Positions 1-64,000 of a stretch of DNA of 64,000 nt are shown piece by piece. The stretch covers positions 1,052,501-1,116,500 of the forward strand of contig NZ_CP039451.1 of assembly GCF_004843725.1 (NCBI RefSeq). The letters run 5' to 3'. Each line of letters opens with the position of its first letter. Within the stretch, counting starts at the first letter, position 1. Source of the stretch: Psychroserpens sp. NJDZ02 (GTDB lineage Bacteria; Bacteroidota; Bacteroidia; Flavobacteriales; Flavobacteriaceae). The notes beneath the pieces were generated by a model. The model was not told the origin of the DNA. It saw nothing but the letters and a program-made list of their open reading frames with translations, and did no database searches. The position numbers and the translations under genes are program-made.

Positions 1-207
1 CTAGGACTGAATATGGAAGACAAAACCTATGGCTGGACGGTTGAAATGCAACTAAAAGTATTAAAGCAAAAACTAACCTATTTAGAAGTCCCTGTTAACT
101 ACAGAAATAGAATTGGTGTCTCAAAAGTTTCAGGAACGATAAAAGGTAGTATATTTGCTGGCGTTAAAATATTAACGTGGATTTTCAAATACAGTTTTAA
201 AAAGTGA
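1..207 (+). CDS. GT2 family glycosyltransferase, C-terminal fragment (cut by window edge)
   Basis: The frame is open to the first base, so the gene begins upstream. The visible ~68 residues contain WTVEMQLK and a tail of the type VPVNYRNRIGVSKVSGT. This matches the end of polyprenyl-phosphate mannosyl/glucosyltransferase-like GT2 enzymes, where a basic R-x-G-x-SK-x-SG stretch follows the catalytic domain. It would transfer a sugar to a lipid carrier at the inner membrane face. The stop codon overlaps the GTG start of the next glycosyltransferase by 4 bases, so the two are probably co-translated. The catalytic part is not visible, so substrate is unknown. Confidence 0.72.
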   Translation, partial: LGLNMEDKTYGWTVEMQLKVLKQKLTYLEVPVNYRNRIGVSKVSGTIKGSIFAGVKILTWIFKYSFKK

Positions 208-1694
208 TTCTCGAAACCATTACCATTATTATCTATAGCATTGCGCTAGTTCTTATTTTCATGTATGCTTTGGCACAATTAAACCTACTGTTTAATTACT
301 TAGCATCAAAAAAGAAGGAAGAAACCGGCCCTAAATTTGACTTTACCAATCCGGAAGAAATCCCGTTTGTAACCATACAGCTGCCCGTTTATAACGAGCT
401 GTATGTTATGGACCGTCTATTAGACAACATAGCCTTAATTGACTATCCAAAAGACAAATTAGAAATACAAGTTTTAGACGACTCTACTGATGAGACCGTG
501 GCAACCACAAAAATACACGTCGATAAACTAAAAGCACAAGGCCTAGATATTACACAAATAACTAGAACCAATAGACAAGGTTTTAAAGCAGGTGCTTTAA
601 AAGAAGGTTTAGAAATTGCAAAAGGAGAATACATCGCTATTTTTGATGCCGATTTCTTACCAGAACCTAACTGGTTAAAGAAAACAATTCCCTATTTTAA
701 AGACTCAGAAATTGGTGTTGTACAAACCCGTTGGGGACATATTAACAGAGATTATTCTACACTAACAAAAATACAAGCCTTTGCTTTAGATGCTCATTTT
801 ACATTAGAACAAGTGGGACGTAGTAGTAAAGGACACTTTATTAACTTTAATGGTACTGCTGGTGTTTGGCGTAAAGATTGTATTCTTGACGCAGGAAATT
901 GGGAAGGTGATACTTTAACAGAAGATTTAGACTTAAGTTACAGAGCACAACTTAAAAACTGGAAATTCAAGTATTTGGAAGATGTAGAAACTCCTGCTGA
1001 ATTACCCGTGGTTATTAGTGCTGCAAGATCACAACAGTTTAGATGGAACAAAGGTGGTGCTGAAAACTTTCAAAAAATGTTTGGGCGTGTTGTTACAAGT
1101 AAAAACATTTCTGCTAAAACTAAAATGCATGGACTATTACATTTACTAAATAGCACCATGTTTTTAAACGTACTAATTGTTGGTATTTTAAGCATCCCGA
1201 TGTTATACATCAAAAACGAATATGCACATTTAAGACCTTACTTTTATGTCATGAGTTTCTTTGTGGTTAGTACTATCATATTTTTCGTGTGTTATTGGGT
1301 CATGTACAAACAAAGTCATGGTAATACCTTTAAAGACTTTTTAAAATATATCGCTTTATTCTTTACCTTTTTCTCTATCGCAATGGGCTTTTCATTACAC
1401 AACTCCATAGCAGTAATAGAAGGACATATTGGGAAGCGTAGTGAATTTGTACGTACGCCTAAATTTAATATCAGCACACTTAAAGACAGCTGGAAAGGCA
1501 ACAAATATTTGCGTAAAAACATATCTATTAATGTCATTTTTGAAGGCGCATTAATGCTATATTTTGCTTTTGGAATGTATAGTGCTTTTGTTGTTGGGGA
1601 CCAAGGAGGAGACTTTGGTTTATTCCCTTTTCATTTAATGTTAACGATAGGTTTTGGATTTGTATTTTTCAAATCATTAACCTCTAAAGCTTAA
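204..1694 (+). CDS. Cellulose-synthase-like GT2 membrane glycosyltransferase
   Basis: A 496-aa membrane glycosyltransferase. It starts with a hydrophobic segment (about residues 3-35), then a GT2 catalytic domain with DDSTDET near 93, the DAD metal-binding motif near 148-150, an ED pair near 240 and QQFRW near 276-280. About four more membrane segments follow from residue 310 onward. The D, DxD, ED, QxxRW set is that of processive or CESA-like GT2 enzymes, which polymerise or transfer sugars from nucleotide sugars. The start is GTG, overlapping the upstream gene by 4 bases. Together with the following GT-C-like gene it suggests a surface polysaccharide or glycolipid task. There is no BcsB or PilZ partner, so cellulose itself is not supported. 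Confidence 0.85.
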   Translation: MILETITIIIYSIALVLIFMYALAQLNLLFNYLASKKKEETGPKFDFTNPEEIPFVTIQLPVYNELYVMDRLLDNIALIDYPKDKLEIQVLDDSTDETVATTKIHVDKLKAQGLDITQITRTNRQGFKAGALKEGLEIAKGEYIAIFDADFLPEPNWLKKTIPYFKDSEIGVVQTRWGHINRDYSTLTKIQAFALDAHFTLEQVGRSSKGHFINFNGTAGVWRKDCILDAGNWEGDTLTEDLDLSYRAQLKNWKFKYLEDVETPAELPVVISAARSQQFRWNKGGAENFQKMFGRVVTSKNISAKTKMHGLLHLLNSTMFLNVLIVGILSIPMLYIKNEYAHLRPYFYVMSFFVVSTIIFFVCYWVMYKQSHGNTFKDFLKYIALFFTFFSIAMGFSLHNSIAVIEGHIGKRSEFVRTPKFNISTLKDSWKGNKYLRKNISINVIFEGALMLYFAFGMYSAFVVGDQGGDFGLFPFHLMLTIGFGFVFFKSLTSKA

Positions 1695-1699
1695 ATATC

Positions 1700-1852
1700 T
1701 GGGCGTTACCACAAGGGTCGCGTCTTTCATTATATCTTTTTTGCAAAGTAGTCTCAAACTAGTTTGGGCCTATTTTTCAACTTAATCCTTCAATAAAGGA
1801 CAGTAATAGACCTTAGGTCGCAAAAAAGGATGCCATTTCAACCGCTAACGCA
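1700..1852. repeat. Interspersed intergenic repeat, copy 1
   Basis: The spacer between two glycosyltransferase genes carries GGGCGTTACC, then GGTCGCG, TATATCTTTTTT, later GCAAAAAAGGATGCC and CTAACGCA. The same ordered blocks recur at about 60508-60614. TATCTTTTTTGC and GCAAAAAAGGAT can pair. This copy has a longer loop than the second one. From memory, similar elements are scattered through many Flavobacteriaceae genomes. It looks like a REP/MITE-type non-coding repeat. Confidence 0.6.
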
Positions 1853-1861
1853 GGACGCATC

Positions 1862-3241
1862 ATGCTTAATACATTCATTTTAAAAACTAACAAATTAACG
1901 GTACTGCTACTCTTGGCTAGTTTTTGTTTGTATGGTGTATTTGCTTATAATTTGGTAAGAACAGACTACAGTACTTTAATATCTTTATATATTGTACTAT
2001 TTGGGTTATTTGTAAAAATTGTCACGACTAACAAAAACAATTTTAAACTTTTAGTAATTGTAGCCATACTAAGTAGACTCATTTTTTTATTTGCAATCCC
2101 GAACCTATCACAGGATTTTTACCGATTTATTTGGGATGGCCGCATGATACTGCAAGGTTACAATCCTTACTTACACACTCCAGAAAGTTTCATAAATCTA
2201 GGACAAGCACCCGTTAGTCAAGCAAAAGACTTAGTATCAGGCATGCAAGTTTTAAACGCTAGTCATTACTCCAACTACCCACCAATAAACCAACTATTAT
2301 TTACACTTGCTAATGTGTTTTCTTCGGCAAACATCCTTGGCTCAGTAATTGGTCTAAGACTATTAATAATTGCAGCTGACATTGGCACGCTCTATTTTGG
2401 AGCCAAATTACTAGAAAAACTAGGCTTATCTAAGCACAAAATATTCTGGTTTATTTTAAACCCCTTCATTATAATAGAATTAACAGGAAATCTACATTTT
2501 GAGAGTGTTATGATTTTCTTTCTAATACTTAGCTTATACTTACTTCATAAAAATAAATGGCAATGGGCGGCAGTTGTCTTTGCGTTATCAATTTCTACTA
2601 AATTAGTACCGCTTCTCTTTTTACCACTGTTTGTCAAATGGTTTAGACTAAAAAATGATCCGACTAAAATTGATTTTAAAAAACTATTTAGCTTTTATAT
2701 TATAATAGGTAGCACTACTCTACTTCTGTTTGCACCGTTCTTTTCAATGCAATTTATAAGCAACTATTCTAAAACAGTGGGCTTATGGTTTGGTAATTTC
2801 GAGTTTAATGCAAGCGTTTATTATATAGCAAGAGCCATTGGATATGCCATAACAGGCTATAATCAAATAGCGATTATTGGAAAAACACTCCCTTTATTAA
2901 TTTTTATTTCTATTTGGATTTTAGCGTTAACTAGAAAAAATCAAGACTTTTTAACACTTCTTACTAGTATGTTATTGGCTATGACATTCTATTTACTTTT
3001 AAGTACCACAGTCCATCCATGGTATGTTGCTTCGCTTCTAATCTTAGGTCTATTTACCAATTACAAACTTCCCATCGTTTGGAGCTTTATTGTCATTATA
3101 AGCTATCTAGCCTATGCTAATGCTGACAACACAGAAAACTTATGGCTTATTGGTTTAGAGTATTTGGTGGTCTATTTTATATTGTTTCTAGATATTTTTA
3201 TAAATAACAGACCACAAAAGACACTTAAAAAATCTATTTAA
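1862..3241 (+). CDS. GT-C-type membrane glycosyltransferase (mannosyltransferase-like)
   Basis: A 459-aa, highly hydrophobic protein with about ten or more membrane segments. Near residues 83-97 it carries DFYRFIWDGRMILQGYNPY, the acidic/WDG loop seen in GT-C glycosyltransferases that use polyprenyl-phosphate sugars (GT87/PIG-M-like). HPWYV occurs near residue 381. It would add a sugar on the outer face of the inner membrane. It follows two GT2 genes, the first of which resembles enzymes that make polyprenyl-phosphate sugar donors, so a donor-acceptor pathway is plausible. A 167-bp repeat-containing spacer separates it from them, so a separate transcript is possible. Substrate is not known. 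Confidence 0.72.
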   Translation: MLNTFILKTNKLTVLLLLASFCLYGVFAYNLVRTDYSTLISLYIVLFGLFVKIVTTNKNNFKLLVIVAILSRLIFLFAIPNLSQDFYRFIWDGRMILQGYNPYLHTPESFINLGQAPVSQAKDLVSGMQVLNASHYSNYPPINQLLFTLANVFSSANILGSVIGLRLLIIAADIGTLYFGAKLLEKLGLSKHKIFWFILNPFIIIELTGNLHFESVMIFFLILSLYLLHKNKWQWAAVVFALSISTKLVPLLFLPLFVKWFRLKNDPTKIDFKKLFSFYIIIGSTTLLLFAPFFSMQFISNYSKTVGLWFGNFEFNASVYYIARAIGYAITGYNQIAIIGKTLPLLIFISIWILALTRKNQDFLTLLTSMLLAMTFYLLLSTTVHPWYVASLLILGLFTNYKLPIVWSFIVIISYLAYANADNTENLWLIGLEYLVVYFILFLDIFINNRPQKTLKKSI

Positions 3242-3364
3242 AGTTAAAATTTAATTAACTTACACAACTTTAATAAGTTACCCTAATTTACGTGATAATA
3301 AACCATGCTTTCTTCATTGGTTAAAAGATATCAACAGACTTATTAAATAAAAGTTGTATCACTA

Positions 3365-3395
3365 TTTGGTAATCAAATATATAATCGTAAATTTG
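3365..3395 (+). promoter_or_regulatory. Promoter of rplM-rpsI
   Basis: TTTG at 3365-3368 and TAAATTTG at 3388-3395 are separated by exactly 19 bp. This is the Bacteroidota housekeeping promoter layout (-33 TTG/TTTG, -7 TAnnTTTG). Transcription would start near 3400, leaving a ~43-base leader before the GTG of rplM. Confidence 0.7.
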
Positions 3396-3442
3396 CAAAC
3401 TCTTTTTGAGAGAGGAATGTTTAATAAAAAATAATTAATAAC

Positions 3443-3898
3443 GTGGACACAATAAGCTACAAAACGATTTCGGCAAACAAAGCTACTGTAGATAAGCAGT
3501 GGGTTTTAGTAGATGCAGAAGGTCAAACATTAGGGCGTTTGTCTTCTAAAGTTGCAAAACTAATTAGAGGAAAGCACAAGCCTAGCTTCACACCGCATGT
3601 TGATTGTGGGGATAACGTAATTGTTATCAATGCAGAAAAAATCAACTTATCAGGAAACAAGTGGAATGACAAAACGTACATTCGTCACACAGGTTACCCA
3701 GGTGGTCAAAGAAGTTTAACTGCTACAGAACTGTTCGGAAAAGATCCAGCAAGGTTAGTAGAAAAATCAGTAAAAGGAATGTTACCTAAAAACAAATTAG
3801 GTGCAGCATTATTCCGTAATTTAAATGTTGTTGTTGGTACAGCTCATGCTCATGAAGCTCAAAAACCAACAGTAATTAACTTAAACGAATTCAAGTAA
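3443..3898 (+). CDS. rplM: 50S ribosomal protein L13
   Basis: A 151-aa protein of the size usual for L13, with family stretches [19 protein letters not shown], a [11 protein letters not shown] core and [15 protein letters not shown]. It assembles into the large ribosomal subunit early. The start is GTG at 3443, and no ATG fits better because the family N-terminus with a short extension ([16 protein letters not shown]) is typical of Bacteroidota. It shares its last base with the ATG of rpsI, so translation is coupled in the standard rplM-rpsI pair. Confidence 0.97.
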
Positions 3899-4284
3899 TG
3901 GAAGTAATTCACAAAATTGGTCGTCGTAAGACCGCAGTTGCTCGTATATACCTATCTGAAGGGAAAGGTGAAATTACGATCAATAAAAAAGACATTAAAG
4001 ACTACTTCGATACTGCAACGTTACAATACAAAGTAAACCAACCATTAGCTTTAACAGAGAATGAAGGTGTATTTGATATTAAAGTAAATGTATTTGGTGG
4101 TGGTATTACAGGTCAAGCAGAAGCTATCCGTTTAGCGATCTCTCGTGCAATGTGCGAAATCGATCCTGAAAACAGATTAGTATTGAAACCTGAAGGATTA
4201 ATGACAAGAGACCCAAGAATGGTTGAGCGTAAAAAATTCGGACAGAAAAAAGCGCGTAAGAAATTCCAATTCTCTAAACGTTAA
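3898..4284 (+). CDS. rpsI: 30S ribosomal protein S9
   Basis: A 128-aa protein with IGRRKTAVARIYL near the start, the GGGITGQAEAIRLAISRA core and the C-terminal tail KKFGQKKARKKFQFSKR that reaches the P-site tRNA in S9. The C-terminal KR is intact. Its ATG overlaps the stop of rplM by one base. It is followed by a 221-bp spacer before rpsB. Confidence 0.97.
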   Translation: MEVIHKIGRRKTAVARIYLSEGKGEITINKKDIKDYFDTATLQYKVNQPLALTENEGVFDIKVNVFGGGITGQAEAIRLAISRAMCEIDPENRLVLKPEGLMTRDPRMVERKKFGQKKARKKFQFSKR

Positions 4285-4505
4285 TATCCAGAATCATGTT
4301 CAAAATTTGTTTTACAGATTTTTGTTCATATTCAAATTAAATTAAAAGGTACTGATGTAAAGTCAGTATAAACACAGTTATTGTTGTCCTAGTGTCTTTA
4401 ACAATAAAAACACAGGATTTAGTCTAGCATCTAAATAATTAAGGCGATTTTTTATAAATGACCACTTAATTATTGCTAATTCAACAGAACGTAAACTATT
4501 ACAAA
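4285..4505 (+). promoter_or_regulatory. Leader/spacer upstream of rpsB
   Basis: A 221-bp non-coding spacer. It contains the small inverted repeat TACTGA/TCAGTA, and a block around 4388-4420 (CTAGTGTC...AACACAGGA) that may fold. Leaders of rpsB are autoregulated by S2 in other bacteria. Nothing here proves such a structure, and I see no clear intrinsic terminator after rpsI. Confidence 0.3.
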
Positions 4506-5297
4506 ATGGCAGTAGAAGTAAAAGAATTACTTGAAGCAGGTGTACACTTTGGTCACCTTACACGTAAGTGGGATCCAAATATGGCCCCTTATGTTTATAT
4601 GGAGCGTAACGGTATCCATATAATCAATCTATATAAAACAGCAGCTAAAATGGAAGAAGCTGGAGATGCATTAGCAAAAATTGCAGCTTCAGGTCGTAAA
4701 ATTTTATTTGTTGCAACAAAAAAGCAAGCAAAAGATATCGTAGCAGAAAAAGCAGGTAGCATTAACATGCCTTTCATTACTGAAAGATGGCCTGGTGGAA
4801 TGTTAACTAACTTTATCACTATCCGTAAAGCAATCAAAAAGATGGCTACTATTGATAGAATGAAGAAAGACGGTACGTTTTTAACGTTGTCTAAGAAAGA
4901 ACGTTTACAAGTTGATCGTTTAAGAGCTAAGTTAGAGAAAAACTTAGGGTCTATCGTTGACATGACACGTTTACCTGGTGCTATATTTGTTGTTGATATT
5001 AAACGTGAGCATATCGCGATTAAAGAAGCTCAAAAATTAAACATTCCAATTTTTGCAATGGTAGATACTAACTCTGATCCACGTCAAGTAGATTACGTAA
5101 TACCAGCAAATGATGATGCTTCAAAATCAATTGACAAAATCTTAACGCACGTAACTAATGCTGTAACTGCAGGATTAAACGAACGTAAAGCAGAAAAAGC
5201 AGACAAGGAAGCAGCTAAAGCTAGTAAAGATGTAGCTAAAGTAGAAAAAACAGCAGCACCTAAAAAAGCAGTAGTAGCTAAAGACGAAGAAGAATAA
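4506..5297 (+). CDS. rpsB: 30S ribosomal protein S2
   Basis: A 263-aa protein. I chose ATG 4506 because the family N-terminus starts there (MAVEVKELLEAGVHFGH). An upstream in-frame codon at 4473 would add 11 unconserved residues. Family blocks seen are GVHFGHLTRKWDPNM, RWPGGMLTNF, LPGAIFVVDIKREHIAI and VDTNSDPRQVDYVIPANDDA. The last ~35 residues are an Ala/Lys/Glu-rich tail, common in Bacteroidota S2. It is followed by a terminator-like hairpin and then tsf, the usual rpsB-tsf order. Confidence 0.97.
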   Translation: MAVEVKELLEAGVHFGHLTRKWDPNMAPYVYMERNGIHIINLYKTAAKMEEAGDALAKIAASGRKILFVATKKQAKDIVAEKAGSINMPFITERWPGGMLTNFITIRKAIKKMATIDRMKKDGTFLTLSKKERLQVDRLRAKLEKNLGSIVDMTRLPGAIFVVDIKREHIAIKEAQKLNIPIFAMVDTNSDPRQVDYVIPANDDASKSIDKILTHVTNAVTAGLNERKAEKADKEAAKASKDVAKVEKTAAPKKAVVAKDEEE

Positions 5298-5319
5298 AAT
5301 AACATTTTCAAAACACAAA

Positions 5320-5370
5320 TAAGTCGTTTGATTCTTTTCTTTGTTGAAAAATAATTAAACGACTTTTTTT
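5320..5370 (+). terminator. Hairpin with T-tract between rpsB and tsf
   Basis: AAGTCGTTT and AAACGACTT flank a ~25-base loop and are followed by a run of T. Between rpsB and tsf this is more likely an attenuator or partial terminator than a full stop, because tsf starts 15 bases after it. Confidence 0.6.
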
Positions 5371-5384
5371 AAATTATACTTATT

Positions 5385-6344
5385 ATGAGCGAAGTAAAAA
5401 TTTCAGCAGCACAAGTAAACGAACTAAGAAAAGCTACTGGAGCAGGAATGATGGACTGCAAAAAAGCATTAGTTGAAGCAGGTGGTGATTTTGACAAAGC
5501 AATTGACGTTTTACGTAAAAAAGGTCAAAAAGTAGCAGAAAAAAGAGCGGACAGAGATTCTTCTGAAGGTGCTGCTGCAATCAGAATTAACGATGACAAC
5601 ACTGTTGGTGTAGCTATCGTATTAGGATGTGAAACTGATTTTGTTGGTAAAAATGAATCCTTTTTAGCATTAGCTGGTCAATTCGCAGATATCGCACTTA
5701 ACTTTGACAACAAAGAAGATTTCTTAACTGCAGACTTTGGTGGTATGACCGTTGCAGAAAAACTAGTAGAACAAACTGGTGTTGTAGGTGAAAAATTAGA
5801 AATCAACGCTTTTGAAAAATTAGAAGCTCCTTATGTTGGTTCTTACGTTCACATTAATAAAATTGGTGCATTAGTTGGTTTAACAGCTGTTAACGAAACT
5901 GTTGGTAAAGATGTTGCAATGCAAGTTGCTTCTATGGGAGCTTCTTCTTTATCTTACAAAGATTTTGATCCTGCATTCGTTGCCTCAGAAACTGAAGCTA
6001 GAATTGCAGTTATTGAAAAAGATAATATTGAATTAGGTCGTTTAGGTAAAACTTTAAAAAATGTACCTCAATACATCTCTATGTCTCAATTAACTCCTGA
6101 AGTTATGGCTCAAGCTGAAGAAGCTGCTAAAGCAGAATTAAAAGCTGAAGGTAAGCCAGAACAAATATGGGACAAAATTTTACCTGGTAAAATGGACCGT
6201 TTCATCTCTGACAACACGACTTTGGATCAAGAACAATGTTTATTAGACCAAAACTTTATTAAAGATGACAAGTCTAGAGTTTCTGATTACATAGCGTCTA
6301 ACAACGTTGAAGTAACGGCTTTCAAACGTGTCTCTTTAGGATAG
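5385..6344 (+). CDS. tsf: Translation elongation factor Ts
   Basis: A 319-aa protein. The N-terminal UBA-like helix pair carries VNELRKATGAGMMDCKKALVEA, and VLGCETDFVGKNE is the conserved TDFV motif that inserts into EF-Tu. A dimerisation/core domain and a C-terminal stretch ending VEVTAFKRVSLG follow. It catalyses GDP release from EF-Tu. It is somewhat longer than the E. coli protein (~283 aa), as is common in Bacteroidota. It follows rpsB with the hairpin spacer between. Confidence 0.97.
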   Translation: MSEVKISAAQVNELRKATGAGMMDCKKALVEAGGDFDKAIDVLRKKGQKVAEKRADRDSSEGAAAIRINDDNTVGVAIVLGCETDFVGKNESFLALAGQFADIALNFDNKEDFLTADFGGMTVAEKLVEQTGVVGEKLEINAFEKLEAPYVGSYVHINKIGALVGLTAVNETVGKDVAMQVASMGASSLSYKDFDPAFVASETEARIAVIEKDNIELGRLGKTLKNVPQYISMSQLTPEVMAQAEEAAKAELKAEGKPEQIWDKILPGKMDRFISDNTTLDQEQCLLDQNFIKDDKSRVSDYIASNNVEVTAFKRVSLG

Positions 6345-6402
6345 AAAAGACTATTTTATATTTCCGCGTAAGCGAAAAATTTAAAAATATTTATACATAA
6401 TC

Positions 6403-6441
6403 AAAACCACTACTCTATTTTAAGAGTTAGTGGTTTTTTTT
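6403..6441 (+). terminator. Intrinsic terminator after tsf
   Basis: ACCACTACTCT and AGAGTTAGTGGT form a stem with one bulged base around a 6-base loop, followed by eight T. Confidence 0.8.
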
Positions 6442-6516
6442 ATGCTTAAAAACACTTAGATTTGCTAAACTATTTTTCCTATCTGTATAGGAATCCTTCA
6501 ATCGTTAGATTAGACT

Positions 6517-7224
6517 ATGAAATATAAAAGAATACTCCTAAAATTATCAGGTGAAGCCTTAATGGGAAATCGTCAATATGGTATAGATCCAGAACGTCTA
6601 TCTGAATACGCTCAAGAAATTAAAGCAGTTACAGAAAAAGGTGTAGAAGTAGCTATAGTTATTGGTGGAGGAAATATTTTTAGAGGAGTTGCTGGAGCCA
6701 TGAATGGTATGGATCGCGTACAAGGTGACCATATGGGAATGTTAGCCACTGTTATTAACGGTTTAGCCTTACAACAAGCATTAGAAGATGCCGATATAAA
6801 AACAAGACTGCAAACAGCTATAAAAATCAACGAGGTAGCAGAGCCATTTATACGCAGAAAAGCGATGAGCCATCTACGTAAAGGTCGTGTTGTTATTTTT
6901 GGTGGAGGAACAGGAAACCCTTACTTTACAACCGACTCCGCAGCAGTTTTAAGAGCTATTGAAATTGAAGCAGACGTTATTTTAAAAGGAACACGCGTAG
7001 ATGGTATCTACAATGTTGATCCAGAAAAAGACAGCGAAGCTATAAAATTTGATCACATTACTTTTGACGATGTTTTACGTAAAGGATTAAAGGTTATGGA
7101 CACAACAGCATTTACACTGAGTCAAGAAAATGACTTACCTATTATTGTATTTGACATGAATACAAAAGGGAACTTAATGAAGGTTGTTACAGGAGAAAAA
7201 ATAGGAACACAAGTAAGTTTATAA
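6517..7224 (+). CDS. pyrH: UMP kinase
   Basis: A 235-aa amino-acid-kinase-fold protein of normal length. Visible motifs are [14 protein letters not shown] at the start, [45 protein letters not shown] (UMP/ATP site) and [14 protein letters not shown]. It phosphorylates UMP to UDP in the cytoplasm for RNA and cell-wall precursors. It is followed by frr after 69 bases, the common pyrH-frr order, and probably shares a transcript with it. Confidence 0.97.
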
Positions 7225-7293
7225 ATAGATTATTATATTACGTTTAAAATTGGCTCGCTTTTTGAAAGTCATTCAATATTAAATTACATTACC

Positions 7294-7851
7294 ATGAACG
7301 AAGACATTACATTTATAATAGACACGACCAAAGAAGCAATGGAAAAAGCCATTAAGCATCTTGAAAAACAATTTGTAAATATTAGAGCCGGAAAAGCTAG
7401 CCCTGCAATGTTAGGGAGCGTAATGGTGGACTATTATGGATCACAGACACCACTTAGTCAAGTCGCAAACGTCAACACTCCAGATGGTCGTACAATTACC
7501 GTACAACCGTGGGAAAAAAATATGTTACAAGCTATAGAAAAAGCAATTATGATTGCTAATCTTGGTTTTAACCCTATGAATAATGGAGACATTCTAATAA
7601 TTAGTGTACCACCATTAACAGAAGAGCGTAGACGTGAACTTGCAAAACAAGCCAAAGTTGAAGCCGAAGATGCTAAAATTGGTATTAGAAATGCACGTAA
7701 AGAAGCAAATAACGACATTAAAAAAACGGAGGATGCCTCTGAAGATCTTCAAAAAAATGCAGAAGCAGACGTTCAAGTATTAACAGACAAATATGTTAAA
7801 AAAATTGAAGAAACCTTAGCTTCTAAAGAAACTGAGATAATGACTGTATAA
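7294..7851 (+). CDS. frr: Ribosome recycling factor
   Basis: A 185-aa protein matching the family length. It carries the helical AMEKAIKHLEKQFVNIRAGKASPAML and the central VQPWEKNMLQAIEKAI and PPLTEERRRELAKQAK motifs. With EF-G it splits post-termination ribosomes. A strong intrinsic terminator lies directly after the stop codon. Confidence 0.97.
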   Translation: MNEDITFIIDTTKEAMEKAIKHLEKQFVNIRAGKASPAMLGSVMVDYYGSQTPLSQVANVNTPDGRTITVQPWEKNMLQAIEKAIMIANLGFNPMNNGDILIISVPPLTEERRRELAKQAKVEAEDAKIGIRNARKEANNDIKKTEDASEDLQKNAEADVQVLTDKYVKKIEETLASKETEIMTV

Positions 7852-7856
7852 TTCTT

Positions 7857-7881
7857 AAAGCGACTTTTAAGTCGCTTTTTT
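7857..7881 (+). terminator. Intrinsic terminator after frr
   Basis: AAAGCGACTT-TT-AAGTCGCTTT is a 10-bp perfect stem running into a T-tract. It closes the pyrH-frr transcript. Confidence 0.85.
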
Positions 7882-7939
7882 ACATTTTACAACTTATACC
7901 ACAATTTCACGTTCTAGTATTTAAGTTAAAATCTCAATT

Positions 7940-8677
7940 ATGAAATTTTTAAAATCTATTGGTTTTGTTTTTGCTTTTTTTTGCTTGGGTCTACTACATG
8001 CTCAGGACTATAAGTTTATTCCAAACAACCAGCATGTATTGACCGATGAAGACGTTAAAACTATGGAGTTGGTAATTACTCCTGATGTTTTACTTTTTAA
8101 CGACAAAGGAAAACGACTTCCTATCTCTCAAGTTCAACTAATGACAAACTCGGATTATACACCGTTGTTTTATGTCGATGATAAACAAAGACTCAAATCA
8201 ATAGTCTTTAAACGCAATGCATTAAAAAACAATACAGTTGCAATAAACCCCGAATCTGAATTTATAAAAGGAGAAAAAGCTTTAGATTTTTTCATTACAG
8301 ATTTACAAGGGAACACTTTTAAATTATCAGATCTTAAAGGTCAAGTCGTAGTGCTAAACTTTTGGTTTACAAAATGCGCACCTTGTGTTATGGAAATGCC
8401 AGAATTAAATGAGTTAACCGACATTTTTAAAGATAAAAAAGTAAAATTTTTAGCACTCACGTTTAATAAAAAAGAAATAGTAGAACAGTTTTTAGACAAC
8501 ACAGTATTCAACTTTACCATTGCTGCAAATGCAAATGATGTTATCACCACTTATGGCGTACAAAGTTACCCTACGTCGATCGTAATTAATAAAAAAGGAG
8601 AAATTGTTGCTAAAGAGATCGGTTACAGAACAAATATTAAATCTGTACTTACAACAGTAATAAATGCACAACTCTAA
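7940..8677 (+). CDS. Secreted TlpA-like thioredoxin-fold protein
   Basis: A 245-aa protein with a Sec signal peptide ending near ...LGLLHAQ. The N-terminal ~95 mature residues are not assigned. The C-terminal half (from ~residue 105) is a TlpA/ResA-like thioredoxin domain: FFITDLQGNTFKLSDLKGQVVVLNFW, CAPC at residues 146-149, and the cis-Pro segment YGVQSYPTSIVI. It probably acts as a periplasmic thiol-disulfide oxidoreductase. Its stop overlaps the start of the next gene by 14 bases, so the two are likely co-translated. The substrate is unknown. Confidence 0.85.
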   Translation: MKFLKSIGFVFAFFCLGLLHAQDYKFIPNNQHVLTDEDVKTMELVITPDVLLFNDKGKRLPISQVQLMTNSDYTPLFYVDDKQRLKSIVFKRNALKNNTVAINPESEFIKGEKALDFFITDLQGNTFKLSDLKGQVVVLNFWFTKCAPCVMEMPELNELTDIFKDKKVKFLALTFNKKEIVEQFLDNTVFNFTIAANANDVITTYGVQSYPTSIVINKKGEIVAKEIGYRTNIKSVLTTVINAQL

Positions 8678-9956
8678 ACATATTAAATTTAATTACTACC
8701 TGCTCATTGTAATTCTTTTTTGCTTTGGGACTTTGCATGCGCAAAACTCTGATCCAGATACCACATTAAAGGCAAACGATTCAACAAAATCAGGAGACCT
8801 TTTAAAACAAATTGGTAATGGTTTTTTCCCAACTAAGCTATGGAACTTTGACTTACGCTATTTAATTAAGTATAATCAATATGAAGGTTTCAGAACTGGC
8901 TTAGGCGGTATTACCAATGATGAGTTTTCTGAAAAATATAGAATTGACTCCTATTTAGTCTATGGCTTCAGGGATGATAGCTTCAAATACAAAATAGGTG
9001 GCGGATTTAGAGTAAATAAAGACACTAAAACTTGGATTAACTTATCCTACATTGATGATTTAAAAGAAACAGGAAGTTCAGCCTTCTTAACTGATAGCCG
9101 TTCGTTTTCTTTTTTTGAACCCCGATTACTTAATATTAGTTTATTCCACAAACATATCACATCTGCCATTTCAATTGAACACGAAATAACACCCAATTTA
9201 TATTCAAAATCAGAAATTGCCATTAGTAATATAAGACCGACTTACGACTACAACTTTCTTTTAGATGGAAAGAATTATAGTGCATTTGAAACAACTACGG
9301 CTAAAGTATCGCTACAATGGGATCCCTTTAAAACTTTTGAAACATCTGAAGCAGGCGTAAAAACCGCTATTGATGGCTACCCAAAATTCACCTTGCAATA
9401 CACTAAAAGTTTTAAAGATCTTTTAAATGCTGATTTTAATTTTTCCAAATTAGATTTTAGAACTATTCATAAAATAAAACATAATAAGCATTCTTATACT
9501 ATCGGAACTTTATCCGCGGGTATAACTCATGGAAATGCACCTTTAACCCATTTATATCACGCCTATCCAAACAACATTACTAAAGAAACGATCTTACAGC
9601 GCTTTTCTGTAGCCGGAATCAATAGTTTTGAAACCATGTACTTCAACGAGTTTTTCTCCGATAGATTTTCTACCCTCGTTTTAAAACATTACGTAAAGCC
9701 TTTTGCAATTGCAAAACATTTTAACCCGCAATTAGTACTTGTATCTCGTTATGCCATTGGTAATATGAATAACATTGATAGACACCAAAATGTAGACTTT
9801 GGAACTTTAAAACATGGTTATACAGAAAGTGGATTTGAGATTAATAAATTACTTTTAGGTTTTGGTTTAAGTGCTACTTATAGATATGGTGCATATCATT
9901 TACCTAGAGAAGAAGATAATATCGCTCTAAAATTCACTTTTAATATTACATTATAA
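8664..9956 (+). CDS. Outer-membrane beta-barrel protein (resembles the DUF5686 barrel)
   Basis: A 430-aa protein with a signal peptide ending near FCFGTLHAQ. The rest is rich in alternating aromatic/hydrophobic strands and ends in ALKFTFNITL, typical of an outer-membrane barrel. WNFDLRYLIKYNQYEGFRTGLGGITNDEFS and the closing TYRYGAYHLPREEDNIALKF recall the barrel part of large DUF5686/carboxypeptidase-regulatory-like proteins of Bacteroidota, here without their N-terminal domain. It overlaps the TlpA-like gene by 14 bases, which suggests a shared envelope function. No specific role can be stated. Confidence 0.6.
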   Translation: MHNSKHIKFNYYLLIVILFCFGTLHAQNSDPDTTLKANDSTKSGDLLKQIGNGFFPTKLWNFDLRYLIKYNQYEGFRTGLGGITNDEFSEKYRIDSYLVYGFRDDSFKYKIGGGFRVNKDTKTWINLSYIDDLKETGSSAFLTDSRSFSFFEPRLLNISLFHKHITSAISIEHEITPNLYSKSEIAISNIRPTYDYNFLLDGKNYSAFETTTAKVSLQWDPFKTFETSEAGVKTAIDGYPKFTLQYTKSFKDLLNADFNFSKLDFRTIHKIKHNKHSYTIGTLSAGITHGNAPLTHLYHAYPNNITKETILQRFSVAGINSFETMYFNEFFSDRFSTLVLKHYVKPFAIAKHFNPQLVLVSRYAIGNMNNIDRHQNVDFGTLKHGYTESGFEINKLLLGFGLSATYRYGAYHLPREEDNIALKFTFNITL

Positions 9957-9992
9957 AACCAAATTTATTTAAGTAAATACAATGGTTTTATA

Positions 9993-10000
9993 TACCTTTG
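9993..10000 (+). promoter_or_regulatory. -7 promoter box of the RND-type exporter gene
   Basis: TACCTTTG fits TAnnTTTG and lies 20 bases before the ATG at 10020. No good -33 element is visible. Confidence 0.5.
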
Positions 10001-10019
10001 TTCCGTTTTTTAAAGTATT

Positions 10020-12431
10020 ATGTTTAAACTATTTTCTGCAAATTTCTGGGACATTGTAGCAAGACTAATTTTGCGCAATAAGATAGCTATTCTTATAGGT
10101 ATCGTTATAATTACCGTACTATTTAGTACGCAATGGAAGTATATGCGTTTTACGTATACCGAAGCTAACCTGCTACCGGACGACCACGACGTAAACATTA
10201 CTTACAATGACTTTTTAAAAGTATTTGGAGAAGAAGGTAATTTAGTTGTTCTTGGTGTTAAAGACACAACCCTTTTTACAGTCGAAAAATTAAATGCGTG
10301 GAACGCACTTTCTGACAGTTTTAGAAATGCTCCAGAAGTTGAAACTGTAATTTCAATTAAAGACCTACAAAAATTAGTCAAAGATCAAGTTCACGAAAAG
10401 TTTACGCTTGAACCTTTTATAAAAGATTCTGTGTCGTCTATCGCGGAAATTGAAAAACTTCAAGACCAATTATTCAATCAGTATCCCTTTTACGACAACT
10501 TCTTATTTAATAAAGAAACAAAAACAGTTCGTTCAGCCATTTATTTAAAGAAGGATATTGTAAACACCCCTGCTAGGAAGGACTTTGTAATAGATAATCT
10601 AATAAAAAAAATAGATGCTTTTGAGAAAAAAGAAGGTCTAGATGTTAGAATATCGGGGATGCCTTATATAAGAACCCTTAATGCAAAAAATATAGTTGAC
10701 GAGATTAATCTTTTTGTAATTGCAGCACTACTAGTAACCTCATTTATATTCTTCTTATTTTTTAGATCTTTTAGAGCAACTTTCATCTCTCTAATAGTCG
10801 TATGTATTGGTGTTATGTGGACCTTAGGTATACTTGGTATGCTTGGATATGAAATCACTGTACTAACAGCTTTAATACCACCATTAATAATTGTAATTGG
10901 AATACCTAATTGTATATTTCTGATAAATAAATATCAACATGAGGTTAAATCTCATGGTAATAAAGTAAAAAGTTTACAGCGTGTAATTACAAAAGTAGGT
11001 AATGCCACATTAATGACAAATGTTACCACTGCTTCAGGTTTTGGTACTTTTATCTTAACCGAGAGTACCTTACTTAAAGAGTTTGGTGTTGTTGCCTCAT
11101 TAAGTATAATAGCTATTTTCATACTATGCTTGCTAATAATACCAATACTCTACAGCTTCTTACCCTACCCTAAAGAGCGCCACTTAGAGCACCTAAACAA
11201 ACGTTGGATTGGTGGTTTTGTCGATTGGATGGTACGAATGGTAAAAGAAAAGCGAATTGCGATTTATATAACCTCTCTGGTTTTACTAGTCGTTTGTTTG
11301 ATTGGTATTTTCCAAATAAAAATTTCTGGAAGTCTAATTGAAGACATGCCCAAAAAGGCACAATTTTTTAAAGATATCCGCTTTTTTGAAGAAGAGTTTG
11401 ATGGTATTATGCCATTAGAAATTATGATTGACACTAAACGTAAGCAAGGTGTTATGAAGTTGGCGACTTTAAAACGAATGGAAAAAATTGAAGAGTTTAT
11501 AAATGAGACTCCTGAATTTTCAAAAGCAATTTCAGTTGTTGGATTAGTCAAATATTCCAAGCAAGCGTACTATAATGGAAATCCAAAATATTACCAACTA
11601 CCAACAAGCATGGAAAATAATTTCATTTTATCCTATGCTAAAAACTCATCATCCGACACGGATTTACTAAAAAACTTTGTGGATAGCACTGGCCAGTATG
11701 CTAGAATTACAACATTCATGAAAGACATTGGTACGGACAAAATGGAACGTATCCAAGAAAATCTGCAAGACAAAATAGACAACGTATTTCCTGAAAAGCA
11801 GTACAATGTAACCATGACTGGTAAAGCATTGGTTTTTCAAAAAGGAACTAAATATCTAGTCAAAAACTTAGCCATATCACTATCTCTAGCCGTTATATTA
11901 ATCTCTCTATTCATGGCTTACATGTTTAGATCGTTTAGGATGATTGTTGTATCATTAATCCCCAATTTATTACCACTAGTAGTAACAGCAGGATTAATGG
12001 GATATATTGGTGTACCAATAAAACCCTCAACAATATTAGTCTTTAGTATAGCATTTGGTATATCTGTAGATGATACGATTCATTTTTTAGCAAAATACAG
12101 ACAAGAGCTACAAGCCAATAATTGGAAGATAAAAAAATCTGTTTATGGAGCGTTACGCGAAACAGGAGTTAGTATGTTTTATACCTCAATAGTACTCTTC
12201 TTTGGTTTCTCAGTATTTATAATTTCTAGTTTTGGAGGTACCGTAGCACTTGGTGCTTTAGTATCAGTAACATTATTATTTGCTATGTTATCTAACTTAC
12301 TACTATTACCATCGTTATTATTATCATTAGAACGAAGTATTGCTAATAAGCAAGTCTTAAAAGAACCAACAATTAATATTATACCAAGGGAAGACGATGA
12401 TGAAAAGACATCTGTTTCCGAAGAAAAATAA
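10020..12431 (+). CDS. RND superfamily transporter (MMPL/HpnN-like)
   Basis: An 803-aa inner-membrane protein with two repeats, each one TM helix, a large extracytoplasmic domain and about five TM helices, so ~12 TM in all. In the first bundle ALIPPLIIVIGIPNCIFLINKY and in the second IAFGISVDDTIHFLAKYR are the TM4 motifs of the MMPL/SSD-like RND exporters. Such proteins use proton flux to move lipids or hydrophobic molecules. It lacks the periplasmic-adaptor partners of tripartite pumps nearby, so it probably acts alone. It stands directly upstream of asnS, 36 bases apart. The substrate is unknown. Confidence 0.85.
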   Translation: MFKLFSANFWDIVARLILRNKIAILIGIVIITVLFSTQWKYMRFTYTEANLLPDDHDVNITYNDFLKVFGEEGNLVVLGVKDTTLFTVEKLNAWNALSDSFRNAPEVETVISIKDLQKLVKDQVHEKFTLEPFIKDSVSSIAEIEKLQDQLFNQYPFYDNFLFNKETKTVRSAIYLKKDIVNTPARKDFVIDNLIKKIDAFEKKEGLDVRISGMPYIRTLNAKNIVDEINLFVIAALLVTSFIFFLFFRSFRATFISLIVVCIGVMWTLGILGMLGYEITVLTALIPPLIIVIGIPNCIFLINKYQHEVKSHGNKVKSLQRVITKVGNATLMTNVTTASGFGTFILTESTLLKEFGVVASLSIIAIFILCLLIIPILYSFLPYPKERHLEHLNKRWIGGFVDWMVRMVKEKRIAIYITSLVLLVVCLIGIFQIKISGSLIEDMPKKAQFFKDIRFFEEEFDGIMPLEIMIDTKRKQGVMKLATLKRMEKIEEFINETPEFSKAISVVGLVKYSKQAYYNGNPKYYQLPTSMENNFILSYAKNSSSDTDLLKNFVDSTGQYARITTFMKDIGTDKMERIQENLQDKIDNVFPEKQYNVTMTGKALVFQKGTKYLVKNLAISLSLAVILISLFMAYMFRSFRMIVVSLIPNLLPLVVTAGLMGYIGVPIKPSTILVFSIAFGISVDDTIHFLAKYRQELQANNWKIKKSVYGALRETGVSMFYTSIVLFFGFSVFIISSFGGTVALGALVSVTLLFAMLSNLLLLPSLLLSLERSIANKQVLKEPTINIIPREDDDEKTSVSEEK

Positions 12432-12467
12432 AAAAGAACACTCTATTTTTAATTAAATTTTTTAAAA

Positions 12468-13898
12468 ATGAAATCACATACAGTCGCTACTTTACTTAAA
12501 GAGACAAAATTACAAGAAATACAAATAAAAGGTTGGGTACGTACCTTTAGAGCTAATAGATTTATTGCTTTAAATGATGGTTCAACATTACATAACATCC
12601 AATGTGTAGTCGATTTTGAAAACACAGACGAGAACTTACTAAAACGCATCACAACTGGTGCTGCCGTGTCAATCACAGGAGAATTAGTAGAAAGTCAAGG
12701 TAAAGGTCAAACAGTAGAAGTTACCGTTACTAAAATTGAAATTTTAGGAGATTCTGATCCAGAAACTTATCCAATTCAACCCAAAAAACACAGTTTTGAA
12801 TTTTTAAGAGAAAATGCGCATCTACGCACAAGAACAAGTACGTTTAGTGCTGTTATGCGTTTACGTTCTGCATTATCTTTTGCTGTACATAAGTACTTTA
12901 ATGATAACGGTTTCTACTATATGCACACCCCAATTATTACAGGGAGTGATGCAGAAGGAGCAGGAGAAATGTTTCGTGTAAGCACATTAGATCAAAAAAA
13001 CCCTCCTTTAACAGAAGATGGTAATATAGACCAAACCAAAAACTTTTTCGGAAAAGACACTAACCTTACTGTTTCTGGTCAATTAGAAGCAGAAACTTAT
13101 GCGATGTCTTTAGGTAAAGTCTATACTTTTGGACCAACTTTTAGAGCAGAAAACTCTAATACCACACGTCATTTGTCAGAATTCTGGATGATTGAGCCAG
13201 AAGTTGCTTTCATGGATCTTGCTGGAAATATGGACTTAGCAGAAGACTTTATGAAATCTGTGATTAGTTACATTTTAGAACATAATGCGGACGACTTAGA
13301 GTTTTTAGACAAACGTCTTTTGGATGATGAAAAAACAAAGCCGCAAGCAGAACGTAGTGAATTGTCATTAATTGAAAAATTAAAGTTCGTTACTGAAAAC
13401 AATTTCAAACGCGTAAGTTATACTGAAGCTATAGATATACTTAGAAATTCTAAGCCTAACAAGAAAAAGAAATTCAATTATATCATTGAAGAATGGGGTG
13501 CCGATTTACAATCAGAACACGAGCGCTTTTTAGTAGAAAAACATTTTAAGTGCCCAGTAATATTATTTGATTATCCGGCAAATATAAAAGCATTTTACAT
13601 GCGTTTAAACGAAGACGGTAAAACCGTTAGAGCAATGGATATCTTATTTCCTGGTATTGGAGAAATTGTTGGAGGATCACAACGTGAAGAACGTCTTGAT
13701 GTTTTAAAAGAAAAAATGGCAGTCTTAGATATTTCTGAGGAAGAATTATGGTGGTACTTGGACTTACGTAAATATGGTACAGCTGTTCACTCTGGTTTTG
13801 GTCTTGGTTTTGAACGCTTAGTTATGTTTGCAACAGGAATGGGAAATATTAGAGATGTAATACCTTACCCAAGAACACCGCAAAACGCAGAATTTTAA
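12468..13898 (+). CDS. asnS: Asparaginyl-tRNA synthetase
   Basis: A 476-aa class IIb synthetase. The N-terminal OB-fold anticodon-binding domain (~1-110) carries IKGWVRTFRANRFIALNDGS. Catalytic motif 2 is FRAENSNTTRHLSEFWMIEPE and motif 3 is GFGLGFERLVMFATGM. The EEWGADLQSEHE insert region and VGGSQREERLD distinguish AsnRS from AspRS. It attaches Asn to tRNA-Asn. A separate aspS lies at 56531. A strong terminator follows. Confidence 0.97.
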   Translation: MKSHTVATLLKETKLQEIQIKGWVRTFRANRFIALNDGSTLHNIQCVVDFENTDENLLKRITTGAAVSITGELVESQGKGQTVEVTVTKIEILGDSDPETYPIQPKKHSFEFLRENAHLRTRTSTFSAVMRLRSALSFAVHKYFNDNGFYYMHTPIITGSDAEGAGEMFRVSTLDQKNPPLTEDGNIDQTKNFFGKDTNLTVSGQLEAETYAMSLGKVYTFGPTFRAENSNTTRHLSEFWMIEPEVAFMDLAGNMDLAEDFMKSVISYILEHNADDLEFLDKRLLDDEKTKPQAERSELSLIEKLKFVTENNFKRVSYTEAIDILRNSKPNKKKKFNYIIEEWGADLQSEHERFLVEKHFKCPVILFDYPANIKAFYMRLNEDGKTVRAMDILFPGIGEIVGGSQREERLDVLKEKMAVLDISEEELWWYLDLRKYGTAVHSGFGLGFERLVMFATGMGNIRDVIPYPRTPQNAEF

Positions 13899-13977
13899 AA
13901 CATAGAATAACTTTTAAACTCTTAATAAATGATTTTAGAATAAATAGAGTTTATTAACATTCAAATTTATATATTAA

Positions 13978-14009
13978 AACAATCTACTAAAATGTAGATT
14001 GTTTTTTTT
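13978..14009 (+). terminator. Intrinsic terminator after asnS
   Basis: AACAATCTAC-TAAAAT-GTAGATTGTT, a 10-bp stem followed by T8. Confidence 0.85.
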
Positions 14010-14036
14010 ATTTTTATCCTAATTCTAAAATAAATC

Positions 14037-15497
14037 ATGCTTAAACAATATTTACAGTTTAAATTATCGCAGAAGTTGTCGCCACAACAAATTCAATTAA
14101 TGAAATTGATACAGTTGCCGACACAAGCATTTGAACAACGTTTAAAGCAAGAGTTAGAAGAAAATCCTGCATTAGACACAGGGAAAGAAGAAATTGTTGA
14201 TGACTTCGACAATGACTTAGATAACACTAAAGACGATTTTGACGATAACGACATCATTGATGCGGGAGATATTAACGTCGATGATTACTTAAGTGATGAC
14301 GAAATCCCGGAATATAGAACAAACACGAATAACTATAGTGCAGATGATGAGGACAAAACCATGCCTTATGCTGCCGGTACTTCTTTTACGCAACATTTAG
14401 TCAATCAATTAAACACCTATCGTTTGTCTGATGACGAACGTGATATTGCTGAATTTTTAGTCGGTAGCGTTGACGAGAGTGGCTACATACGTAGAGAACT
14501 AACTGATATTGTAGATGACCTTGCCTTTACCCAGAGTGTCTATACTGATGAAGAAAAGGTCTCTAGAGTCCTTAAAATTGTGCATCAATTAGATCCAGCA
14601 GGTGTTGGTGCTAGAAACTTACAAGAGTGTTTAAGTATCCAATTACATAGAAAAGAAAAGTCACCAGATATCCAATTGGCAATGGATATTATCGATAAAG
14701 CATTTGATCAGTTTACTAAAAAGCATTATAAAAAATTAATGCAAAAATTTGATATAACTGAAGAACAGCTTAAAGATGCGATTCATGAAGTGGAACGTCT
14801 TAACCCAAAACCAGGAGGTTCATACGCTGGAAACAATAGAATCGTGGAACACGTTGTTCCTGATTTTGCCATAAAAATAGTGGATGGCCAATTAGAATTA
14901 ACTCTTAATGGTCGTAATGCTCCAGAACTACACGTTTCTAGAGAGTATAATAATATGCTTAAAGGCTATAAAGAGAGTAAAGACAAGTCTAAATCTCAAA
15001 AAGATGCTGTGATGTTTATCAAGCAAAAACTAGATGCCGCAAAATGGTTTATAGACGCTATTAAACAGCGTCAGCAAACTTTATTTGTCACAATGAGCTC
15101 TATTATGAATTACCAGAAAGAATTCTTCTTAACCGGCGATGAGCGTAATTTAAGACCAATGATTCTTAAAGATATTGCTGACGAAATTGAAATGGATGTT
15201 TCTACAGTTTCTAGAGTTGCTAATAGTAAATATGTAGATACGCCTTACGGTACTAAATTAATCAAAGAATTCTTCTCAGAATCTATGACTAATGATCAAG
15301 GTGAAGAAGTCTCTACACGCGAAATCAAAAAAATTCTAGAAACAGTAATTGAAGAAGAAAGTAAAAAGAAACCTTTAACAGATGCTGCTTTAGCCAAAAT
15401 ACTAAAAGAAAAAGGATACCCTATTGCCCGTCGTACCGTCGCTAAATATAGAGAACAATTAGATATACCTGTTGCTAGATTGCGTAAAAAAATATAA
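14037..15497 (+). CDS. rpoN: RNA polymerase sigma-54 factor
   Basis: A 486-aa sigma-54. Region I is Gln/Leu-rich (LSPQQIQLMKLIQLPTQAFE) and binds enhancer-binding proteins. A long acidic region II follows (about residues 48-110). Then comes the core-binding domain with LDPAGVGARNLQECLSIQL, a helix-turn-helix (DIADEIEMDVSTVSRV) and the RpoN box ARRTVAKYREQLDIP near the C-terminus. It directs transcription from -24/-12 promoters with ATP-dependent activators. No such activator is encoded in this window. The start at 14037 lies 27 bases after the asnS terminator. Confidence 0.96.
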   Translation: MLKQYLQFKLSQKLSPQQIQLMKLIQLPTQAFEQRLKQELEENPALDTGKEEIVDDFDNDLDNTKDDFDDNDIIDAGDINVDDYLSDDEIPEYRTNTNNYSADDEDKTMPYAAGTSFTQHLVNQLNTYRLSDDERDIAEFLVGSVDESGYIRRELTDIVDDLAFTQSVYTDEEKVSRVLKIVHQLDPAGVGARNLQECLSIQLHRKEKSPDIQLAMDIIDKAFDQFTKKHYKKLMQKFDITEEQLKDAIHEVERLNPKPGGSYAGNNRIVEHVVPDFAIKIVDGQLELTLNGRNAPELHVSREYNNMLKGYKESKDKSKSQKDAVMFIKQKLDAAKWFIDAIKQRQQTLFVTMSSIMNYQKEFFLTGDERNLRPMILKDIADEIEMDVSTVSRVANSKYVDTPYGTKLIKEFFSESMTNDQGEEVSTREIKKILETVIEEESKKKPLTDAALAKILKEKGYPIARRTVAKYREQLDIPVARLRKKI

Positions 15498-15567
15498 TTG
15501 ATTAGCTTTAAAACATTCCCATCAATATCTACGTTTTCTTATCAAACTTTACCAATATCTATTTAAA

Positions 15568-16173
15568 ATGAAATGGCTAATTAAAACTATATCGGTTGTC
15601 TTTCATCCTATTATCATGCCTTTATTGGCAATTCACTTTTACTTTAAGAAATCACCCCGATTTATTCCTGAAGACCTTGTATACGCAAAATTAATATCGC
15701 TATTTATACTATCTGTTGTACTTCCTATTATGGTGTACTTTTTATTAAAAACCTTAGGTAAAACAGAATCTATACATTTAAAGACAACTAAAGAACGTAT
15801 TTTACCTTTATTGGTAAATTGCGCCATAATAATACTAATACTATATCGCGTTTTCCCTGAGAATCAAATACCAGAATTATACTTCTTTTTTATAGGCATA
15901 CTACTATCTAGTGTAACCTGTTTAATATTAGCTATACTAAAATTCAAAGCCAGTATTCACTTAATAGCAACCGGGGGTGTTTTTATGTTTTTTATAGCAT
16001 TTGCCATTCATTTTAGCATAAATATTAATGGAAGCTTAGCCCTATTTGCTATAATTACTGGTGCTGTCGCCACCTCAAGATTATATTTAGAAGCACATAG
16101 CGTTAAAGAGCTATTGGCAGGATTACTAATTGGCATAATACCACAACTCATTGTATTACAATATTGGTTATAA
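15568..16173 (+). CDS. Membrane protein related to PAP2-type phosphatases
   Basis: A 201-aa protein with about six TM segments. Near residues 130-135 it has KASIH, and near 171-182 SRLYLEAHSVKE. These fit the second and third motifs of PAP2 phosphatases (PSGH and SR-x5-H-x3-D), with Glu in place of the final Asp and a degenerate first motif (KTTKERILP). It may hydrolyse a lipid phosphate or pyrophosphate at the periplasmic side, or be a degenerate relative. It converges with the following minus-strand gene and overlaps its end by 6 bases. The assignment is inferred from motifs only. Confidence 0.5.
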   Translation: MKWLIKTISVVFHPIIMPLLAIHFYFKKSPRFIPEDLVYAKLISLFILSVVLPIMVYFLLKTLGKTESIHLKTTKERILPLLVNCAIIILILYRVFPENQIPELYFFFIGILLSSVTCLILAILKFKASIHLIATGGVFMFFIAFAIHFSININGSLALFAIITGAVATSRLYLEAHSVKELLAGLLIGIIPQLIVLQYWL

Positions 16174-16860
16174 AATATAAAACATTAAACCAACTTTAAT
16201 TGCGCTTATGTTTAGGGATTCTCCATTTATTTGAGCAGTATCAAACATATCATTTAAACCATAGTACAGATAGAAATTCCACGTATTATAACCTGCACTA
16301 AAGGTCAAGCCATATTGTATCTTAGTAAAAGCACCTGTATTTCTTACTTTAAAACTCTCAGGATCCCCTATGTATTTGGTTCCGTTAGCAAATACATAAC
16401 CAACCTTAAGTCCCGTATAAATGCGCCAAAAGCTATATTCACTCGGTGTTGATGTTCTCCATCTATATTGGATTGGCATTTCTACAACGTAGGTATAAAA
16501 TTTATTCTTAGAATAATCGGTATCCTCATTCAACACTGAAAATGTAGTTTCGCTAGCACCTTCACTAATTAACAGGTTATCATTATAGGCATTAAACGAT
16601 AAACCTAAACCTACACCAATTGCTTTATTTCTATTGTCATTAATTGGCATATCTCGGATAACTCCAAAATGCAACCCGCTTGAAAACGCATTTTGAGAGA
16701 CACCACTTGGCTTATTACTTAGTAAATTATACGTTATACCCAAATAGAACTGATCCTCTCTATATAGAGAATCTACCACCATCTGTTTAGCCGAGTTGTC
16801 CTGAGCCATAAGCATTGGTGTACAAAATAAAACTGAAAAAAAAACTAGTATATATTTCAT
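16168..16860 (-). CDS. Outer-membrane beta-barrel protein (PorT/OMP_b-brl-like)
   Basis: A 230-aa protein with a signal peptide ending near TPMLMAQ. The rest alternates hydrophobic strands and turns (FYLGITYNLLSNK, HFGVIRDM, AIGVGLGLSFNAYN, FWRIYTGLKVGYVFA) and ends in AIKVGLMFYIL, as in 8-stranded barrels of the PorT/OMP_b-brl group. I cannot say that it is the type IX secretion PorT. It is last in a minus-strand series after exbB-exbD-exbD, but a strong terminator separates it from exbD. Confidence 0.65.
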   Translation of the reverse strand: MKYILVFFSVLFCTPMLMAQDNSAKQMVVDSLYREDQFYLGITYNLLSNKPSGVSQNAFSSGLHFGVIRDMPINDNRNKAIGVGLGLSFNAYNDNLLISEGASETTFSVLNEDTDYSKNKFYTYVVEMPIQYRWRTSTPSEYSFWRIYTGLKVGYVFANGTKYIGDPESFKVRNTGAFTKIQYGLTFSAGYNTWNFYLYYGLNDMFDTAQINGESLNISAIKVGLMFYIL

Positions 16861-16971
16861 CCGTTAAAAGTAGTATTTATTATTGATCAGATGTTTCACT
16901 AAAAAAGAACTGGTCCATAACACTCCCAATTTAATTAATTTGTTGCGCAAAAAAATAAAGGTATAAAAAAC

Positions 16972-17003
16972 AAAAGGTGTTTTGATAAATCAAAACACCT
17001 TTT
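16972..17003 (-). terminator. Intrinsic terminator of the exbB-exbD operon
   Basis: On the minus strand AAAAGGTGTTTTGA-TTTA-TCAAAACACCTTTT is a 14-bp perfect stem followed by T-rich sequence, 23 bases after the exbD stop codon. Confidence 0.85.
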
Positions 17004-17025
17004 GTAATAAAATTAAGAGTAATCT

Positions 17026-17496
17026 TTATTTAAGTCCACTACCCTTTTTAGTAGTATAGTTAATTTTCAATTGTCCTACTTTACGTAATTGTTGCTCAAT
17101 ATCTGATATAAGACCCATGTTAGTTTCTTTATCAACTTTAAGAGCTGCAATTAATTGTGGTATTTCAGCTTCACGCTTAGAAGCACGTTCTGCCGCGACA
17201 AAAGCTGCAATTTCCTTCAAATCAGCAAACTTATCGTTTAACTGAATCTTAGGATCTTCACCCATATTTTTATATTGATCACTAGGTTTTCCAGCGTATA
17301 TAAACATGATTAAATTTTTCTGACCTAGCTTTTCAGTTTCGGCTGCAGAAGGTAAATTATTTTTAATTTTCAAACTGCTGTCTCTCATTACGGTTGCTAC
17401 CATAAAAAAGAATAATAGCATGAATACAATATCAGGTAATGATGCTGTAGAAATAGCTGGCAATTCTTTGCTGCCTTCTTTTTTAAATTTTGACAT
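17026..17496 (-). CDS. exbD: ExbD/TolR-type biopolymer transport protein 2
   Basis: A 156-aa protein with a single N-terminal TM (PDIVFMLLFFFMVATVMRD) whose Asp is the conserved proton-carrying residue of ExbD/TolR, followed by a periplasmic domain. With the ExbB/TolQ-type channel encoded upstream it would convert proton motive force into mechanical work on a TonB/TolA-like protein. It lies 11 bases after the first exbD, in the order exbB, small membrane gene, exbD, exbD. Confidence 0.92.
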   Translation of the reverse strand: MSKFKKEGSKELPAISTASLPDIVFMLLFFFMVATVMRDSSLKIKNNLPSAAETEKLGQKNLIMFIYAGKPSDQYKNMGEDPKIQLNDKFADLKEIAAFVAAERASKREAEIPQLIAALKVDKETNMGLISDIEQQLRKVGQLKINYTTKKGSGLK

Positions 17497-17507
17497 AGTT
17501 TAATAAA

Positions 17508-18116
17508 TTATTTTGGTTCTGCCTTAGAGATAATTCTAGGATACTTACCCTTTATATCATCTATTTTAGCTTTTAACTTTTCACTTTTAAATTGAGGAGA
17601 TTTTGAATCATCATAAGTTAATTCCATTTCTTTAAAAGAACGATTGTATAGCTTTTGGGCTAGACGCTCTCTTAATTCTGAATAAGCACTTACCAACTGA
17701 TCGTAAACCACTATAAAAGTATTATAATCTGTAGCTCTTGAATGTGTTATTGAAACAATTGCTTTAGAAGGATGATCTGAAGACTCCGGATCTTTAGCTC
17801 CATTACAATAATCACATTTAGTCCCCCCAGTTCCTTCAGCCGCACCATTATCAATAAACTTGATAGCTGCAGCTTTAAGGTCTTTAATTTTCATTATTTC
17901 CTCCTCAACCAACATTTGGTTATCCTTATTTAACTCAACAGTAAAAATGTTTTTCTGTTTTATTTTAACTTCGGGTGGTGGAACATCTGGTGGTAGTTTT
18001 GAACTAATACCAGAATCTACTTCAATAGTTGTTGTAACTAAGAAGAATATTAATAATAAGAAGGCAATGTCAGCCATAGAGCCTGCATTAACTTCTGGTG
18101 CTGATCTTTTTGCCAT
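17508..18116 (-). CDS. exbD: ExbD/TolR-type biopolymer transport protein 1
   Basis: A 202-aa protein, longer than E. coli ExbD (~141 aa). The TM is MADIAFLLLIFFLVTTTIEVD with the conserved Asp near its start. The periplasmic part holds an insert with CDYC near residue 100, absent from the second exbD copy and possibly redox- or metal-active. Paired unequal ExbD genes behind one ExbB are usual in Bacteroidota. It begins 2 bases after the small membrane gene's stop. Confidence 0.92.
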   Translation of the reverse strand: MAKRSAPEVNAGSMADIAFLLLIFFLVTTTIEVDSGISSKLPPDVPPPEVKIKQKNIFTVELNKDNQMLVEEEIMKIKDLKAAAIKFIDNGAAEGTGGTKCDYCNGAKDPESSDHPSKAIVSITHSRATDYNTFIVVYDQLVSAYSELRERLAQKLYNRSFKEMELTYDDSKSPQFKSEKLKAKIDDIKGKYPRIISKAEPK

Positions 18117-18118
18117 AA

Positions 18119-18559
18119 TTATTTAATTAATTTTTTAATACCTGAGAATAACATCGTTCCAATAGCTACTGCTCCTAAAATATAAAATGCTATTAATCCA
18201 GCACCTACCATTTTAGATTCGCCTTCTGAAGCTACTAATCCGTTATATTTATAAACGCCATCTCCTCCAGATACTACATAAGCTATAACTAATATAGCTA
18301 CGAAAGCACCCACACCTATTAACGTGTTTTTAAGAGATTTCCCTCCTGTAAAGATATTTTTGATAACAAAAAAGACTACAAATATTAAAACTAAAGCCAA
18401 TATAGCGTAAGCTACATATGACATATAATCAACTAAAGCAGTATCTCCGCTTGCTGCCGCCATCTCTATACCTTCATCTCCTTTAGAAATAATACCTACT
18501 AAAATACCAATCCCAGCTAAACTCAATACTAAAGCAACTATTTTTAAAATCTTGTGCAT
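18119..18559 (-). CDS. Small membrane protein in the exbB-exbD operon
   Basis: A 146-aa protein with four predicted TM helices (around residues 5-25, 43-67, 77-97 and 122-140) and a short Gly/Glu-rich loop. I do not recognise a named family. It sits between exbB and exbD with gaps of 34 and 2 bases, so it is surely co-transcribed and may be an accessory subunit of this energising complex. Confidence 0.8.
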   Translation of the reverse strand: MHKILKIVALVLSLAGIGILVGIISKGDEGIEMAAASGDTALVDYMSYVAYAILALVLIFVVFFVIKNIFTGGKSLKNTLIGVGAFVAILVIAYVVSGGDGVYKYNGLVASEGESKMVGAGLIAFYILGAVAIGTMLFSGIKKLIK

Positions 18560-18593
18560 ATTCTTTAATTTTTAAAGTTAGTAATTGAGTAAA

Positions 18594-19376
18594 TTATTTC
18601 TTGTACTTAGATAAGATATCCATTAAGTTAATAGAAGAATCTTCCATATCGTTAACAATACTATCAATCTTAGCGATAATATAATTATAAAAAATTTGTA
18701 ATATAATTGCTACAATAAGTCCAAATACAGTAGTTAATAAGGCTACTTTAATACCCCCTGCTACTAAAGATGGTTGCATATCTCCTGCTGCTTCAATTTT
18801 ATCAAAAGCTTGGATCATACCAATTACAGTTCCCATGAACCCTAACATTGGTGCTAATGCGATAAATAAAGAAATCCAAGATACGTTTTTCTCTAATTGT
18901 CCCATTTGTACTCCACCGTAAGCTACAACAGCTTTTTCAGCATCATCTAAATCACCTTCCGCTCTGTCTAAACCTTGGTAAAAGATAGAGGCAACTGGTC
19001 CTTTTGTGTTACGACAAACTTCTTTAGCAGCTTCTAAACCACCAGATTGAAGAGCATCTTCAACATCTTGAGTTAACTTTTTAGAGTTAGTTGTAGATAA
19101 GTTTAAAAAGATAATTCTCTCAATAGCAATTGCTAAACCTAGAATTAAACATAATAATACAATACCCATAAAACCTGGTCCACCTTCAATAAAACGTTTT
19201 TTAAGTTCTTGGTGAAACGTTAAGTCTTCGCCCTCTGCAGTTGCAGCATCAGCATTTGAATCTTCTTGTGTAAGTACTACAGTAGTTGCAGTCGTCATTG
19301 CTGCGTTAGTAGTTGCATTTGCAGTTCCGAATGCCATGATACACGCTATGGCTAGGATAGAAAAAAATCTTTTCAT
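18594..19376 (-). CDS. exbB: MotA/TolQ/ExbB proton channel family protein
   Basis: A 260-aa protein. An N-terminal signal-like segment (MKRFFSILAIACIMAFGTANA) precedes a polar stretch, then TM1 (GFMGIVLLCLILGLAIAIER), a cytoplasmic loop and the conserved TM2/TM3 pair (ISLFIALAPMLGFMGTVIGM and GGIKVALLTTVFGLIVAI). The last two form the proton path in ExbB/TolQ. The added N-terminal segment is common in Bacteroidota members. It is the first gene of the exbB-hyp-exbD-exbD operon. Confidence 0.92.
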   Translation of the reverse strand: MKRFFSILAIACIMAFGTANATTNAAMTTATTVVLTQEDSNADAATAEGEDLTFHQELKKRFIEGGPGFMGIVLLCLILGLAIAIERIIFLNLSTTNSKKLTQDVEDALQSGGLEAAKEVCRNTKGPVASIFYQGLDRAEGDLDDAEKAVVAYGGVQMGQLEKNVSWISLFIALAPMLGFMGTVIGMIQAFDKIEAAGDMQPSLVAGGIKVALLTTVFGLIVAIILQIFYNYIIAKIDSIVNDMEDSSINLMDILSKYKK

Positions 19377-19584
19377 TTTGTTGTTCTTAATTTTATTAGT
19401 TAAAGTGTTAAAGATATAAAAAAATTGTAATTAAAAATAAAAATAACTAAAAGAGCTGAAGTAAAACCATAAAGTTTTGCCTTTTTACTCTTAAAAGCTA
19501 ACAAAAAATCTAAAACTTAAGATGTTCGTTAATTATAGTTTATAACACTAATTAAATAAACATCTATCCATTTCAAACCTCTTG

Positions 19585-19672
19585 CAGAGAGAAAGGGATT
19601 CGAACCCTCGATACGCTATTAACGCATACACGCTTTCCAAGCGTGCGCCTTAAGCCACTCGGCCACCTCTCT
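19585..19672 (-). tRNA. tRNA-Ser (anticodon GGA)
   Basis: On the minus strand the 88-nt gene folds as a class II tRNA. The acceptor is AGAGAGG/TCTCTCT, the D-arm starts TGGCCGAGTGG, the anticodon stem is CACGC/GCGTG with loop TTGGAAA (anticodon GGA), the variable arm is long, and the T-loop is TTCGAAT with stem GAGGG/CCCTT. The discriminator is G, as in tRNA-Ser. CCA is not encoded. The flanking spacers (19377-19584 and 19673-19743) are A/T-rich with nothing else I can support. Confidence 0.95.
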
Positions 19673-19743
19673 GTAAATAACACTAATTACAATGGGGCAA
19701 ATAACAAAAAAATATCTTAAACTTAAAATTTTAAGGGTTAATT

Positions 19744-20775
19744 TTAAGACATTTCTCCTCTTAAAGCCGTTTCATATATGGTTTTGAATAAGTTAGCCGA
19801 AATATTTTCTCCTAATAAATACATCAATTTACACAAAGCAGCCTCCGTTGTGATGTCTTTTCCGGAAATCAAGCCTATTCTTTTAAGCTTTTCGCTAGTT
19901 TCATACTGTCCCATTAAGACACTTCCACCAGAACATTGCGTTACATTAACAATAGGAATCCCTTTTTGCACCGTCTTTTTTAGTAATTCTAAAAACCAAT
20001 CTTCGGTACTACAATTTCCGGCACCATAAGTTTCTAAAACAATACCTTTTAATCCTTCTGTATTAAAAACAGCTTCCAAAACTTGTTTTGTAATACCTGG
20101 AAATAACTTAACTAAAGCAATGTTTGCATTCAAGTTTTTATGAACTGTCAGTTTTTTTCTAGGGTTAGGCTTAAATAAAATCTCATGATTCACCTTTAAA
20201 TGCACACCACTTTCTGCTAAATCTGGGTAATTTAAACTTGCAAAAGCCTCAAAATGTTCTGCATTTATCTTTGTAGTACGATTAGCCCGGTACAAATTAT
20301 ATTCAAAATACAAACCAACTTCCTTTATAACTGGTTTATTATAATGTTGCAAAGATGCTATTTGTATTGAAGTAATTAAATTTTCTTTGGCATCTGTGCG
20401 CAAATCTCCAATAGGCAATTGTGATCCTGTAAAAATCACAGGTTTGGCTAAATGCTCTAACATAAAACTTAAAGCAGATGCAGTATAACTCATAGTATCA
20501 CTACCATGAAGTACAACAAAACCATCAAACACCTCGTAATTAGTCTCGATAACTTCCGCTATCTGCACCCAATACTCTGGATTCATATTACTAGAATCTA
20601 TGGGCACTTCAAAAGAATACGTTTCGATAGTACATTCTAACAATTTTAACTCTGGAATACGATCTAACAAGTTTTCAAAGTCAAAAGCACGTAAAGTCCC
20701 TGTTTCCGGATCCTTTATCATACCTATAGTTCCTCCTGTATATATAAGGAGTATATTCGGGATCATTTTAGTCAT
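19744..20775 (-). CDS. ansA: Type I (cytoplasmic) L-asparaginase
   Basis: A 343-aa enzyme hydrolysing Asn to Asp and ammonia. ILLIYTGGTIGMI near the start holds the first catalytic Thr, and VLHGSDTMSYTASALSFML the second Thr/Asp/Lys-region motif. There is no signal peptide, so it is cytoplasmic. I placed the start at 20775 (MTKMIPNILL). An upstream in-frame codon at 20847 would add 24 unconserved residues and overlap tatD. It lies 25 bases after tatD and is probably in one transcript with it. Confidence 0.93.
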   Translation of the reverse strand: MTKMIPNILLIYTGGTIGMIKDPETGTLRAFDFENLLDRIPELKLLECTIETYSFEVPIDSSNMNPEYWVQIAEVIETNYEVFDGFVVLHGSDTMSYTASALSFMLEHLAKPVIFTGSQLPIGDLRTDAKENLITSIQIASLQHYNKPVIKEVGLYFEYNLYRANRTTKINAEHFEAFASLNYPDLAESGVHLKVNHEILFKPNPRKKLTVHKNLNANIALVKLFPGITKQVLEAVFNTEGLKGIVLETYGAGNCSTEDWFLELLKKTVQKGIPIVNVTQCSGGSVLMGQYETSEKLKRIGLISGKDITTEAALCKLMYLLGENISANLFKTIYETALRGEMS

Positions 20776-20800
20776 ATTATATATAGTACTTTGCTTTGAG

Positions 20801-21568
20801 TTAAATCCCAAACACCTTTTTTGAATTCTCTGTAGTAATATCCGCAATTTCCTGCTCTGGCAGGTCGTAAATCTCAGACAATTTTTCTACAACCTTTAAT
20901 ATATAGCTACTTTCATTTCGTTTACCTCTATAAGGTTTTGGTGCTAAATAAGGGGAATCTGTTTCTAAAACGATGTGTTTTAAATCTATTTCATTTAAAA
21001 ACTGATCAATCTTTCCATTTTTAAAAGTAGCCACGCCACCAATACCTAGTTTCATATTATACGAAATGGCCTGATGCGCTTGTTCCAAAGTACCAGAAAA
21101 ACAATGAAAAATTCCGTATAAATCGTCAGCTTTCTCTTCTTCTAAAATTTCAAAAATCTCATCAAAAGCTTCCCGACAGTGTATTACTATGGGTAATTTA
21201 TATTCTTTTGCTAATTTAATTTGTTGTCTAAAGGCGTCCTGCTGTATTGCCAACGTGCTTTTATCCCAATATAAATCAATACCAATCTCCCCTACTGCAT
21301 AAAACTTATGAGTAGTCAGCATATCTACGACATGCTCTAATTCTTCTTTGTAATTTTCCTTAACATGCGTAGGATGCAAACCCATCATTAAAAAAACATG
21401 GTCAGGATAATCCTTTTCCAATTGTAACATACTTGCAGTATAAGTACTATCTATTGCAGGAATAAACAATCTAGAAACCCCCGCGTCCAATGTCCGTTGC
21501 ATCACTTCGGCTCTATCCTCATCAAAAGCTTCACTATATAAATGTGTGTGTGTATCTGTAATTACCAT
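20801..21568 (-). CDS. tatD: TatD family metal-dependent hydrolase/DNase
   Basis: A 255-aa TIM-barrel hydrolase. TDTHTHLY gives the metal-binding HxH near residue 6, AVGEIGIDLYW the conserved Glu, LPIVIHCREA and GIFHCFSG further His ligands, and LETDSPYLAPKPYRGKRNE the C-terminal Asp motif. Its length is normal. Family members are 3'-5' exonucleases or related phosphoesterases. It is upstream of ansA on the minus strand. Confidence 0.95.
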   Translation of the reverse strand: MVITDTHTHLYSEAFDEDRAEVMQRTLDAGVSRLFIPAIDSTYTASMLQLEKDYPDHVFLMMGLHPTHVKENYKEELEHVVDMLTTHKFYAVGEIGIDLYWDKSTLAIQQDAFRQQIKLAKEYKLPIVIHCREAFDEIFEILEEEKADDLYGIFHCFSGTLEQAHQAISYNMKLGIGGVATFKNGKIDQFLNEIDLKHIVLETDSPYLAPKPYRGKRNESSYILKVVEKLSEIYDLPEQEIADITTENSKKVFGI

Positions 21569-21581
21569 GTTGCAAAAATAA

Positions 21582-21609
21582 AAAAGCCATCATGGTTATG
21601 ATGACTTTT
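21582..21609 (-). terminator. Intrinsic terminator of the sigma/TPR operon
   Basis: Minus strand: AAAAGTCATCAT-AACC-ATGATGGCTTTT, one mismatch in 12 bp, followed by T-rich sequence. It ends transcripts coming from 21649-22990. Confidence 0.7.
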
Positions 21610-21648
21610 AGATAAGTATTTTACATCCTTTATATAAGGACTTATTTA

Positions 21649-22404
21649 TTATTTAAGTTTATTTAATAATTGTAAGGCTTGACTATAATCATCAGCATCT
21701 TCTGGTATCGTTTTTAAAACCGAGATACACGCTTCATTTTCATCTTGTTTTAACTTACTTAATGCCAAATACCATTTAGCTCTGTTACTATAAGCAGAAC
21801 TTCCTTTTGATATTGAAATTAATATGGTTTCCGCTTTAGCGAAATTATTTAACTCTATATTAGTAATCGCATAGTAAAAATTATACTCGATATTTTCCGG
21901 ATCGCTTACCAATAATTCTTCTAAATATACATTAGCTTTTTCATATTCTTTATCGTTGAATGCTTTAGTTGTCTTAATTAGCAAACCAACATTACCTTCT
22001 GCTCCTCTTACTGTAAAATCTACAGTCTCATGTGTATTAAAATCCGAATAATTGGCACCCTCAGAAAATTGGTTATACACAAAAAACCCCATTAACAAAG
22101 CTATACTTGCTGCTACTGCATATTTATAGAAACTAAATGTCTTCTTAGACGATGTAACTTCCGACTTTACATCTTCTTTGTTAAAATATTGAAATGAGAT
22201 ATTATCTAAATTAGCCTTAAAATCTGCTGTTTTACTTTCATTTCCAATTTCATATTCCAAATTTTCAGAAAACTCTTTGTAGACTACAAATGTTTTGCGG
22301 AATGAAAGATCAGAATTTAGTCTAGCCTCAAAAGCAATATGTTCCTCTTTGCTTAAATTGTCTGATAAATAGTTTTCAAAAAGGATGTAATCTTGTTCTT
22401 GCAT
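21649..22404 (-). CDS. Membrane TPR-like protein, putative anti-sigma partner
   Basis: A 251-aa protein. A cytoplasmic N-terminus (~1-90) contains FENYLSDNLSKEEHIAFEARL, resembling the start of anti-sigma-like proteins in Bacteroidota. It is followed by one TM (YKYAVAASIALLMGFFVYNQ, about 92-111) and a periplasmic C-terminus with TPR-like helices (ALQLLNKLK end; YEKANVYLEELLVSDPENIEYNFYYA). It begins 4 bases after the ECF sigma gene stop, so a sigma/anti-sigma pair is the natural reading. No zinc-binding ZAS motif is seen. Confidence 0.65.
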   Translation of the reverse strand: MQEQDYILFENYLSDNLSKEEHIAFEARLNSDLSFRKTFVVYKEFSENLEYEIGNESKTADFKANLDNISFQYFNKEDVKSEVTSSKKTFSFYKYAVAASIALLMGFFVYNQFSEGANYSDFNTHETVDFTVRGAEGNVGLLIKTTKAFNDKEYEKANVYLEELLVSDPENIEYNFYYAITNIELNNFAKAETILISISKGSSAYSNRAKWYLALSKLKQDENEACISVLKTIPEDADDYSQALQLLNKLK

Positions 22405-22408
22405 AACA

Positions 22409-22990
22409 CTAATGATTAAGTTGATTAAATGTTGGCGACTCTTGAACTAACTTGGTTAATTGCCCAATACACAGTGATTTTTTCTTTCTAGCGTAAGCGT
22501 AACTTACATTAAGGCTTTTGGCTACTTCGTCCATCGATTTAATTTTAAATGTAGCCTTTAGCAAATCTTTACAGGCATCGCCAAGTTTTTGAAACATCTC
22601 ATTAAACAAAGCTTGTTTACCTTCAAATACAGAAGTTTCAAAAGACAATTCTTGTGCGTCGTCATCCTTAGATAACACCTCTTCATTAATTGTTACCTCC
22701 TTTTTATTATTTTTTTTCAAATAGTTTAACCACTTACGTTTACATAGTAAAAAAAAGTAAGCATCAAAAGGACATGTTAACTGTAACTTTTTTTGACTCC
22801 CTTGATTATAAATAGTTATAATGGTTTCTTGTATAATGTCTTGTGCACTATCCACATCACCACTATTTTGCTTTATATAATTAATCACTTTAGGTGCAAA
22901 CTTATCATATATAGCTTGTATAATAAAGGAGTTGTTGGCTACTAATCCATCAACATACTTCTGGTCTTCGTGTATTTTTTTTGCACTCAT
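22409..22990 (-). CDS. ECF-type RNA polymerase sigma factor
   Basis: A 193-aa sigma-70 family protein. Region 2 carries SAQDIIQETIITIYNQG and the basic FLLCKRKWLNYLKK, and region 4 is an HTH with MDEVAKSLNVSYAYARKKKSLCIGQL. I chose the start at 22990 (MSAKKIHED). The upstream in-frame codon at 23044 would add 18 unusual residues and extend into the promoter region. It is paired with the membrane TPR protein downstream and diverges from a secreted-protein series on the plus strand, its possible target. Confidence 0.85.
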   Translation of the reverse strand: MSAKKIHEDQKYVDGLVANNSFIIQAIYDKFAPKVINYIKQNSGDVDSAQDIIQETIITIYNQGSQKKLQLTCPFDAYFFLLCKRKWLNYLKKNNKKEVTINEEVLSKDDDAQELSFETSVFEGKQALFNEMFQKLGDACKDLLKATFKIKSMDEVAKSLNVSYAYARKKKSLCIGQLTKLVQESPTFNQLNH

Positions 22991-23180
22991 AAACCCTTTT
23001 GTTTCCAACGAATGTAAAAAAACTAAATAAAATAAGGGTAACAAATTTTAAATGGTTTTGATATAAGGGTGTTACAGTCAAAATTAGACAACACAAAAAA
23101 CAGCAATAAACAAAATAAAACAGCGTAACAAAAATAACGCTCTGTTTATCTAAAAATATAAACCAATTAAAACATAAATC
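22991..23180. promoter_or_regulatory. Divergent intergenic region between sigma gene and lipoprotein gene
   Basis: A 190-bp A/T-rich spacer serving two divergent genes. It contains a directly repeated ATAAGGGT (around 23031 and 23063), a possible regulator or sigma recognition block. I cannot assign exact promoters. Confidence 0.3.
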
Positions 23181-24218
23181 ATGAAAAATTATTCAGCTTT
23201 AACCACCCCTTTAAACCATAAATACGGTTTAAATAAATCTATAAAAACAATTTTAGGATCGCTTTTTATGACCGCTTTATTAATGACCAGTTGCGATCCA
23301 AAAGATGACAATGAAGACATAACTTCCAATTCTGAAATTGAAGTTGCTACTGCCCAAGAATATAAAAACATCAAAGAACTGGCATTAGCAAACCATACGC
23401 AAAATTTTAATTTTAATGCCGAAGATGGCAATGTCATGTTTACCACCACAAACGGATCACAAATAAACATAAACGGAAATTGCTTAACATTAAATGGAAA
23501 TGCTGTAACCGGTCAAGTGGATTTAGAATATGTAGAACTTTTTGATAAAGGCAGTATGTTAACAACCAACAAACCAACTATGGGCTTGTTACCAAATGGT
23601 GATAAGAGTCTATTAATTTCAGGAGGTGAATTTTTTATTGAAGCGACACAAAATGGAGTCCTTTTAGACACTAATTGTTCACTACACGTAACCATACCAA
23701 CAAGTTTAACAGGTGGAGATGATTTAGATATGACACTTTGGGAAGGAATAATAGATGAAAATGAGAATCTGACATGGGAAGAAAACATCGATCCCGCAGG
23801 TCAAAATGGAGTCTTTATTGATGGCACATTATATAATGTATTTTTTGCCTCCTTTGGATGGAACAATGTAGACCGCTTCTATTCGGATCCAAGACCAAAA
23901 ACAACAATACAAGTAAGTGTCCCAGAAGGCTATGACAACTTAAATTCAAATGTATATTTATCTTATGACGGCGAAAATACTGGATTAGCCAATTTGGATG
24001 AGTATGACCCCGCTACAGGTTTATTTACGGAACATTACGGACAACTACCAATTGGACTAGAATGTCAAATGATATTTGCTACAGCGCATAATGACAACTG
24101 GAGATACGCTATTAAAAGTGTCACAATAACTGAAAATCAAATTTACACCTTTGAGTATAGCGAAACGATAGTAGCAACAGAAGCAGAATTAACACTTCTT
24201 ATAAATGGTTTACCATAA
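23181..24218 (+). CDS. Secreted lipoprotein of unknown function
   Basis: A 345-aa protein with a long basic N-region, a hydrophobic stretch (ILGSLFMTALLMTSC) and a lipobox Cys at residue 38, followed by an acidic linker (DPKDDNEDIT). The mature part is beta-rich, with phrases such as INGNCLTLNGNAVTGQVDLEYVELFDKGSMLTTNKPTMG that resemble the repeated carboxypeptidase-like or ZU5-like surface proteins of Bacteroidota. No catalytic motif is visible. It diverges from the ECF sigma gene and precedes the PKD/CHAT genes, ending in its own terminator, so it may be a target of that sigma factor. Confidence 0.75.
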   Translation: MKNYSALTTPLNHKYGLNKSIKTILGSLFMTALLMTSCDPKDDNEDITSNSEIEVATAQEYKNIKELALANHTQNFNFNAEDGNVMFTTTNGSQININGNCLTLNGNAVTGQVDLEYVELFDKGSMLTTNKPTMGLLPNGDKSLLISGGEFFIEATQNGVLLDTNCSLHVTIPTSLTGGDDLDMTLWEGIIDENENLTWEENIDPAGQNGVFIDGTLYNVFFASFGWNNVDRFYSDPRPKTTIQVSVPEGYDNLNSNVYLSYDGENTGLANLDEYDPATGLFTEHYGQLPIGLECQMIFATAHNDNWRYAIKSVTITENQIYTFEYSETIVATEAELTLLINGLP

Positions 24219-24238
24219 CAAAAAAAACAATTAAATTT

Positions 24239-24271
24239 AAAAAGCTAGAAATTAACCTTTCTGGCTTTTTT
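24239..24271 (+). terminator. Intrinsic terminator after the lipoprotein gene
   Basis: AAAAAGCTAGAAA and TTTCTGGCTTTTT pair (one G-T) around a 6-base loop, followed by T. Confidence 0.75.
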
Positions 24272-24387
24272 CCATTTTAAATTATGGGACAAAATATGTC
24301 ATTCATTTACCAAAACTACCCTCTTATCGGTTGGAAAGCTAATATCAATAATATTATCACTAAATTTAATCTCTAAACCAAACCGTA

Positions 24388-26346
24388 ATGAAAACTATAA
24401 TCGCTATATTTTTTACCATAAGTATTACACCCCTTTCTTTTGGGCAAGATACACAAACAGACACCACAACACGTATTGCGACAATCACCTATAAAACAAT
24501 TGGCAACCAAGTACAATTTACACCCAACACCCCAGAATTAAACCAAATCGCAGGTGCACCAAAAGCATTTTACACCAATTATTGGGAGTTTGGAGATGGT
24601 ACTTATAGTAAAGAAAATAACCCAACAAAAGCTTATAAAAAAGCAGGTGATTACCAGGTTAGACTTTGGGCGACTAATAACTACGAAACTGGAAAACCGC
24701 CGACAACAAGACCCAAAAAAATCCGCATAGATAATGTAGACAACGCTCTTAACGAGCAAGCTTCCATGGAAGAAGGTATTGACTTACAACGTAATCGAGA
24801 GCCTATTCCCGAAGAAGAAATCGTGGTGATTTTTAAATACAAAAACACTAAAAACTATACAACAAATGGTAAACTATATTTATTTTACAACGAAACGGCT
24901 TACAACAACGACAACTTTATACTAACAGATACAAGAACACATCACGGAGAAACCGCACTAGAAAATGACAACTTAGTTTATGTCTCTAAATCTGAGAACA
25001 ATGCTTTTTACGCTTCCGCTGAAACTAAAAGTTTACGTACTTATCTTAGCCCACAAGATTCTACAGAAAGACAAAACCTACCACTAACACTTGAGGATGC
25101 TAAAGCTAATTACAAAAACTCTAGCAAATTAAGCTTTAGTGCAATGCAACCTAACGAAGAGCGCAATGTGTTTTACACCTTAACAACAACACCAGAAATG
25201 TTAAAGGATACTAGTGCAATAATTTCTGTTAGAGGTGTCTATGTCCCAGATGATAATTATGACAACCATAATGTAAAAGACATGGAAATGGAAATTGTCA
25301 CCTCTCATGATCCAAACAAAATGTCTTCCAATGCTACATTTTTAAACTACAGATTGGTTCGTTTCAAAAAACCAAAATTTAAAATTAGATTTCAAAATAA
25401 CGGAGAAGGCCCTGCAAATACAATTAAACTAGAAACTGATATACCCGATATGTTTGACAAAACCACTATTGAAGTTTTAGACATGTATCCAAAAGTAAAA
25501 ATATGTCCTAAATATGAAGTCACCTATAGTTGTCTAGACACTACTTACACGAAAAAGCAAGCCATTTTTACATTCAAAAACATATACCTTCCAGGAAGCG
25601 AGCAAAAAAATGTAAAAGAATATGATTCCACTAAAGGATTTGTGCAATACAAAATTAAGTTTGGAAAGGATTTTCATAAGAAAAAAACAAAATCACGTAC
25701 TGCTATCATATTTGACAAAAATGATCCGATAATAACCAACTACTCTACTACCCGATTTTTACCTGGTATTTCTATTGGCGCAAAAGCAGGTTATAATTCA
25801 TTTTCAGATTTAGACAATTCAAAAAGTTACTTTGTTGGTGCTACAATATCGCCTTACAAATCTTACAAATGGTATTGGCAAGTCGAGTTTTTAAACAGTT
25901 TTCATAGTTATGACGGCCAATCCAATTTTACCAATACATTAATTGAAAATACGCCAGTCGGTTTCCCGTATTACGAGCGTAAAACTACTTCAAAAACTTA
26001 CAACAATGTAGATTGGGAACTTCCCGTTTTAGCTAGATACAACATTAATAACTACATTGGTTTAGGCGCAGGATTACAAGGTATGTTTTCGATTAGCGAA
26101 AAAAGTAAGGCAACAGCAACTACTGCTTATTTTGAAGATGAAGCTGGCACGTTTCCAGTACCTAACTTGGATACAACCACAACAAACTCATCAGAATCTT
26201 CTGGTTTTACAAACTTCAGAACAGGATTTTTAGTGGAAGCCACAGTCGGTTTTGCAAGAATTGGACCTAGTGTTGGCGCACGTTACGTATTTAACTTTAA
26301 AGAAAACTACAACTATATGCAATTGTATGCCATATGGAAATTCTAA
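24388..26346 (+). CDS. PKD-domain protein with C-terminal outer-membrane barrel
   Basis: A 652-aa exported protein. It has a signal peptide (~1-20, ends TPLSFGQ), then a PKD domain (about 50-112; YWEFGDGTYSKENNPTKAY and YQVRLWATN are typical). A long middle part follows with DUF11/Ig-like character (KPKFKIRFQNNGEGPANTIKLETDIPDMF, about 330-360). From about residue 460 there is a region with alternating strands (GISIGAKAGYNSFSDLD, VGPSVGARYVFNF) that looks like an outer-membrane barrel. It ends 53 bases before the CHAT gene and is likely co-transcribed. It may display or anchor the periplasmic proteins of this locus. The role is inferred. Confidence 0.65.
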   Translation: MKTIIAIFFTISITPLSFGQDTQTDTTTRIATITYKTIGNQVQFTPNTPELNQIAGAPKAFYTNYWEFGDGTYSKENNPTKAYKKAGDYQVRLWATNNYETGKPPTTRPKKIRIDNVDNALNEQASMEEGIDLQRNREPIPEEEIVVIFKYKNTKNYTTNGKLYLFYNETAYNNDNFILTDTRTHHGETALENDNLVYVSKSENNAFYASAETKSLRTYLSPQDSTERQNLPLTLEDAKANYKNSSKLSFSAMQPNEERNVFYTLTTTPEMLKDTSAIISVRGVYVPDDNYDNHNVKDMEMEIVTSHDPNKMSSNATFLNYRLVRFKKPKFKIRFQNNGEGPANTIKLETDIPDMFDKTTIEVLDMYPKVKICPKYEVTYSCLDTTYTKKQAIFTFKNIYLPGSEQKNVKEYDSTKGFVQYKIKFGKDFHKKKTKSRTAIIFDKNDPIITNYSTTRFLPGISIGAKAGYNSFSDLDNSKSYFVGATISPYKSYKWYWQVEFLNSFHSYDGQSNFTNTLIENTPVGFPYYERKTTSKTYNNVDWELPVLARYNINNYIGLGAGLQGMFSISEKSKATATTAYFEDEAGTFPVPNLDTTTTNSSESSGFTNFRTGFLVEATVGFARIGPSVGARYVFNFKENYNYMQLYAIWKF

Positions 26347-26399
26347 GCACTAAGGGGATTTAGAGAATCTATCCTTACGTATTACTCCTATAATTTTAA

Positions 26400-28988
26400 A
26401 TGAAATACACCTATGTCATATTATTTTTTCTTGTCTTCGGAAGCGCGCTTTCTCAAGATCTAGAAGAGAACATCTATGTTACAACCGAAACATTTAACGC
26501 TAATAGGACGTCTAACACCTATGCCACTTTCTTAATAAACGAAGCTAACTTCAAATCTAACCTTAAAACTAAGGAGGAGTTCTTTGCCTATTTGTTTTTC
26601 TTAGTCAGTAAAGCCAGTTACCTAGACAACATTAATCAGCAAACAAACGCTATTAGTGTTTATGAAAAAGCTTTAAACCTTTATAATACAGAAAAAATAA
26701 ATACGTTTTTTAGATATGATATCACGGAATACTGTTTAAAACCATTAGGCGTGTTATATAACAAAATCGGTGATTACACGAATGCAGAAAACACAATTAA
26801 ACAATATATTTTTCTAGCCGAAAAACAAAAAAATAACACACACAGAATTAGTGGTGCCATTAATTTAGCCCAATTATATCATACCGTTGGAAAATTTGAT
26901 TCGTCACAAACTATAATAAAAAAAGGTTTAGACATTAAAGGTCTTACAAATGTTCAAAAACAAAAGCTGATTCAGATAAACGTAAACAATCAAATAGCTT
27001 TAAAACAAATAATTAGCAATAAAGATATTCCTACTAAAAACACAATAGATTCTTATCACACTAATACTTTAGAAACCGAATATAATCTAGCAGTTAATGC
27101 TCAAGATTTTGAAACCGCTTTAAAATCTTTAAGAAAAATAACGACTAAAGCTTATACTGAAAACACAATTGATGCGAGAGGCCTTGCTAAACTTCATGTT
27201 AAAAAGGCACAACTTCAATATAAATTAAATAACTCTAAAGCTAGTTTAATAGAACTAAAAGGAGCGCTAAAACTATTACTTCCAAATTTCAAAAATCAAG
27301 AACTCCCTAAAAAAGAAGACCTATATCCTGAAAATACATTTATCGCAATTTTCGATTTATTAGCAGACTTGCAACTTAATGACAACAATGCTTTAGCCTG
27401 CTACGATCTAAGTTTTTATGTCTCCAATCTATTAACAGAACAATTGACCTCTCAAGAAGCCAAACTATTACACCTAACTACTAATAGACAACGAAGTGAA
27501 TCTTGTATAAATTTACTTTTTGAAGCTTATCAAACCACTCAAGACTCCTCTAAAATTATTCAAGCTTTTACCTACGCTGAAAAAAACAAAGGTTCTATTT
27601 TAAAAGAAACCATTAACAAAAAATCGTTATTACTATTACATCCTAATGATAGTTTATTACTTAATGAGCAATCGCTATTACACAAACAAGAACGCTTAAC
27701 CAATAGTTTAATAAAAGCACAATACCAGAAAAATGCCAATCACATCAATACACTAAGCCAAGATTTAACAACTGTGAGTTCTGCTTTAAAACAAATAAAA
27801 ATTAAAATTAACAAAGCGTACCCTAACATTAACATTACGGATATATCAATTTTAAAGCTACAGGAAAAACTAAAAAAGGATAATGCTATTTTAGTAGAAT
27901 ATTTTTATGGTGATACTGCAGTATTTCAATTTACAATTTCAGAGAAAGCTGTCCATTTTATTAAGATTAAAAAAAACACTGCTTTTGACAACGCAATCAG
28001 TAACTACATTGACTACTTCAATACGTCTTCTGGAATAAACAACAACATTCAGGCATTTACAAAGGATGCTTCTAGACTGTATCAATTACTACAATTTAAT
28101 CACACTTCTGCATATAAAAATATAGTCGTTATCCCTGATGGCTTTATAAATTTTATTCCTTTTGAAAGTCTTTTATCGACAAGTACTTCTACAAAAAAAT
28201 ATTCAAACATGCCTTTTGTAGCCAAAAATCATATTTTAGCTTACAATACTAGTGCTTCTTTATATTTAAGTGCCTCTCCTTTTAAATATGACGCGTCCGT
28301 TTTAGGTGTTTTCCCAGTCTTTGACAATAGTAATTCAAAATTAATTCACTCTCTAAACGAAGCAGAAAGCATTGCAAAAGAAGTAGATGCTAAATTTTTG
28401 ATGTATGATAATGCAAAAAAAAGCGAGGCGTTATTTCAAGCTAAAAAATATGGCATATTACATTTATCGACGCATGCCAGCAGCGGCACCTTTTCTGTGC
28501 CAGCAAATATAGATTTTATAGACAAAAAACTGTTTTTAAATGAATTGTACAGCCTAAATCTGAATAATAAATTAGTCGTTTTAAGTGCTTGTGAAACGGG
28601 GATTGGAAAAATCCAAAAAGGAGAAGGCAGCATGAATCTTGCTAGAGGTTTCCAATATGCTGGTGTCGAAAATTTATTATTTTCTTTATGGAAAATTAAT
28701 GATTTATCGACCTCTCAATTGATGTCTTCATTTTATAAAAATTATAGTAAAACGCATTCTGCTTTTGTTGCTAATCATCTATCTAAGCTGGACTACTTAA
28801 ATAATCCTGAAATATCTAACATCAAAAAATCACCATATTACTGGAGCGCTTTCTCCTATTACGGAGATTTAACTCCAGAAAGCCCTTCTGACTATTTAAA
28901 ATATTTCCTTTTTACTATTATTGGCTTAAGTATTGCCTTACTTTTATGGTTTATAATACGCAGACATAATCATGGAAAACACGCTTAA
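26400..28988 (+). CDS. TPR-CHAT protein with C-terminal membrane anchor (caspase-like protease candidate)
   Basis: An 862-aa protein. It has an N-terminal signal peptide (ends GSALSQ), helical TPR-type repeats over about 40-450, a coiled-coil-prone stretch, and a CHAT domain from about 580 to 815. The latter holds ILHLSTHA with His692 and VVLSACETG with Cys731, the expected caspase-type dyad, plus the GEGSMNLARGFQYAGVENLLFSLW block. A TM helix (YFLFTIIGLSIALLLWFIIRR) closes the chain. By the usual signal rule the TPR and CHAT parts would be periplasmic. The 3' end overlaps the retropepsin-like gene by 17 bases, implying coupled translation. CHAT proteins are proteases triggered by partners in several systems. 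Substrate and trigger are unknown here. Confidence 0.88.
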   Translation: MKYTYVILFFLVFGSALSQDLEENIYVTTETFNANRTSNTYATFLINEANFKSNLKTKEEFFAYLFFLVSKASYLDNINQQTNAISVYEKALNLYNTEKINTFFRYDITEYCLKPLGVLYNKIGDYTNAENTIKQYIFLAEKQKNNTHRISGAINLAQLYHTVGKFDSSQTIIKKGLDIKGLTNVQKQKLIQINVNNQIALKQIISNKDIPTKNTIDSYHTNTLETEYNLAVNAQDFETALKSLRKITTKAYTENTIDARGLAKLHVKKAQLQYKLNNSKASLIELKGALKLLLPNFKNQELPKKEDLYPENTFIAIFDLLADLQLNDNNALACYDLSFYVSNLLTEQLTSQEAKLLHLTTNRQRSESCINLLFEAYQTTQDSSKIIQAFTYAEKNKGSILKETINKKSLLLLHPNDSLLLNEQSLLHKQERLTNSLIKAQYQKNANHINTLSQDLTTVSSALKQIKIKINKAYPNINITDISILKLQEKLKKDNAILVEYFYGDTAVFQFTISEKAVHFIKIKKNTAFDNAISNYIDYFNTSSGINNNIQAFTKDASRLYQLLQFNHTSAYKNIVVIPDGFINFIPFESLLSTSTSTKKYSNMPFVAKNHILAYNTSASLYLSASPFKYDASVLGVFPVFDNSNSKLIHSLNEAESIAKEVDAKFLMYDNAKKSEALFQAKKYGILHLSTHASSGTFSVPANIDFIDKKLFLNELYSLNLNNKLVVLSACETGIGKIQKGEGSMNLARGFQYAGVENLLFSLWKINDLSTSQLMSSFYKNYSKTHSAFVANHLSKLDYLNNPEISNIKKSPYYWSAFSYYGDLTPESPSDYLKYFLFTIIGLSIALLLWFIIRRHNHGKHA

Positions 28989-29424
28989 AGACTTTTTATT
29001 TACCAAGAACTATATAAGGGTTAAACTAAAATTAACTAAAACCAACCATTTTGAGATTAAAGCATCAATAAATGGCATAAAAGGCTTGTTTATTTTAGAT
29101 ACAGGCGCCTCTAATAGTTGCGTTGGTTTTGAAGGTTCTGAAAAATTTATATTAAAAAAAGTAAAAGATTCTAAAGTATTAGCTGCTGGTGCCGGTGCCA
29201 CGAACATGAAAACTCAAGTGTCAAAAAATAACACCTTAAAAATAGGGCGATTAAAAATCAGCAAATCAGCATTAGTCTTATTTGACTTAAGCCATGTTAA
29301 CACTGCATTAATCAATCATAATGCACAGCCTGTAGATGGTATTATTGGCGCTGATATTTTAAAAAAAGTAAAAGGTATTATTGATTACGATAAAAAATAT
29401 TTGTACTTAAAAAAATTAGACTAA
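28972..29424 (+). CDS. Retropepsin-like aspartic protease
   Basis: A 150-aa single-domain protein. LFILDTGASNSCV holds the catalytic Asp at residue 43 in the DTGAS motif, and DGIIGADILKKVKGIIDYDKKYLYL is the typical C-terminal block of bacterial retropepsin-like proteins (flap/dimer segment). There is no signal peptide, so it is probably cytoplasmic and, as in this family, active as a dimer. It overlaps the CHAT gene by 17 bases and precedes the response regulator by 60 bases. A cytoplasmic protease beside a periplasmic CHAT protein could serve two steps of one signalling path, which is inference. Confidence 0.88.
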   Translation: MENTLKDFLFTKNYIRVKLKLTKTNHFEIKASINGIKGLFILDTGASNSCVGFEGSEKFILKKVKDSKVLAAGAGATNMKTQVSKNNTLKIGRLKISKSALVLFDLSHVNTALINHNAQPVDGIIGADILKKVKGIIDYDKKYLYLKKLD

Positions 29425-29484
29425 TGTCTAATTTTTATTTAATTTTAACTTCAAGTAAACTTACCACAAAAGACTAACTATTTT

Positions 29485-30132
29485 ATGAGTACTTCAATTG
29501 TCATAGCAGATGATCACCCTTTAATGCTTAGAGGCCTTTCTGATTTTATCACCTCTAAAGGTTTTAATATAATTGGTAGTGCAGAAGACGGTCAAACCGC
29601 CTATAATCTAATTGTTAAACTTAAGCCAGATATTGCTCTATTGGATATTAGAATGCCAAAAATGACAGGATTAGAAGTTGCTGGTGCTTGTTTTAAAAAT
29701 GAATTAAACACCAAAATTGTCCTGATTACATTTGATAATGAAGAGCATTTATTTGACAAAGCAAAAGCATACAATGTTTATGGCTATCTTTTAAAAGAAT
29801 TTGCGGTAGAAGAAATTGAAACTTGTATTTCACACGTCATGAAGGGAGAAGCCTATTTTAGCGAAGAAATAGCGTCATACCTTAATGCTAAAGTTTCTTA
29901 TTCTAGTTCTAATTTATTAGAAATGCTAACACCAACAGAGGTTAAGGTTGTTAAATTTTTATCTGAAAAATTAAATTCAACCCAGATTGCTGAACTATTA
30001 ATGAGTTCTCCTAGAACAGTAGAAAAACACAGAAGTAATATTGTTAAAAAATTAGACTTAAAAAAATCGCATAACGAATTGACGCTTTGGGCAAATATGA
30101 ATAAAGAAGTCATAGCTGACATATCGCTATAA
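29485..30132 (+). CDS. NarL/LuxR-type response regulator
   Basis: A 215-aa protein. The receiver domain (1-~120) carries the acidic pair in ADDHPLMLRG and phospho-acceptor Asp54 (IALLDIRMPKMTG), then the switch Thr/Lys segment (ITFDNEEH, LLKEF). A LuxR-type HTH occupies about 148-210 (LTPTEVKVVKFLSEKLNSTQIAELLMSSPRTVEKHRSNIVKKL). No histidine kinase lies in the window, so it is an orphan, fed either by a distant kinase or by the CHAT/retropepsin genes. It sits immediately upstream of an array with six identical perfect inverted repeats, the form of site that NarL-family dimers bind. Confidence 0.93.
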   Translation: MSTSIVIADDHPLMLRGLSDFITSKGFNIIGSAEDGQTAYNLIVKLKPDIALLDIRMPKMTGLEVAGACFKNELNTKIVLITFDNEEHLFDKAKAYNVYGYLLKEFAVEEIETCISHVMKGEAYFSEEIASYLNAKVSYSSSNLLEMLTPTEVKVVKFLSEKLNSTQIAELLMSSPRTVEKHRSNIVKKLDLKKSHNELTLWANMNKEVIADISL

Positions 30133-30176
30133 ATTCACAGAACAAAACAACCGTAAACACTGTAATTACTAGTAAA

Positions 30177-30210
30177 CCCTTTAAAATAACATTCTATTTT
30201 AAAGGGTTTT
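30177..30210 (+). terminator. Intrinsic terminator after the response regulator gene
   Basis: CCCTTTAAAATA-ACATTC-TATTTTAAAGGG is a 12-bp perfect stem followed by TTTTATTT. It insulates the array from upstream transcription. Confidence 0.85.
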
Positions 30211-30285
30211 ATTTGATTTGTACTCAAATAAAAATACGTAGTTCTACGTATTTCATAGGTCATTTTTATCTTTTACCTTTACCAT

Positions 30286-30355
30286 GCTATTAATTAGTTC
30301 TTAGGGAGAATTAATAAGGCTCTAAAACGTTAACCTGTTTTGGAGCTTTTTTTTT
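30286..30355 (+). ncRNA. Predicted ~70-nt small RNA, array unit 1
   Basis: Proposed from geometry: palindrome 30232-30253, -7-like TACCTTTA 30274-30281, start about 5 bases later, two hairpins, T9 ending at 30355. This unit follows the response-regulator terminator and lacks the GGATTAGTCCC linker that precedes units 2-6. The palindrome overlaps the -33 zone, as for an activator-dependent promoter. Confidence 0.5.
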
Positions 30356-30426
30356 GGATTAGTCCCAAATAAAAATACGTAGTTCTACGTATTTCACAGG
30401 TCATTTTTATCTTTTACCTTTACCAT

Positions 30427-30496
30427 GCTATTAATTAGTTCTTAGGGGGAATTAATAAAGCTCTAAAACGTTAACCTGTTTTGGAGCTTTTTTTTT
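30427..30496 (+). ncRNA. Predicted ~70-nt small RNA, array unit 2
   Basis: Palindrome 30373-30394, TACCTTTA 30415-30422, terminator ending near 30496. Its first-hairpin loop has one base change (AGTTCTTAGGGGG). Confidence 0.5.
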
Positions 30497-30567
30497 GGAT
30501 TAGTCCCAAATAAAAATACGTAGTTCTACGTATTTCACAGGTCATTTATATCTTTTACCTTTACCAT

Positions 30568-30637
30568 GCTATTAATTAGTTCTTAGGGAGAATTAATAAG
30601 GCTCTAAAACGTTAACCTGTTTTGGAGCTTTTTTTTT
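30568..30637 (+). ncRNA. Predicted ~70-nt small RNA, array unit 3
   Basis: Palindrome 30514-30535, TACCTTTA 30556-30563, terminator ending near 30637. The spacer before the box changes from CATTTTTATC to CATTTATATC with no length change. Confidence 0.5.
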
Positions 30638-30708
30638 GGATTAGCCCCAAATAAAAATACGTAGTTCTACGTATTTCACAGGTCATTTATATCTTTTACC
30701 TTTACCAT

Positions 30709-30780
30709 GCTATTAATTAGTTCTTAGGGAGAATTAATAAGGCTCTAAAACGTTAACCTGTTTTGGAGCTTTTTTTTTTT
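30709..30780 (+). ncRNA. Predicted ~72-nt small RNA, array unit 4
   Basis: Palindrome 30655-30676, TACCTTTA 30697-30704, terminator with a longer T-tract (12 T) ending at 30780, which accounts for the 143-bp step to unit 5. Confidence 0.5.
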
Positions 30781-30851
30781 GGATTAGTCCCAAATAAAAA
30801 TACGTAGTTCTACGTATTTCACAGGTCGTTTATATCATATACCTTTACCCT

Positions 30852-30920
30852 GCTATTAATTAGTTCTTAGGGAGAATTAATAAAGCTCTAAAACGTTAAC
30901 CTGTTTTGGAGCTTTTTTTT
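30852..30920 (+). ncRNA. Predicted ~69-nt small RNA, array unit 5
   Basis: Palindrome 30798-30819, TACCTTTA 30840-30847 in the context TCATATACCTTTACC, terminator ending near 30920 with 8 T. Confidence 0.5.
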
Positions 30921-30991
30921 GGATTAGTCCCAAATAAAAATACGTAGTTCTACGTATTTCACAGGTCGTATATATCATATACCTTTACCAT

Positions 30992-31060
30992 GCTATTAAT
31001 TAGTTCTTAGGGAGAATTATTTAAGAAGACTCTGCACTATAATGGTGCAGAGTTTTATTT
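30992..31060 (+). ncRNA. Predicted ~69-nt small RNA or leader, array unit 6 (divergent 3' end)
   Basis: Palindrome 30938-30959 and TACCTTTA 30980-30987 are as in the other units, but homology stops near 31019. The 3' part has a different terminator, ACTCTGCAC and GTGCAGAGT around TATAATG at 31029-31053, then TTTTATTT. The transcript could be a sixth small RNA or an attenuated leader for the 36-aa ORF that starts 13 bases later. Confidence 0.45.
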
Positions 31061-31072
31061 AAAATTACAATC

Positions 31073-31183
31073 ATGGATTTAGAAAAAAGAACAAGAGAAC
31101 AAAACAAGATAATTATTGCGTGTCTTGCTATATTAACTTTACTTGTCATTGCTTTTAATATTATCATATTTTTTGACACATAG
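31073..31183 (+). CDS. 36-aa single-TM small membrane protein
   Basis: An ATG at 31073 opens a 37-codon frame: polar start MDLEKRTREQNK, then one hydrophobic helix (IIIACLAILTLLVIAFNIIIFF) and a DT end. It lies 13 bases after the unit-6 terminator and just before a bidirectional terminator. The charge pattern suggests N-terminus in the cytoplasm. It has no recognised family. That it is translated is inferred from composition and from a clean position between two terminators. Confidence 0.5.
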   Translation: MDLEKRTREQNKIIIACLAILTLLVIAFNIIIFFDT

Positions 31184-31190
31184 ACACAAA

Positions 31191-31219
31191 AAAAGGGAGC
31201 AACTATGTTGCTCCCTTTT
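31191..31219. terminator. Bidirectional intrinsic terminator
   Basis: AAAAGGGAGCAAC-TAT-GTTGCTCCCTTTT is a 13-bp perfect stem with A-tract and T-tract. It serves the 36-aa ORF on the plus strand and sucB on the minus strand. Confidence 0.9.
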
Positions 31220-31238
31220 AATATAATATAAACGCTTA

Positions 31239-32450
31239 TTAAAGCTCTAAAGCTTTTTTAATATCATTACCCATAAGTAACTCTATTGGATTCTCTAATG
31301 CCTCTTTAATTGCGACTAAAAAGCCTACACTTTCTTTTCCATCAATTATTCTGTGATCATAAGATAATGCAACATACATCATTGGATGAATTTCTACTTT
31401 TCCATCTACTGCTATTGGTCGTTCAATAATATTATGCATTCCTAAAATACCACTTTGAGGTGGATTTATAATTGGAGTAGATAACATACTACCAAAGACA
31501 CCTCCATTTGTAATTGTAAAGGTACCTCCTGTCATTTCATCTACAGTGATTTGACCATCTCTAGCTCTAAGTGCTAATCTTTTTACTTCTGACTCGACAC
31601 CTCTAAAAGTTAAGTTTTCAGCATTTCTAATTACTGGTACCATTAATCCCTTTGGTCCAGAAACTGCGATACTGATATCGACAAAGTTAAATGTTTTCAT
31701 TTCCTTACCATCTATCATAGAATTAACAGCAGGATACATTTGTAACGCACGCACAACTGCTAACGAGAAAAATGACATAAACCCTAAACCTACACCATGT
31801 TTAGACTTAAAAGTCTCCTTATATTCTTTACGTAGTGCAAAAACAGGAGACATATTTACTTCGTTAAAAGTAGTCAACATAGCTGTGGTATTTTTAGCCT
31901 CTACTAAACGCTCTGCTACTTTACGACGTAACATTGACATTTTAGAATTAGAAGAACTGCGATCACCACCTGTTGGTGTTCCCATAGATGGTACTGCATT
32001 TACGGCATCATCTTTAGTAACGCGACCATCTTTTCCTGTTCCAGAAATAGTACTAGTATCCATTCCTTTTTCTGCTAATATTTTTTTAGCTGCAGGACTT
32101 GCTGTTCCTGAGGCATAAGTATCTGCTTTTGGTGCTTCTACTTTTGTTTCAGGTTTTGGAGCTTCTTCTACTTTTTCTTCTTCTTTTGCAGACGTGTCTC
32201 CATCGGGAGCTTTTGCACTAGTGTCTATTAAACATACAACTTGTCCAACTGCTACTGCATCACCTTCTTCTGCTTTAAGCGTAATAGTACCACTAGCTTC
32301 TGCTGGTAATTCTAAAGTTGCTTTATCACTATCAACCTCAGCTATTGGTTGGTCTTTTTCTACATAATCACCATCTTGAACTAACCATTCTGCTATTTCA
32401 ACTTCCGTGATAGATTCGCCTGGAGAAGGCACTTTCATTTCTAAAATCAT
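31239..32450 (-). CDS. sucB: 2-oxoglutarate dehydrogenase E2 (dihydrolipoyl succinyltransferase)
   Basis: A 403-aa E2 component of the TCA-cycle 2-oxoglutarate dehydrogenase. One lipoyl domain carries the modified Lys in [13 protein letters not shown] (residue ~43). An Ala/Pro/Lys/Glu linker follows, then the peripheral subunit-binding domain ([15 protein letters not shown]...[10 protein letters not shown]) and the catalytic domain with [15 protein letters not shown]. It lies 35 bases after a small secreted-protein gene that separates it from sucA, all on the minus strand. Confidence 0.95.
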
Positions 32451-32485
32451 CGTAATGTAATTTTATATTGTTGTGTTATTGTTTA

Positions 32486-32851
32486 TTAGTTTACTGAATT
32501 CATTTTAAAAAATTCAAGTTTATTATCTGTCCCTACTTTTATATAAAGATTATAAACTCCGTTTTCAAAATTAACAATGTAATTATTACCTTCTTTAAAA
32601 GTATTAATATATTCCATTGCTTTTATTTTACCCAAAGCACTCATGTTAACCTCGTTTTTGAAAAAGGTCTTTGTTTTCTCTAAAGTTGAAACTTTTTTAA
32701 AATCATCATCAAACATATTAAATAAGCCAACGACATCACCATTATTATAATGGTTTTGAAAGCTAGAAGCGGCTTGTTTATAATTATCGCTGTCCTGAGC
32801 AATCCCAATTGAACTAATCAAAAGTGATAAAATTAATAGTATTTTTTTCAT
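32486..32851 (-). CDS. Small exported protein between sucA and sucB (DUF3887-like)
   Basis: A 121-aa protein with a signal peptide (MKKILLILSLLISSIGIAQ). The mature part has YKQAASSFQNHYNNGDVVGLFNMFDDDFKK, a SnoaL/NTF2-like or DUF3887-type opening. Function is unknown. It lies 8 bases after sucA and 35 before sucB, so it is co-transcribed with the dehydrogenase genes without an evident link to the reaction. Confidence 0.75.
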   Translation of the reverse strand: MKKILLILSLLISSIGIAQDSDNYKQAASSFQNHYNNGDVVGLFNMFDDDFKKVSTLEKTKTFFKNEVNMSALGKIKAMEYINTFKEGNNYIVNFENGVYNLYIKVGTDNKLEFFKMNSVN

Positions 32852-32859
32852 ATTTATAC

Positions 32860-35625
32860 TTATTTAGCTTGACGCTGGTTATTTTTAGTCTTATCAAAGA
32901 CAAAGTCGATAACTTCTCTATGACGTTTTTTAGATCGTACAGAACTACCTGCTGCTGGCGCACCATAAGGTCTTCTTGACGCTAATCTAAAATGTCTTAC
33001 TTCGTCTAAATTCATCAACATATGTGAGTAAGCCCCCATGTTTCTTGGTTCCTCTTGCGCCCAAACGACATCCTCTGCATTTGTATATTTACTTAACACA
33101 GCCTTGATAGCTTCTGTTGGTAAAGGAAATAATTGCTCTATTCTAATTAAAGCAACATCATCTCTATTTAAGGTATCACGTTCTTCGTCTAAATCGTAAT
33201 AAAATTTACCTGTTAAAAAGACAAGTGTTTTCACTTTATCTACTTTTACAGAAGCGTCATCGATTAATGTTTGGAAGCTTCCGTTTGCAAACTCATCTAC
33301 TGTACTAACACATTTTGGGTGACGTAATAAACTTTTTGGCGTAAACACGATTAATGGTTTACGGAAGTTAACCTTCATTTGACGTCTTAACAAGTGAAAG
33401 AAGTTAGCCGGAGTTGTACAATCGGCAACAAACATATTGTCTTTTGCGCACAACTGTAAATAACGTTCCATACGTGCTGAAGAGTGTTCTGCTCCTTGTC
33501 CTTCATAACCATGTGGTAATAACATGACTAATCCATTTTGAGTTTTCCACTTATCTTCTCCTGCAGAGATGTACTGATCTAGCATAATTTGAGCACCATT
33601 ACTAAAATCTCCAAATTGTGCTTCCCAAATAGTTAAAGTATTTGGACTAGCCATGGCGTAACCATAATCAAAGCCTACTACGCCGTACTCTGAAAGTAAC
33701 GAGTTATAGATATGAAATTGACCCTGTTTGTCACTAATTTGATTTAATAATAATATTTCTTCTTCACTATCTTCAACTTTAACCACTGCGTGTCTGTGTG
33801 AAAATGTACCACGCTCTACATCTTGCCCAGACATACGCACATTATAGCCTTCGTCTAAAAGTGTTCCATAAGCTAAATGCTCAGCCATAGCCCAATCCAA
33901 CCTATTTTCATCAAACATATTTTGACGATCGTTAATTAGACGTTCTATTTTTCTAATAAACTTTTTATCTTTTGGTAAGTTTGAGATTACTTTCGTAATT
34001 GCTTCTAATTTGTCCTTAGATGTGGTTGTATCAATCGATTTCATCATTGTGGTTTCATCTACCTGAGTAAAATCTTTCCATTGATCCTCCATAAAAGGAG
34101 TGATAACTGTTTTATCTTCTTTACGAGAATCTTCTAATTTTTCTTCTAAACTAGATTTGTAATCGTTTTCTAATGTCTTAACATGACCTTTATCAATAAT
34201 ACCTTGCTCAATTAATTTTGCAGCATAGATATCTCTTGGATTGGCGTGTTTAGAAATTGCTTTATATAATTTTGGTTGTGTAAATCTTGGCTCATCACCT
34301 TCATTATGACCGTATTTTCTATATCCTAACAAGTCAATAAATACGTCACGCTTAAAATTCATTCTAAAATCTAAAGCAAATAACATTGCATGTACTACCG
34401 CTTCCGCATCGTCTGCATTAACGTGTAATACTGGTGATAATGTTACTTTAGCAATATCCGTACAATACGTACTAGATCTAGCATCTAAATAGTTTGTAGT
34501 AAACCCAACTTGATTGTTAACAACAACATGAATTGTTCCGTTAGTTTTATAACCATCTAATTGTGCCATTTGTACGACCTCATACACTAATCCTTGACCT
34601 GCAATTGCTGCATCTCCATGAACCACGATTGGTAATACTTTACTAAAATTATCACTGTAAAAATTATCCTGTTTTGCTCTAACAATACCTTCAACTACTG
34701 CTCCAACCGTCTCTAAATGCGATGGATTTGGGGCAATACTTAAGTTTATTTTCTGACCACTATCCGTTTGACGAATACTAGTCCAACCTAGGTGATACTT
34801 AACATCTCCATCAAAGACTTCTTGCTCGTAATCCTTTCCGTCAAACTCGCTAAAAATATCTTTTGCAGACTTTCCGAAAATATTTGTTAAGGTACTTAAA
34901 CGCCCTCTGTGCGCCATTCCCATTACAAATTCTTGAACACCAAGTTCTGCTGCTTTTTCAATTACGGCATCTAATCCTGGAATTAAAGATTCTCCTCCTT
35001 CCAGAGAGAACCGTTTTTGTCCTACATACTTAGTATGTAGAAAACTTTCAAACGATACGGCCTCGTTTAATTTTTTTAGGATGTGCTTTTTTTGCGCTCC
35101 AGAAAAATTAGGCTGATTGTCGTTTATGTTTAACTTGCTCTGAATCCACTGAATTTCGTCAGGTTTTCTGATATACATGTATTCCACACCAATAGCATCA
35201 CAATAAATACTATCTAAATGTTTAACAATTTCTCTAAGTGTTTGTGCACCTATACCTAAAATATCACCAGCATTAAAATTGGTATCTAAATCAGCTTGTG
35301 TCAAGCCAAAATTTTCCAATGCCAAAGTAGGCTCGTACTTACGACGATCCCTTACTGGGTTTGTTTTAGTAAATAAATGCCCTCTGTTACGATAACCATC
35401 TATTAATTTAACTACTTGAAATTCTTTTTGAACATGCTCAGGCATTTGGGTGGAAACACCCTCTGCTATTTCTCCATCTAATCCGTAATTTTCCGAACCA
35501 AAGTCGTAACCTTGAAAAAAGGCTCTCCAACTAGGCTCTACAGAGTCTGGGTTTTCTAAGTATTGATCGTATAAGTCAGCAAAGTATGCTGTATGTGCTG
35601 CGTTTAAAAAGGAGTATTTATCCAT
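32860..35625 (-). CDS. sucA: 2-oxoglutarate dehydrogenase E1
   Basis: A 921-aa thiamine-diphosphate enzyme of normal length. The N-terminus is family-typical (SFLNAAHTAYFADLYDQYLENPDSVEPSWRAFF). GMAHRGRLSTL, HLETVGAVVEG and VHGDAAIAGQG belong to the ThDP/2-oxoglutarate site, and HGYEGQGAEHSSARMERYLQL and EEPRNMGAY are conserved in the C-terminal half. It decarboxylates 2-oxoglutarate and passes succinyl to the E2 lipoyl arm. It is first in the series with the small exported gene and sucB. E3 is not in the window. Confidence 0.96.
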   Translation of the reverse strand: MDKYSFLNAAHTAYFADLYDQYLENPDSVEPSWRAFFQGYDFGSENYGLDGEIAEGVSTQMPEHVQKEFQVVKLIDGYRNRGHLFTKTNPVRDRRKYEPTLALENFGLTQADLDTNFNAGDILGIGAQTLREIVKHLDSIYCDAIGVEYMYIRKPDEIQWIQSKLNINDNQPNFSGAQKKHILKKLNEAVSFESFLHTKYVGQKRFSLEGGESLIPGLDAVIEKAAELGVQEFVMGMAHRGRLSTLTNIFGKSAKDIFSEFDGKDYEQEVFDGDVKYHLGWTSIRQTDSGQKINLSIAPNPSHLETVGAVVEGIVRAKQDNFYSDNFSKVLPIVVHGDAAIAGQGLVYEVVQMAQLDGYKTNGTIHVVVNNQVGFTTNYLDARSSTYCTDIAKVTLSPVLHVNADDAEAVVHAMLFALDFRMNFKRDVFIDLLGYRKYGHNEGDEPRFTQPKLYKAISKHANPRDIYAAKLIEQGIIDKGHVKTLENDYKSSLEEKLEDSRKEDKTVITPFMEDQWKDFTQVDETTMMKSIDTTTSKDKLEAITKVISNLPKDKKFIRKIERLINDRQNMFDENRLDWAMAEHLAYGTLLDEGYNVRMSGQDVERGTFSHRHAVVKVEDSEEEILLLNQISDKQGQFHIYNSLLSEYGVVGFDYGYAMASPNTLTIWEAQFGDFSNGAQIMLDQYISAGEDKWKTQNGLVMLLPHGYEGQGAEHSSARMERYLQLCAKDNMFVADCTTPANFFHLLRRQMKVNFRKPLIVFTPKSLLRHPKCVSTVDEFANGSFQTLIDDASVKVDKVKTLVFLTGKFYYDLDEERDTLNRDDVALIRIEQLFPLPTEAIKAVLSKYTNAEDVVWAQEEPRNMGAYSHMLMNLDEVRHFRLASRRPYGAPAAGSSVRSKKRHREVIDFVFDKTKNNQRQAK

Positions 35626-35741
35626 TATTTTCTTTAAGACGTGTTCGCTTCAACAAAATTTTATCAAAAATACAACTTTTACTATATATAGCGATGGTTT
35701 TATTATATTTATAACATTCTAAAACACCTAAATTAATTATT

Positions 35742-36281
35742 ATGAAAATCAAATCAATTAACAGCTCTAAAATTATCATATTATCAATAATTGCTTGTTT
35801 TTTTATAACTTTTGGTAATGCGCAAGATAATTTACCACAGCAAAAAAGTGAATTTTGGAAAAATGTTCGATTTGGTGGTGGATTAGGATTAAGTACTGGA
35901 AGCAACTTTTTTAGTGCAACATTAGCACCAACTGCTATTTACCAATTTGACAACTCATTTGCCTTAGGAGTTGGCCTGAATGCAACTTATAATAAGAGCA
36001 AAAACTTTTACAAATCGACAATTTTAGGAGCCAGTATAATTGGAATCTACACGCCCATAAAAGACATACAGATTTCTGGTGAGTTTGAGCAAAATCATGT
36101 GAATAGAAATTTTGACAACCCAGCTTTTATTGATGACACCTATTGGGTACCTTCTTTATTTATCGGCGCAGGGTACACTACAAACAATATAACCATCGGG
36201 ATACGCTACGATGTACTTTATGACGACACTAAAAGTATATACGCTAATGCCTGGGTCCCTTTTGTAAGAGTATTCTTTTAA
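35742..36281 (+). CDS. Small outer-membrane beta-barrel protein
   Basis: A 179-aa protein with a signal peptide (about 1-29, ending TFGNAQ). The rest forms beta-hairpin-like strands: FWKNVRFGGGLGLSTGSNFFSATLAPTAIYQFD, ALGVGLNATYNKSK, VPSLFIGAGYTTNNITIGIRYDVLYD and the terminal AWVPFVRVFF, as in 8-stranded barrels. The specific function is unknown. It stands alone, divergent from sucA, and ends at a strong terminator. Confidence 0.75.
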   Translation: MKIKSINSSKIIILSIIACFFITFGNAQDNLPQQKSEFWKNVRFGGGLGLSTGSNFFSATLAPTAIYQFDNSFALGVGLNATYNKSKNFYKSTILGASIIGIYTPIKDIQISGEFEQNHVNRNFDNPAFIDDTYWVPSLFIGAGYTTNNITIGIRYDVLYDDTKSIYANAWVPFVRVFF

Positions 36282-36302
36282 AGAAAACAAAACCTAAAAA
36301 CC

Positions 36303-36338
36303 AAACCTTTTCACAATCTTGTAGAAAGGTTTTTTTTT
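36303..36338 (+). terminator. Intrinsic terminator after the barrel gene
   Basis: AAACCTTTTC and GAAAGGTTT pair around a short loop, followed by T8. Confidence 0.75.
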
Positions 36339-36384
36339 ATGGAACGATACGCTCTTTTTTTAATTAAGACATTTTTATCCTAAA

Positions 36385-36400
36385 TATGACTTATATCATA
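36385..36400 (+). promoter_or_regulatory. Crp/Fnr-family operator upstream of the nos cluster
   Basis: TATGA-CTTATA-TCATA is a perfect 5+5 dyad with the N6 spacing of Crp/Fnr-family sites. Its centre is 36.5 bases before the last G of the -7 box at 36422-36429, which places it near -41.5, the classic class II activator position. A matching site occurs at 43519. Confidence 0.65.
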
Positions 36401-36421
36401 TTATAAGTTTTATTATGACAG

Positions 36422-36429
36422 TATTTTTG
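36422..36429 (+). promoter_or_regulatory. -7 promoter box of the nos cluster
   Basis: TATTTTTG fits TAnnTTTG. No good -33 element is present, as expected for an activator-dependent promoter. The ATG is at 36450. Confidence 0.65.
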
Positions 36430-36449
36430 TCGAATAAAACTAAGATATT

Positions 36450-36953
36450 ATGAAAACAACACTAAAATTAATGACCGTATTATTTATAACCATGCTAATT
36501 AGTTGTGGTGGTAAAGAAGAAAAGAAAAAAGAAGAATTTTCTTATAAGAAAAAGGAAACTACAGAAAAGACGACTGCACCAAAAGCAGAAAAAACACCAC
36601 CTTCTAAACAAATAGACCTAAAAAACAAAGGACTCGGCCCTATAAAATCGGTAACCCTAGCGGCAGAAATAGATCAATCGATGGTTACTCTTGGCGCTGA
36701 CGTTTATAAAAAAATGTGTACTGCTTGTCACAGAACAAACAAAAAATTTATAGGACCACCACCAACAGGAATATTAAGTCGTCGTACTCCAGAATGGATT
36801 ATGAATATGATTTTAAATCCAGAGCAAATGGTAAAAGAAGATCCGTTAGCTAAAGAGTTATTAATGGAATTTAATGGTTCTCCTATGGCAAATCAAGGCC
36901 TTACTGAAAAAGAAGCAAGAGCGGTCTTAGAATATTTCAGAACACTTAAATAA
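36450..36953 (+). CDS. c-type cytochrome lipoprotein, probable NosZ electron donor
   Basis: A 167-aa protein with a lipoprotein signal (FITMLISC, Cys at 19), a Lys/Glu-rich linker (~20-70) and one heme-c domain. CTACH (residues 90-94) binds heme and SPM near residue 148 supplies the Met ligand. Located first in the nos transcription unit, it fits the small cytochromes that feed electrons to clade-II-type NosZ in Bacteroidota. It lies 6 bases before the fasciclin gene. Confidence 0.88.
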   Translation: MKTTLKLMTVLFITMLISCGGKEEKKKEEFSYKKKETTEKTTAPKAEKTPPSKQIDLKNKGLGPIKSVTLAAEIDQSMVTLGADVYKKMCTACHRTNKKFIGPPPTGILSRRTPEWIMNMILNPEQMVKEDPLAKELLMEFNGSPMANQGLTEKEARAVLEYFRTLK

Positions 36954-36959
36954 TCTATT

Positions 36960-37532
36960 ATGAAACTAATAAAACAATTGCTCTTTGTTTTTGCTATCAC
37001 GCTAACCTTATATGCTTGCAAAAGCGAAACAAAAGGTAACTCCGAAACATCAACAGTTTCAACTACAAATAGTGAAGTAAAAGAACGAACAGGGCAAGCT
37101 TTTATTGAAGACGATGGAAGCACAACGGTTTTAAGCATAGCAATGGACTCTAAAGATCACACCACTTTAGTTGCTGCTGTTAAAGCTGCACAATTAGAAA
37201 ACGCTTTAGTTAATGCAGGACCATTAATGGTTTTTGCTCCAACTAACGCAGCATTTGCAGCATTACCTGAAGGTACTATAGAAAACTTATTAAAGCCAGA
37301 AAACAAAGCTGCTTTAGCAAATATTTTAAAATACCACGTTACTCCAGGAAACTACTCTAAAGATTTTTTGAAAAAGTTTAAAAAATTAGGTCAAGCTAAT
37401 AATGACTATGTAAAAGTAGAAGTAGTCGACGGAGAACCAATGATTGGAGGCGCTAAAATACTAGGTAGTGTAAAAGCCGGAAACGGAATAGTACACATCA
37501 TAGATAAAGTTTTATTACCGCCAACAGAATAA
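36960..37532 (+). CDS. Fasciclin-domain lipoprotein
   Basis: A 190-aa protein. The signal has a lipobox Cys at ~20 (LTLYAC), a short Ser/Thr-rich linker follows, and one FAS1 domain occupies about 60-188: HTTLVAAVKAAQLENALVNAGPLMVFAPTNAAFAALP and the C-terminal GIVHIIDKVLLP are diagnostic. FAS1 domains bind partners or surfaces. Its place between a cytochrome and nosZ suggests a role in assembling or tethering the periplasmic Nos proteins, which is inference. Confidence 0.88.
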   Translation: MKLIKQLLFVFAITLTLYACKSETKGNSETSTVSTTNSEVKERTGQAFIEDDGSTTVLSIAMDSKDHTTLVAAVKAAQLENALVNAGPLMVFAPTNAAFAALPEGTIENLLKPENKAALANILKYHVTPGNYSKDFLKKFKKLGQANNDYVKVEVVDGEPMIGGAKILGSVKAGNGIVHIIDKVLLPPTE

Positions 37533-37561
37533 TAAAAACACTAACTAAAACAGCTTAAACA

Positions 37562-39532
37562 ATGAAAAATATAATAACGTCAAGTATTGCAATACTAGTT
37601 ATCCTAATAGGATTTACAAGTTGTAACAAAGGTAATAACTCAGGTGGTAAATCTGGTGCATTAGCTAGTAACGTAGCCGAACGCGTCTATGTTGCTCCTG
37701 GAGAGTACGACTCGCATTACGCCTTCTTATCAGGTGGATACAGTGGTAACGTAACAGTGTACGGTTTACCTTCTGGTAGAATGTTTAAAGAAATCCCTGT
37801 CTTTTCTCAATTTCCAACCTCTGGTTATGGGTATTCTGAAGAAACAAAACCAATGTTAAACACCTCTCACGGATTTATCCCTTGGGGAGATGCGCACCAT
37901 CCAGATATCTCTCAATCAAAAGGAGAATTAGATGGTCGTTGGTTATTTATAAATGAAAACAACACGCCTCGTATTGCAAGACTTAGTCTTACCACATTTG
38001 AAACCGAAGAAATTATTGAAGTACCCAATAGTGCAGGTAACCACAGTTCTTCTTTTGTAACAGAAAACACAGAGTATGTTGTTGCAGGAACACGTTTTTC
38101 TGTACCAATTCCACAACGTGATATGCCTATTAAGGACTACAAAGGAAACTTTCAAGGGGCCTTATCTTTTATTAGCGTAGCACCAGAAACAGGTAACATG
38201 GATATTAAATTCCAAATCCTAATGCCAGGTTTCAACTACGATTTATCGCATCCTGGACGTGGCAAATCTCATGGTTGGTTCTTCTTTACAACGTATAATA
38301 CTGAAGAAGCAAGCACACTTTTAGAGGTTAATGCATCACAAAATGATAAAGATTTTATTGCAGCCATAAACTGGAAAAAGATTGAAGACTATGTAAATAA
38401 TGGCGGTGGAACAATGATGCCTGCTAATTATGCACATAACGTATATGACGAAGAAACACACACAGCGACATCTACTATGAAAAAAGAGGTCCGTGTTGTA
38501 AATCCAATTGATGTTCCTGGAGCTGTTTACTTTATTCCAACACCAAAATCACCTCACGGTTGTGATGTAGATCCTTCTGGAGAGTATATTGTTGGTAATG
38601 GTAAATTATCTGCAAACTTAACAGTGCATTCTTTTACAAAAATGTTAGACGCTATTGAGAAAGAAAAATTTGCTGGTGAAGCTTACGGAATTCCAATATT
38701 AAACTTTGAAGATGTGTTAGCAGGCGTTGTGGAACAACCAGGATTAGGACCATTACACACAGAGTTTGACGGAAAAGGATATGCTTATACGACATTCTTT
38801 ATTTCTTCTGAAGTTGTAAAATGGAAAATAGGAACATGGGAAGTTATCGACAGAAAACCTACTTATTACTCTGTTGGTCACTTAACAATCCCTGGAGGAA
38901 ACTCTGGAAAACCACAAGGTAAATACATGTTTGCCATGAATAAGATTACTAAAGACAGATACCTACCAACGGGTCCAGAGATGGAACACTCAGCACAGTT
39001 GTATGATATCTCTGGAGACAAAATGGAGCTATTATTAGATTTCCCAACGCATGGAGAGCCACATTACGCTGCTGCAATGGAAGCAAGTATTATAAAGGAG
39101 CAATCTCAAAAAATCTATAAACTAGCAGATAATAAGCATCCATATGCTGCAAAATCTGATGCAGACACTAAGGTTGTTAGAGAAGGTAAAGAGGTACACA
39201 TATACTTAACAACTATTAGAAGTCACTTCTCACCTGACAATATTGAAGGAATAAAAGTTGGAGATAAAGTATACTTCCACGTAACTAACTTAGAACAAGA
39301 TTTTGATGTCCCACACGGATTTGCGGTAATAGGACAAAACAATTCAGAGTTACTAGTAATGCCAGGACAAACAAAAACATCTGTTTGGGAACCTAAACAA
39401 GTTGGTGTATGGCCATTTTACTGTACAGATTTCTGCTCTGCATTACACCAGGAAATGCAAGGTTACATAAGGGTATCTGCAGCTAATTCAGACACACCAA
39501 TTAAGTGGTCACTTGGTGAAGATATCGAATAA
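37562..39532 (+). CDS. nosZ: Nitrous-oxide reductase (clade-II type, lipoprotein signal)
   Basis: A 656-aa enzyme reducing N2O to N2 in the periplasm. The N-terminal beta-propeller carries the CuZ-ligand-type motifs WGDAHHPDIS, GKSHGWFFF, SPHGCDVDPSGEY, GPLHTEFDGKG and GEPHYAAAMEAS. The C-terminal cupredoxin domain carries the CuA ligands in VPHGFAV and YCTDFCSALHQEMQGY. There is no twin-arginine signal. The N-terminus has a Sec lipoprotein-like signal (LIGFTSC, Cys at 21), which together with the gene set marks the clade II (Sec) type. It follows the cytochrome and fasciclin genes by 29 bases. Confidence 0.97.
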   Translation: MKNIITSSIAILVILIGFTSCNKGNNSGGKSGALASNVAERVYVAPGEYDSHYAFLSGGYSGNVTVYGLPSGRMFKEIPVFSQFPTSGYGYSEETKPMLNTSHGFIPWGDAHHPDISQSKGELDGRWLFINENNTPRIARLSLTTFETEEIIEVPNSAGNHSSSFVTENTEYVVAGTRFSVPIPQRDMPIKDYKGNFQGALSFISVAPETGNMDIKFQILMPGFNYDLSHPGRGKSHGWFFFTTYNTEEASTLLEVNASQNDKDFIAAINWKKIEDYVNNGGGTMMPANYAHNVYDEETHTATSTMKKEVRVVNPIDVPGAVYFIPTPKSPHGCDVDPSGEYIVGNGKLSANLTVHSFTKMLDAIEKEKFAGEAYGIPILNFEDVLAGVVEQPGLGPLHTEFDGKGYAYTTFFISSEVVKWKIGTWEVIDRKPTYYSVGHLTIPGGNSGKPQGKYMFAMNKITKDRYLPTGPEMEHSAQLYDISGDKMELLLDFPTHGEPHYAAAMEASIIKEQSQKIYKLADNKHPYAAKSDADTKVVREGKEVHIYLTTIRSHFSPDNIEGIKVGDKVYFHVTNLEQDFDVPHGFAVIGQNNSELLVMPGQTKTSVWEPKQVGVWPFYCTDFCSALHQEMQGYIRVSAANSDTPIKWSLGEDIE

Positions 39533-39545
39533 CTAATATAAATAA

Positions 39546-39622
39546 AATTAGAGAAATTTTGTTTTAGTGTTTATTTCTCTAATTAAGGCGAGAGTTGATT
39601 TTTCGCTCTCGCCTTTCTTTTT
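39546..39622 (+). terminator. Two consecutive hairpins after nosZ
   Basis: The first stem is AATTAGAGAAAT/ATTTCTCTAATT (39546-39584, without a T-tract of its own). The second is GGCGAGAG/CTCTCGCC (39587-39613), followed by TTTCTTTTT. The second is a proper terminator. The first may protect the nosZ mRNA 3' end. Confidence 0.8.
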
Positions 39623-39634
39623 AAAAACACTTTA

Positions 39635-39650
39635 TTCTGTTAATACAGAA
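39635..39650 (+). promoter_or_regulatory. Palindrome upstream of the nos accessory genes
   Basis: TTCTGT-TAAT-ACAGAA is a perfect 6+6 inverted repeat located 35 bases before the ATG at 39685, just after the nosZ terminator. It may be an operator for a second transcript. No clear TAnnTTTG box is visible. Confidence 0.35.
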
Positions 39651-39684
39651 ACATCACTGATTATTACATTAAATACAATACATC

Positions 39685-40302
39685 ATGAAAAAGGCTAGCA
39701 TTATAATGATTATAGGTTCATTACTGTTATTAGGGCTTTTTAAATTTCCGTTATGGAACATTATGCTTGGAGCACCTCAATATCCAGACCCATTAGGGAT
39801 GAATATATATATTGATGGTATTAAAGGCGTATCAGAATTTGATTTACAAAACATTGACGGATTAAATCACTATATCGGTATGAAGACCATACCAAAAGCA
39901 GACGAAATGTGGGAGTTTTCTATGTTTCCAAAGGTTATATTCGGGATGGCACTTCTAGGTATTATAATTGGTATTTTAGGATTTTTAGACAAAGTAAGCT
40001 ACAAGTATTTTTTAGGTTGGTTTATTTTAATGTCTGTCCTAGGCATATTAGGTATGTATGACTTTAATAATTGGTTGGTAGATTACGGTGGTAATCTAGA
40101 TCCACACGCTATTATAAAAGTTACCAATCCTGATGGCTCACCAATGTCATATAAACCACCACTAATTGGTTTTAAAAAACTATTAAACTTTGATGTCACT
40201 TCTTTACCACATACAGGAGGCTATCTAATGTTTGTAGGTATGTCCTTAACACTTGTTGCTTTTTGGTTAGGCCGAAAAATAAGTGTCAAAAAAACAACAT
40301 AG
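39685..40302 (+). CDS. Membrane protein of the nos cluster
   Basis: A 205-aa protein with four TM segments (around 5-22, 83-103, 110-128 and 180-197). A periplasmic loop contains DGLNHYIGMKTIP, and the second holds NLDPHAIIKVTNPDGSPM. Genes of this kind stand between nosZ and nosL in clade II nos clusters (comparable in position to nosB). The His/Met content of the loops would suit copper handling, but no function is shown. It precedes nosL by 29 bases. Confidence 0.7.
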   Translation: MKKASIIMIIGSLLLLGLFKFPLWNIMLGAPQYPDPLGMNIYIDGIKGVSEFDLQNIDGLNHYIGMKTIPKADEMWEFSMFPKVIFGMALLGIIIGILGFLDKVSYKYFLGWFILMSVLGILGMYDFNNWLVDYGGNLDPHAIIKVTNPDGSPMSYKPPLIGFKKLLNFDVTSLPHTGGYLMFVGMSLTLVAFWLGRKISVKKTT

Positions 40303-40331
40303 TAATTTTATATTTTCAAAACACTAAAACA

Positions 40332-40769
40332 ATGAAAACACTAAAACACTATTTACCAGTCTTATTACTTCTTATTTTTACAAGTTGTAATGTCTCTCCA
40401 AAAGCCATAGCATATGGCAGCGATGGTTGTCACTTTTGTAAAATGACCATCGTAGATAAAGTACACGCTGCAGAGTTTGTTACCAAAAAAGGTAAAACAT
40501 ACAAATTTGACGCAACCGAGTGTATGGTTAATTATTTTGATGAATTTGATACTTCAGAAATTGAATTATACTTAACTAATCATTTCTCAGAACCAGAAGC
40601 TTTTACAGATGCGACACAAGCCACTTTTTTAATTAGCAAAAGTATTCCAAGCCCAATGGGCGCATTTCTGACTGCTTTTAAAAACAAGGCTGAAGCCGAA
40701 AAAATAAAAGCCGAAAAAGGTGGTGAGTTATATTCTTGGACACAAGTATTAGCGCATTTAAAAAACTAG
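40332..40769 (+). CDS. nosL: NosL copper chaperone lipoprotein
   Basis: A 145-aa protein. I placed the start at 40332 (MKTLKHYLPV), which begins a proper lipoprotein signal (LIFTSC). An upstream ATG at 40263 would add 23 unrelated residues and overlap the previous gene. The mature part has GSDGCHFCKMTIVDKVHAAEFV and DATECMVNYF, the C-x-x-C-x-M and Cys/Met positions of NosL. NosL delivers copper to NosZ. It lies 4 bases before nosD. Confidence 0.92.
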   Translation: MKTLKHYLPVLLLLIFTSCNVSPKAIAYGSDGCHFCKMTIVDKVHAAEFVTKKGKTYKFDATECMVNYFDEFDTSEIELYLTNHFSEPEAFTDATQATFLISKSIPSPMGAFLTAFKNKAEAEKIKAEKGGELYSWTQVLAHLKN

Positions 40770-40773
40770 GCGC

Positions 40774-42009
40774 ATGAAATATTCAAGCCTTATTTTGATG
40801 GCCATATTTATGGTTAACACTGCTATTGCACAAACTATTGAAGTATGTAAAACATGTCCTATTAGCAATGTAAAAAAAGCTATAAGTCAAGCAAAAGACT
40901 TTGATACTATTATTATAAAAAAAGGGACGTACAAAGAGCATGCTATTGTTATAGACAAACCTCTGACTATTATTGGTAAAAACTACCCTGTAATTGATGG
41001 AGAATCTAAAGGTGAGATCATCACTATAAAAGCAGACAATGTTACAGTTGATGGATTATTTATAATAAATGTAGGTACAAGTTACACGGAAGATTATGCT
41101 GCTATTAGAGTAAGAAATAGCAAAAATTTCGTGATTCAGAATTTAGTTCTTGAAAAATTATTTTTTGGTATTTACATTGAAAAATCAAGAGATGGCAAAG
41201 TATACCATAACAAAATTATTGGTGATGCAGTAGAAGAATACAATTCCGGAAACGGGATCCAATTATGGTATAGTAAAAACATCCAAATTGAACATAATTA
41301 TGTCGAGCATGTTAGAGATGGTATTTATTTAGAATTTTCTGACGATTGCCTTATCAAAAACAACACGAGCACCCTAAATGTACGTTACGGTTTACACTTT
41401 ATGTTTTCTAACGATGACATCTACCAAGACAACACCTTTGAAAATAATGGTGCAGGTGTCGCTGTTATGTTTTCAAAGCGCATAAAAATGTACAATAATC
41501 TTTTTAAAGAAAACTGGGGAACAGCTTCTTACGGAATGCTTTTAAAAGAAATAAATGATGCTGAAATTATAGGCAATACTTTTGAAGACAATACCATCGG
41601 AATTAACATAGAAGGTTCCAACCGTATTGTTTACAAGCACAATAATTTTTCAAATAACGGATGGGCTATCAAAGTAAAAGGAGCTTGCTACACAAACACC
41701 TTTACGGAAAACAATTTTTTATACAACTCCTTTGACATTGCTTACAACAGTAATGTTAACGATAATATTTTTGATAAAAATTATTGGAGTAATTACACCG
41801 GTTACGACTTAGACAAAAATGGTATTGGAGATGTGCCTTACAGACCTGTAAAACTATTTTCTTACATCGTCAACCGTACACCAGAAACAATCATTTTACT
41901 GCGTAGTATGTTTATAGATATTATTGATTTTTCAGAAAAAGTGTCGCCAGTATTTACGCCAGACAATTTACTAGACAATAACCCACTAATAAAAAAAATA
42001 ACATGGTAA
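40774..42009 (+). CDS. nosD: NosD, periplasmic beta-helix copper-processing protein
   Basis: A 411-aa protein with a signal peptide (ends NTAIAQ) and then a right-handed beta-helix built from repeated units (DGLFIINVG, KNIQIEHNYVEHVRDGIYLEFSDDCLIKNN, NDAEIIGNTFEDN). A C-terminal block, NDNIFDKNYWSNYTGYDLDKNGIGDVPYRP, is characteristic of NosD. It is needed for CuZ/CuA maturation with NosF and NosY. Its 3' end overlaps nosF by 7 bases, so the subunits are co-translated. Confidence 0.95.
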   Translation: MKYSSLILMAIFMVNTAIAQTIEVCKTCPISNVKKAISQAKDFDTIIIKKGTYKEHAIVIDKPLTIIGKNYPVIDGESKGEIITIKADNVTVDGLFIINVGTSYTEDYAAIRVRNSKNFVIQNLVLEKLFFGIYIEKSRDGKVYHNKIIGDAVEEYNSGNGIQLWYSKNIQIEHNYVEHVRDGIYLEFSDDCLIKNNTSTLNVRYGLHFMFSNDDIYQDNTFENNGAGVAVMFSKRIKMYNNLFKENWGTASYGMLLKEINDAEIIGNTFEDNTIGINIEGSNRIVYKHNNFSNNGWAIKVKGACYTNTFTENNFLYNSFDIAYNSNVNDNIFDKNYWSNYTGYDLDKNGIGDVPYRPVKLFSYIVNRTPETIILLRSMFIDIIDFSEKVSPVFTPDNLLDNNPLIKKITW

Positions 42010-42710
42010 CTATTCAAAATTTACATAAAAAATTCGGAAAAAACCAAGTGTTAAGTGGCGTAGACTTAAGCATTAGTGAAGGCGGAATTTTTGCTGTACT
42101 TGGACCAAATGGTTCAGGAAAAACAACATTAATTAAAGCCATTTTGGGCATGGTAATCCCTAACAAAGGTGACATTACAGTCCTTGGAGAAAACATTAAA
42201 AAAAATCCAGAATACAGGCATAAAATTGACTATCTACCACAAATAGCAAACTTCCCCAGTAATTTAAAAGTAAAAGAATTAATCAAAATGATTAAGGATT
42301 TACGCAAACCAACTACAGAAGACCAACGTCTGATAGACCTATTTAAACTAGAACCTTTTTTAGACAAAAAACTAGGTAATTTATCTGGTGGAACAAAGCA
42401 AAAAGTAAACCTAGTGTTGACATTTATGTTTAATAGTCCATTAATTATTTTAGACGAACCCACTACAGGTTTAGACCCAATATCCTTAATACGCTTAAAA
42501 GATTTAATTAAATCCGAAAAAGCCAAAGGAAAAACAATACTTATCACCTCACACATTATGAGTTTTGTTGAAGAAATATCAGATGAGATTGTATTTATCC
42601 TAGAAGGTAAAATATACTTTAAAGGCTCAATTTCAGAATTAAAAACCAAGACACAGCAGCCCGATTTTGAGCATGCAATTGCGTCTATATTAACCGATAA
42701 TCATGCTTAA
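42003..42710 (+). CDS. nosF: NosF, ABC transporter ATPase for NosZ maturation
   Basis: A 235-aa ATPase of normal length. The Walker A is GPNGSGKTT, the signature is LSGGTKQKV, the Walker B is LIILDEPTTGLDP, and the H-loop is SHIM. It powers the NosFY complex that supports copper/sulfur transfer to NosD. It overlaps both nosD (7 bases) and nosY (8 bases). Confidence 0.95.
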   Translation: MVTIQNLHKKFGKNQVLSGVDLSISEGGIFAVLGPNGSGKTTLIKAILGMVIPNKGDITVLGENIKKNPEYRHKIDYLPQIANFPSNLKVKELIKMIKDLRKPTTEDQRLIDLFKLEPFLDKKLGNLSGGTKQKVNLVLTFMFNSPLIILDEPTTGLDPISLIRLKDLIKSEKAKGKTILITSHIMSFVEEISDEIVFILEGKIYFKGSISELKTKTQQPDFEHAIASILTDNHA

Positions 42711-43485
42711 AATATTAAAATACAGTTTTTACGACTTAATGCGTAGTCGTTGGAGTTACGTCTACTTTGCATTTTATTTACTGCTAGGTATTGTATTGTT
42801 GTTTTTAAATAACGATTTATCTAAAGCAGTAATTACATTAATGAATGTTATTATTGTTTTAGTACCACTAATTGGGACCATTTTTGGTGTTATGTATTAT
42901 TATAATAATAAAGAATTTACAGAACTATTATTAGCGCAACCCTTAAAACGTTCCTCCATATTTCTAGGACAATACTTAGGTGTAGCAATCTCTTTATCTA
43001 TGAGTTTAATTTTAGGCTTAGGGATTCCGTTTGTGTTTTACGGACTGTTTCAAAGTAGTGCTATCTGGGATTTTTCATTATTAATAATTACCGGTACATT
43101 TTTAACCCTAATTTTTACTGCGTTAGCTTTTAATATTGCGTTATCTAATGAGAACAAAATAAAAGGGTTTGGTTATGCTATACTATTATGGTTGTTTTTA
43201 GCTATCATTTATGACGGTTTATTTTTAATGACACTTATTATGTTTGAAGATTATCCGCTAGACAAATTATCACTGATAGGCACCATGCTAAACCCAATAG
43301 ATTTATCTAGAACCTTGATACTTTTAAAACTAGACATCTCTGCTTTACTAGGCTATACTGGAGCTGTTTTTAAACAATTTTTCGGGACTAATGTGGGATT
43401 AATAGTATCCTTTGTAATGCTTTCTGTTTGGGTTGTATTACCCGTTTCTAGAATTATATATAAATCTAAAAAGAAAGATTTCTAA
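42703..43485 (+). CDS. nosY: NosY, ABC-2 type permease for NosZ maturation
   Basis: A 260-aa protein with six TM segments (FAFYLLLGIVLLFLNNDLS, IIVLVPLIGTIFGVMYYY, AISLSMSLILGLGIPFVFYG, LIITGTFLTLIFTALAFNIAL, LLWLFLAIIYDGLFLMT and a C-terminal one). It is the membrane part of NosFY, acting with NosD. It ends the nos transcript; the next transcription unit has its own Crp-like site. Confidence 0.93.
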   Translation: MLKILKYSFYDLMRSRWSYVYFAFYLLLGIVLLFLNNDLSKAVITLMNVIIVLVPLIGTIFGVMYYYNNKEFTELLLAQPLKRSSIFLGQYLGVAISLSMSLILGLGIPFVFYGLFQSSAIWDFSLLIITGTFLTLIFTALAFNIALSNENKIKGFGYAILLWLFLAIIYDGLFLMTLIMFEDYPLDKLSLIGTMLNPIDLSRTLILLKLDISALLGYTGAVFKQFFGTNVGLIVSFVMLSVWVVLPVSRIIYKSKKKDF

Positions 43486-43518
43486 GCCTCAAATACTCAT
43501 CATAAACTTAAATGGTTC

Positions 43519-43534
43519 TATGACAATAATCATG
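43519..43534 (+). promoter_or_regulatory. Crp/Fnr-family operator upstream of the copper-acquisition unit
   Basis: TATGA-CAATAA-TCATG matches the site at 36385 (TATGAC-N4-ATCAT shared). Its centre is again exactly 36.5 bases before the last G of the -7 box (43556-43563). One arm base is mismatched (G for A). Confidence 0.6.
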
Positions 43535-43555
43535 TTTAAATCACATAACAATTTT

Positions 43556-43563
43556 TAAATTTG
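43556..43563 (+). promoter_or_regulatory. -7 promoter box of the copper-acquisition unit
   Basis: TAAATTTG fits TAnnTTTG and lies 4 bases before ATG 43568, so the transcript would be nearly leaderless. Confidence 0.6.
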
Positions 43564-43567
43564 TACT

Positions 43568-43963
43568 ATGATTTCAGCTATAACAGCAAAAACAACCACG
43601 TTTGTTTTAGTATTTATATTATTAGCCAATAATATAAATACTATGGTTATTGTTGCTGATTTTGTGATAAATCAAGACCAAATTGCAAAAACACTTTGCG
43701 TCCAAAAAGAAGATCAAAAAGGGTGTAATGGAAAATGCCAATTACGTAAAGAGCTTACAGAAAATAATCCTGAGTCTAACCCAGACACACCAATACAAGA
43801 GACTAAGCGCATCAGTCTAGATGTGTATTGTCCTGCAAGTATTTTTACTTTGGAAACAGAGCCAATAGAACCAATCGTATTAAAACAGAGTATTCATTTC
43901 TCTGATTTAAAAGTCTCAAAAATGTATCTAGACATAGACACACCTCCACCAAATTTTAGTTAA
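43568..43963 (+). CDS. Small Cys-containing membrane/secreted protein of the copper unit
   Basis: A 131-aa protein with a hydrophobic N-terminus (TTFVLVFILLANNINTMVIVADFV) and then LCVQKEDQKGCNGKCQLRKEL, with three cysteines (C..GCNGKC). Small proteins with a C-x-x-x-C near an N-terminal helix often precede copper/haem receptors in Flavobacteriaceae. I know no assigned function. It is first in a unit with a Met/His-rich lipoprotein and an OprC-like receptor, so a metal role is plausible. Confidence 0.7.
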   Translation: MISAITAKTTTFVLVFILLANNINTMVIVADFVINQDQIAKTLCVQKEDQKGCNGKCQLRKELTENNPESNPDTPIQETKRISLDVYCPASIFTLETEPIEPIVLKQSIHFSDLKVSKMYLDIDTPPPNFS

Positions 43964-44053
43964 TTTTTTTCGATTAAAAATCACTTTGATTTTACTCTCA
44001 TTCTAACTCATTTTATGACGCTAGCAGGAAGTTTTTAGCATAATTTTAAAAAG

Positions 44054-44075
44054 AAAAAAAAAAAAAAAAAAAAAA
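44054..44075 (+). repeat. 22-base poly-A tract at the start codon
   Basis: An uninterrupted run of 22 A ends with the A of the ATG of the lipoprotein gene at 44075. Such a tract slips easily. It could change spacing in the 5' untranslated region and so expression, but it cannot shift the reading frame because it precedes the coding sequence. Confidence 0.9.
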
Positions 44076-44926
44076 TGAAACTTAAATATATATTTCCAAT
44101 CCTTTTTATCGCATTATTAAACGTCTCTTGTTCTTCAGACAATGACGACGATGACTCAGGAATCACAAACGAAGTTACAGGACTAACAAAAATTCAGGAT
44201 CTAACTAATGCAACTCATACCATTGAGTTATTTAATACGACTGGTCAATTTAAAACCGGTTATAACGCTATAAGCCTAAGAGTTATTGACAATGCTACAA
44301 ATAGCTATCTTGAAGATGCTAATTTATCTTGGATACCAATGATGCAGATGCCAACCATGGAACATTCTTCACCTAAATCTACAATAACCAAAACGTTAGG
44401 AAAAGATACGGTTTACGATGGTTTTATAATCTACCAAATGACTAATCTTGATGGCTCTGGATGGTCTCTAACAGTAAACTACACCATTAACGGAATAGAT
44501 TATACTGTTACAGATGCGATTACAGTACTGCAAAATGACAATCAAAATTCTGCAAGTTTTATGGGAAGTGATGATAGCAAATACATTGTTGCTTTAGTAG
44601 AGCCAAACGACCCTAAAATTGCGATTAATAATCTAAAAGTTGGGCTTTTCAAAATGGAAAACATGATGACATTTCCAGTGGTAGAAGACTTTACAATAAC
44701 ACTAGATCCAAGAATGCCAGGTATGGGTAATCACACATCGCCTAACAACACGGATTTAACTTATAACAGTGCAGAACAAATGTACAATGCTAATTTAGCA
44801 TTAACAATGACTGGCTATTGGGTACTTAATTTAAAACTACTAAACACCAATGGTGAGGTTTTAAAAGGTGAAGATGTTACCGAAGACAACACACAAAGCT
44901 CATTATACCTAGAGCTAGAGTTTTAA
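44075..44926 (+). CDS. Met/His-rich lipoprotein with two FixH/YtkA-like domains
   Basis: A 283-aa lipoprotein (LLNVSC, Cys at 19, then an acidic linker). Two similar domains follow, each with a Met/His motif: WIPMMQMPTMEHSSP near residue 90 and DPRMPGMGNHTSP near residue 210. The pattern M-x-x-M-x-H-x-SP recalls YtkA/FixH-like copper-handling domains. It sits 68 bases upstream of the OprC-like receptor and probably hands copper to or from it, which is inference from motifs and context. Confidence 0.7.
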   Translation: MKLKYIFPILFIALLNVSCSSDNDDDDSGITNEVTGLTKIQDLTNATHTIELFNTTGQFKTGYNAISLRVIDNATNSYLEDANLSWIPMMQMPTMEHSSPKSTITKTLGKDTVYDGFIIYQMTNLDGSGWSLTVNYTINGIDYTVTDAITVLQNDNQNSASFMGSDDSKYIVALVEPNDPKIAINNLKVGLFKMENMMTFPVVEDFTITLDPRMPGMGNHTSPNNTDLTYNSAEQMYNANLALTMTGYWVLNLKLLNTNGEVLKGEDVTEDNTQSSLYLELEF

Positions 44927-44994
44927 CTCAGACCCACTTCAAAAATTACAGCAGACACATTAGTTTGTAATGTGTCTGTTTAAATAAAATACTA

Positions 44995-46992
44995 ATGAAA
45001 AAGTTTATAATATTTAGTATCAGCTTATTTTTTAGCGGATTTACATTTGCTCAAGAAGACACCATTTTTACAAAAAAAGATACTACAAAATTAGAAGAGG
45101 TTATTGTTTTAGGGAGACGAAAACTAAGTAACTACCGTCAAGAAAAAACATTATCCAGTATTGATGCGTTTCTAGAAAAATCAAACAAAATAACCATGAT
45201 TAAACGTGGTAATTATGCTTGGGAGCCTTCTATTAATAATATGACAAGTGATCGCTTAAGTGTTACCATTGATGGTATGCAAATATTTGGTGCTTGTACA
45301 GATAAAATGGACCCCATTACATCTTACGTGGACGTCTCCAATTTAGAAAAAATTAGTGTTGGATCAGGACAAGAAGGCACAGAAAATGGACATTGTGTTG
45401 GAGGAAACATTGATTTACAAATTCCAAAATCTAAATACTTTGAATCTGGACTAAAAACTAGTGCTGATGTAGGTTATGAAACTAACGGGAACTATAAAAC
45501 TGGAGGATTAGATCTAGAATATTCTGGAAGCAACTTTTATATTAATGCCGACGGGATTTACCGTAAATCGGATAATTATAATGCTGGAAATAGTGAGGAA
45601 ATATTATACTCTCAATTCGAAAAATTTAATATCTCACTTCAAACAGGCTACAAACTATCCGAAAACCAGTCTTTTGATGCTCACATAATTTACGATAAAG
45701 CAACAGATGTTGGTTATCCTGCATTACCAATGGATGTGTCTTTGGCTGAAGCTTTAATTACATCTGTAACCCATAATTACAGCAATGACTCTACCTTTAT
45801 AAAAACCTTAGAAACTAAGTTATATTTTAATACTATTACACACATAATGGACGATTCAAAACGTCCCGATGTCCCAATTAGAATGGATATGCCAGGCTGG
45901 AGTGATACCTATGGTTTTTATAGCAAAGCAACCGCACAGGTTAATAAACACCAATTAGCATTTAATTTTAACGGGTTTAACAATCGGGTTTTAGCCGAAA
46001 TGACCATGTATCCAAACGACTCTAATCAACCTGCCATGTTTATGTATACTTGGCCCGATATTAGAACATTATACACAGGTATTTATGCAAAGGATAACTA
46101 TGCGTTAAATGATCAAGAAACAATTTCGGCATCACTAAGGTTAGGATATCACCGCAACAAAATAGCAAAAGCGGTCGGATTAGAAAGTCTACAGATTTTT
46201 TACCCAGAAATAGACGCTATCAAAAGTAGATTTCTAACTAGCTTTTCTTCAAATTATAATTTAAAAAAAGAAAAATCAAACTATTCATTTGGCTTAGGCT
46301 ATGGAGAAAGAGCGCCTTCTGTTAGCGAAGGCTATGGCTTTTTCTTATATAATAGTTTTGATAATTATGATAACATAGGAAACCCAACCTTAAAAAACGA
46401 AAAAGCTATTGAAGCTAATTTTAAAGCTGATTATATTTTTAATAATTTCACTATTGGATTAGAATCGTCTTACTTCTATTTAATGGATTATATCATTGGA
46501 GATATAGACACAACATTAAATCCAATGACTATTGGAGCCAATGGCGTACGTGTTTATAATACGTTACCAAACGCTTCTATTTTTGATGTGTATGTCAATA
46601 CATCGTACAAATTCAGCAATACCATCTCAGCAAATGCAAGTGTTGGTTATAATTATGGAAAAGGTAATAATAACAAGAATTTACCATTAATAAAACCGTT
46701 TTCTTATTTAGCTGAATTAAACTACAACATTAAAACTTTTAATGCAGCTTTACAATTAGAAGGTAACGGAAATCAAAGCAATTATAGTAATTTTTATGGT
46801 GAAGACGAAACCCCGTCTTACTCTGTTTTAAACATAAACTTAGGACATGTATTTTTCCTTGACACCAACAAGTTTATACTAAAATATGGTGTAGAAAACA
46901 TTTTAGACACGACATATTCTACCTACGCAGATTGGAATAACATACAAAGACAAGGGCGCAATTTTTACATGAATGTATCTGTAGTCTTCTAA
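44995..46992 (+). CDS. TonB-dependent receptor of the copper type (OprC/NosA-like)
   Basis: A 665-aa outer-membrane receptor with a signal peptide (ends FTFAQ), a TonB-box-like region (TKLEEVIVLG), a plug and a barrel ending FYMNVSVVF. In the plug GACTDKMDPITSYVD gives Cys101-xxx-Met105, the C-x-x-x-M pair that binds copper in Pseudomonas OprC. A later MDM (Met297-Asp-Met299) lies where OprC has HxM, an alignment I made by eye. OprC/NosA supplies copper for NosZ, which fits the adjacent nos genes. No SusD partner is present. Confidence 0.85.
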   Translation: MKKFIIFSISLFFSGFTFAQEDTIFTKKDTTKLEEVIVLGRRKLSNYRQEKTLSSIDAFLEKSNKITMIKRGNYAWEPSINNMTSDRLSVTIDGMQIFGACTDKMDPITSYVDVSNLEKISVGSGQEGTENGHCVGGNIDLQIPKSKYFESGLKTSADVGYETNGNYKTGGLDLEYSGSNFYINADGIYRKSDNYNAGNSEEILYSQFEKFNISLQTGYKLSENQSFDAHIIYDKATDVGYPALPMDVSLAEALITSVTHNYSNDSTFIKTLETKLYFNTITHIMDDSKRPDVPIRMDMPGWSDTYGFYSKATAQVNKHQLAFNFNGFNNRVLAEMTMYPNDSNQPAMFMYTWPDIRTLYTGIYAKDNYALNDQETISASLRLGYHRNKIAKAVGLESLQIFYPEIDAIKSRFLTSFSSNYNLKKEKSNYSFGLGYGERAPSVSEGYGFFLYNSFDNYDNIGNPTLKNEKAIEANFKADYIFNNFTIGLESSYFYLMDYIIGDIDTTLNPMTIGANGVRVYNTLPNASIFDVYVNTSYKFSNTISANASVGYNYGKGNNNKNLPLIKPFSYLAELNYNIKTFNAALQLEGNGNQSNYSNFYGEDETPSYSVLNINLGHVFFLDTNKFILKYGVENILDTTYSTYADWNNIQRQGRNFYMNVSVVF

Positions 46993-47011
46993 TTTTAACA
47001 AATACCATTAA

Positions 47012-47046
47012 AAAAACCCATAACATTACGTGTTATGGGCTTTTTC
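47012..47046. terminator. Bidirectional intrinsic terminator between the receptor gene and ric
   Basis: CCCATAACA-TTACG-TGTTATGGG, flanked by A7 and T5, serves both converging genes. Confidence 0.85.
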
Positions 47047-47063
47047 CGTGTTACAGTAGACTA

Positions 47064-47798
47064 CTAGTTCTCAAGCTGAGCTTCCAATGCTTTAGCTTTT
47101 GGAAATAAGATATTATTTTCTAAATGAATATGTAGATGTAAATCTTTTTCAAATTCATCTAACATAGCATACGTTACTTTATAGGTATTACAAGCATCTG
47201 CAGGTGGCGTATAATCTGCTGTTAATTTAGCTATTTCTCTAAATCGGACACCTTCATTATCATGCTCATGCATCATCATAGCAATAGGGCTATCAATAGC
47301 TCCAAAAGCAGGTGCATCCAAAACACCATGCTCTAATTTAGTTTTAACCATTTTTTTTATAAACGGAAACAAGATTAATTCTTCTTTTTTCATGTGTGAT
47401 GCCAATTCGCCAGCAGACGCAGTAAACAAGTCGTTTATTTTAAATAATTCTGGATGGTTGGCTCCATGTACTTTGCATAATTTATCTAAAAACTGACGTA
47501 GTACAGGTGTTTTTTCTTCAACATAACGGTGATGTTTCTTTTCGATATAATCCACTAACAGGTCTATTGGCCAAGATTGATAATCTATATTTTGACCGGT
47601 ACTGCTTCGCATAATAGCATCCAATTCATTTAACAATAAATTACTATCAATATTATTTTTAGAACAGACCTCCTCTACCGTCCTATTTCCTCTACAACAA
47701 AAATCAATTTTATATTTATTAAAAAGTGCTGCTGTTCTAAAATCTTCGGCTACAAATTGCCCAATCTCTTTTTGACTATTATCTTGTAGTATTTCCAT
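47064..47798 (-). CDS. ric: Iron-sulfur cluster repair di-iron protein (Ric/ScdA/YtfE)
   Basis: A 244-aa protein. The N-terminal ScdA_N part has FRTAALFNKYKIDFCCRGNRTVEEVC with the conserved Cys pair. The hemerythrin-like part has HHRYVEEKTPVL, HMKKEELILFPF, MMMHEHDNEG and HLHIHLENNILFP, which hold the His/Glu iron ligands. It repairs Fe-S clusters damaged by NO or oxidants. It sits beside an Rrf2 regulator that shares a palindrome with it and beside the nos/copper genes, consistent with NO stress. Confidence 0.95.
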   Translation of the reverse strand: MEILQDNSQKEIGQFVAEDFRTAALFNKYKIDFCCRGNRTVEEVCSKNNIDSNLLLNELDAIMRSSTGQNIDYQSWPIDLLVDYIEKKHHRYVEEKTPVLRQFLDKLCKVHGANHPELFKINDLFTASAGELASHMKKEELILFPFIKKMVKTKLEHGVLDAPAFGAIDSPIAMMMHEHDNEGVRFREIAKLTADYTPPADACNTYKVTYAMLDEFEKDLHLHIHLENNILFPKAKALEAQLEN

Positions 47799-47809
47799 AT
47801 TAATTTTAT

Positions 47810-47829
47810 TTCGGATAAATTTATCCTAT
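47810..47829 (-). promoter_or_regulatory. Rrf2-type operator upstream of ric
   Basis: On the minus strand ATAGGA-TAAATTTA-TCCGAA; the 14-bp core GGATAAATTTATCC is a perfect palindrome. It shares the ATAGGA-N8-TCC frame with the site upstream of the Rrf2 gene. Confidence 0.55.
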
Positions 47830-47846
47830 TTATATTTAAATTTTTT

Positions 47847-48281
47847 TTATGTCTTCAAAAACGAAACTCCAGATTTTATACCCAGTGCCAATTCTTCTAA
47901 ATTAGTAGTTTCTAACATCACTTTAAGTCCATCTCTTATCACCTTAAATTTATCATGTACCGGACAAGGATGATTTTCGTCACACGTACTTAAGCCCAAA
48001 CCACAACCACTATAAACAGCATCTCCGTCTATAGCCTCAACCACTTGAGATAACTTAATTAAAGGAATATCTTTTTTATCAATTTCAAAACCACCGTGCG
48101 CTCCTTTTACAGAGTTAACAATGTTATTTCTAACTAATGCTTGTAAAATTTTAGCTGTAAAAGCTTGAGGCGAATCAATTTCTACTGCAATCTCCTTAGG
48201 GCTAACGCGTTTGCCTTCAAACGAGTTTTTAGCAATAAAAATCGAGGCTCTAATTCCGTATTCGCAAGCTTTTGAAAACAT
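47847..48281 (-). CDS. Rrf2-family regulator (NsrR/IscR-like)
   Basis: A 144-aa protein with a winged HTH (SPKEIAVEIDSPQAFTAKILQAL) and VKGAHGGFEI at the wing. Three cysteines follow in SGCGLGLSTCDENHPCPVHDKF near residues 93-108, the Fe-S cluster ligands of NsrR/IscR-type proteins. It likely senses NO or Fe-S status. It sits 48 bases upstream of ric. An ATAGGA-N8-TCCTAT site over its promoter suggests autoregulation. Confidence 0.88.
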   Translation of the reverse strand: MFSKACEYGIRASIFIAKNSFEGKRVSPKEIAVEIDSPQAFTAKILQALVRNNIVNSVKGAHGGFEIDKKDIPLIKLSQVVEAIDGDAVYSGCGLGLSTCDENHPCPVHDKFKVIRDGLKVMLETTNLEELALGIKSGVSFLKT

Positions 48282-48302
48282 TATAATTTTTAATTAGTTA
48301 CA

Positions 48303-48310
48303 CAAAGATA
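48303..48310 (-). promoter_or_regulatory. -7 promoter box of the Rrf2 gene
   Basis: On the minus strand TATCTTTG fits TAnnTTTG. The ATAGGA/TCCTAT palindrome covers the -33 area upstream of it, a repressor-like arrangement. Confidence 0.6.
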
Positions 48311-48324
48311 ATAATTATTTTTAA

Positions 48325-48344
48325 ATAGGACTAAACTATCCTAT
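48325..48344 (-). promoter_or_regulatory. Rrf2-type operator upstream of the Rrf2 gene
   Basis: ATAGGA-N8-TCCTAT with a perfect 6+6 dyad. It abuts the stop codon of the upstream minus-strand gene and lies over the -33 region of the Rrf2 promoter. Confidence 0.6.
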
Positions 48345-48694
48345 TAAGAATACTCATTCCTAAACCAAACCTTTTGCCATTCTCTTTTTAAGATTAAAAA
48401 AGAAACCTGTTCTGCCAATTGTAACGTATCACTGCCATCTAACTGCTTTATTACCTCTTCCGATACATCTATGATGTATAACAGGTTTAGGTATTCGGCA
48501 AATTTTTCCTGAATAAGTTTATACACCGTTTCGTGCAATAATAACTTTAAACTTTCTGGCAAGATATCCTCAGCAAAGTCTAAATCAATATTTGCATACA
48601 AAAAATCTTTATTTAACTGCTTGACTAAACTCTGATAAAGCTGAAGCCCATTTGCTTCTTCTATCAATTGATTAAAATTTGATGGCGTTTCCAT
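48344..48694 (-). CDS. Conserved hypothetical protein next to polyprenyl synthase
   Basis: A 116-aa, largely helical, acidic cytoplasmic protein with no signal peptide or TM (ends LILKREWQKVWFRNEYS). I do not recognise a family. It starts 5 bases after the polyprenyl synthase gene's stop, so it is co-transcribed with it. Confidence 0.75.
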   Translation of the reverse strand: METPSNFNQLIEEANGLQLYQSLVKQLNKDFLYANIDLDFAEDILPESLKLLLHETVYKLIQEKFAEYLNLLYIIDVSEEVIKQLDGSDTLQLAEQVSFLILKREWQKVWFRNEYS

Positions 48695-48699
48695 ATTAA

Positions 48700-49674
48700 C
48701 TAAACACTTCTTGTCATTAAATTAGTTCCGAAAGTTTTTAGTAAATGTTTTTTCTCTTCAGTAATATTAAGCGTTCCTAATACCATAAAAGCTTTTTGAG
48801 TATACTCCTTAATAGCTTCCTGAGTGGCATTAGCAGAACCAGACGACAAAAAGAATTGCTTTACAGTCTCAATTTTTTCTGAATTATCATCTAATTGAAC
48901 AGAGAATAATTGTTCTAACTGTATTTTATCTTTAGCACCTAAAAAGTCTAACGCCTTTAAATACAAATAGGTTTTTTTATTTTCAATGATATCACCCCCA
49001 ACCTGCTTACCAAATGTTTCTGGATCTCCAAAAGCATCTAAATAATCGTCTTGTAACTGAAAAGCAATCCCTAATAAACGACCAAACTGATAAATACTAT
49101 TTTGATTTTCTTCAGAAGTTTCTGCTACAATCGCTCCCATTTTCATGGCTGCTCCCACCAAAACAGCTGTTTTGTATTCAATCATTTTTAAATACTCAGG
49201 GATAGTAACATCATCTCTAGTTTCAAAATCGACATCGTATTGTTGCCCTTCGCAAACCTCTAATGCTGTTTTACTAAATAACTTTGCTAACGACTGAAAT
49301 GTATTTGGGTTATAGTTTTCAAATAACTGATACGCCATAATCAACATCGCGTCTCCCGACAAAATACCAGTGTTAAGATCCCATTTTTCATGTACCGTTT
49401 GCTGTCCTCTTCTTAAAGGTGCAGCATCCATAATATCATCATGTACCAAAGAAAAATTATGAAACACCTCTATACTTAAAGCAGCATCTAAAGCTTTGTT
49501 ATAATCAACACCAAAAATATCTGCAGTCATTAACGTTAATACGGGACGTAAACGTTTACCTCCTAACCCTAATATATAATGGATAGGCCTATATAAATTC
49601 TCTGGTTCTTTTGGTGACGAGTAACCTTTTAAATAATCTGTAAAAGCAGACTGATATGATAAAATATTTTGCAT
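48700..49674 (-). CDS. Polyprenyl synthetase (trans-isoprenyl diphosphate synthase)
   Basis: A 324-aa enzyme. The first Asp-rich motif is HDDIMDAAPLRRGQQTVH and the second is FQLQDDYLDAFGD; LGGKRLRPVLTL is the isoprenoid-binding basic motif. It condenses IPP with allylic diphosphates to make longer prenyl chains (for quinones or carrier lipids). The exact chain length is not readable. I chose start 49674 (MQNILSYQSAF). An upstream codon at 49692 adds six unconserved residues. Confidence 0.93.
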   Translation of the reverse strand: MQNILSYQSAFTDYLKGYSSPKEPENLYRPIHYILGLGGKRLRPVLTLMTADIFGVDYNKALDAALSIEVFHNFSLVHDDIMDAAPLRRGQQTVHEKWDLNTGILSGDAMLIMAYQLFENYNPNTFQSLAKLFSKTALEVCEGQQYDVDFETRDDVTIPEYLKMIEYKTAVLVGAAMKMGAIVAETSEENQNSIYQFGRLLGIAFQLQDDYLDAFGDPETFGKQVGGDIIENKKTYLYLKALDFLGAKDKIQLEQLFSVQLDDNSEKIETVKQFFLSSGSANATQEAIKEYTQKAFMVLGTLNITEEKKHLLKTFGTNLMTRSV

Positions 49675-49751
49675 CCTGCAAAAATAAAGCAAATAGTACT
49701 AACAAACTAAACTCTAGTAAAACTCCAGTGTTAAAAAATAATTAATACTTT

Positions 49752-49779
49752 GGAAACTTTAATTGTTTTTAAAGTTTCC
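49752..49779 (+). promoter_or_regulatory. TetR-type operator over the efflux-operon promoter
   Basis: GGAAACTTTAA and TTAAAGTTTCC form a perfect 11-bp inverted repeat around TTGTTT. The TTG of the -33 element lies inside the dyad centre, so binding would block RNA polymerase. It precedes the TetR gene by 22 bases and suggests autoregulation. Confidence 0.75.
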
Positions 49780-49792
49780 TGTTGTATATTTG
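49763..49792 (+). promoter_or_regulatory. Promoter of the TetR-TolC-MFP-RND operon
   Basis: TTG at 49763-49765, a 19-bp spacer, then TATATTTG at 49785-49792. Transcription would start a few bases before the ATG at 49802, giving a very short leader. Confidence 0.7.
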
Positions 49793-49801
49793 TGGCAAAT
49801 T

Positions 49802-50407
49802 ATGAGAAAAAAAATTATAAATAAATCTGCAGAGCTATTTTTAACACTTGGTTTTAAAAGTGTTACCATGGATGATATTGCTAATGAGCTAGGGATCTCT
49901 AAAAAAACTATTTATCAAAATTTTGATAATAAAACAAAATTAGTTGAAGCGGCTACACTAAATATGTTTGATAACATTTGTGACGGCATTGATCATATCT
50001 GTAATGCCTCCCACAATCCTATTGAAGAATTATACGACATAAAAATGTTTGTGATGACTTATCTAAAAAACGAAAAGGCATCACCACAGTTTCAACTAAA
50101 AAAATACTATCCACAAATCCATCAAAACCTTCAAACCAAACAATTTGAAAAAATGCATATATCTGTAAAACACAGTATGCAAAAAGGAGTTGACACAGGT
50201 CTGTTTAGACAGAACATTGATGTCGACTTTATTGCTAGAATGTACTTTAATGGTATGTCTGGCATAAAAGACGAAAGTATTTTTCCGTCTACACTATTTA
50301 CAATGGAATATTTAACAGAAAGTTATTTAGAATATCACTTAAGAGCCATTTGTAGTGAGGACGGACTAAAAACATTAACCCAATTTATTACTAACAATCA
50401 ATCCTAG
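49802..50407 (+). CDS. TetR/AcrR-family transcriptional regulator
   Basis: A 201-aa regulator with an N-terminal HTH (KIINKSAELFLTLGFKSVTMDDIANELGISKKTIYQNFDNK) and a helical ligand-binding domain. I chose start 49802 (MRKKIINKSAEL). The upstream ATG at 49763 would lie inside the promoter. It is first in a four-gene operon, 3 bases before tolC, and a strong palindrome covers its own promoter, so it is likely the repressor of the pump. Confidence 0.92.
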   Translation: MRKKIINKSAELFLTLGFKSVTMDDIANELGISKKTIYQNFDNKTKLVEAATLNMFDNICDGIDHICNASHNPIEELYDIKMFVMTYLKNEKASPQFQLKKYYPQIHQNLQTKQFEKMHISVKHSMQKGVDTGLFRQNIDVDFIARMYFNGMSGIKDESIFPSTLFTMEYLTESYLEYHLRAICSEDGLKTLTQFITNNQS

Positions 50408-50410
50408 ATA

Positions 50411-51721
50411 ATGAGAAACATACTAATAGTATTTAGTTTAATTCTTAGCACTTTTGCCTTTTCACAAGAAACTACTCCAACCGAGTTTTCTTTACAAGAA
50501 GCAATTGATTATGCTTTAGAAAACAATAGATCGGTAAAAAATGCTGCTTTAGATATTGATGCTGCTATTAAACAAAAATGGGAAACAACCGCCACTGGTT
50601 TACCTCAACTTAGCGCTGCAGTAGATTATCAAAATGCATTAAAACGTAATGTATTTGTTTTTGGAGATCAAATCATCCAAGTTGGATCAAGACACACATT
50701 AACAGGTACCGCCACCCTAAGTCAATTACTTTTTGACGGCTCTTATATTGTAGGGTTACAATCTGCAAAAGTATACTTAGAGATCTCTAAAAATGCAAAA
50801 ACAAAGACGGACTTAGAAGTTAGAAAAGCTGTAATCAATGCTTATGGAAATGTCCTTTTAGCAGAAGAAAGCGTTTCTATATTGGAAAAAAACATTACCG
50901 TTTTAGAAAAAAACTTAAATGAAATTACTAAGATTTTTGAAAATGGTTTAGAAGAAGAAGAAAGTGTAGAGCAAATAAAAATCACACTATCCAGTGTCCA
51001 AAGTAGGCTAAACAACACTAACCGCCTAAAGGTTTTGGCCTATCAAATGCTAAACCTTAATATAGGAAAACCTATAGAGGACAAAACTGTATTAACCGAA
51101 AACCTAGACGCGTTAACACTTCAAAACATTCAGTTAGAATTATTAACCACTGATAATAATGTAGAAAATACTATAGATTATAAAATCGCAGAAAACGATA
51201 AAACATCAAAAGAACTATTAGTAAAATTAGAAAAAAGCAAAGCTTTACCTAGCTTAAATGCATTTATAAATGGTGCTTACGCAGGAAACAGAGAATCTTT
51301 CAACTTTGGTGATACCGGAGAAAAATGGTTTGGTTCCTCCATATTTGGTGTCAGTTTAAATATCCCAATTTTTAGTTCAGGCATGAGAAGTGCAGCAACG
51401 CAACGTGCAAAAATCAATTTAGAAAAAGCAGAAATAAACCTTACGGAGACGGAACAAATCCTTAACCTGAAAATACACTCTGCTAAAAGTGATTACCAAT
51501 TTGCAATTGAAGAGTACCAAAACAAAAAAGAAAACCTAACGCTTGCTGAACGTATCGAACAAAAAAATCAAACTAAATTTTTTGAAGGTATTGGCTCAAG
51601 TTTCGATTTAAGACAAGCACAAACTCAATTATATACTGCTCAACAAGAATTTCTTCAAACCATGTTAGATGTTATTACAAAAAAAGCAGAACTAGAGACT
51701 TTACTAAACACGACTAACTAA
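50411..51721 (+). CDS. TolC-family outer-membrane efflux protein
   Basis: A 436-aa protein with a signal peptide (ends TFAFSQ). It has the internally duplicated helical/barrel pattern of TolC: FSLQEAIDYALENNRSVKNA at the N-terminus and long coiled-coil helices (about 150-200 and 350-400). It forms the outer-membrane channel of the tripartite pump encoded with it. It starts 3 bases after the tetR stop and ends 22 bases before the MFP gene. Confidence 0.93.
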   Translation: MRNILIVFSLILSTFAFSQETTPTEFSLQEAIDYALENNRSVKNAALDIDAAIKQKWETTATGLPQLSAAVDYQNALKRNVFVFGDQIIQVGSRHTLTGTATLSQLLFDGSYIVGLQSAKVYLEISKNAKTKTDLEVRKAVINAYGNVLLAEESVSILEKNITVLEKNLNEITKIFENGLEEEESVEQIKITLSSVQSRLNNTNRLKVLAYQMLNLNIGKPIEDKTVLTENLDALTLQNIQLELLTTDNNVENTIDYKIAENDKTSKELLVKLEKSKALPSLNAFINGAYAGNRESFNFGDTGEKWFGSSIFGVSLNIPIFSSGMRSAATQRAKINLEKAEINLTETEQILNLKIHSAKSDYQFAIEEYQNKKENLTLAERIEQKNQTKFFEGIGSSFDLRQAQTQLYTAQQEFLQTMLDVITKKAELETLLNTTN

Positions 51722-51743
51722 TCAACTTTACAAAACACTACTT

Positions 51744-52913
51744 ATGAAACATATAATAACACTCTCTTTTTTAGCTATTTTATTAGCCTCTTGCAATGGA
51801 GATAAAAAAAATACAGTCGAAAAAGTTTTAGAAAAAAACAATCTAAAAGAGATACGAACTAAAAGAGCAGAATTAGTAACAGCACAGGATGCTATTCACT
51901 CTAAAATAAAATTATTAGACGACAGAATTAAAACATTAGATAGCACGCAAAACACACCTTTAATTACCACTTTTGAAGCTAAAGAAGAAGTATTTAATCA
52001 TGTTTTAGAATTACAAGGTAACGTAACAACTAAAAACCTATTAATCATTACACCTGAATACAACGGTATACTAACTAATGTATATGTCAAAGAAGGGCAA
52101 CGTGTTTCTAAAGGGCAGGTTTTAGCAAAAATTGATGATGGTGGATTAAGCCAACAATTAGCACAATATAAAATACAATCTAATTTAGCCAAAACAACTT
52201 TTGAACGTCAGAAAAGATTATGGAATCAAAAAATTGGTAGCGAAATTCAGTTTTTGCAAGCGCAATCGTCTTACCTATCTCAACAAGAGGCCATCAATCA
52301 AATACAACAACAATTAAACAAAACAACAGTTAGAGCACCTTTTAGCGGAACCATTGACGATGTTATTACAGAAAAAGGAAGTGTTGTTGGTGCTGGACAA
52401 ACACCACTTATGCAAATTGTAAACTTAGACAATATGTATATTGAAACAGATGTTCCAGAAAGTTATGTCTCTTCAGTTATTAAAGGTAAAAATGTAAATG
52501 TAGAATTTGCCGTTTTAGGGAAAACAATAGATACTAAAATTCGTCAAGCAGGAGACGTAATTAATCCAGCTAACAGAACTTTTAAAGTAGAAATTGATGT
52601 ACCAAATAAAGACAAAAGCATCAAGCCCAACTTAACAGCTAGACTTAAAATTAACGATTACACCAACGACAAAGCCATTTTAGTACCACAAAGTATTATT
52701 TCTGAAAATGCAGAAGGTGAGCAGTACGTCTATATTGTTTCAGACAAAAAAGAGAATAATGAAGGTGTTGTAAACAAGGTCATCATTAAAACAGGAAAGA
52801 CACAAGGCGATGTTATTGAAGTCCTAGACGGTATCCCTAATGGGGCCGAATTAATTTTAGAAGGTGCCCGTAGTGTTAAAGATGGACAAACTGTTAAGGT
52901 AATAAACTACTAA
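51744..52913 (+). CDS. RND pump periplasmic adaptor (membrane fusion protein)
   Basis: A 389-aa lipoprotein (LLASC, lipobox at ~17) with a coiled-coil start (~40-70), then a lipoyl/barrel-type hairpin: GILTNVYVKEGQRVSKGQVLAKIDDGGL, and TTVRAPFSGTIDDVITEKGSVVGAGQTPLMQIV. It links TolC to the RND pump. It lies 10 bases before the RND gene. Confidence 0.93.
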   Translation: MKHIITLSFLAILLASCNGDKKNTVEKVLEKNNLKEIRTKRAELVTAQDAIHSKIKLLDDRIKTLDSTQNTPLITTFEAKEEVFNHVLELQGNVTTKNLLIITPEYNGILTNVYVKEGQRVSKGQVLAKIDDGGLSQQLAQYKIQSNLAKTTFERQKRLWNQKIGSEIQFLQAQSSYLSQQEAINQIQQQLNKTTVRAPFSGTIDDVITEKGSVVGAGQTPLMQIVNLDNMYIETDVPESYVSSVIKGKNVNVEFAVLGKTIDTKIRQAGDVINPANRTFKVEIDVPNKDKSIKPNLTARLKINDYTNDKAILVPQSIISENAEGEQYVYIVSDKKENNEGVVNKVIIKTGKTQGDVIEVLDGIPNGAELILEGARSVKDGQTVKVINY

Positions 52914-52923
52914 ACCAAACAAT

Positions 52924-55900
52924 ATGACTAAAAAGAAAAAACAAGTCGATACCGAATTTGGTTTATCATCGTGGGCAATTAACAATAAAACCACAATGTA
53001 TGTCCTGATTGCAGTAATCTTTTATTTAGGGATTTCTTCATTCTTTAGCATGCCTAGAGAAAATTTCCCAGAAGTTAATGAAACTAAAATTTATGTTAGT
53101 TCTATTTACCCAGGAAATACTGCAGAAGATATAGAAAAACTAATCTCTGACCCTTTAGAAGACAAACTAAAAACGGTTAGTAATGTTGTAGAAATCACCT
53201 CAACCTCTCAAGAAGATTACTCTATGTTAATTGTAGAGTTTGATGATGGGATTACCGTCGATCAAGCCAAGCAAAAGGTAAAGGATGAAATTGATACCGA
53301 AACTTCTGGAGAAGACTGGCCAACGTTTAATGGCGCTAAAGTAGAACCTGATGTTTTTGAGTTAAGCATTTCGGAAGAAATGCCAATCTTGAACATTAAT
53401 ATTTCAGGAGATTACCCTATTCAGAAATTAAAAGAATTTGCTGAATTTCTTCAAGATGAAATTGAAGATTTACAAGAAATTAAAAAAGCGGACATCCGTG
53501 GTGCACAAGAAAAAGAAGTTGAAGTTGCTGTAGACATCTATAAAATGATGGCTGCCGAAGTTACTTTTAACGATATTATTGGAGCTATTAATAACGGAAA
53601 CCTGACTATGTCTGCAGGTAATTTAAAAGCGAGTGGCCAACGACGTACTATTAGAGTTTTAGGTGAAATTGAAAAACCATCAGAACTTGAAAATTTTGTT
53701 GTAAAATCTGAAAAAGGAAAATCTATTTATCTAAAAGATTTAGCAACCGTTTCTTTTAAAGAAGAAGATAAAACAACATTTGCTAGAGAGTATGGTCATC
53801 CAGTAGTAATGTTAGACGTTAAAAAACGTGCTGGAAAAAATATGGTTGCTGCAGCAGAACAAATTCAGGTTATTGTTGCGGATGCTATAGCTAATGTATT
53901 CCCACCAGATTTAACGGTAACTATTGTTAACGACCAATCCTCTAAAACTATTGGTCAAGTAGATGATTTAGTAAACAACATTATTTTTGGTGTGATACTA
54001 GTCGTTGCGGTTTTAATGTTCTTTTTAGGATTTAAAAATGCCTTATTTGTTGGTTTTGCAATACCAATGTCCATGTTTATGTCATTAATGATATTAGAAC
54101 TACTTGGACAGAGTTTAAATACAATGGTCCTTTTTGGTCTTATTATGGGGCTTGGTATGTTGGTCGATAATGGTATTGTAGTGGTCGAAAACGTCTACCG
54201 TTTAATGGAAGACGAAGGCATGGGGCGCATAGAAGCTGCCAAAAAAGGAATTGGAGAAATTGCTTTTCCTATAATTATCTCTACAGCCACAACAGTTGCT
54301 GCTTTTATCCCACTAGGTTTATGGCCAGGGATTATGGGAGAATTCATGAAAATATTACCTATCACGCTATCCGTAGTACTGGGGTCATCATTATTTGTTG
54401 CCATCTTTTTCAACTCGGTATTAGTCTCTAAATTCATGACTATCGAAGATAAAGACATGCCTTTAAAACAAATTATACGTACGTCAATAATAGTCGCGGG
54501 TATTGGTATCCTTATACTTGCTTTTGGAGGTACATACAGAGGCTTAGGTACTGTTATGATATTTACAGCCATTATGCTCTGGGCTTACCGTTTCTTTATC
54601 AGAAAATGGGCCAATTCTTTCCAAAACAAAGCCTTAGTCAATCTAGAAAACTGGTACGAACGTAAATTGCGTAGCGCCTTATCTGGGTGGAGACCTTATG
54701 TGTTAAGTGTTGGTACATTCTTATTACTTATTGCTTCTTTTATTGCATTTGGTATATCACTAAGCGCTAAAAGAACTAAAGTTGAGTTTTTTCCTGATAA
54801 CAAACCTAATCAGATTATTGTTTATATAGAATATCCTGAAGGGACTGCTATCGAGAAAACAAACGGTATTACTAAAGAAATTGAAAAACGTGTCTTTACC
54901 GTTCTTAATCAGGACTTATACATGTCTAAAGGTAAAAACTTTTTAGTAGAAAGCACAGTATCTCAAGTTGGTGAAGGCGCTGGAAACCCACAAACAGATG
55001 GAGGATCTGCTGCAGAAATGCCACACAAAGCTAAGATCACAGCTTCTATGCGTGAATACAAATTTAGAAAAGGAGAAGATAGCGAGTTACTGCGTCAAAA
55101 AGTGCAAGCTGCTTTAGTTGGTATTTATCCTGGTGTATTAATTTCTGTAGAAAAAGATGTTAATGGACCACCTGTTGGACCACCTATTAATATTGAAATT
55201 GAAGGAAATGATTACAACGAGCTTATTAACACTGCAGAAGCAATGCGTGAGTTTATTAATACTAAAAGCATTGCTGGTATTGACGAGCTTAAAATTGATG
55301 TTAATAAAGACAAGCCAACCATGCGTGTTACTATCGACAGAGAAAAAGCTGGAGAACTAGGTATTAGTGCTGCACAAGTGGGACAACAACTACGTAGTTC
55401 GGTCTTTGGATCTAAAGCGGGTGTCTATAAAGAAGATGGTGACGATTATGATATTTACGTACGTTTTAATGCCGAAAACAGATACAACAAAAGTGCCTTG
55501 TTTAATCAAAACATTACGTTTAGAGATAACACTGGACAAATAAAAAGCATTCCGATTTCTGCTATTATTAAATACGAAAACAACTCTGGTTTTAGCGCCA
55601 TTAAGCATAAAGACACAAGACGAGTCGTAACCGTGTATTCCGCATTATCACCTGGTTTTACAGATGCCTCTGCCATTGTTAGTCAGATCCAGAACGAAAT
55701 GAAAAGTTATGAAGACTTACCTAACGGAATTAAAATTGATTACACCGGTCAGATTGAAGAGCAAAACAAGCAAATGTTATTCCTTGTTGGTGCCTTTTTC
55801 ACAGGACTTGGATTAATCTTTTTTATATTGATATTCCAATTTAACTCCGTTTCAAAACCAACAATAATAATGATTGCTATTTTCCTTAGTTTCATTGGTG

Positions 55901-56436
55901 TCTTTGGTGGTATAGTCATTTCAGGAAGTTCTTTTGTAATTATGATGACCATGGTTGGAATTATATCCCTAGCCGGAATTGTAGTTAATAACGGTGTGGT
56001 ACTTTTAGATTATGCCCAATTACTTATTGACAGGAAAAAAGCTGAATTAGATTTAGAAAAAGAAGATTACCTAACTAATCAAGATCTTTTTGAAAGTATT
56101 GTTAGAGCAGGTAAAGCCCGTTTACGCCCCGTATTATTAACAGCAATTACAACCATTTTCGGTTTAATTCCGTTAGCGATAGGGTTAAACATTAATTTCT
56201 TTACGCTTTTTGCAGACTTTAATCCAAACATATATATGGGAGGAGATAATGTTGTTTTTTGGGGGCCATTAGCTTGGACCGTAATTTACGGGTTACTAAT
56301 TGCAACATTCTTAACTTTAATTGTGGTGCCGATTTTATTTTTCTTATCTGTAAAATTCAAAATGTGGTTAAGAGATAAGTTTTCATCTGAAGACAAAGAA
56401 GACATAATAGCTATTGAAAGTACGTTTAAAGAGTAA
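52924..56436 (+). CDS. RND-family efflux transporter, inner-membrane pump
   Basis: A 1170-aa AcrB/HAE-type pump, longer than E. coli AcrB (~1049 aa) because of extended loops and a charged tail. It has twelve TM helices and periplasmic pore/docking domains. TM4 contains GLIMGLGMLVDNGIVVVENVYR with the proton-relay Asp pair region. The C-terminal bundle has IVVNNGVVLLDYAQL and ARLRPVLLTAITTIFGLIPLA. With the MFP and TolC it expels drugs or other compounds. Substrate unknown; the TetR gene controls expression. Confidence 0.95.
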   Translation: MTKKKKQVDTEFGLSSWAINNKTTMYVLIAVIFYLGISSFFSMPRENFPEVNETKIYVSSIYPGNTAEDIEKLISDPLEDKLKTVSNVVEITSTSQEDYSMLIVEFDDGITVDQAKQKVKDEIDTETSGEDWPTFNGAKVEPDVFELSISEEMPILNINISGDYPIQKLKEFAEFLQDEIEDLQEIKKADIRGAQEKEVEVAVDIYKMMAAEVTFNDIIGAINNGNLTMSAGNLKASGQRRTIRVLGEIEKPSELENFVVKSEKGKSIYLKDLATVSFKEEDKTTFAREYGHPVVMLDVKKRAGKNMVAAAEQIQVIVADAIANVFPPDLTVTIVNDQSSKTIGQVDDLVNNIIFGVILVVAVLMFFLGFKNALFVGFAIPMSMFMSLMILELLGQSLNTMVLFGLIMGLGMLVDNGIVVVENVYRLMEDEGMGRIEAAKKGIGEIAFPIIISTATTVAAFIPLGLWPGIMGEFMKILPITLSVVLGSSLFVAIFFNSVLVSKFMTIEDKDMPLKQIIRTSIIVAGIGILILAFGGTYRGLGTVMIFTAIMLWAYRFFIRKWANSFQNKALVNLENWYERKLRSALSGWRPYVLSVGTFLLLIASFIAFGISLSAKRTKVEFFPDNKPNQIIVYIEYPEGTAIEKTNGITKEIEKRVFTVLNQDLYMSKGKNFLVESTVSQVGEGAGNPQTDGGSAAEMPHKAKITASMREYKFRKGEDSELLRQKVQAALVGIYPGVLISVEKDVNGPPVGPPINIEIEGNDYNELINTAEAMREFINTKSIAGIDELKIDVNKDKPTMRVTIDREKAGELGISAAQVGQQLRSSVFGSKAGVYKEDGDDYDIYVRFNAENRYNKSALFNQNITFRDNTGQIKSIPISAIIKYENNSGFSAIKHKDTRRVVTVYSALSPGFTDASAIVSQIQNEMKSYEDLPNGIKIDYTGQIEEQNKQMLFLVGAFFTGLGLIFFILIFQFNSVSKPTIIMIAIFLSFIGVFGGIVISGSSFVIMMTMVGIISLAGIVVNNGVVLLDYAQLLIDRKKAELDLEKEDYLTNQDLFESIVRAGKARLRPVLLTAITTIFGLIPLAIGLNINFFTLFADFNPNIYMGGDNVVFWGPLAWTVIYGLLIATFLTLIVVPILFFLSVKFKMWLRDKFSSEDKEDIIAIESTFKE

Positions 56437-56473
56437 TCTTCTATTTCAACTAAATAGTACAAATGATTTAAAC

Positions 56474-56506
56474 AAAAAATCCGAAGTCTTTACTTCGGAT
56501 TTTTTA
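56474..56506 (+). terminator. Intrinsic terminator after the efflux operon
   Basis: ATCCGAAGT-CTTT-ACTTCGGAT, followed by T6. Confidence 0.85.
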
Positions 56507-56512
56507 CTTTTG
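56505..56512 (+). promoter_or_regulatory. -7 promoter box of aspS
   Basis: TACTTTTG fits TAnnTTTG and lies 18 bases before the ATG of aspS, immediately after the terminator. Confidence 0.55.
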
Positions 56513-56530
56513 CATTTCTAATAAAAAACT

Positions 56531-58279
56531 ATGTACAGAAGTCACAACTGTGGTGAGTTAACAGCATCACATATAAATACAGAAGTAACCCTTTCAGGTT
56601 GGGTTCAAAAATCAAGAGACAAAGGATTTATGATTTGGGTCGATCTTCGCGATCGTTACGGAATCACGCAACTTATTTTTGATGAGGAACGTACTTCTAA
56701 AATCATACTAGAACAAGCACAAAAGCTTGGTCGCGAATTTGTTATTCAAATTAAAGGTACCGTTATAGAACGTGAATCTAAAAACAAAAATATCCCGACA
56801 GGTGAGATTGAAGTTTTAGTAAAAGAATTAAACATTCTAAACGAATCTCTATTACCTCCTTTTACTATCGAAGACAAAACTGATGGTGGTGAAGATATTA
56901 GAATGAAATACCGTTACCTTGATATTAGACGTAATCCTGTAAAAAACAACTTAATCTTTAGAGCCAAAGTAACGCAAGAGGTTAGAAACTTTTTATCAAA
57001 TAATGAATTTATAGAAGTTGAAACACCATACTTAATCAAATCTACACCAGAAGGTGCTAGAGATTTTGTCGTGCCTTCTAGAATGAATGAAGGTGAATTT
57101 TACGCTTTACCACAATCTCCCCAAACCTTTAAGCAATTGCTTATGGTTGGTGGAATGGACAAATACTTCCAGATTGTAAAATGTTTTCGAGACGAAGATT
57201 TACGTGCAGACAGACAACCAGAATTTACGCAAATTGACTGCGAAATGGCGTTTGTAGAGCAAGAAGATATTTTAAATGTTTTTGAAAACTTAACACGTCA
57301 TTTACTTAAAGAAGTTAATGGTGTAGAGGTTGACAAATTCCCACGTATGTTATACGACGATGCGATGCGTTTATACGGAAACGACAAACCAGACATTAGA
57401 TTTGGAATGGAGTTTGGAGAACTTAATGACGTTGCACAACACAAGGACTTTGGTGTATTCAACTCGGCAGAATTAGTCGTTGGTATCGCTGTTCCTGGCG
57501 GAAATGCCTACACGCGTAAAGAAATAGATAAATTAATTGATTGGGTAAAACGTCCACAAGTTGGTGCTTTGGGTATGATTTACTCGCGTTGTAATGACGA
57601 CGGAACATTCAAATCATCTGTAGATAAATTTTTCGACCAAGACGATTTAGCTAAATGGGCAGAAAAAACAGGCGCAAAAGCAGGCGATTTAGTTTGCGTG
57701 CTTTCTGGAGACACTAATAAAGTACGTGCACAATTAAGTGCGTTACGTATGGAATTAGCAACACGTCTAGGATTACGTGACCCTAAAGTATTTGCACCAT
57801 TATGGGTTATTGATTTCCCTTTATTAGAGCTTGATGAAGAAACAGGGCATTACCACGCTATGCACCACCCATTTACATCTCCTAAACCAGGTCAAATAGA
57901 ATTATTAGACACTAACCCAGGAGACGTAAAAGCAAATGCATACGATTTAGTCCTTAACGGAAATGAAATCGGTGGTGGATCAATACGTATCCATGATAAA
58001 GCTACACAAGCCATCATGCTTAAACATTTAGGATTTAGCGAAGCAGAAGCTAAAGCTCAATTTGGGTTCTTAATGGATGCTTTTGAATATGGCGCACCAC
58101 CACACGGAGGTTTAGCTTTTGGTCTTGATAGATTAGTCTCAATTTTAGGAGGTCAAGAAACGATTAGAGATTTTATTGCCTTCCCTAAAAACAATTCCGG
58201 TAGAGATGTTATGATTGATGCCCCTGCACCAATTGATGAGGCGCAATTAAAGGAATTAAATTTAAAGCTTGATTTGTAG
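56531..58279 (+). CDS. aspS: Aspartyl-tRNA synthetase
   Basis: A 582-aa class IIb enzyme of normal bacterial length. The OB-fold N-terminus has [26 protein letters not shown]. Motif 2 is [20 protein letters not shown] and motif 3 is [15 protein letters not shown]. The bacterial GAD insert lies between (about 280-420). It charges tRNA-Asp. asnS is present separately, so the indirect Asn-tRNA route is not needed from this gene. Confidence 0.97.
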
Positions 58280-58305
58280 TTTACACCATCAAGTTTACTA
58301 TTTAT

Positions 58306-58337
58306 AAAAAAATCCCACTTTACGTGGGATTTTTTAT
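58306..58337 (+). terminator. Intrinsic terminator after aspS
   Basis: ATCCCAC-TTTAC-GTGGGAT, flanked by A6 and T6. Confidence 0.85.
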
Positions 58338-58403
58338 TTAGAAAAAGACTTAAATCAATTAAAACAATCTTTACAATAATACAAAACCTACTATAGATTT
58401 GAC

Positions 58404-58411
58404 TAATTTTG
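58404..58411 (+). promoter_or_regulatory. -7 promoter box of the ClC gene
   Basis: TAATTTTG fits TAnnTTTG, 4 bases before the ATG, implying a nearly leaderless transcript. A second box, TAGATTTG, occurs 10 bases upstream. Confidence 0.5.
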
Positions 58412-58415
58412 GGGT

Positions 58416-60206
58416 ATGCCAAAACATACTATATTAAAACGTATTTTAATCTGGAGAGCTAAGCATATATCACAAAGACAATTTGTATATATGCTAAGTA
58501 TATTGGTTGGTTTTACGTCTGGCATAGGTGCTGTTATATTAAAAAACCTAACACATTTTATTCAGCATTTACTAGAAGGTAAACTAGTTAAATATTATCA
58601 CACTGCATTTTATTTCTTATTTCCAATTGTAGGGTTTACCCTTGTGTATCTGGTTATAAAATATGTCGTTAAAGGCAAAGTAAGTCACGGGATTCCTTCG
58701 ACCCTTTTCTCTATTTCAAAACGAAAAGGGATTATGAAACGCTACCAAATGTTTGGTTCGCTTCTAACAGCTCCTATTACCATAGGTTTTGGTGGTTCGG
58801 TTGGATTGGAAGGTCCATCTGTTGCAACAGGAGCTGCCATTAGCTCAAACATTGCACGGATATTTCACATGAATCAGACCACCAGAAGTTTATTAATTGG
58901 TTGCGCAGCTGCAGGCGCTTTGTCTTCGATATTTAAAGCACCTATTGCAGCAATCATTTTCGCAATTGAAGTCTTTAGTTTAGACTTAACGATCGCCTCC
59001 ATGCTTCCCCTTTTACTAGCATCATTATCAGCGATATTAACCTCTTATTTTTTCCTTGGTGGAGACGTGTTGTTACCCTTCAGAATAGAAGATACGTTTA
59101 CTATTTCAGATGTTCCCTTTTATGCTGTCTTAGGAATAGTTTCAGCCATAACCTCTATCTATTTCACTGCAATTTACGAACGGATTCAAAAGCTATTCGA
59201 TCGTTTAAATTCACCTTTCAAAAAAATACTCGTTGGTGGTTCTTGCATCGGAATCTTAGTTTATTTCATACCTCCTCTATACGGAGAGGGTTTTGCTGTA
59301 ATTAATAATCTTATTGCCGGAAATCCAGAAAAAGCATTAGAGAATAACTTCCTACAAATGGACCTCACAAATATTTGGGTTGTCATAGCCTTATTAGCTG
59401 GCTTAGTCTTTTTTAAAATTATTGCTAGCGCCCTTACATTTGGAGCAGGAGGTGTTGGTGGTATTTTTGCACCAACATTGTTTATGGGAAGTATTATGGG
59501 AAACTGTATTGCTAAAATAATAAACAACATTGGTCTCTTTAAAAATCAAGTTTCAGAAAGTAATTTTACACTCGTAGGAATGGCAGGATTAATGGCTGGT
59601 GTATTGCACGCTCCATTAACAGCAATTTTCTTAATAGCAGAAGTCACTGGCGGTTACGAATTATTTATTCCGCTAATGCTAACCGCTACCATTTCATTTA
59701 GTATCACCAAATACTACAATTCACATTCTGTATACACCATGGAATTAGGTAGAAGAGGAGAGCTTATCACTCATGACAAAGACCACGCTGTACTAACACT
59801 AATGGACATTGACAAAGTTATTGAGACTAATTTTGTTCCCATTTATCAAACCATGAATCTAGGCGAAATTGTTCACAAAGCCGTTGTTAAATCTAGCCGA
59901 AACATATTCCCGGTAATTGATGAAGAATTTAAAACATTAAAAGGTATTATTTTATTGGATGATATCCGTCCAATAATGTTTGATCAAACGTTATATAAAG
60001 AAGTTCTTGCAATGGACGTCATGCAAAACCCACCAGAAATAATTGATTTAGAACATGATAAAATGGTAGATATTATGAAAAAATTTCAAGATAGTAGCGC
60101 TTGGAATTTACCCGTTGTACAAAACGGAAAATATGTTGGTTTTATATCTAAATCAAAATTACTTACCGCTTATAGACGTCAATTAATTAATTTTACCAAA
60201 TCTTAG
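58416..60206 (+). CDS. ClC-type chloride channel/transporter with CBS domains
   Basis: A 596-aa protein. The ClC core (~10 to 440) shows GIPSTLF, GGSVGLEGPSVATGAA (with the gating Glu), GAGGVGGIFAPTLFMGS and a Tyr/Ser-bearing C-terminal core. From about 470 a pair of CBS domains follows (FVPIYQTMNLGEIVHKAVVKSSRNIFPVID and VMQNPPEIIDLEHDKMVDIMKKFQDSSAWNLPVV), which bind nucleotides and regulate. It moves chloride across the inner membrane, as channel or Cl-/H+ exchanger. Confidence 0.93.
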   Translation: MPKHTILKRILIWRAKHISQRQFVYMLSILVGFTSGIGAVILKNLTHFIQHLLEGKLVKYYHTAFYFLFPIVGFTLVYLVIKYVVKGKVSHGIPSTLFSISKRKGIMKRYQMFGSLLTAPITIGFGGSVGLEGPSVATGAAISSNIARIFHMNQTTRSLLIGCAAAGALSSIFKAPIAAIIFAIEVFSLDLTIASMLPLLLASLSAILTSYFFLGGDVLLPFRIEDTFTISDVPFYAVLGIVSAITSIYFTAIYERIQKLFDRLNSPFKKILVGGSCIGILVYFIPPLYGEGFAVINNLIAGNPEKALENNFLQMDLTNIWVVIALLAGLVFFKIIASALTFGAGGVGGIFAPTLFMGSIMGNCIAKIINNIGLFKNQVSESNFTLVGMAGLMAGVLHAPLTAIFLIAEVTGGYELFIPLMLTATISFSITKYYNSHSVYTMELGRRGELITHDKDHAVLTLMDIDKVIETNFVPIYQTMNLGEIVHKAVVKSSRNIFPVIDEEFKTLKGIILLDDIRPIMFDQTLYKEVLAMDVMQNPPEIIDLEHDKMVDIMKKFQDSSAWNLPVVQNGKYVGFISKSKLLTAYRRQLINFTKS

Positions 60207-60256
60207 CCAAAAACATTTAGCTATTTTAAATTTACTAAATTAATACAACTTTAAAA

Positions 60257-60496
60257 ATGAAATACTTTATCGCACTCGCTTTTATTGCCTCAGTTACTAG
60301 TATTATTTGCGGCTACTGGCTTGATGTAAACTATGCACAAAAACTAATAGGTTTTGGTGTCCTAGGCTTGTTTTTTGTAGTTATCCCATTATTTACCTAC
60401 CACAGGTGGAAAGACAGAGATGCTAACGAATACATCTTGACTAAAGAAAAGATTGAAGACATGCGTAAAAAAGAAGGCGATAAACGCAAACTATAA
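60257..60496 (+). CDS. Small two-TM membrane protein
   Basis: A 79-aa protein with two TM helices (IALAFIASVTSIICGYWL and LIGFGVLGLFFVVIPLFTY) and a charged C-terminus (KIEDMRKKEGDKRKL). Function unknown. It follows the ClC gene by 50 bases and may share its transcript. Confidence 0.7.
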   Translation: MKYFIALAFIASVTSIICGYWLDVNYAQKLIGFGVLGLFFVVIPLFTYHRWKDRDANEYILTKEKIEDMRKKEGDKRKL

Positions 60497-60507
60497 TTCA
60501 AGTCATT

Positions 60508-60614
60508 TGGGCATTCCCCTTTTCCGCAAAAAGCTACAAAGCGTCGCGCTATCCACTGTATCTTTTTGTTTTTTTTAGTAAAACAAAAAGGATGTCGTTA
60601 CTATCCCTAATGCA
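60508..60614. repeat. Interspersed intergenic repeat, copy 2
   Basis: It shares ordered blocks with 1700-1852: TGGGCATTCCCCTTTTCCGC, CGTCGCG, CTGTATCTTTTTG, AACAAAAAGGATGTC and CTAATGCA. The ATCTTTTTG/CAAAAAGGAT parts can pair into a hairpin. It lies between convergent genes, a usual place for such elements. Confidence 0.6.
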
Positions 60615-60636
60615 TTAAACGACAAACAACAATCTA

Positions 60637-61086
60637 TTAATTTAAGTTTCTTTTTTCGATAAAAAAACGTTTTAATAATGCTGATGCCTCTTCAGCCAGC
60701 ACACCACCTTCCATTTTAGTTTTTGGATGTAGTTTAGTATTTAACGCAATACAACCACGATCGTCATCTCTTGCTCCATATACAATTTTAGAAATCTGAC
60801 TCCAATACAAAGCACCAGCACACATTTGGCAAGGCTCTAAAGTCACATATAAGGTACAATCTTTTAAATATTTACCACCTAAAAAATTAGCAGCAGCAGT
60901 AATCGCTTGCATTTCGGCATGTGCAGTCACATCATTTAATAGCTCTGTTAAATTATGTGCTCTAGCAATAATGCGGTTTTTAATAACAATTACAGCACCT
61001 ACTGGAACTTCGCCTTTATCAAAAGCTTCTTCAGCTTCCTGAAGCGCTTTTTTCATAAAATAAGTATCGTCAAATGGTTTTATCAT
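60637..61086 (-). CDS. tadA: tRNA-specific adenosine deaminase
   Basis: A 149-aa zinc deaminase that makes inosine-34 in tRNA-Arg. The catalytic HAEMQAI gives His and Glu, and [11 protein letters not shown] gives the Cys pair that binds zinc. The length is normal. Its 5' part and upstream region are copied in the decayed tandem duplication at 61818-62206. Confidence 0.95.
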   Translation of the reverse strand: MIKPFDDTYFMKKALQEAEEAFDKGEVPVGAVIVIKNRIIARAHNLTELLNDVTAHAEMQAITAAANFLGGKYLKDCTLYVTLEPCQMCAGALYWSQISKIVYGARDDDRGCIALNTKLHPKTKMEGGVLAEEASALLKRFFIEKRNLN

Positions 61087-61118
61087 AATTTCAAACTTAC
61101 AACTAATAAAGAAAACTA

Positions 61119-61126
61119 TATATTTG
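61119..61126 (+). promoter_or_regulatory. -7 promoter box of lipoprotein paralog 1
   Basis: TATATTTG fits TAnnTTTG. It lies in the tadA-upstream spacer, so tadA (minus strand) and this gene are divergent. An identical box is present in the duplicated copy at 62239-62246. Confidence 0.55.
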
Positions 61127-61150
61127 ATTTCAACTTAAAAAACCGAACGA

Positions 61151-61480
61151 ATGAAAATCAAATTATTATTAGCAGGAATAGCAGTAACAGTTATGTCTTG
61201 TGCAGGAACAATAGAAGAAGAAACTGCAAAACGTCTTTGCAACTGCGCAACCAATATTGCCGAATTATCAAAAAAAATGGAAGAATCTTCTGCTTCTACC
61301 GATATCGATGCTTATACAAAAGCAATGGAAGGATTTGAGAAATGTGTGGACCCTGATGGAGAATTCACAAAAAAAGTAGAAGCAATGACTCCTGAAGAAA
61401 ACAAAGCATACGGAGATAAAATGAAAGCTTTAGTTACAGCGTCTTGTCCAAATGCGACAAAAGCTATGGGATTGTGGTAA
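61151..61480 (+). CDS. Small lipoprotein, paralog 1 of a duplicated pair
   Basis: A 109-aa lipoprotein with signal MKIKLLLAGIAVTVMSCAG (lipobox Cys at 17) and a helical, Glu/Lys-rich mature part with four more cysteines (CNC, CVDPDG, SCP). No known family comes to mind. The paralog at 62271 is about 72% identical by hand count, with a nearly identical signal region. It sits at the divergent tadA promoter and is followed by a decayed copy of the zinc-ribbon/TonB-like gene. Confidence 0.75.
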   Translation: MKIKLLLAGIAVTVMSCAGTIEEETAKRLCNCATNIAELSKKMEESSASTDIDAYTKAMEGFEKCVDPDGEFTKKVEAMTPEENKAYGDKMKALVTASCPNATKAMGLW

Positions 61481-61609
61481 TTTAAGACAACAAAATATCT
61501 TTAAAGGAAGTTGCTATTTTTTTTTATAAATAACTCTCTTCTTTTATCCTAAACTCTTGTTTACAAACAATTCGGCAAGACTTTTGATGCTGTAAATAAA
61601 ACCAACACT

Positions 61610-62206
<597 letters not shown>

Positions 62207-62238
62207 TAAATCAAACTTACAACTAATAAAGAAAACTA

Positions 62239-62246
62239 TATATTTG
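62239..62246 (+). promoter_or_regulatory. -7 promoter box of lipoprotein paralog 2
   Basis: TATATTTG in a region identical to that upstream of paralog 1, carried along by the duplication. Confidence 0.5.
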
Positions 62247-62270
62247 ATTTCAACTTAAAAAACCGAACGA

Positions 62271-62600
62271 ATGAAAATCAAATTATTATTAGCAGGAATA
62301 GCAGTAACAGTTCTGTCTTGTGCAGGAACGCCAGAAGAAGAAACTGCAAAACGTTTTTGCAACTGCTCAACTGATATTGCTGAATTAACAAAAAAAATGA
62401 AAGAAGATCCTGCTTCTATGGATATCGCTGCTTATACAAAAGCAATGGAAGAATTCCAAAAGTGTGTCGATCCAGATGGAGAAATGGAAAAGCAAGAAGG
62501 AGAAAAGACTCCTGAAGAACAAAAAGCATACAGAGAAAAAATGCAAGGATTAGTTAAAGCGTCTTGCCCAGAGGTGGCAAAAGCTATGGGAATGGAGTAA
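62271..62600 (+). CDS. Small lipoprotein, paralog 2 of a duplicated pair
   Basis: A 109-aa lipoprotein with signal MKIKLLLAGIAVTVLSCAG, 16 of the first 17 residues identical to paralog 1. The mature part has diverged (about 72% identity overall) but keeps the cysteines (CNCS, CVDPDG, SCP) and adds more charged residues. The gene is intact, unlike its flanking copies. It probably does the same kind of task, or has specialised. Confidence 0.75.
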   Translation: MKIKLLLAGIAVTVLSCAGTPEEETAKRFCNCSTDIAELTKKMKEDPASMDIAAYTKAMEEFQKCVDPDGEMEKQEGEKTPEEQKAYREKMQGLVKASCPEVAKAMGME

Positions 62601-62726
62601 ATTTCAGACTAAAAAATATCTTTAAAGGAAATTGTTTTTTATAAATAGTTTCCTTTTTTTTATCCTAAAACTCTTGTTTACAAATAATTCGGCAAGACTT
62701 TTGATGCTATACATAAAACCAACACT

Positions 62727-63725
62727 ATGCCTAACTACTATTCAATTAAAATACCAAAACCTTGTCATAAAGACTGGGATAGCATGTCCCCTAAAGATAA
62801 AGGACGTTTTTGTGGATCTTGTAACAAAACGGTTGTCGATTTTACTAAAATGGATTCCCATCAGATTCAAGAGTTCTTGCAAGAAAATAAAGAGCAACGC
62901 ATTTGCGGACATATTAATCAAACGCAACTAGACTCCATAAACCTTAGGGTTCCACTAAGTTTAATTCAACAAAACCATAATGTTTATAAAACCTTCTTTT
63001 TTGCTGTCCTAATAGTCATGGGCACGTCACTTTTTAGCTGCTCTTCCAAAAATGGAAAACCACAAAAAATTGATAGCGTCGAAGTTGTAGACACTTTAAG
63101 TAATAAAGTCATAGATGTATTAGGCAATCTTGCACCTCCTAAAAAAAGGGATAGTACTATTATTAAAAAGGAGATATTAAAACCGGTAAAAGTTAGACCA
63201 ACACCACACTCTCCAATTACTGGCGTTATGATTGCCAACACAACAACTACTGGAGAATTAGTTATGCATCCTGATCCTGTAAAAATAGACTCTCTAAAAA
63301 CAGATGACTCTTTTTTAGATATTGAAGGAGAAATATCAATTATAGATCACACCACTACTAAAGCCTACACTTTACACCATGTTGACCAATACCCTACATT
63401 CCAAGACACACTACATACACTATCAAAAGAAGATGGTAGAAAACGTTTTGAATCAGAATTAAATCAATTTGTAAAAACCAATTTTATCAAACCATCAAAG
63501 GCTGATCTTGAACTAAAAGGAAAGCAGCGTATTTATGTGAATTTTGAAATTCAAAAAAATGGAGGGATAAAAATAATTTCGATCAAATCTCCACATAAAT
63601 CTTTAGAATTAGAAGCAACGCGTGTAATACAAAAACTACCAAAACTTATCCCTGCTAAAAAAGATGGTGAAATCGTTGTTTCACGATATACTTTACCCAT
63701 ACTATTTAATACAGAAGAAGAATAA
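62727..63725 (+). CDS. CxxC-module membrane protein with TonB-like C-terminus
   Basis: A 332-aa protein. The N-terminal ~70 residues form a module with IPKPCHKDWDSMSPKDKGRFCGSCNKTVVDFT and RICGHI; its four Cys and His suggest a metal- or redox-binding fold. One TM follows (FFFAVLIVMGTSLFSC, ~88-104), then a Pro/Thr/Asp-rich periplasmic linker and a C-terminal domain (QRIYVNFEIQKNGGIKIISIKSPHKSLELEATRVIQKLP) that resembles TonB C-terminal domains. It may be a TonB-like energy transducer with a cytoplasmic sensor module. The start at 62727 is supported by the matching decayed copy. Confidence 0.7.
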   Translation: MPNYYSIKIPKPCHKDWDSMSPKDKGRFCGSCNKTVVDFTKMDSHQIQEFLQENKEQRICGHINQTQLDSINLRVPLSLIQQNHNVYKTFFFAVLIVMGTSLFSCSSKNGKPQKIDSVEVVDTLSNKVIDVLGNLAPPKKRDSTIIKKEILKPVKVRPTPHSPITGVMIANTTTTGELVMHPDPVKIDSLKTDDSFLDIEGEISIIDHTTTKAYTLHHVDQYPTFQDTLHTLSKEDGRKRFESELNQFVKTNFIKPSKADLELKGKQRIYVNFEIQKNGGIKIISIKSPHKSLELEATRVIQKLPKLIPAKKDGEIVVSRYTLPILFNTEEE

Positions 63726-63732
63726 AATCTTG

Positions 63733-63740
63733 TATTTTTG
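63733..63740 (+). promoter_or_regulatory. -7 promoter box of dxs
   Basis: TATTTTTG fits TAnnTTTG, 4 bases before the GTG start, so the transcript would be nearly leaderless. Confidence 0.5.
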
Positions 63741-63744
63741 CTAA

Positions 63745-64000
63745 GTGCAAAACAAACTCCTACATACCATTGATTCTCCAGAACAACTTCGCTTATTAAA
63801 ACAAGACGATTTACCTATTCTTGCTAAAGAGCTACGTGATTTTATAATTAATATCGTTGCCACTAAAGAAGGCCATTTAGGCGCTAGTCTCGGCGTAATC
63901 GAATTAACTATTGCTTTACATTATGTATTCAACACACCAAAAGACCAACTCGTTTGGGACGTTGGACATCAAGCCTATGGACACAAAATATTAACCGGTA
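63745..64000 (+). CDS. dxs: 1-deoxy-D-xylulose-5-phosphate synthase, N-terminal part (cut by window edge)
   Basis: From the GTG at 63745 the frame reads [18 protein letters not shown], then [20 protein letters not shown] and [15 protein letters not shown]. These are the thiamine-diphosphate-binding N-terminal motifs of DXS, the first enzyme of the MEP isoprenoid pathway. About 85 codons are visible before the window ends. The GTG start is chosen because it aligns the family N-terminus and no ATG lies near. Confidence 0.93.

Follow-up and report, generated by a model that had tools for sequence, protein, structure and literature searches.

Predicted regulator-activated tandem small-RNA genes beside a LuxR-type response regulator gene in Psychroserpens

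The genome of Psychroserpens sp. NJDZ02 carries, between the gene of a REC-LuxR response regulator and a convergent odhB gene, an array of six near-identical units of ~141 bp apiece (30225 to about 31061 of the window, the whole 64,000-nucleotide stretch analysed), which we read as tandem sRNA genes predicted to be activated by that regulator, with a probability of roughly 0.8. The comparative evidence for regulator-activated sRNA genes is strong: unit, spacing, terminator stem, and LuxR-type neighbour are kept across genera, which favours the original prediction of six regulated sRNA genes in tandem. That prediction needs some correction: conservation of the putative RNA peaks at its 5' end, the loop taken to be open is mostly paired in the predicted folds, the response regulator encoded next to the array is the probable activator, and a small membrane-protein ORF follows unit 6. 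To our knowledge, regulatory RNA in the Flavobacteriia is little charted, and the array offers a compact, widely kept RNA family whose operator points to a regulator and from which a strong regulator-dependent signal would be expected.

Anatomy of the six units and their neighbours

Tandem Repeats Finder delimited the repeat at 30225–31019 (period 141, 5.6 copies, 96% matches, score 1460), in agreement with the six tandem units described earlier. Each unit runs from the operator TACGTAGTTCTACGTA through a Flavobacteriia-type -7 box to a predicted RNA of ~70 nt starting GCUAUUAAU and an intrinsic terminator (Table 1). The 16-bp operator is identical in all six units, and its arms reach 10 bp when the flanking AAA/TTT is included. 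The TACCTTTA box lies 23 nt past the operator in each unit, and the distance of 38.5 bp from operator centre to last box base, previously claimed to be invariant despite the variable bases in between, is found in 6/6 units. The operator centre lies about 43 bp upstream of the predicted starts, which is the usual position of a class II activator. These start sites were placed by applying the position of the Flavobacterium psychrophilum TAnnTTTG box, reported as -12 to -5 (PMC9723704), and the 5' ends of the original prediction are consistent with it. A promoter scan returned five sigma-70-type promoters, with 4.9 expected.

Units 1–5 have in common a terminator hairpin of 14 pairs in the terminator scan. 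The shared terminator had been foreseen and was recovered, but the T runs, given earlier as 8–12, were counted as 9, 9, 9, 11, and 8. Between 30130 and 31230 the scan returned seven terminator-like sites, including the five in units 1–5, where shuffled sequence gave 0.7 on average. A separate GACTCTGCAC..GTGCAGAGTTTT hairpin, missing from the scan output, is present in unit 6 together with the weakest T run, and unit 2 shows the single-base difference already noticed in its GGGAG stretch (GGGGG for GGGAG). A CRISPR-like or spacer array was rejected, the units being whole copies and variable spacers being absent. A leaderless mini-ORF, six codons long in the window and beginning with an ATG at the predicted transcription start, was rejected on reading, without a count; in some relatives its start triplet is AAG, TCG, GGG, or CTG, and the stop is gone in the second unit type.

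The wider neighbourhood is partly conserved. Among the matches listed from other genomes, the aspartyl protease gene lies upstream of 57 of the 58 TACGTA-type cores with 1.8 kb upstream, and odhB lies downstream of 55/70 such cores that are followed by 1.5 kb or more of sequence. The idea that the CHAT gene belongs to every such locus was rejected, as it was detected in 15 of the 46 TACGTA-type loci that, among the matches listed, reach 1.5 kb or more ahead of the protease. The TPR-CHAT and protease genes overlap in the window, and the two ends of the TPR-CHAT protein look hydrophobic by eye. A kinase was absent among the six proteins Pfam-scanned between 23181 and 32450.

Table 1. Features at and around the array (positions in the window).
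Feature	Position	Strand	Basis
TPR-CHAT (caspase-like) protein	26400..28988	+	Pfam CHAT 5.2e-38
Retropepsin-like aspartyl protease, conserved neighbour	28972..29424	+	Pfam Asp_protease_2 2.1e-10
REC-LuxR (NarL type) response regulator, likely activator	29485..30132	+	Pfam Response_reg 9.4e-23, GerE 6.4e-9
Terminator-like hairpin between regulator gene and array	30174..30209	+	terminator scan
Unit 1 operator and -7 box	30235-30250 and 30274-30281	+	sequence
Unit 1 predicted sRNA, 70 nt, with terminator, 9 T	30286..30355	+	fold, covariance model, terminator scan
Unit 2 operator and -7 box	30376..30422	+	sequence
Unit 2 predicted sRNA, GGGGG variant	30427..30496	+	covariance model, terminator scan
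Unit 3 operator and -7 box	30517..30563	+	sequence
Unit 3 predicted sRNA	30568..30637	+	covariance model, terminator scan
Unit 4 operator and -7 box	30658..30704	+	sequence
Unit 4 predicted sRNA, 11 T	30709..30780	+	covariance model, terminator scan
Unit 5 operator and -7 box	30801..30847	+	sequence
Unit 5 predicted sRNA, 8 T	30852..30920	+	covariance model, terminator scan
Unit 6 operator and -7 box	30941..30987	+	sequence
Unit 6 predicted sRNA or microprotein leader; different terminator, weaker T run	30992..31061	+	fold, covariance model
36-aa ORF, one hydrophobic span, putative membrane microprotein	31073..31183	+	sequence
Terminator-like hairpin between array side and odhB	31191..31219	-	terminator scan
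odhB (2-oxoacid dehydrogenase E2), frequent convergent neighbour	31239..32450	-	Pfam 2-oxoacid_dh 4.1e-77

Operator classes, regulators, and distribution of the RNA

An exact 22-mer core of the RNA was matched by 117 or more stretches from public genomes (some contigs contributing two), with Algibacter, Formosa, Olleya, Tamlana, and Hyunsoonleella among the genera in the matches listed. The 117 loci analysed hold 122 exact cores, from which two with less than 60 nt upstream were dropped. Among these listed matches, 88 of the 120 cores follow a TACGTA-N4-TACGTA-like operator (class cut, at least 9/12 base matches) whose centre lies 44 nt before CTATT in 87 cases and 45 nt in one, and 28 follow TACTCA-N3-TGAGTA or a near variant, at 43.5 nt in 28/28. 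The remaining cores comprise one with another palindrome and three without any at that place. When all 146 covariance-model hits with enough upstream sequence are considered, weak hits counted, the TACGTA type is in register in 98 and one base off in 8, the TGAGTA type accompanies 20, other palindromes 3, and no operator is found in 17, of which 12 are hits at E ≥ 6e-4 and 5 at E of about 5e-5 or better.

The two operator classes go with different regulators. A close homologue of the REC-LuxR regulator (phmmer E < 1e-10, within 900 nt upstream) precedes 72/74 TACGTA-type cores with at least 900 nt upstream among the matches listed. The two exceptions are L077 and L147, and L077, which has a PAS-LuxR-type protein downstream of the core, carries a TACCCA-type operator and falls in this class because the cut is 9/12. 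The 24 TGAGTA-type cores with at least 900 nt upstream among the matches listed all follow a PAS-LuxR protein, and none follows a homologue of the regulator (E < 1e-40). Pfam GerE was found in 6/6 proteins tested, from L069, L111, L127, L118, L120, and L077, and PAS_3 in five of them, the exception being the cut-off L120. Thus, one RNA appears to be under the control of several LuxR-type regulators that each use a separate operator. Further operators are TACCCA/TGGGTA (L093) and TACCAA/TTGGTA (L070), at loci where phmmer found genes resembling response regulators and where kinase-like genes were noticed by eye. As the regulator and operator are swapped around an unchanged RNA, which is unusual, the RNA rather than the sensor is suggested to be the conserved function. 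Unit anatomy, spacing, and the predicted pairing of regulator and operator all emerge from this comparison of genomes. As a separate observation, TGAGTA-type units of the PAS-LuxR loci L070, L093, and L104 lie near murF- and gldJ-like genes (by eye), a different, envelope-related neighbourhood.

Co-occurrence across whole genomes points in the same direction. The covariance search in other Flavobacteriaceae, named as a check in the original prediction, found the RNA in 97/299 genomes and 67/203 genera. Tallied over the 299 genomes, 89 have both RNA and regulator, 8 the RNA only, 42 the regulator only, and 160 neither, so that a regulator match at E ≤ 1e-50 is present in 89/97 RNA-positive vs. 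42/202 RNA-negative genomes; the 8 and the 42, like the 5 better model hits with no operator in register, count against the scheme. At a regulator score of at least 235 bits, 60 of 62 genomes have the RNA. A phylum-wide sample gave 7 positive genomes out of 296, six of them in the Flavobacteriaceae including the genome studied here and one, a weak match, outside; both large searches used stricter filters with which weak matches are lost. In its own genome the model finds the six array copies and no others, compared with nine (G310) and four (G162) model hits in two genomes of the same genus.

The exact core had no matches in viral contigs, and the unit 1 RNA had none in plasmid records. The array was unmatched in Rfam 15 at gathering score, and a literature search judged by titles and abstract openings found no description of the RNA or operator. 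The Rfam matches in the window are a tRNA and, separate from the array, a Flavo-1 RNA (RF01705) at 60538-60615 on the minus strand (52.6 bits).

Folding, conservation, and possible mode of action

The predicted RNA has the 5' sequence GCUAUUAAUUAG and contains the GCUAUUAAUUAGUUC region. Minimum-energy folds gave a 5' hairpin and a terminator hairpin in 6/6 examples, half of them taken from the window and half from relatives, with z-scores of -3.8 to -5.9 vs. 200 shuffles in all six. The open 13-base loop proposed earlier is not seen in these folds, as most of it is paired into the hairpin, leaving a 3-nt tip; across examples, the tip of the 5' hairpin has three or four bases. Comparison also backs the predicted terminator structure, with compensatory changes at 11/11 pairs of the stem in an alignment of 50 sequences that were chosen by eye (4/6 window units and 46/111 listed sequences), omitting coding chance matches and near-duplicates. 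The 5' hairpin is less well supported: 85.6% of cells are paired vs. 42–65% for slid versions, but both-side changes occur at 2/9 pairs, and 210/500 shuffles reach as many. In 40 model hits without the exact core (at least 45 bits), positions +1 to +9 are conserved at 95–100%, a value somewhat inflated because the model sequences were chosen partly by the exact core. Conservation in the same hits is 47% at +10 and 82–85% at +11 to +14, while most later positions lie around 50%.

From these features, we infer that the units are transcribed and that the regulator is phosphorylated and binds the DNA directly. The phosphorylated REC-LuxR regulator would bind each 16-bp inverted repeat, ~43 bp before the start, and recruit RNA polymerase to a promoter with the Flavobacteriia -7 box (class II activation); if this pairing of regulator and operator is true, it would bind TACGTAGTTCTACGTA, not TACTCAATTTGAGTA. 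Each unit would yield an RNA of ~70 nt in which the 5' end GCUAUUA stays unpaired and is followed by a hairpin and the intrinsic terminator, and more copies would give a higher RNA output. Transcription of unit 6 can probably read through into the membrane microprotein. The RNA would most likely act in trans, its 5' end base-pairing with mRNAs, which is the weakest step of the scheme and to which we give slightly better than even odds. This guess draws on 5'-end conservation and on the class of RNA concerned, FopS being an example from the same phylum (PMC11697453).

Complements of the 5' seed were not enriched in 507 start regions covering part of the genome, with 0 occurrences of ATTAATAGC vs. 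0.6 expected, and 12-nt duplex energies in the same 507 regions were shuffle-like (rank 32 of 60). Outside the arrays of three genomes, the exact 11-base TAATTAATAGC falls in the start regions of five genes, none common between species; most of its sites are inside genes, antisense to genes, or far from starts. It is commoner there than its reversal (17 vs. 8, 10 vs. 3, and 17 vs. 5), which is an unfair control because the reversal contains CG. Pairing targets thus not having been found in two target tests, the RNAs might instead use the hairpin or the 5' end to sequester an RNA-binding protein, in the style of CsrB/RsmY and CsrA, the copies setting the level. A LuxR-type regulator with a multi-copy RNA resembles GacA and RsmY/Z, and AGGGA occurs in the hairpin tip. 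Still, we regard titration as unlikely, since CsrA (PF02599) had no matches in the genome, where 3/14 control genomes were positive, each unit has one GGGA at the 3-nt tip that is lost in unit 2 (AGGGG) and in the second unit type, and conservation is strongest at the 5' end rather than at the tip. Membership of the Csr/Rsm system itself was rejected, CsrA being absent along with repeated GGA motifs in exposed loops.

In another reading, the units would mainly be 5' leaders or attenuators of the microprotein, and the upstream copies decayed or dosage copies of that leader. A small hydrophobic ORF (25–60 aa, with 12 or more hydrophobic residues in a run of 18) lies next, between core and odhB, in 35 of the 39 TACGTA-type loci with odhB in view among the matches listed, inner units of L057 and L065 also precede such an ORF (by eye), and the T run is weakest in unit 6. 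However, units 1–5 each end in a terminator-like hairpin with 8–11 T, and the microprotein ORF is not seen in them, while in TGAGTA-type loci, which have the same RNA, no comparable microprotein was recognised by eye, so that a leader function for the array as a whole seems improbable. It is most improbable that the repeats are DNA decoys for the regulator or a selfish repeat spread by unequal crossing-over, with no RNA function: near-identical units and the varying copy number in the genus (9, 4, and 6) point to ongoing amplification, but conservation extends past the operator to the promoter box, start region, hairpin, and terminator, and loci with just one or two units persist in different genera.

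Known multi-copy RNAs and operator copies elsewhere in the genome

Read as regulator-activated sRNA genes, the units can be compared with several known systems. LisR is a regulator of the OmpR family. In Listeria, LhrC1-5 are similar sRNAs with their own promoters, all LisR-dependent, whose multiplicity is suggested by the authors to serve sensitivity (PMC4132741). Judged by sequence, the array likewise holds several similar RNA genes, each with a promoter and a terminator, and, as in the LhrC and csRNA kind, a common operator at a fixed distance is tied to one regulator, here by comparison of genomes. LhrC differs in belonging to another phylum and in its type of regulator. Its CU-rich motifs lie in loops and in one single-stranded stretch (PMC4132741), vs. 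the conserved 5' end here. The csRNAs of Streptococcus are reported to be five highly similar RNAs under CiaR (PMC4507080). Similar RNAs under one response regulator are what the array is predicted to share with them. The csRNAs are a different RNA with a different operator and are not known to form an array beside the regulator.

HetF is the protein from which the CHAT domain takes its name. In Nostoc, the ~60-nt RNA NsiR1 is present in 12 tandem copies beside hetF, with individual promoters sharing one regulatory motif (PMC9045159). The likeness is a tandem array with a CHAT gene nearby. The NsiR1 array precedes hetF, and one of its copies is antisense to the hetF 5' UTR (PMC9045159), whereas here two genes lie between the CHAT gene and the array, on the same strand. 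The NsiR1 model (RF02399) scored 19–20 bits on 5/6 units (gathering score 39, E 0.3–0.55), and these sub-threshold matches are probably due to chance.

Closer to the host of the array in taxonomy, the FopS RNAs of Bacteroides are paralogous RNAs of 65–70 nt with a conserved 5' region as seed (PMC11697453). Compared by description, they share with the array RNA the phylum, a similar length, and a conserved 5' region, and differ in their scattered loci and canonical promoters (PMC11697453). Rfp18 of F. psychrophilum, from the same bacterial family, is an sRNA with a deletion phenotype and a pairing site in its third stem-loop (PMC9723704); the array RNA, compared with it by description, folds into two hairpins. 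With FopS and Rfp18 compared by description, the apparent novelty here lies in the RNA family and in the exchange of regulator and operator around it.

The operator extends beyond the array. It has 28 exact copies genome-wide, 22 of them outside the array, and the pattern of operator, spacing, and box occurs 29 times in this genome, 3 to 37 times in each of nine genomes of the same genus (their own arrays counted), and once in each of five other genomes, while the backward pattern has no occurrence in all 40 genomes. In 20 fetched stretches of the genome, 40 of 41 outside copies, with up to 3 mismatches allowed, are followed by a TAnnTT box at the array distance; the copies, largely related, are not independent. 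The first codons of the operator-linked proteins lie 78–350 nt past the box. When 30 such proteins, a subset of those found, were compared in three batches with PADLOC models, six matched at E < 1e-20, one marginally (L230, Csx27, 6.6e-4), and 23 had no match, a rate that is inflated because one batch was picked partly for defence-like protein starts. The matches are RT_UG5 (L012:3-1790, minus strand, same genome), Drt3a (L242), PDC-S06 (L234), PDC-S15 (L235), NsnA/PD-T4-2 with GmrSD_N (L227), and an ATPase-Toprim protein (L247). Ten control genes of our own choice from the window gave no match at E < 1e-20 and one weak match to ZorA.

The operator link to anti-phage genes is a lead only; if true, together with the link to cassette genes, it would supply a candidate regulator for those systems. 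In a wider and more tentative picture, which we consider possible rather than probable, one sRNA would be the common output of several LuxR-type sensors (REC-LuxR beside a protease, PAS-LuxR, perhaps kinase–regulator pairs), each with its own copy and an operator at the same distance. In its own genus, the same regulator would also have acquired control of dozens of cassette-like genes and of anti-phage genes (DRT reverse transcriptases, GmrSD-like, PDC-S06, PDC-S15), one protease-linked locus switching on sRNAs and defences together.

Most of the outside operator copies precede cassette-like genes in same-strand clusters, with a leader often ending in AACGAGTT or AACTAGTT. The cassette-like elements of this genome (L009-L024, L026, L027) are made up of operator, -7 box, a leader often ending in AAC[GT]AGTT, and unrelated genes; in this they are similar to gene cassettes of an integron-like or repeat-borne type that have a common promoter.
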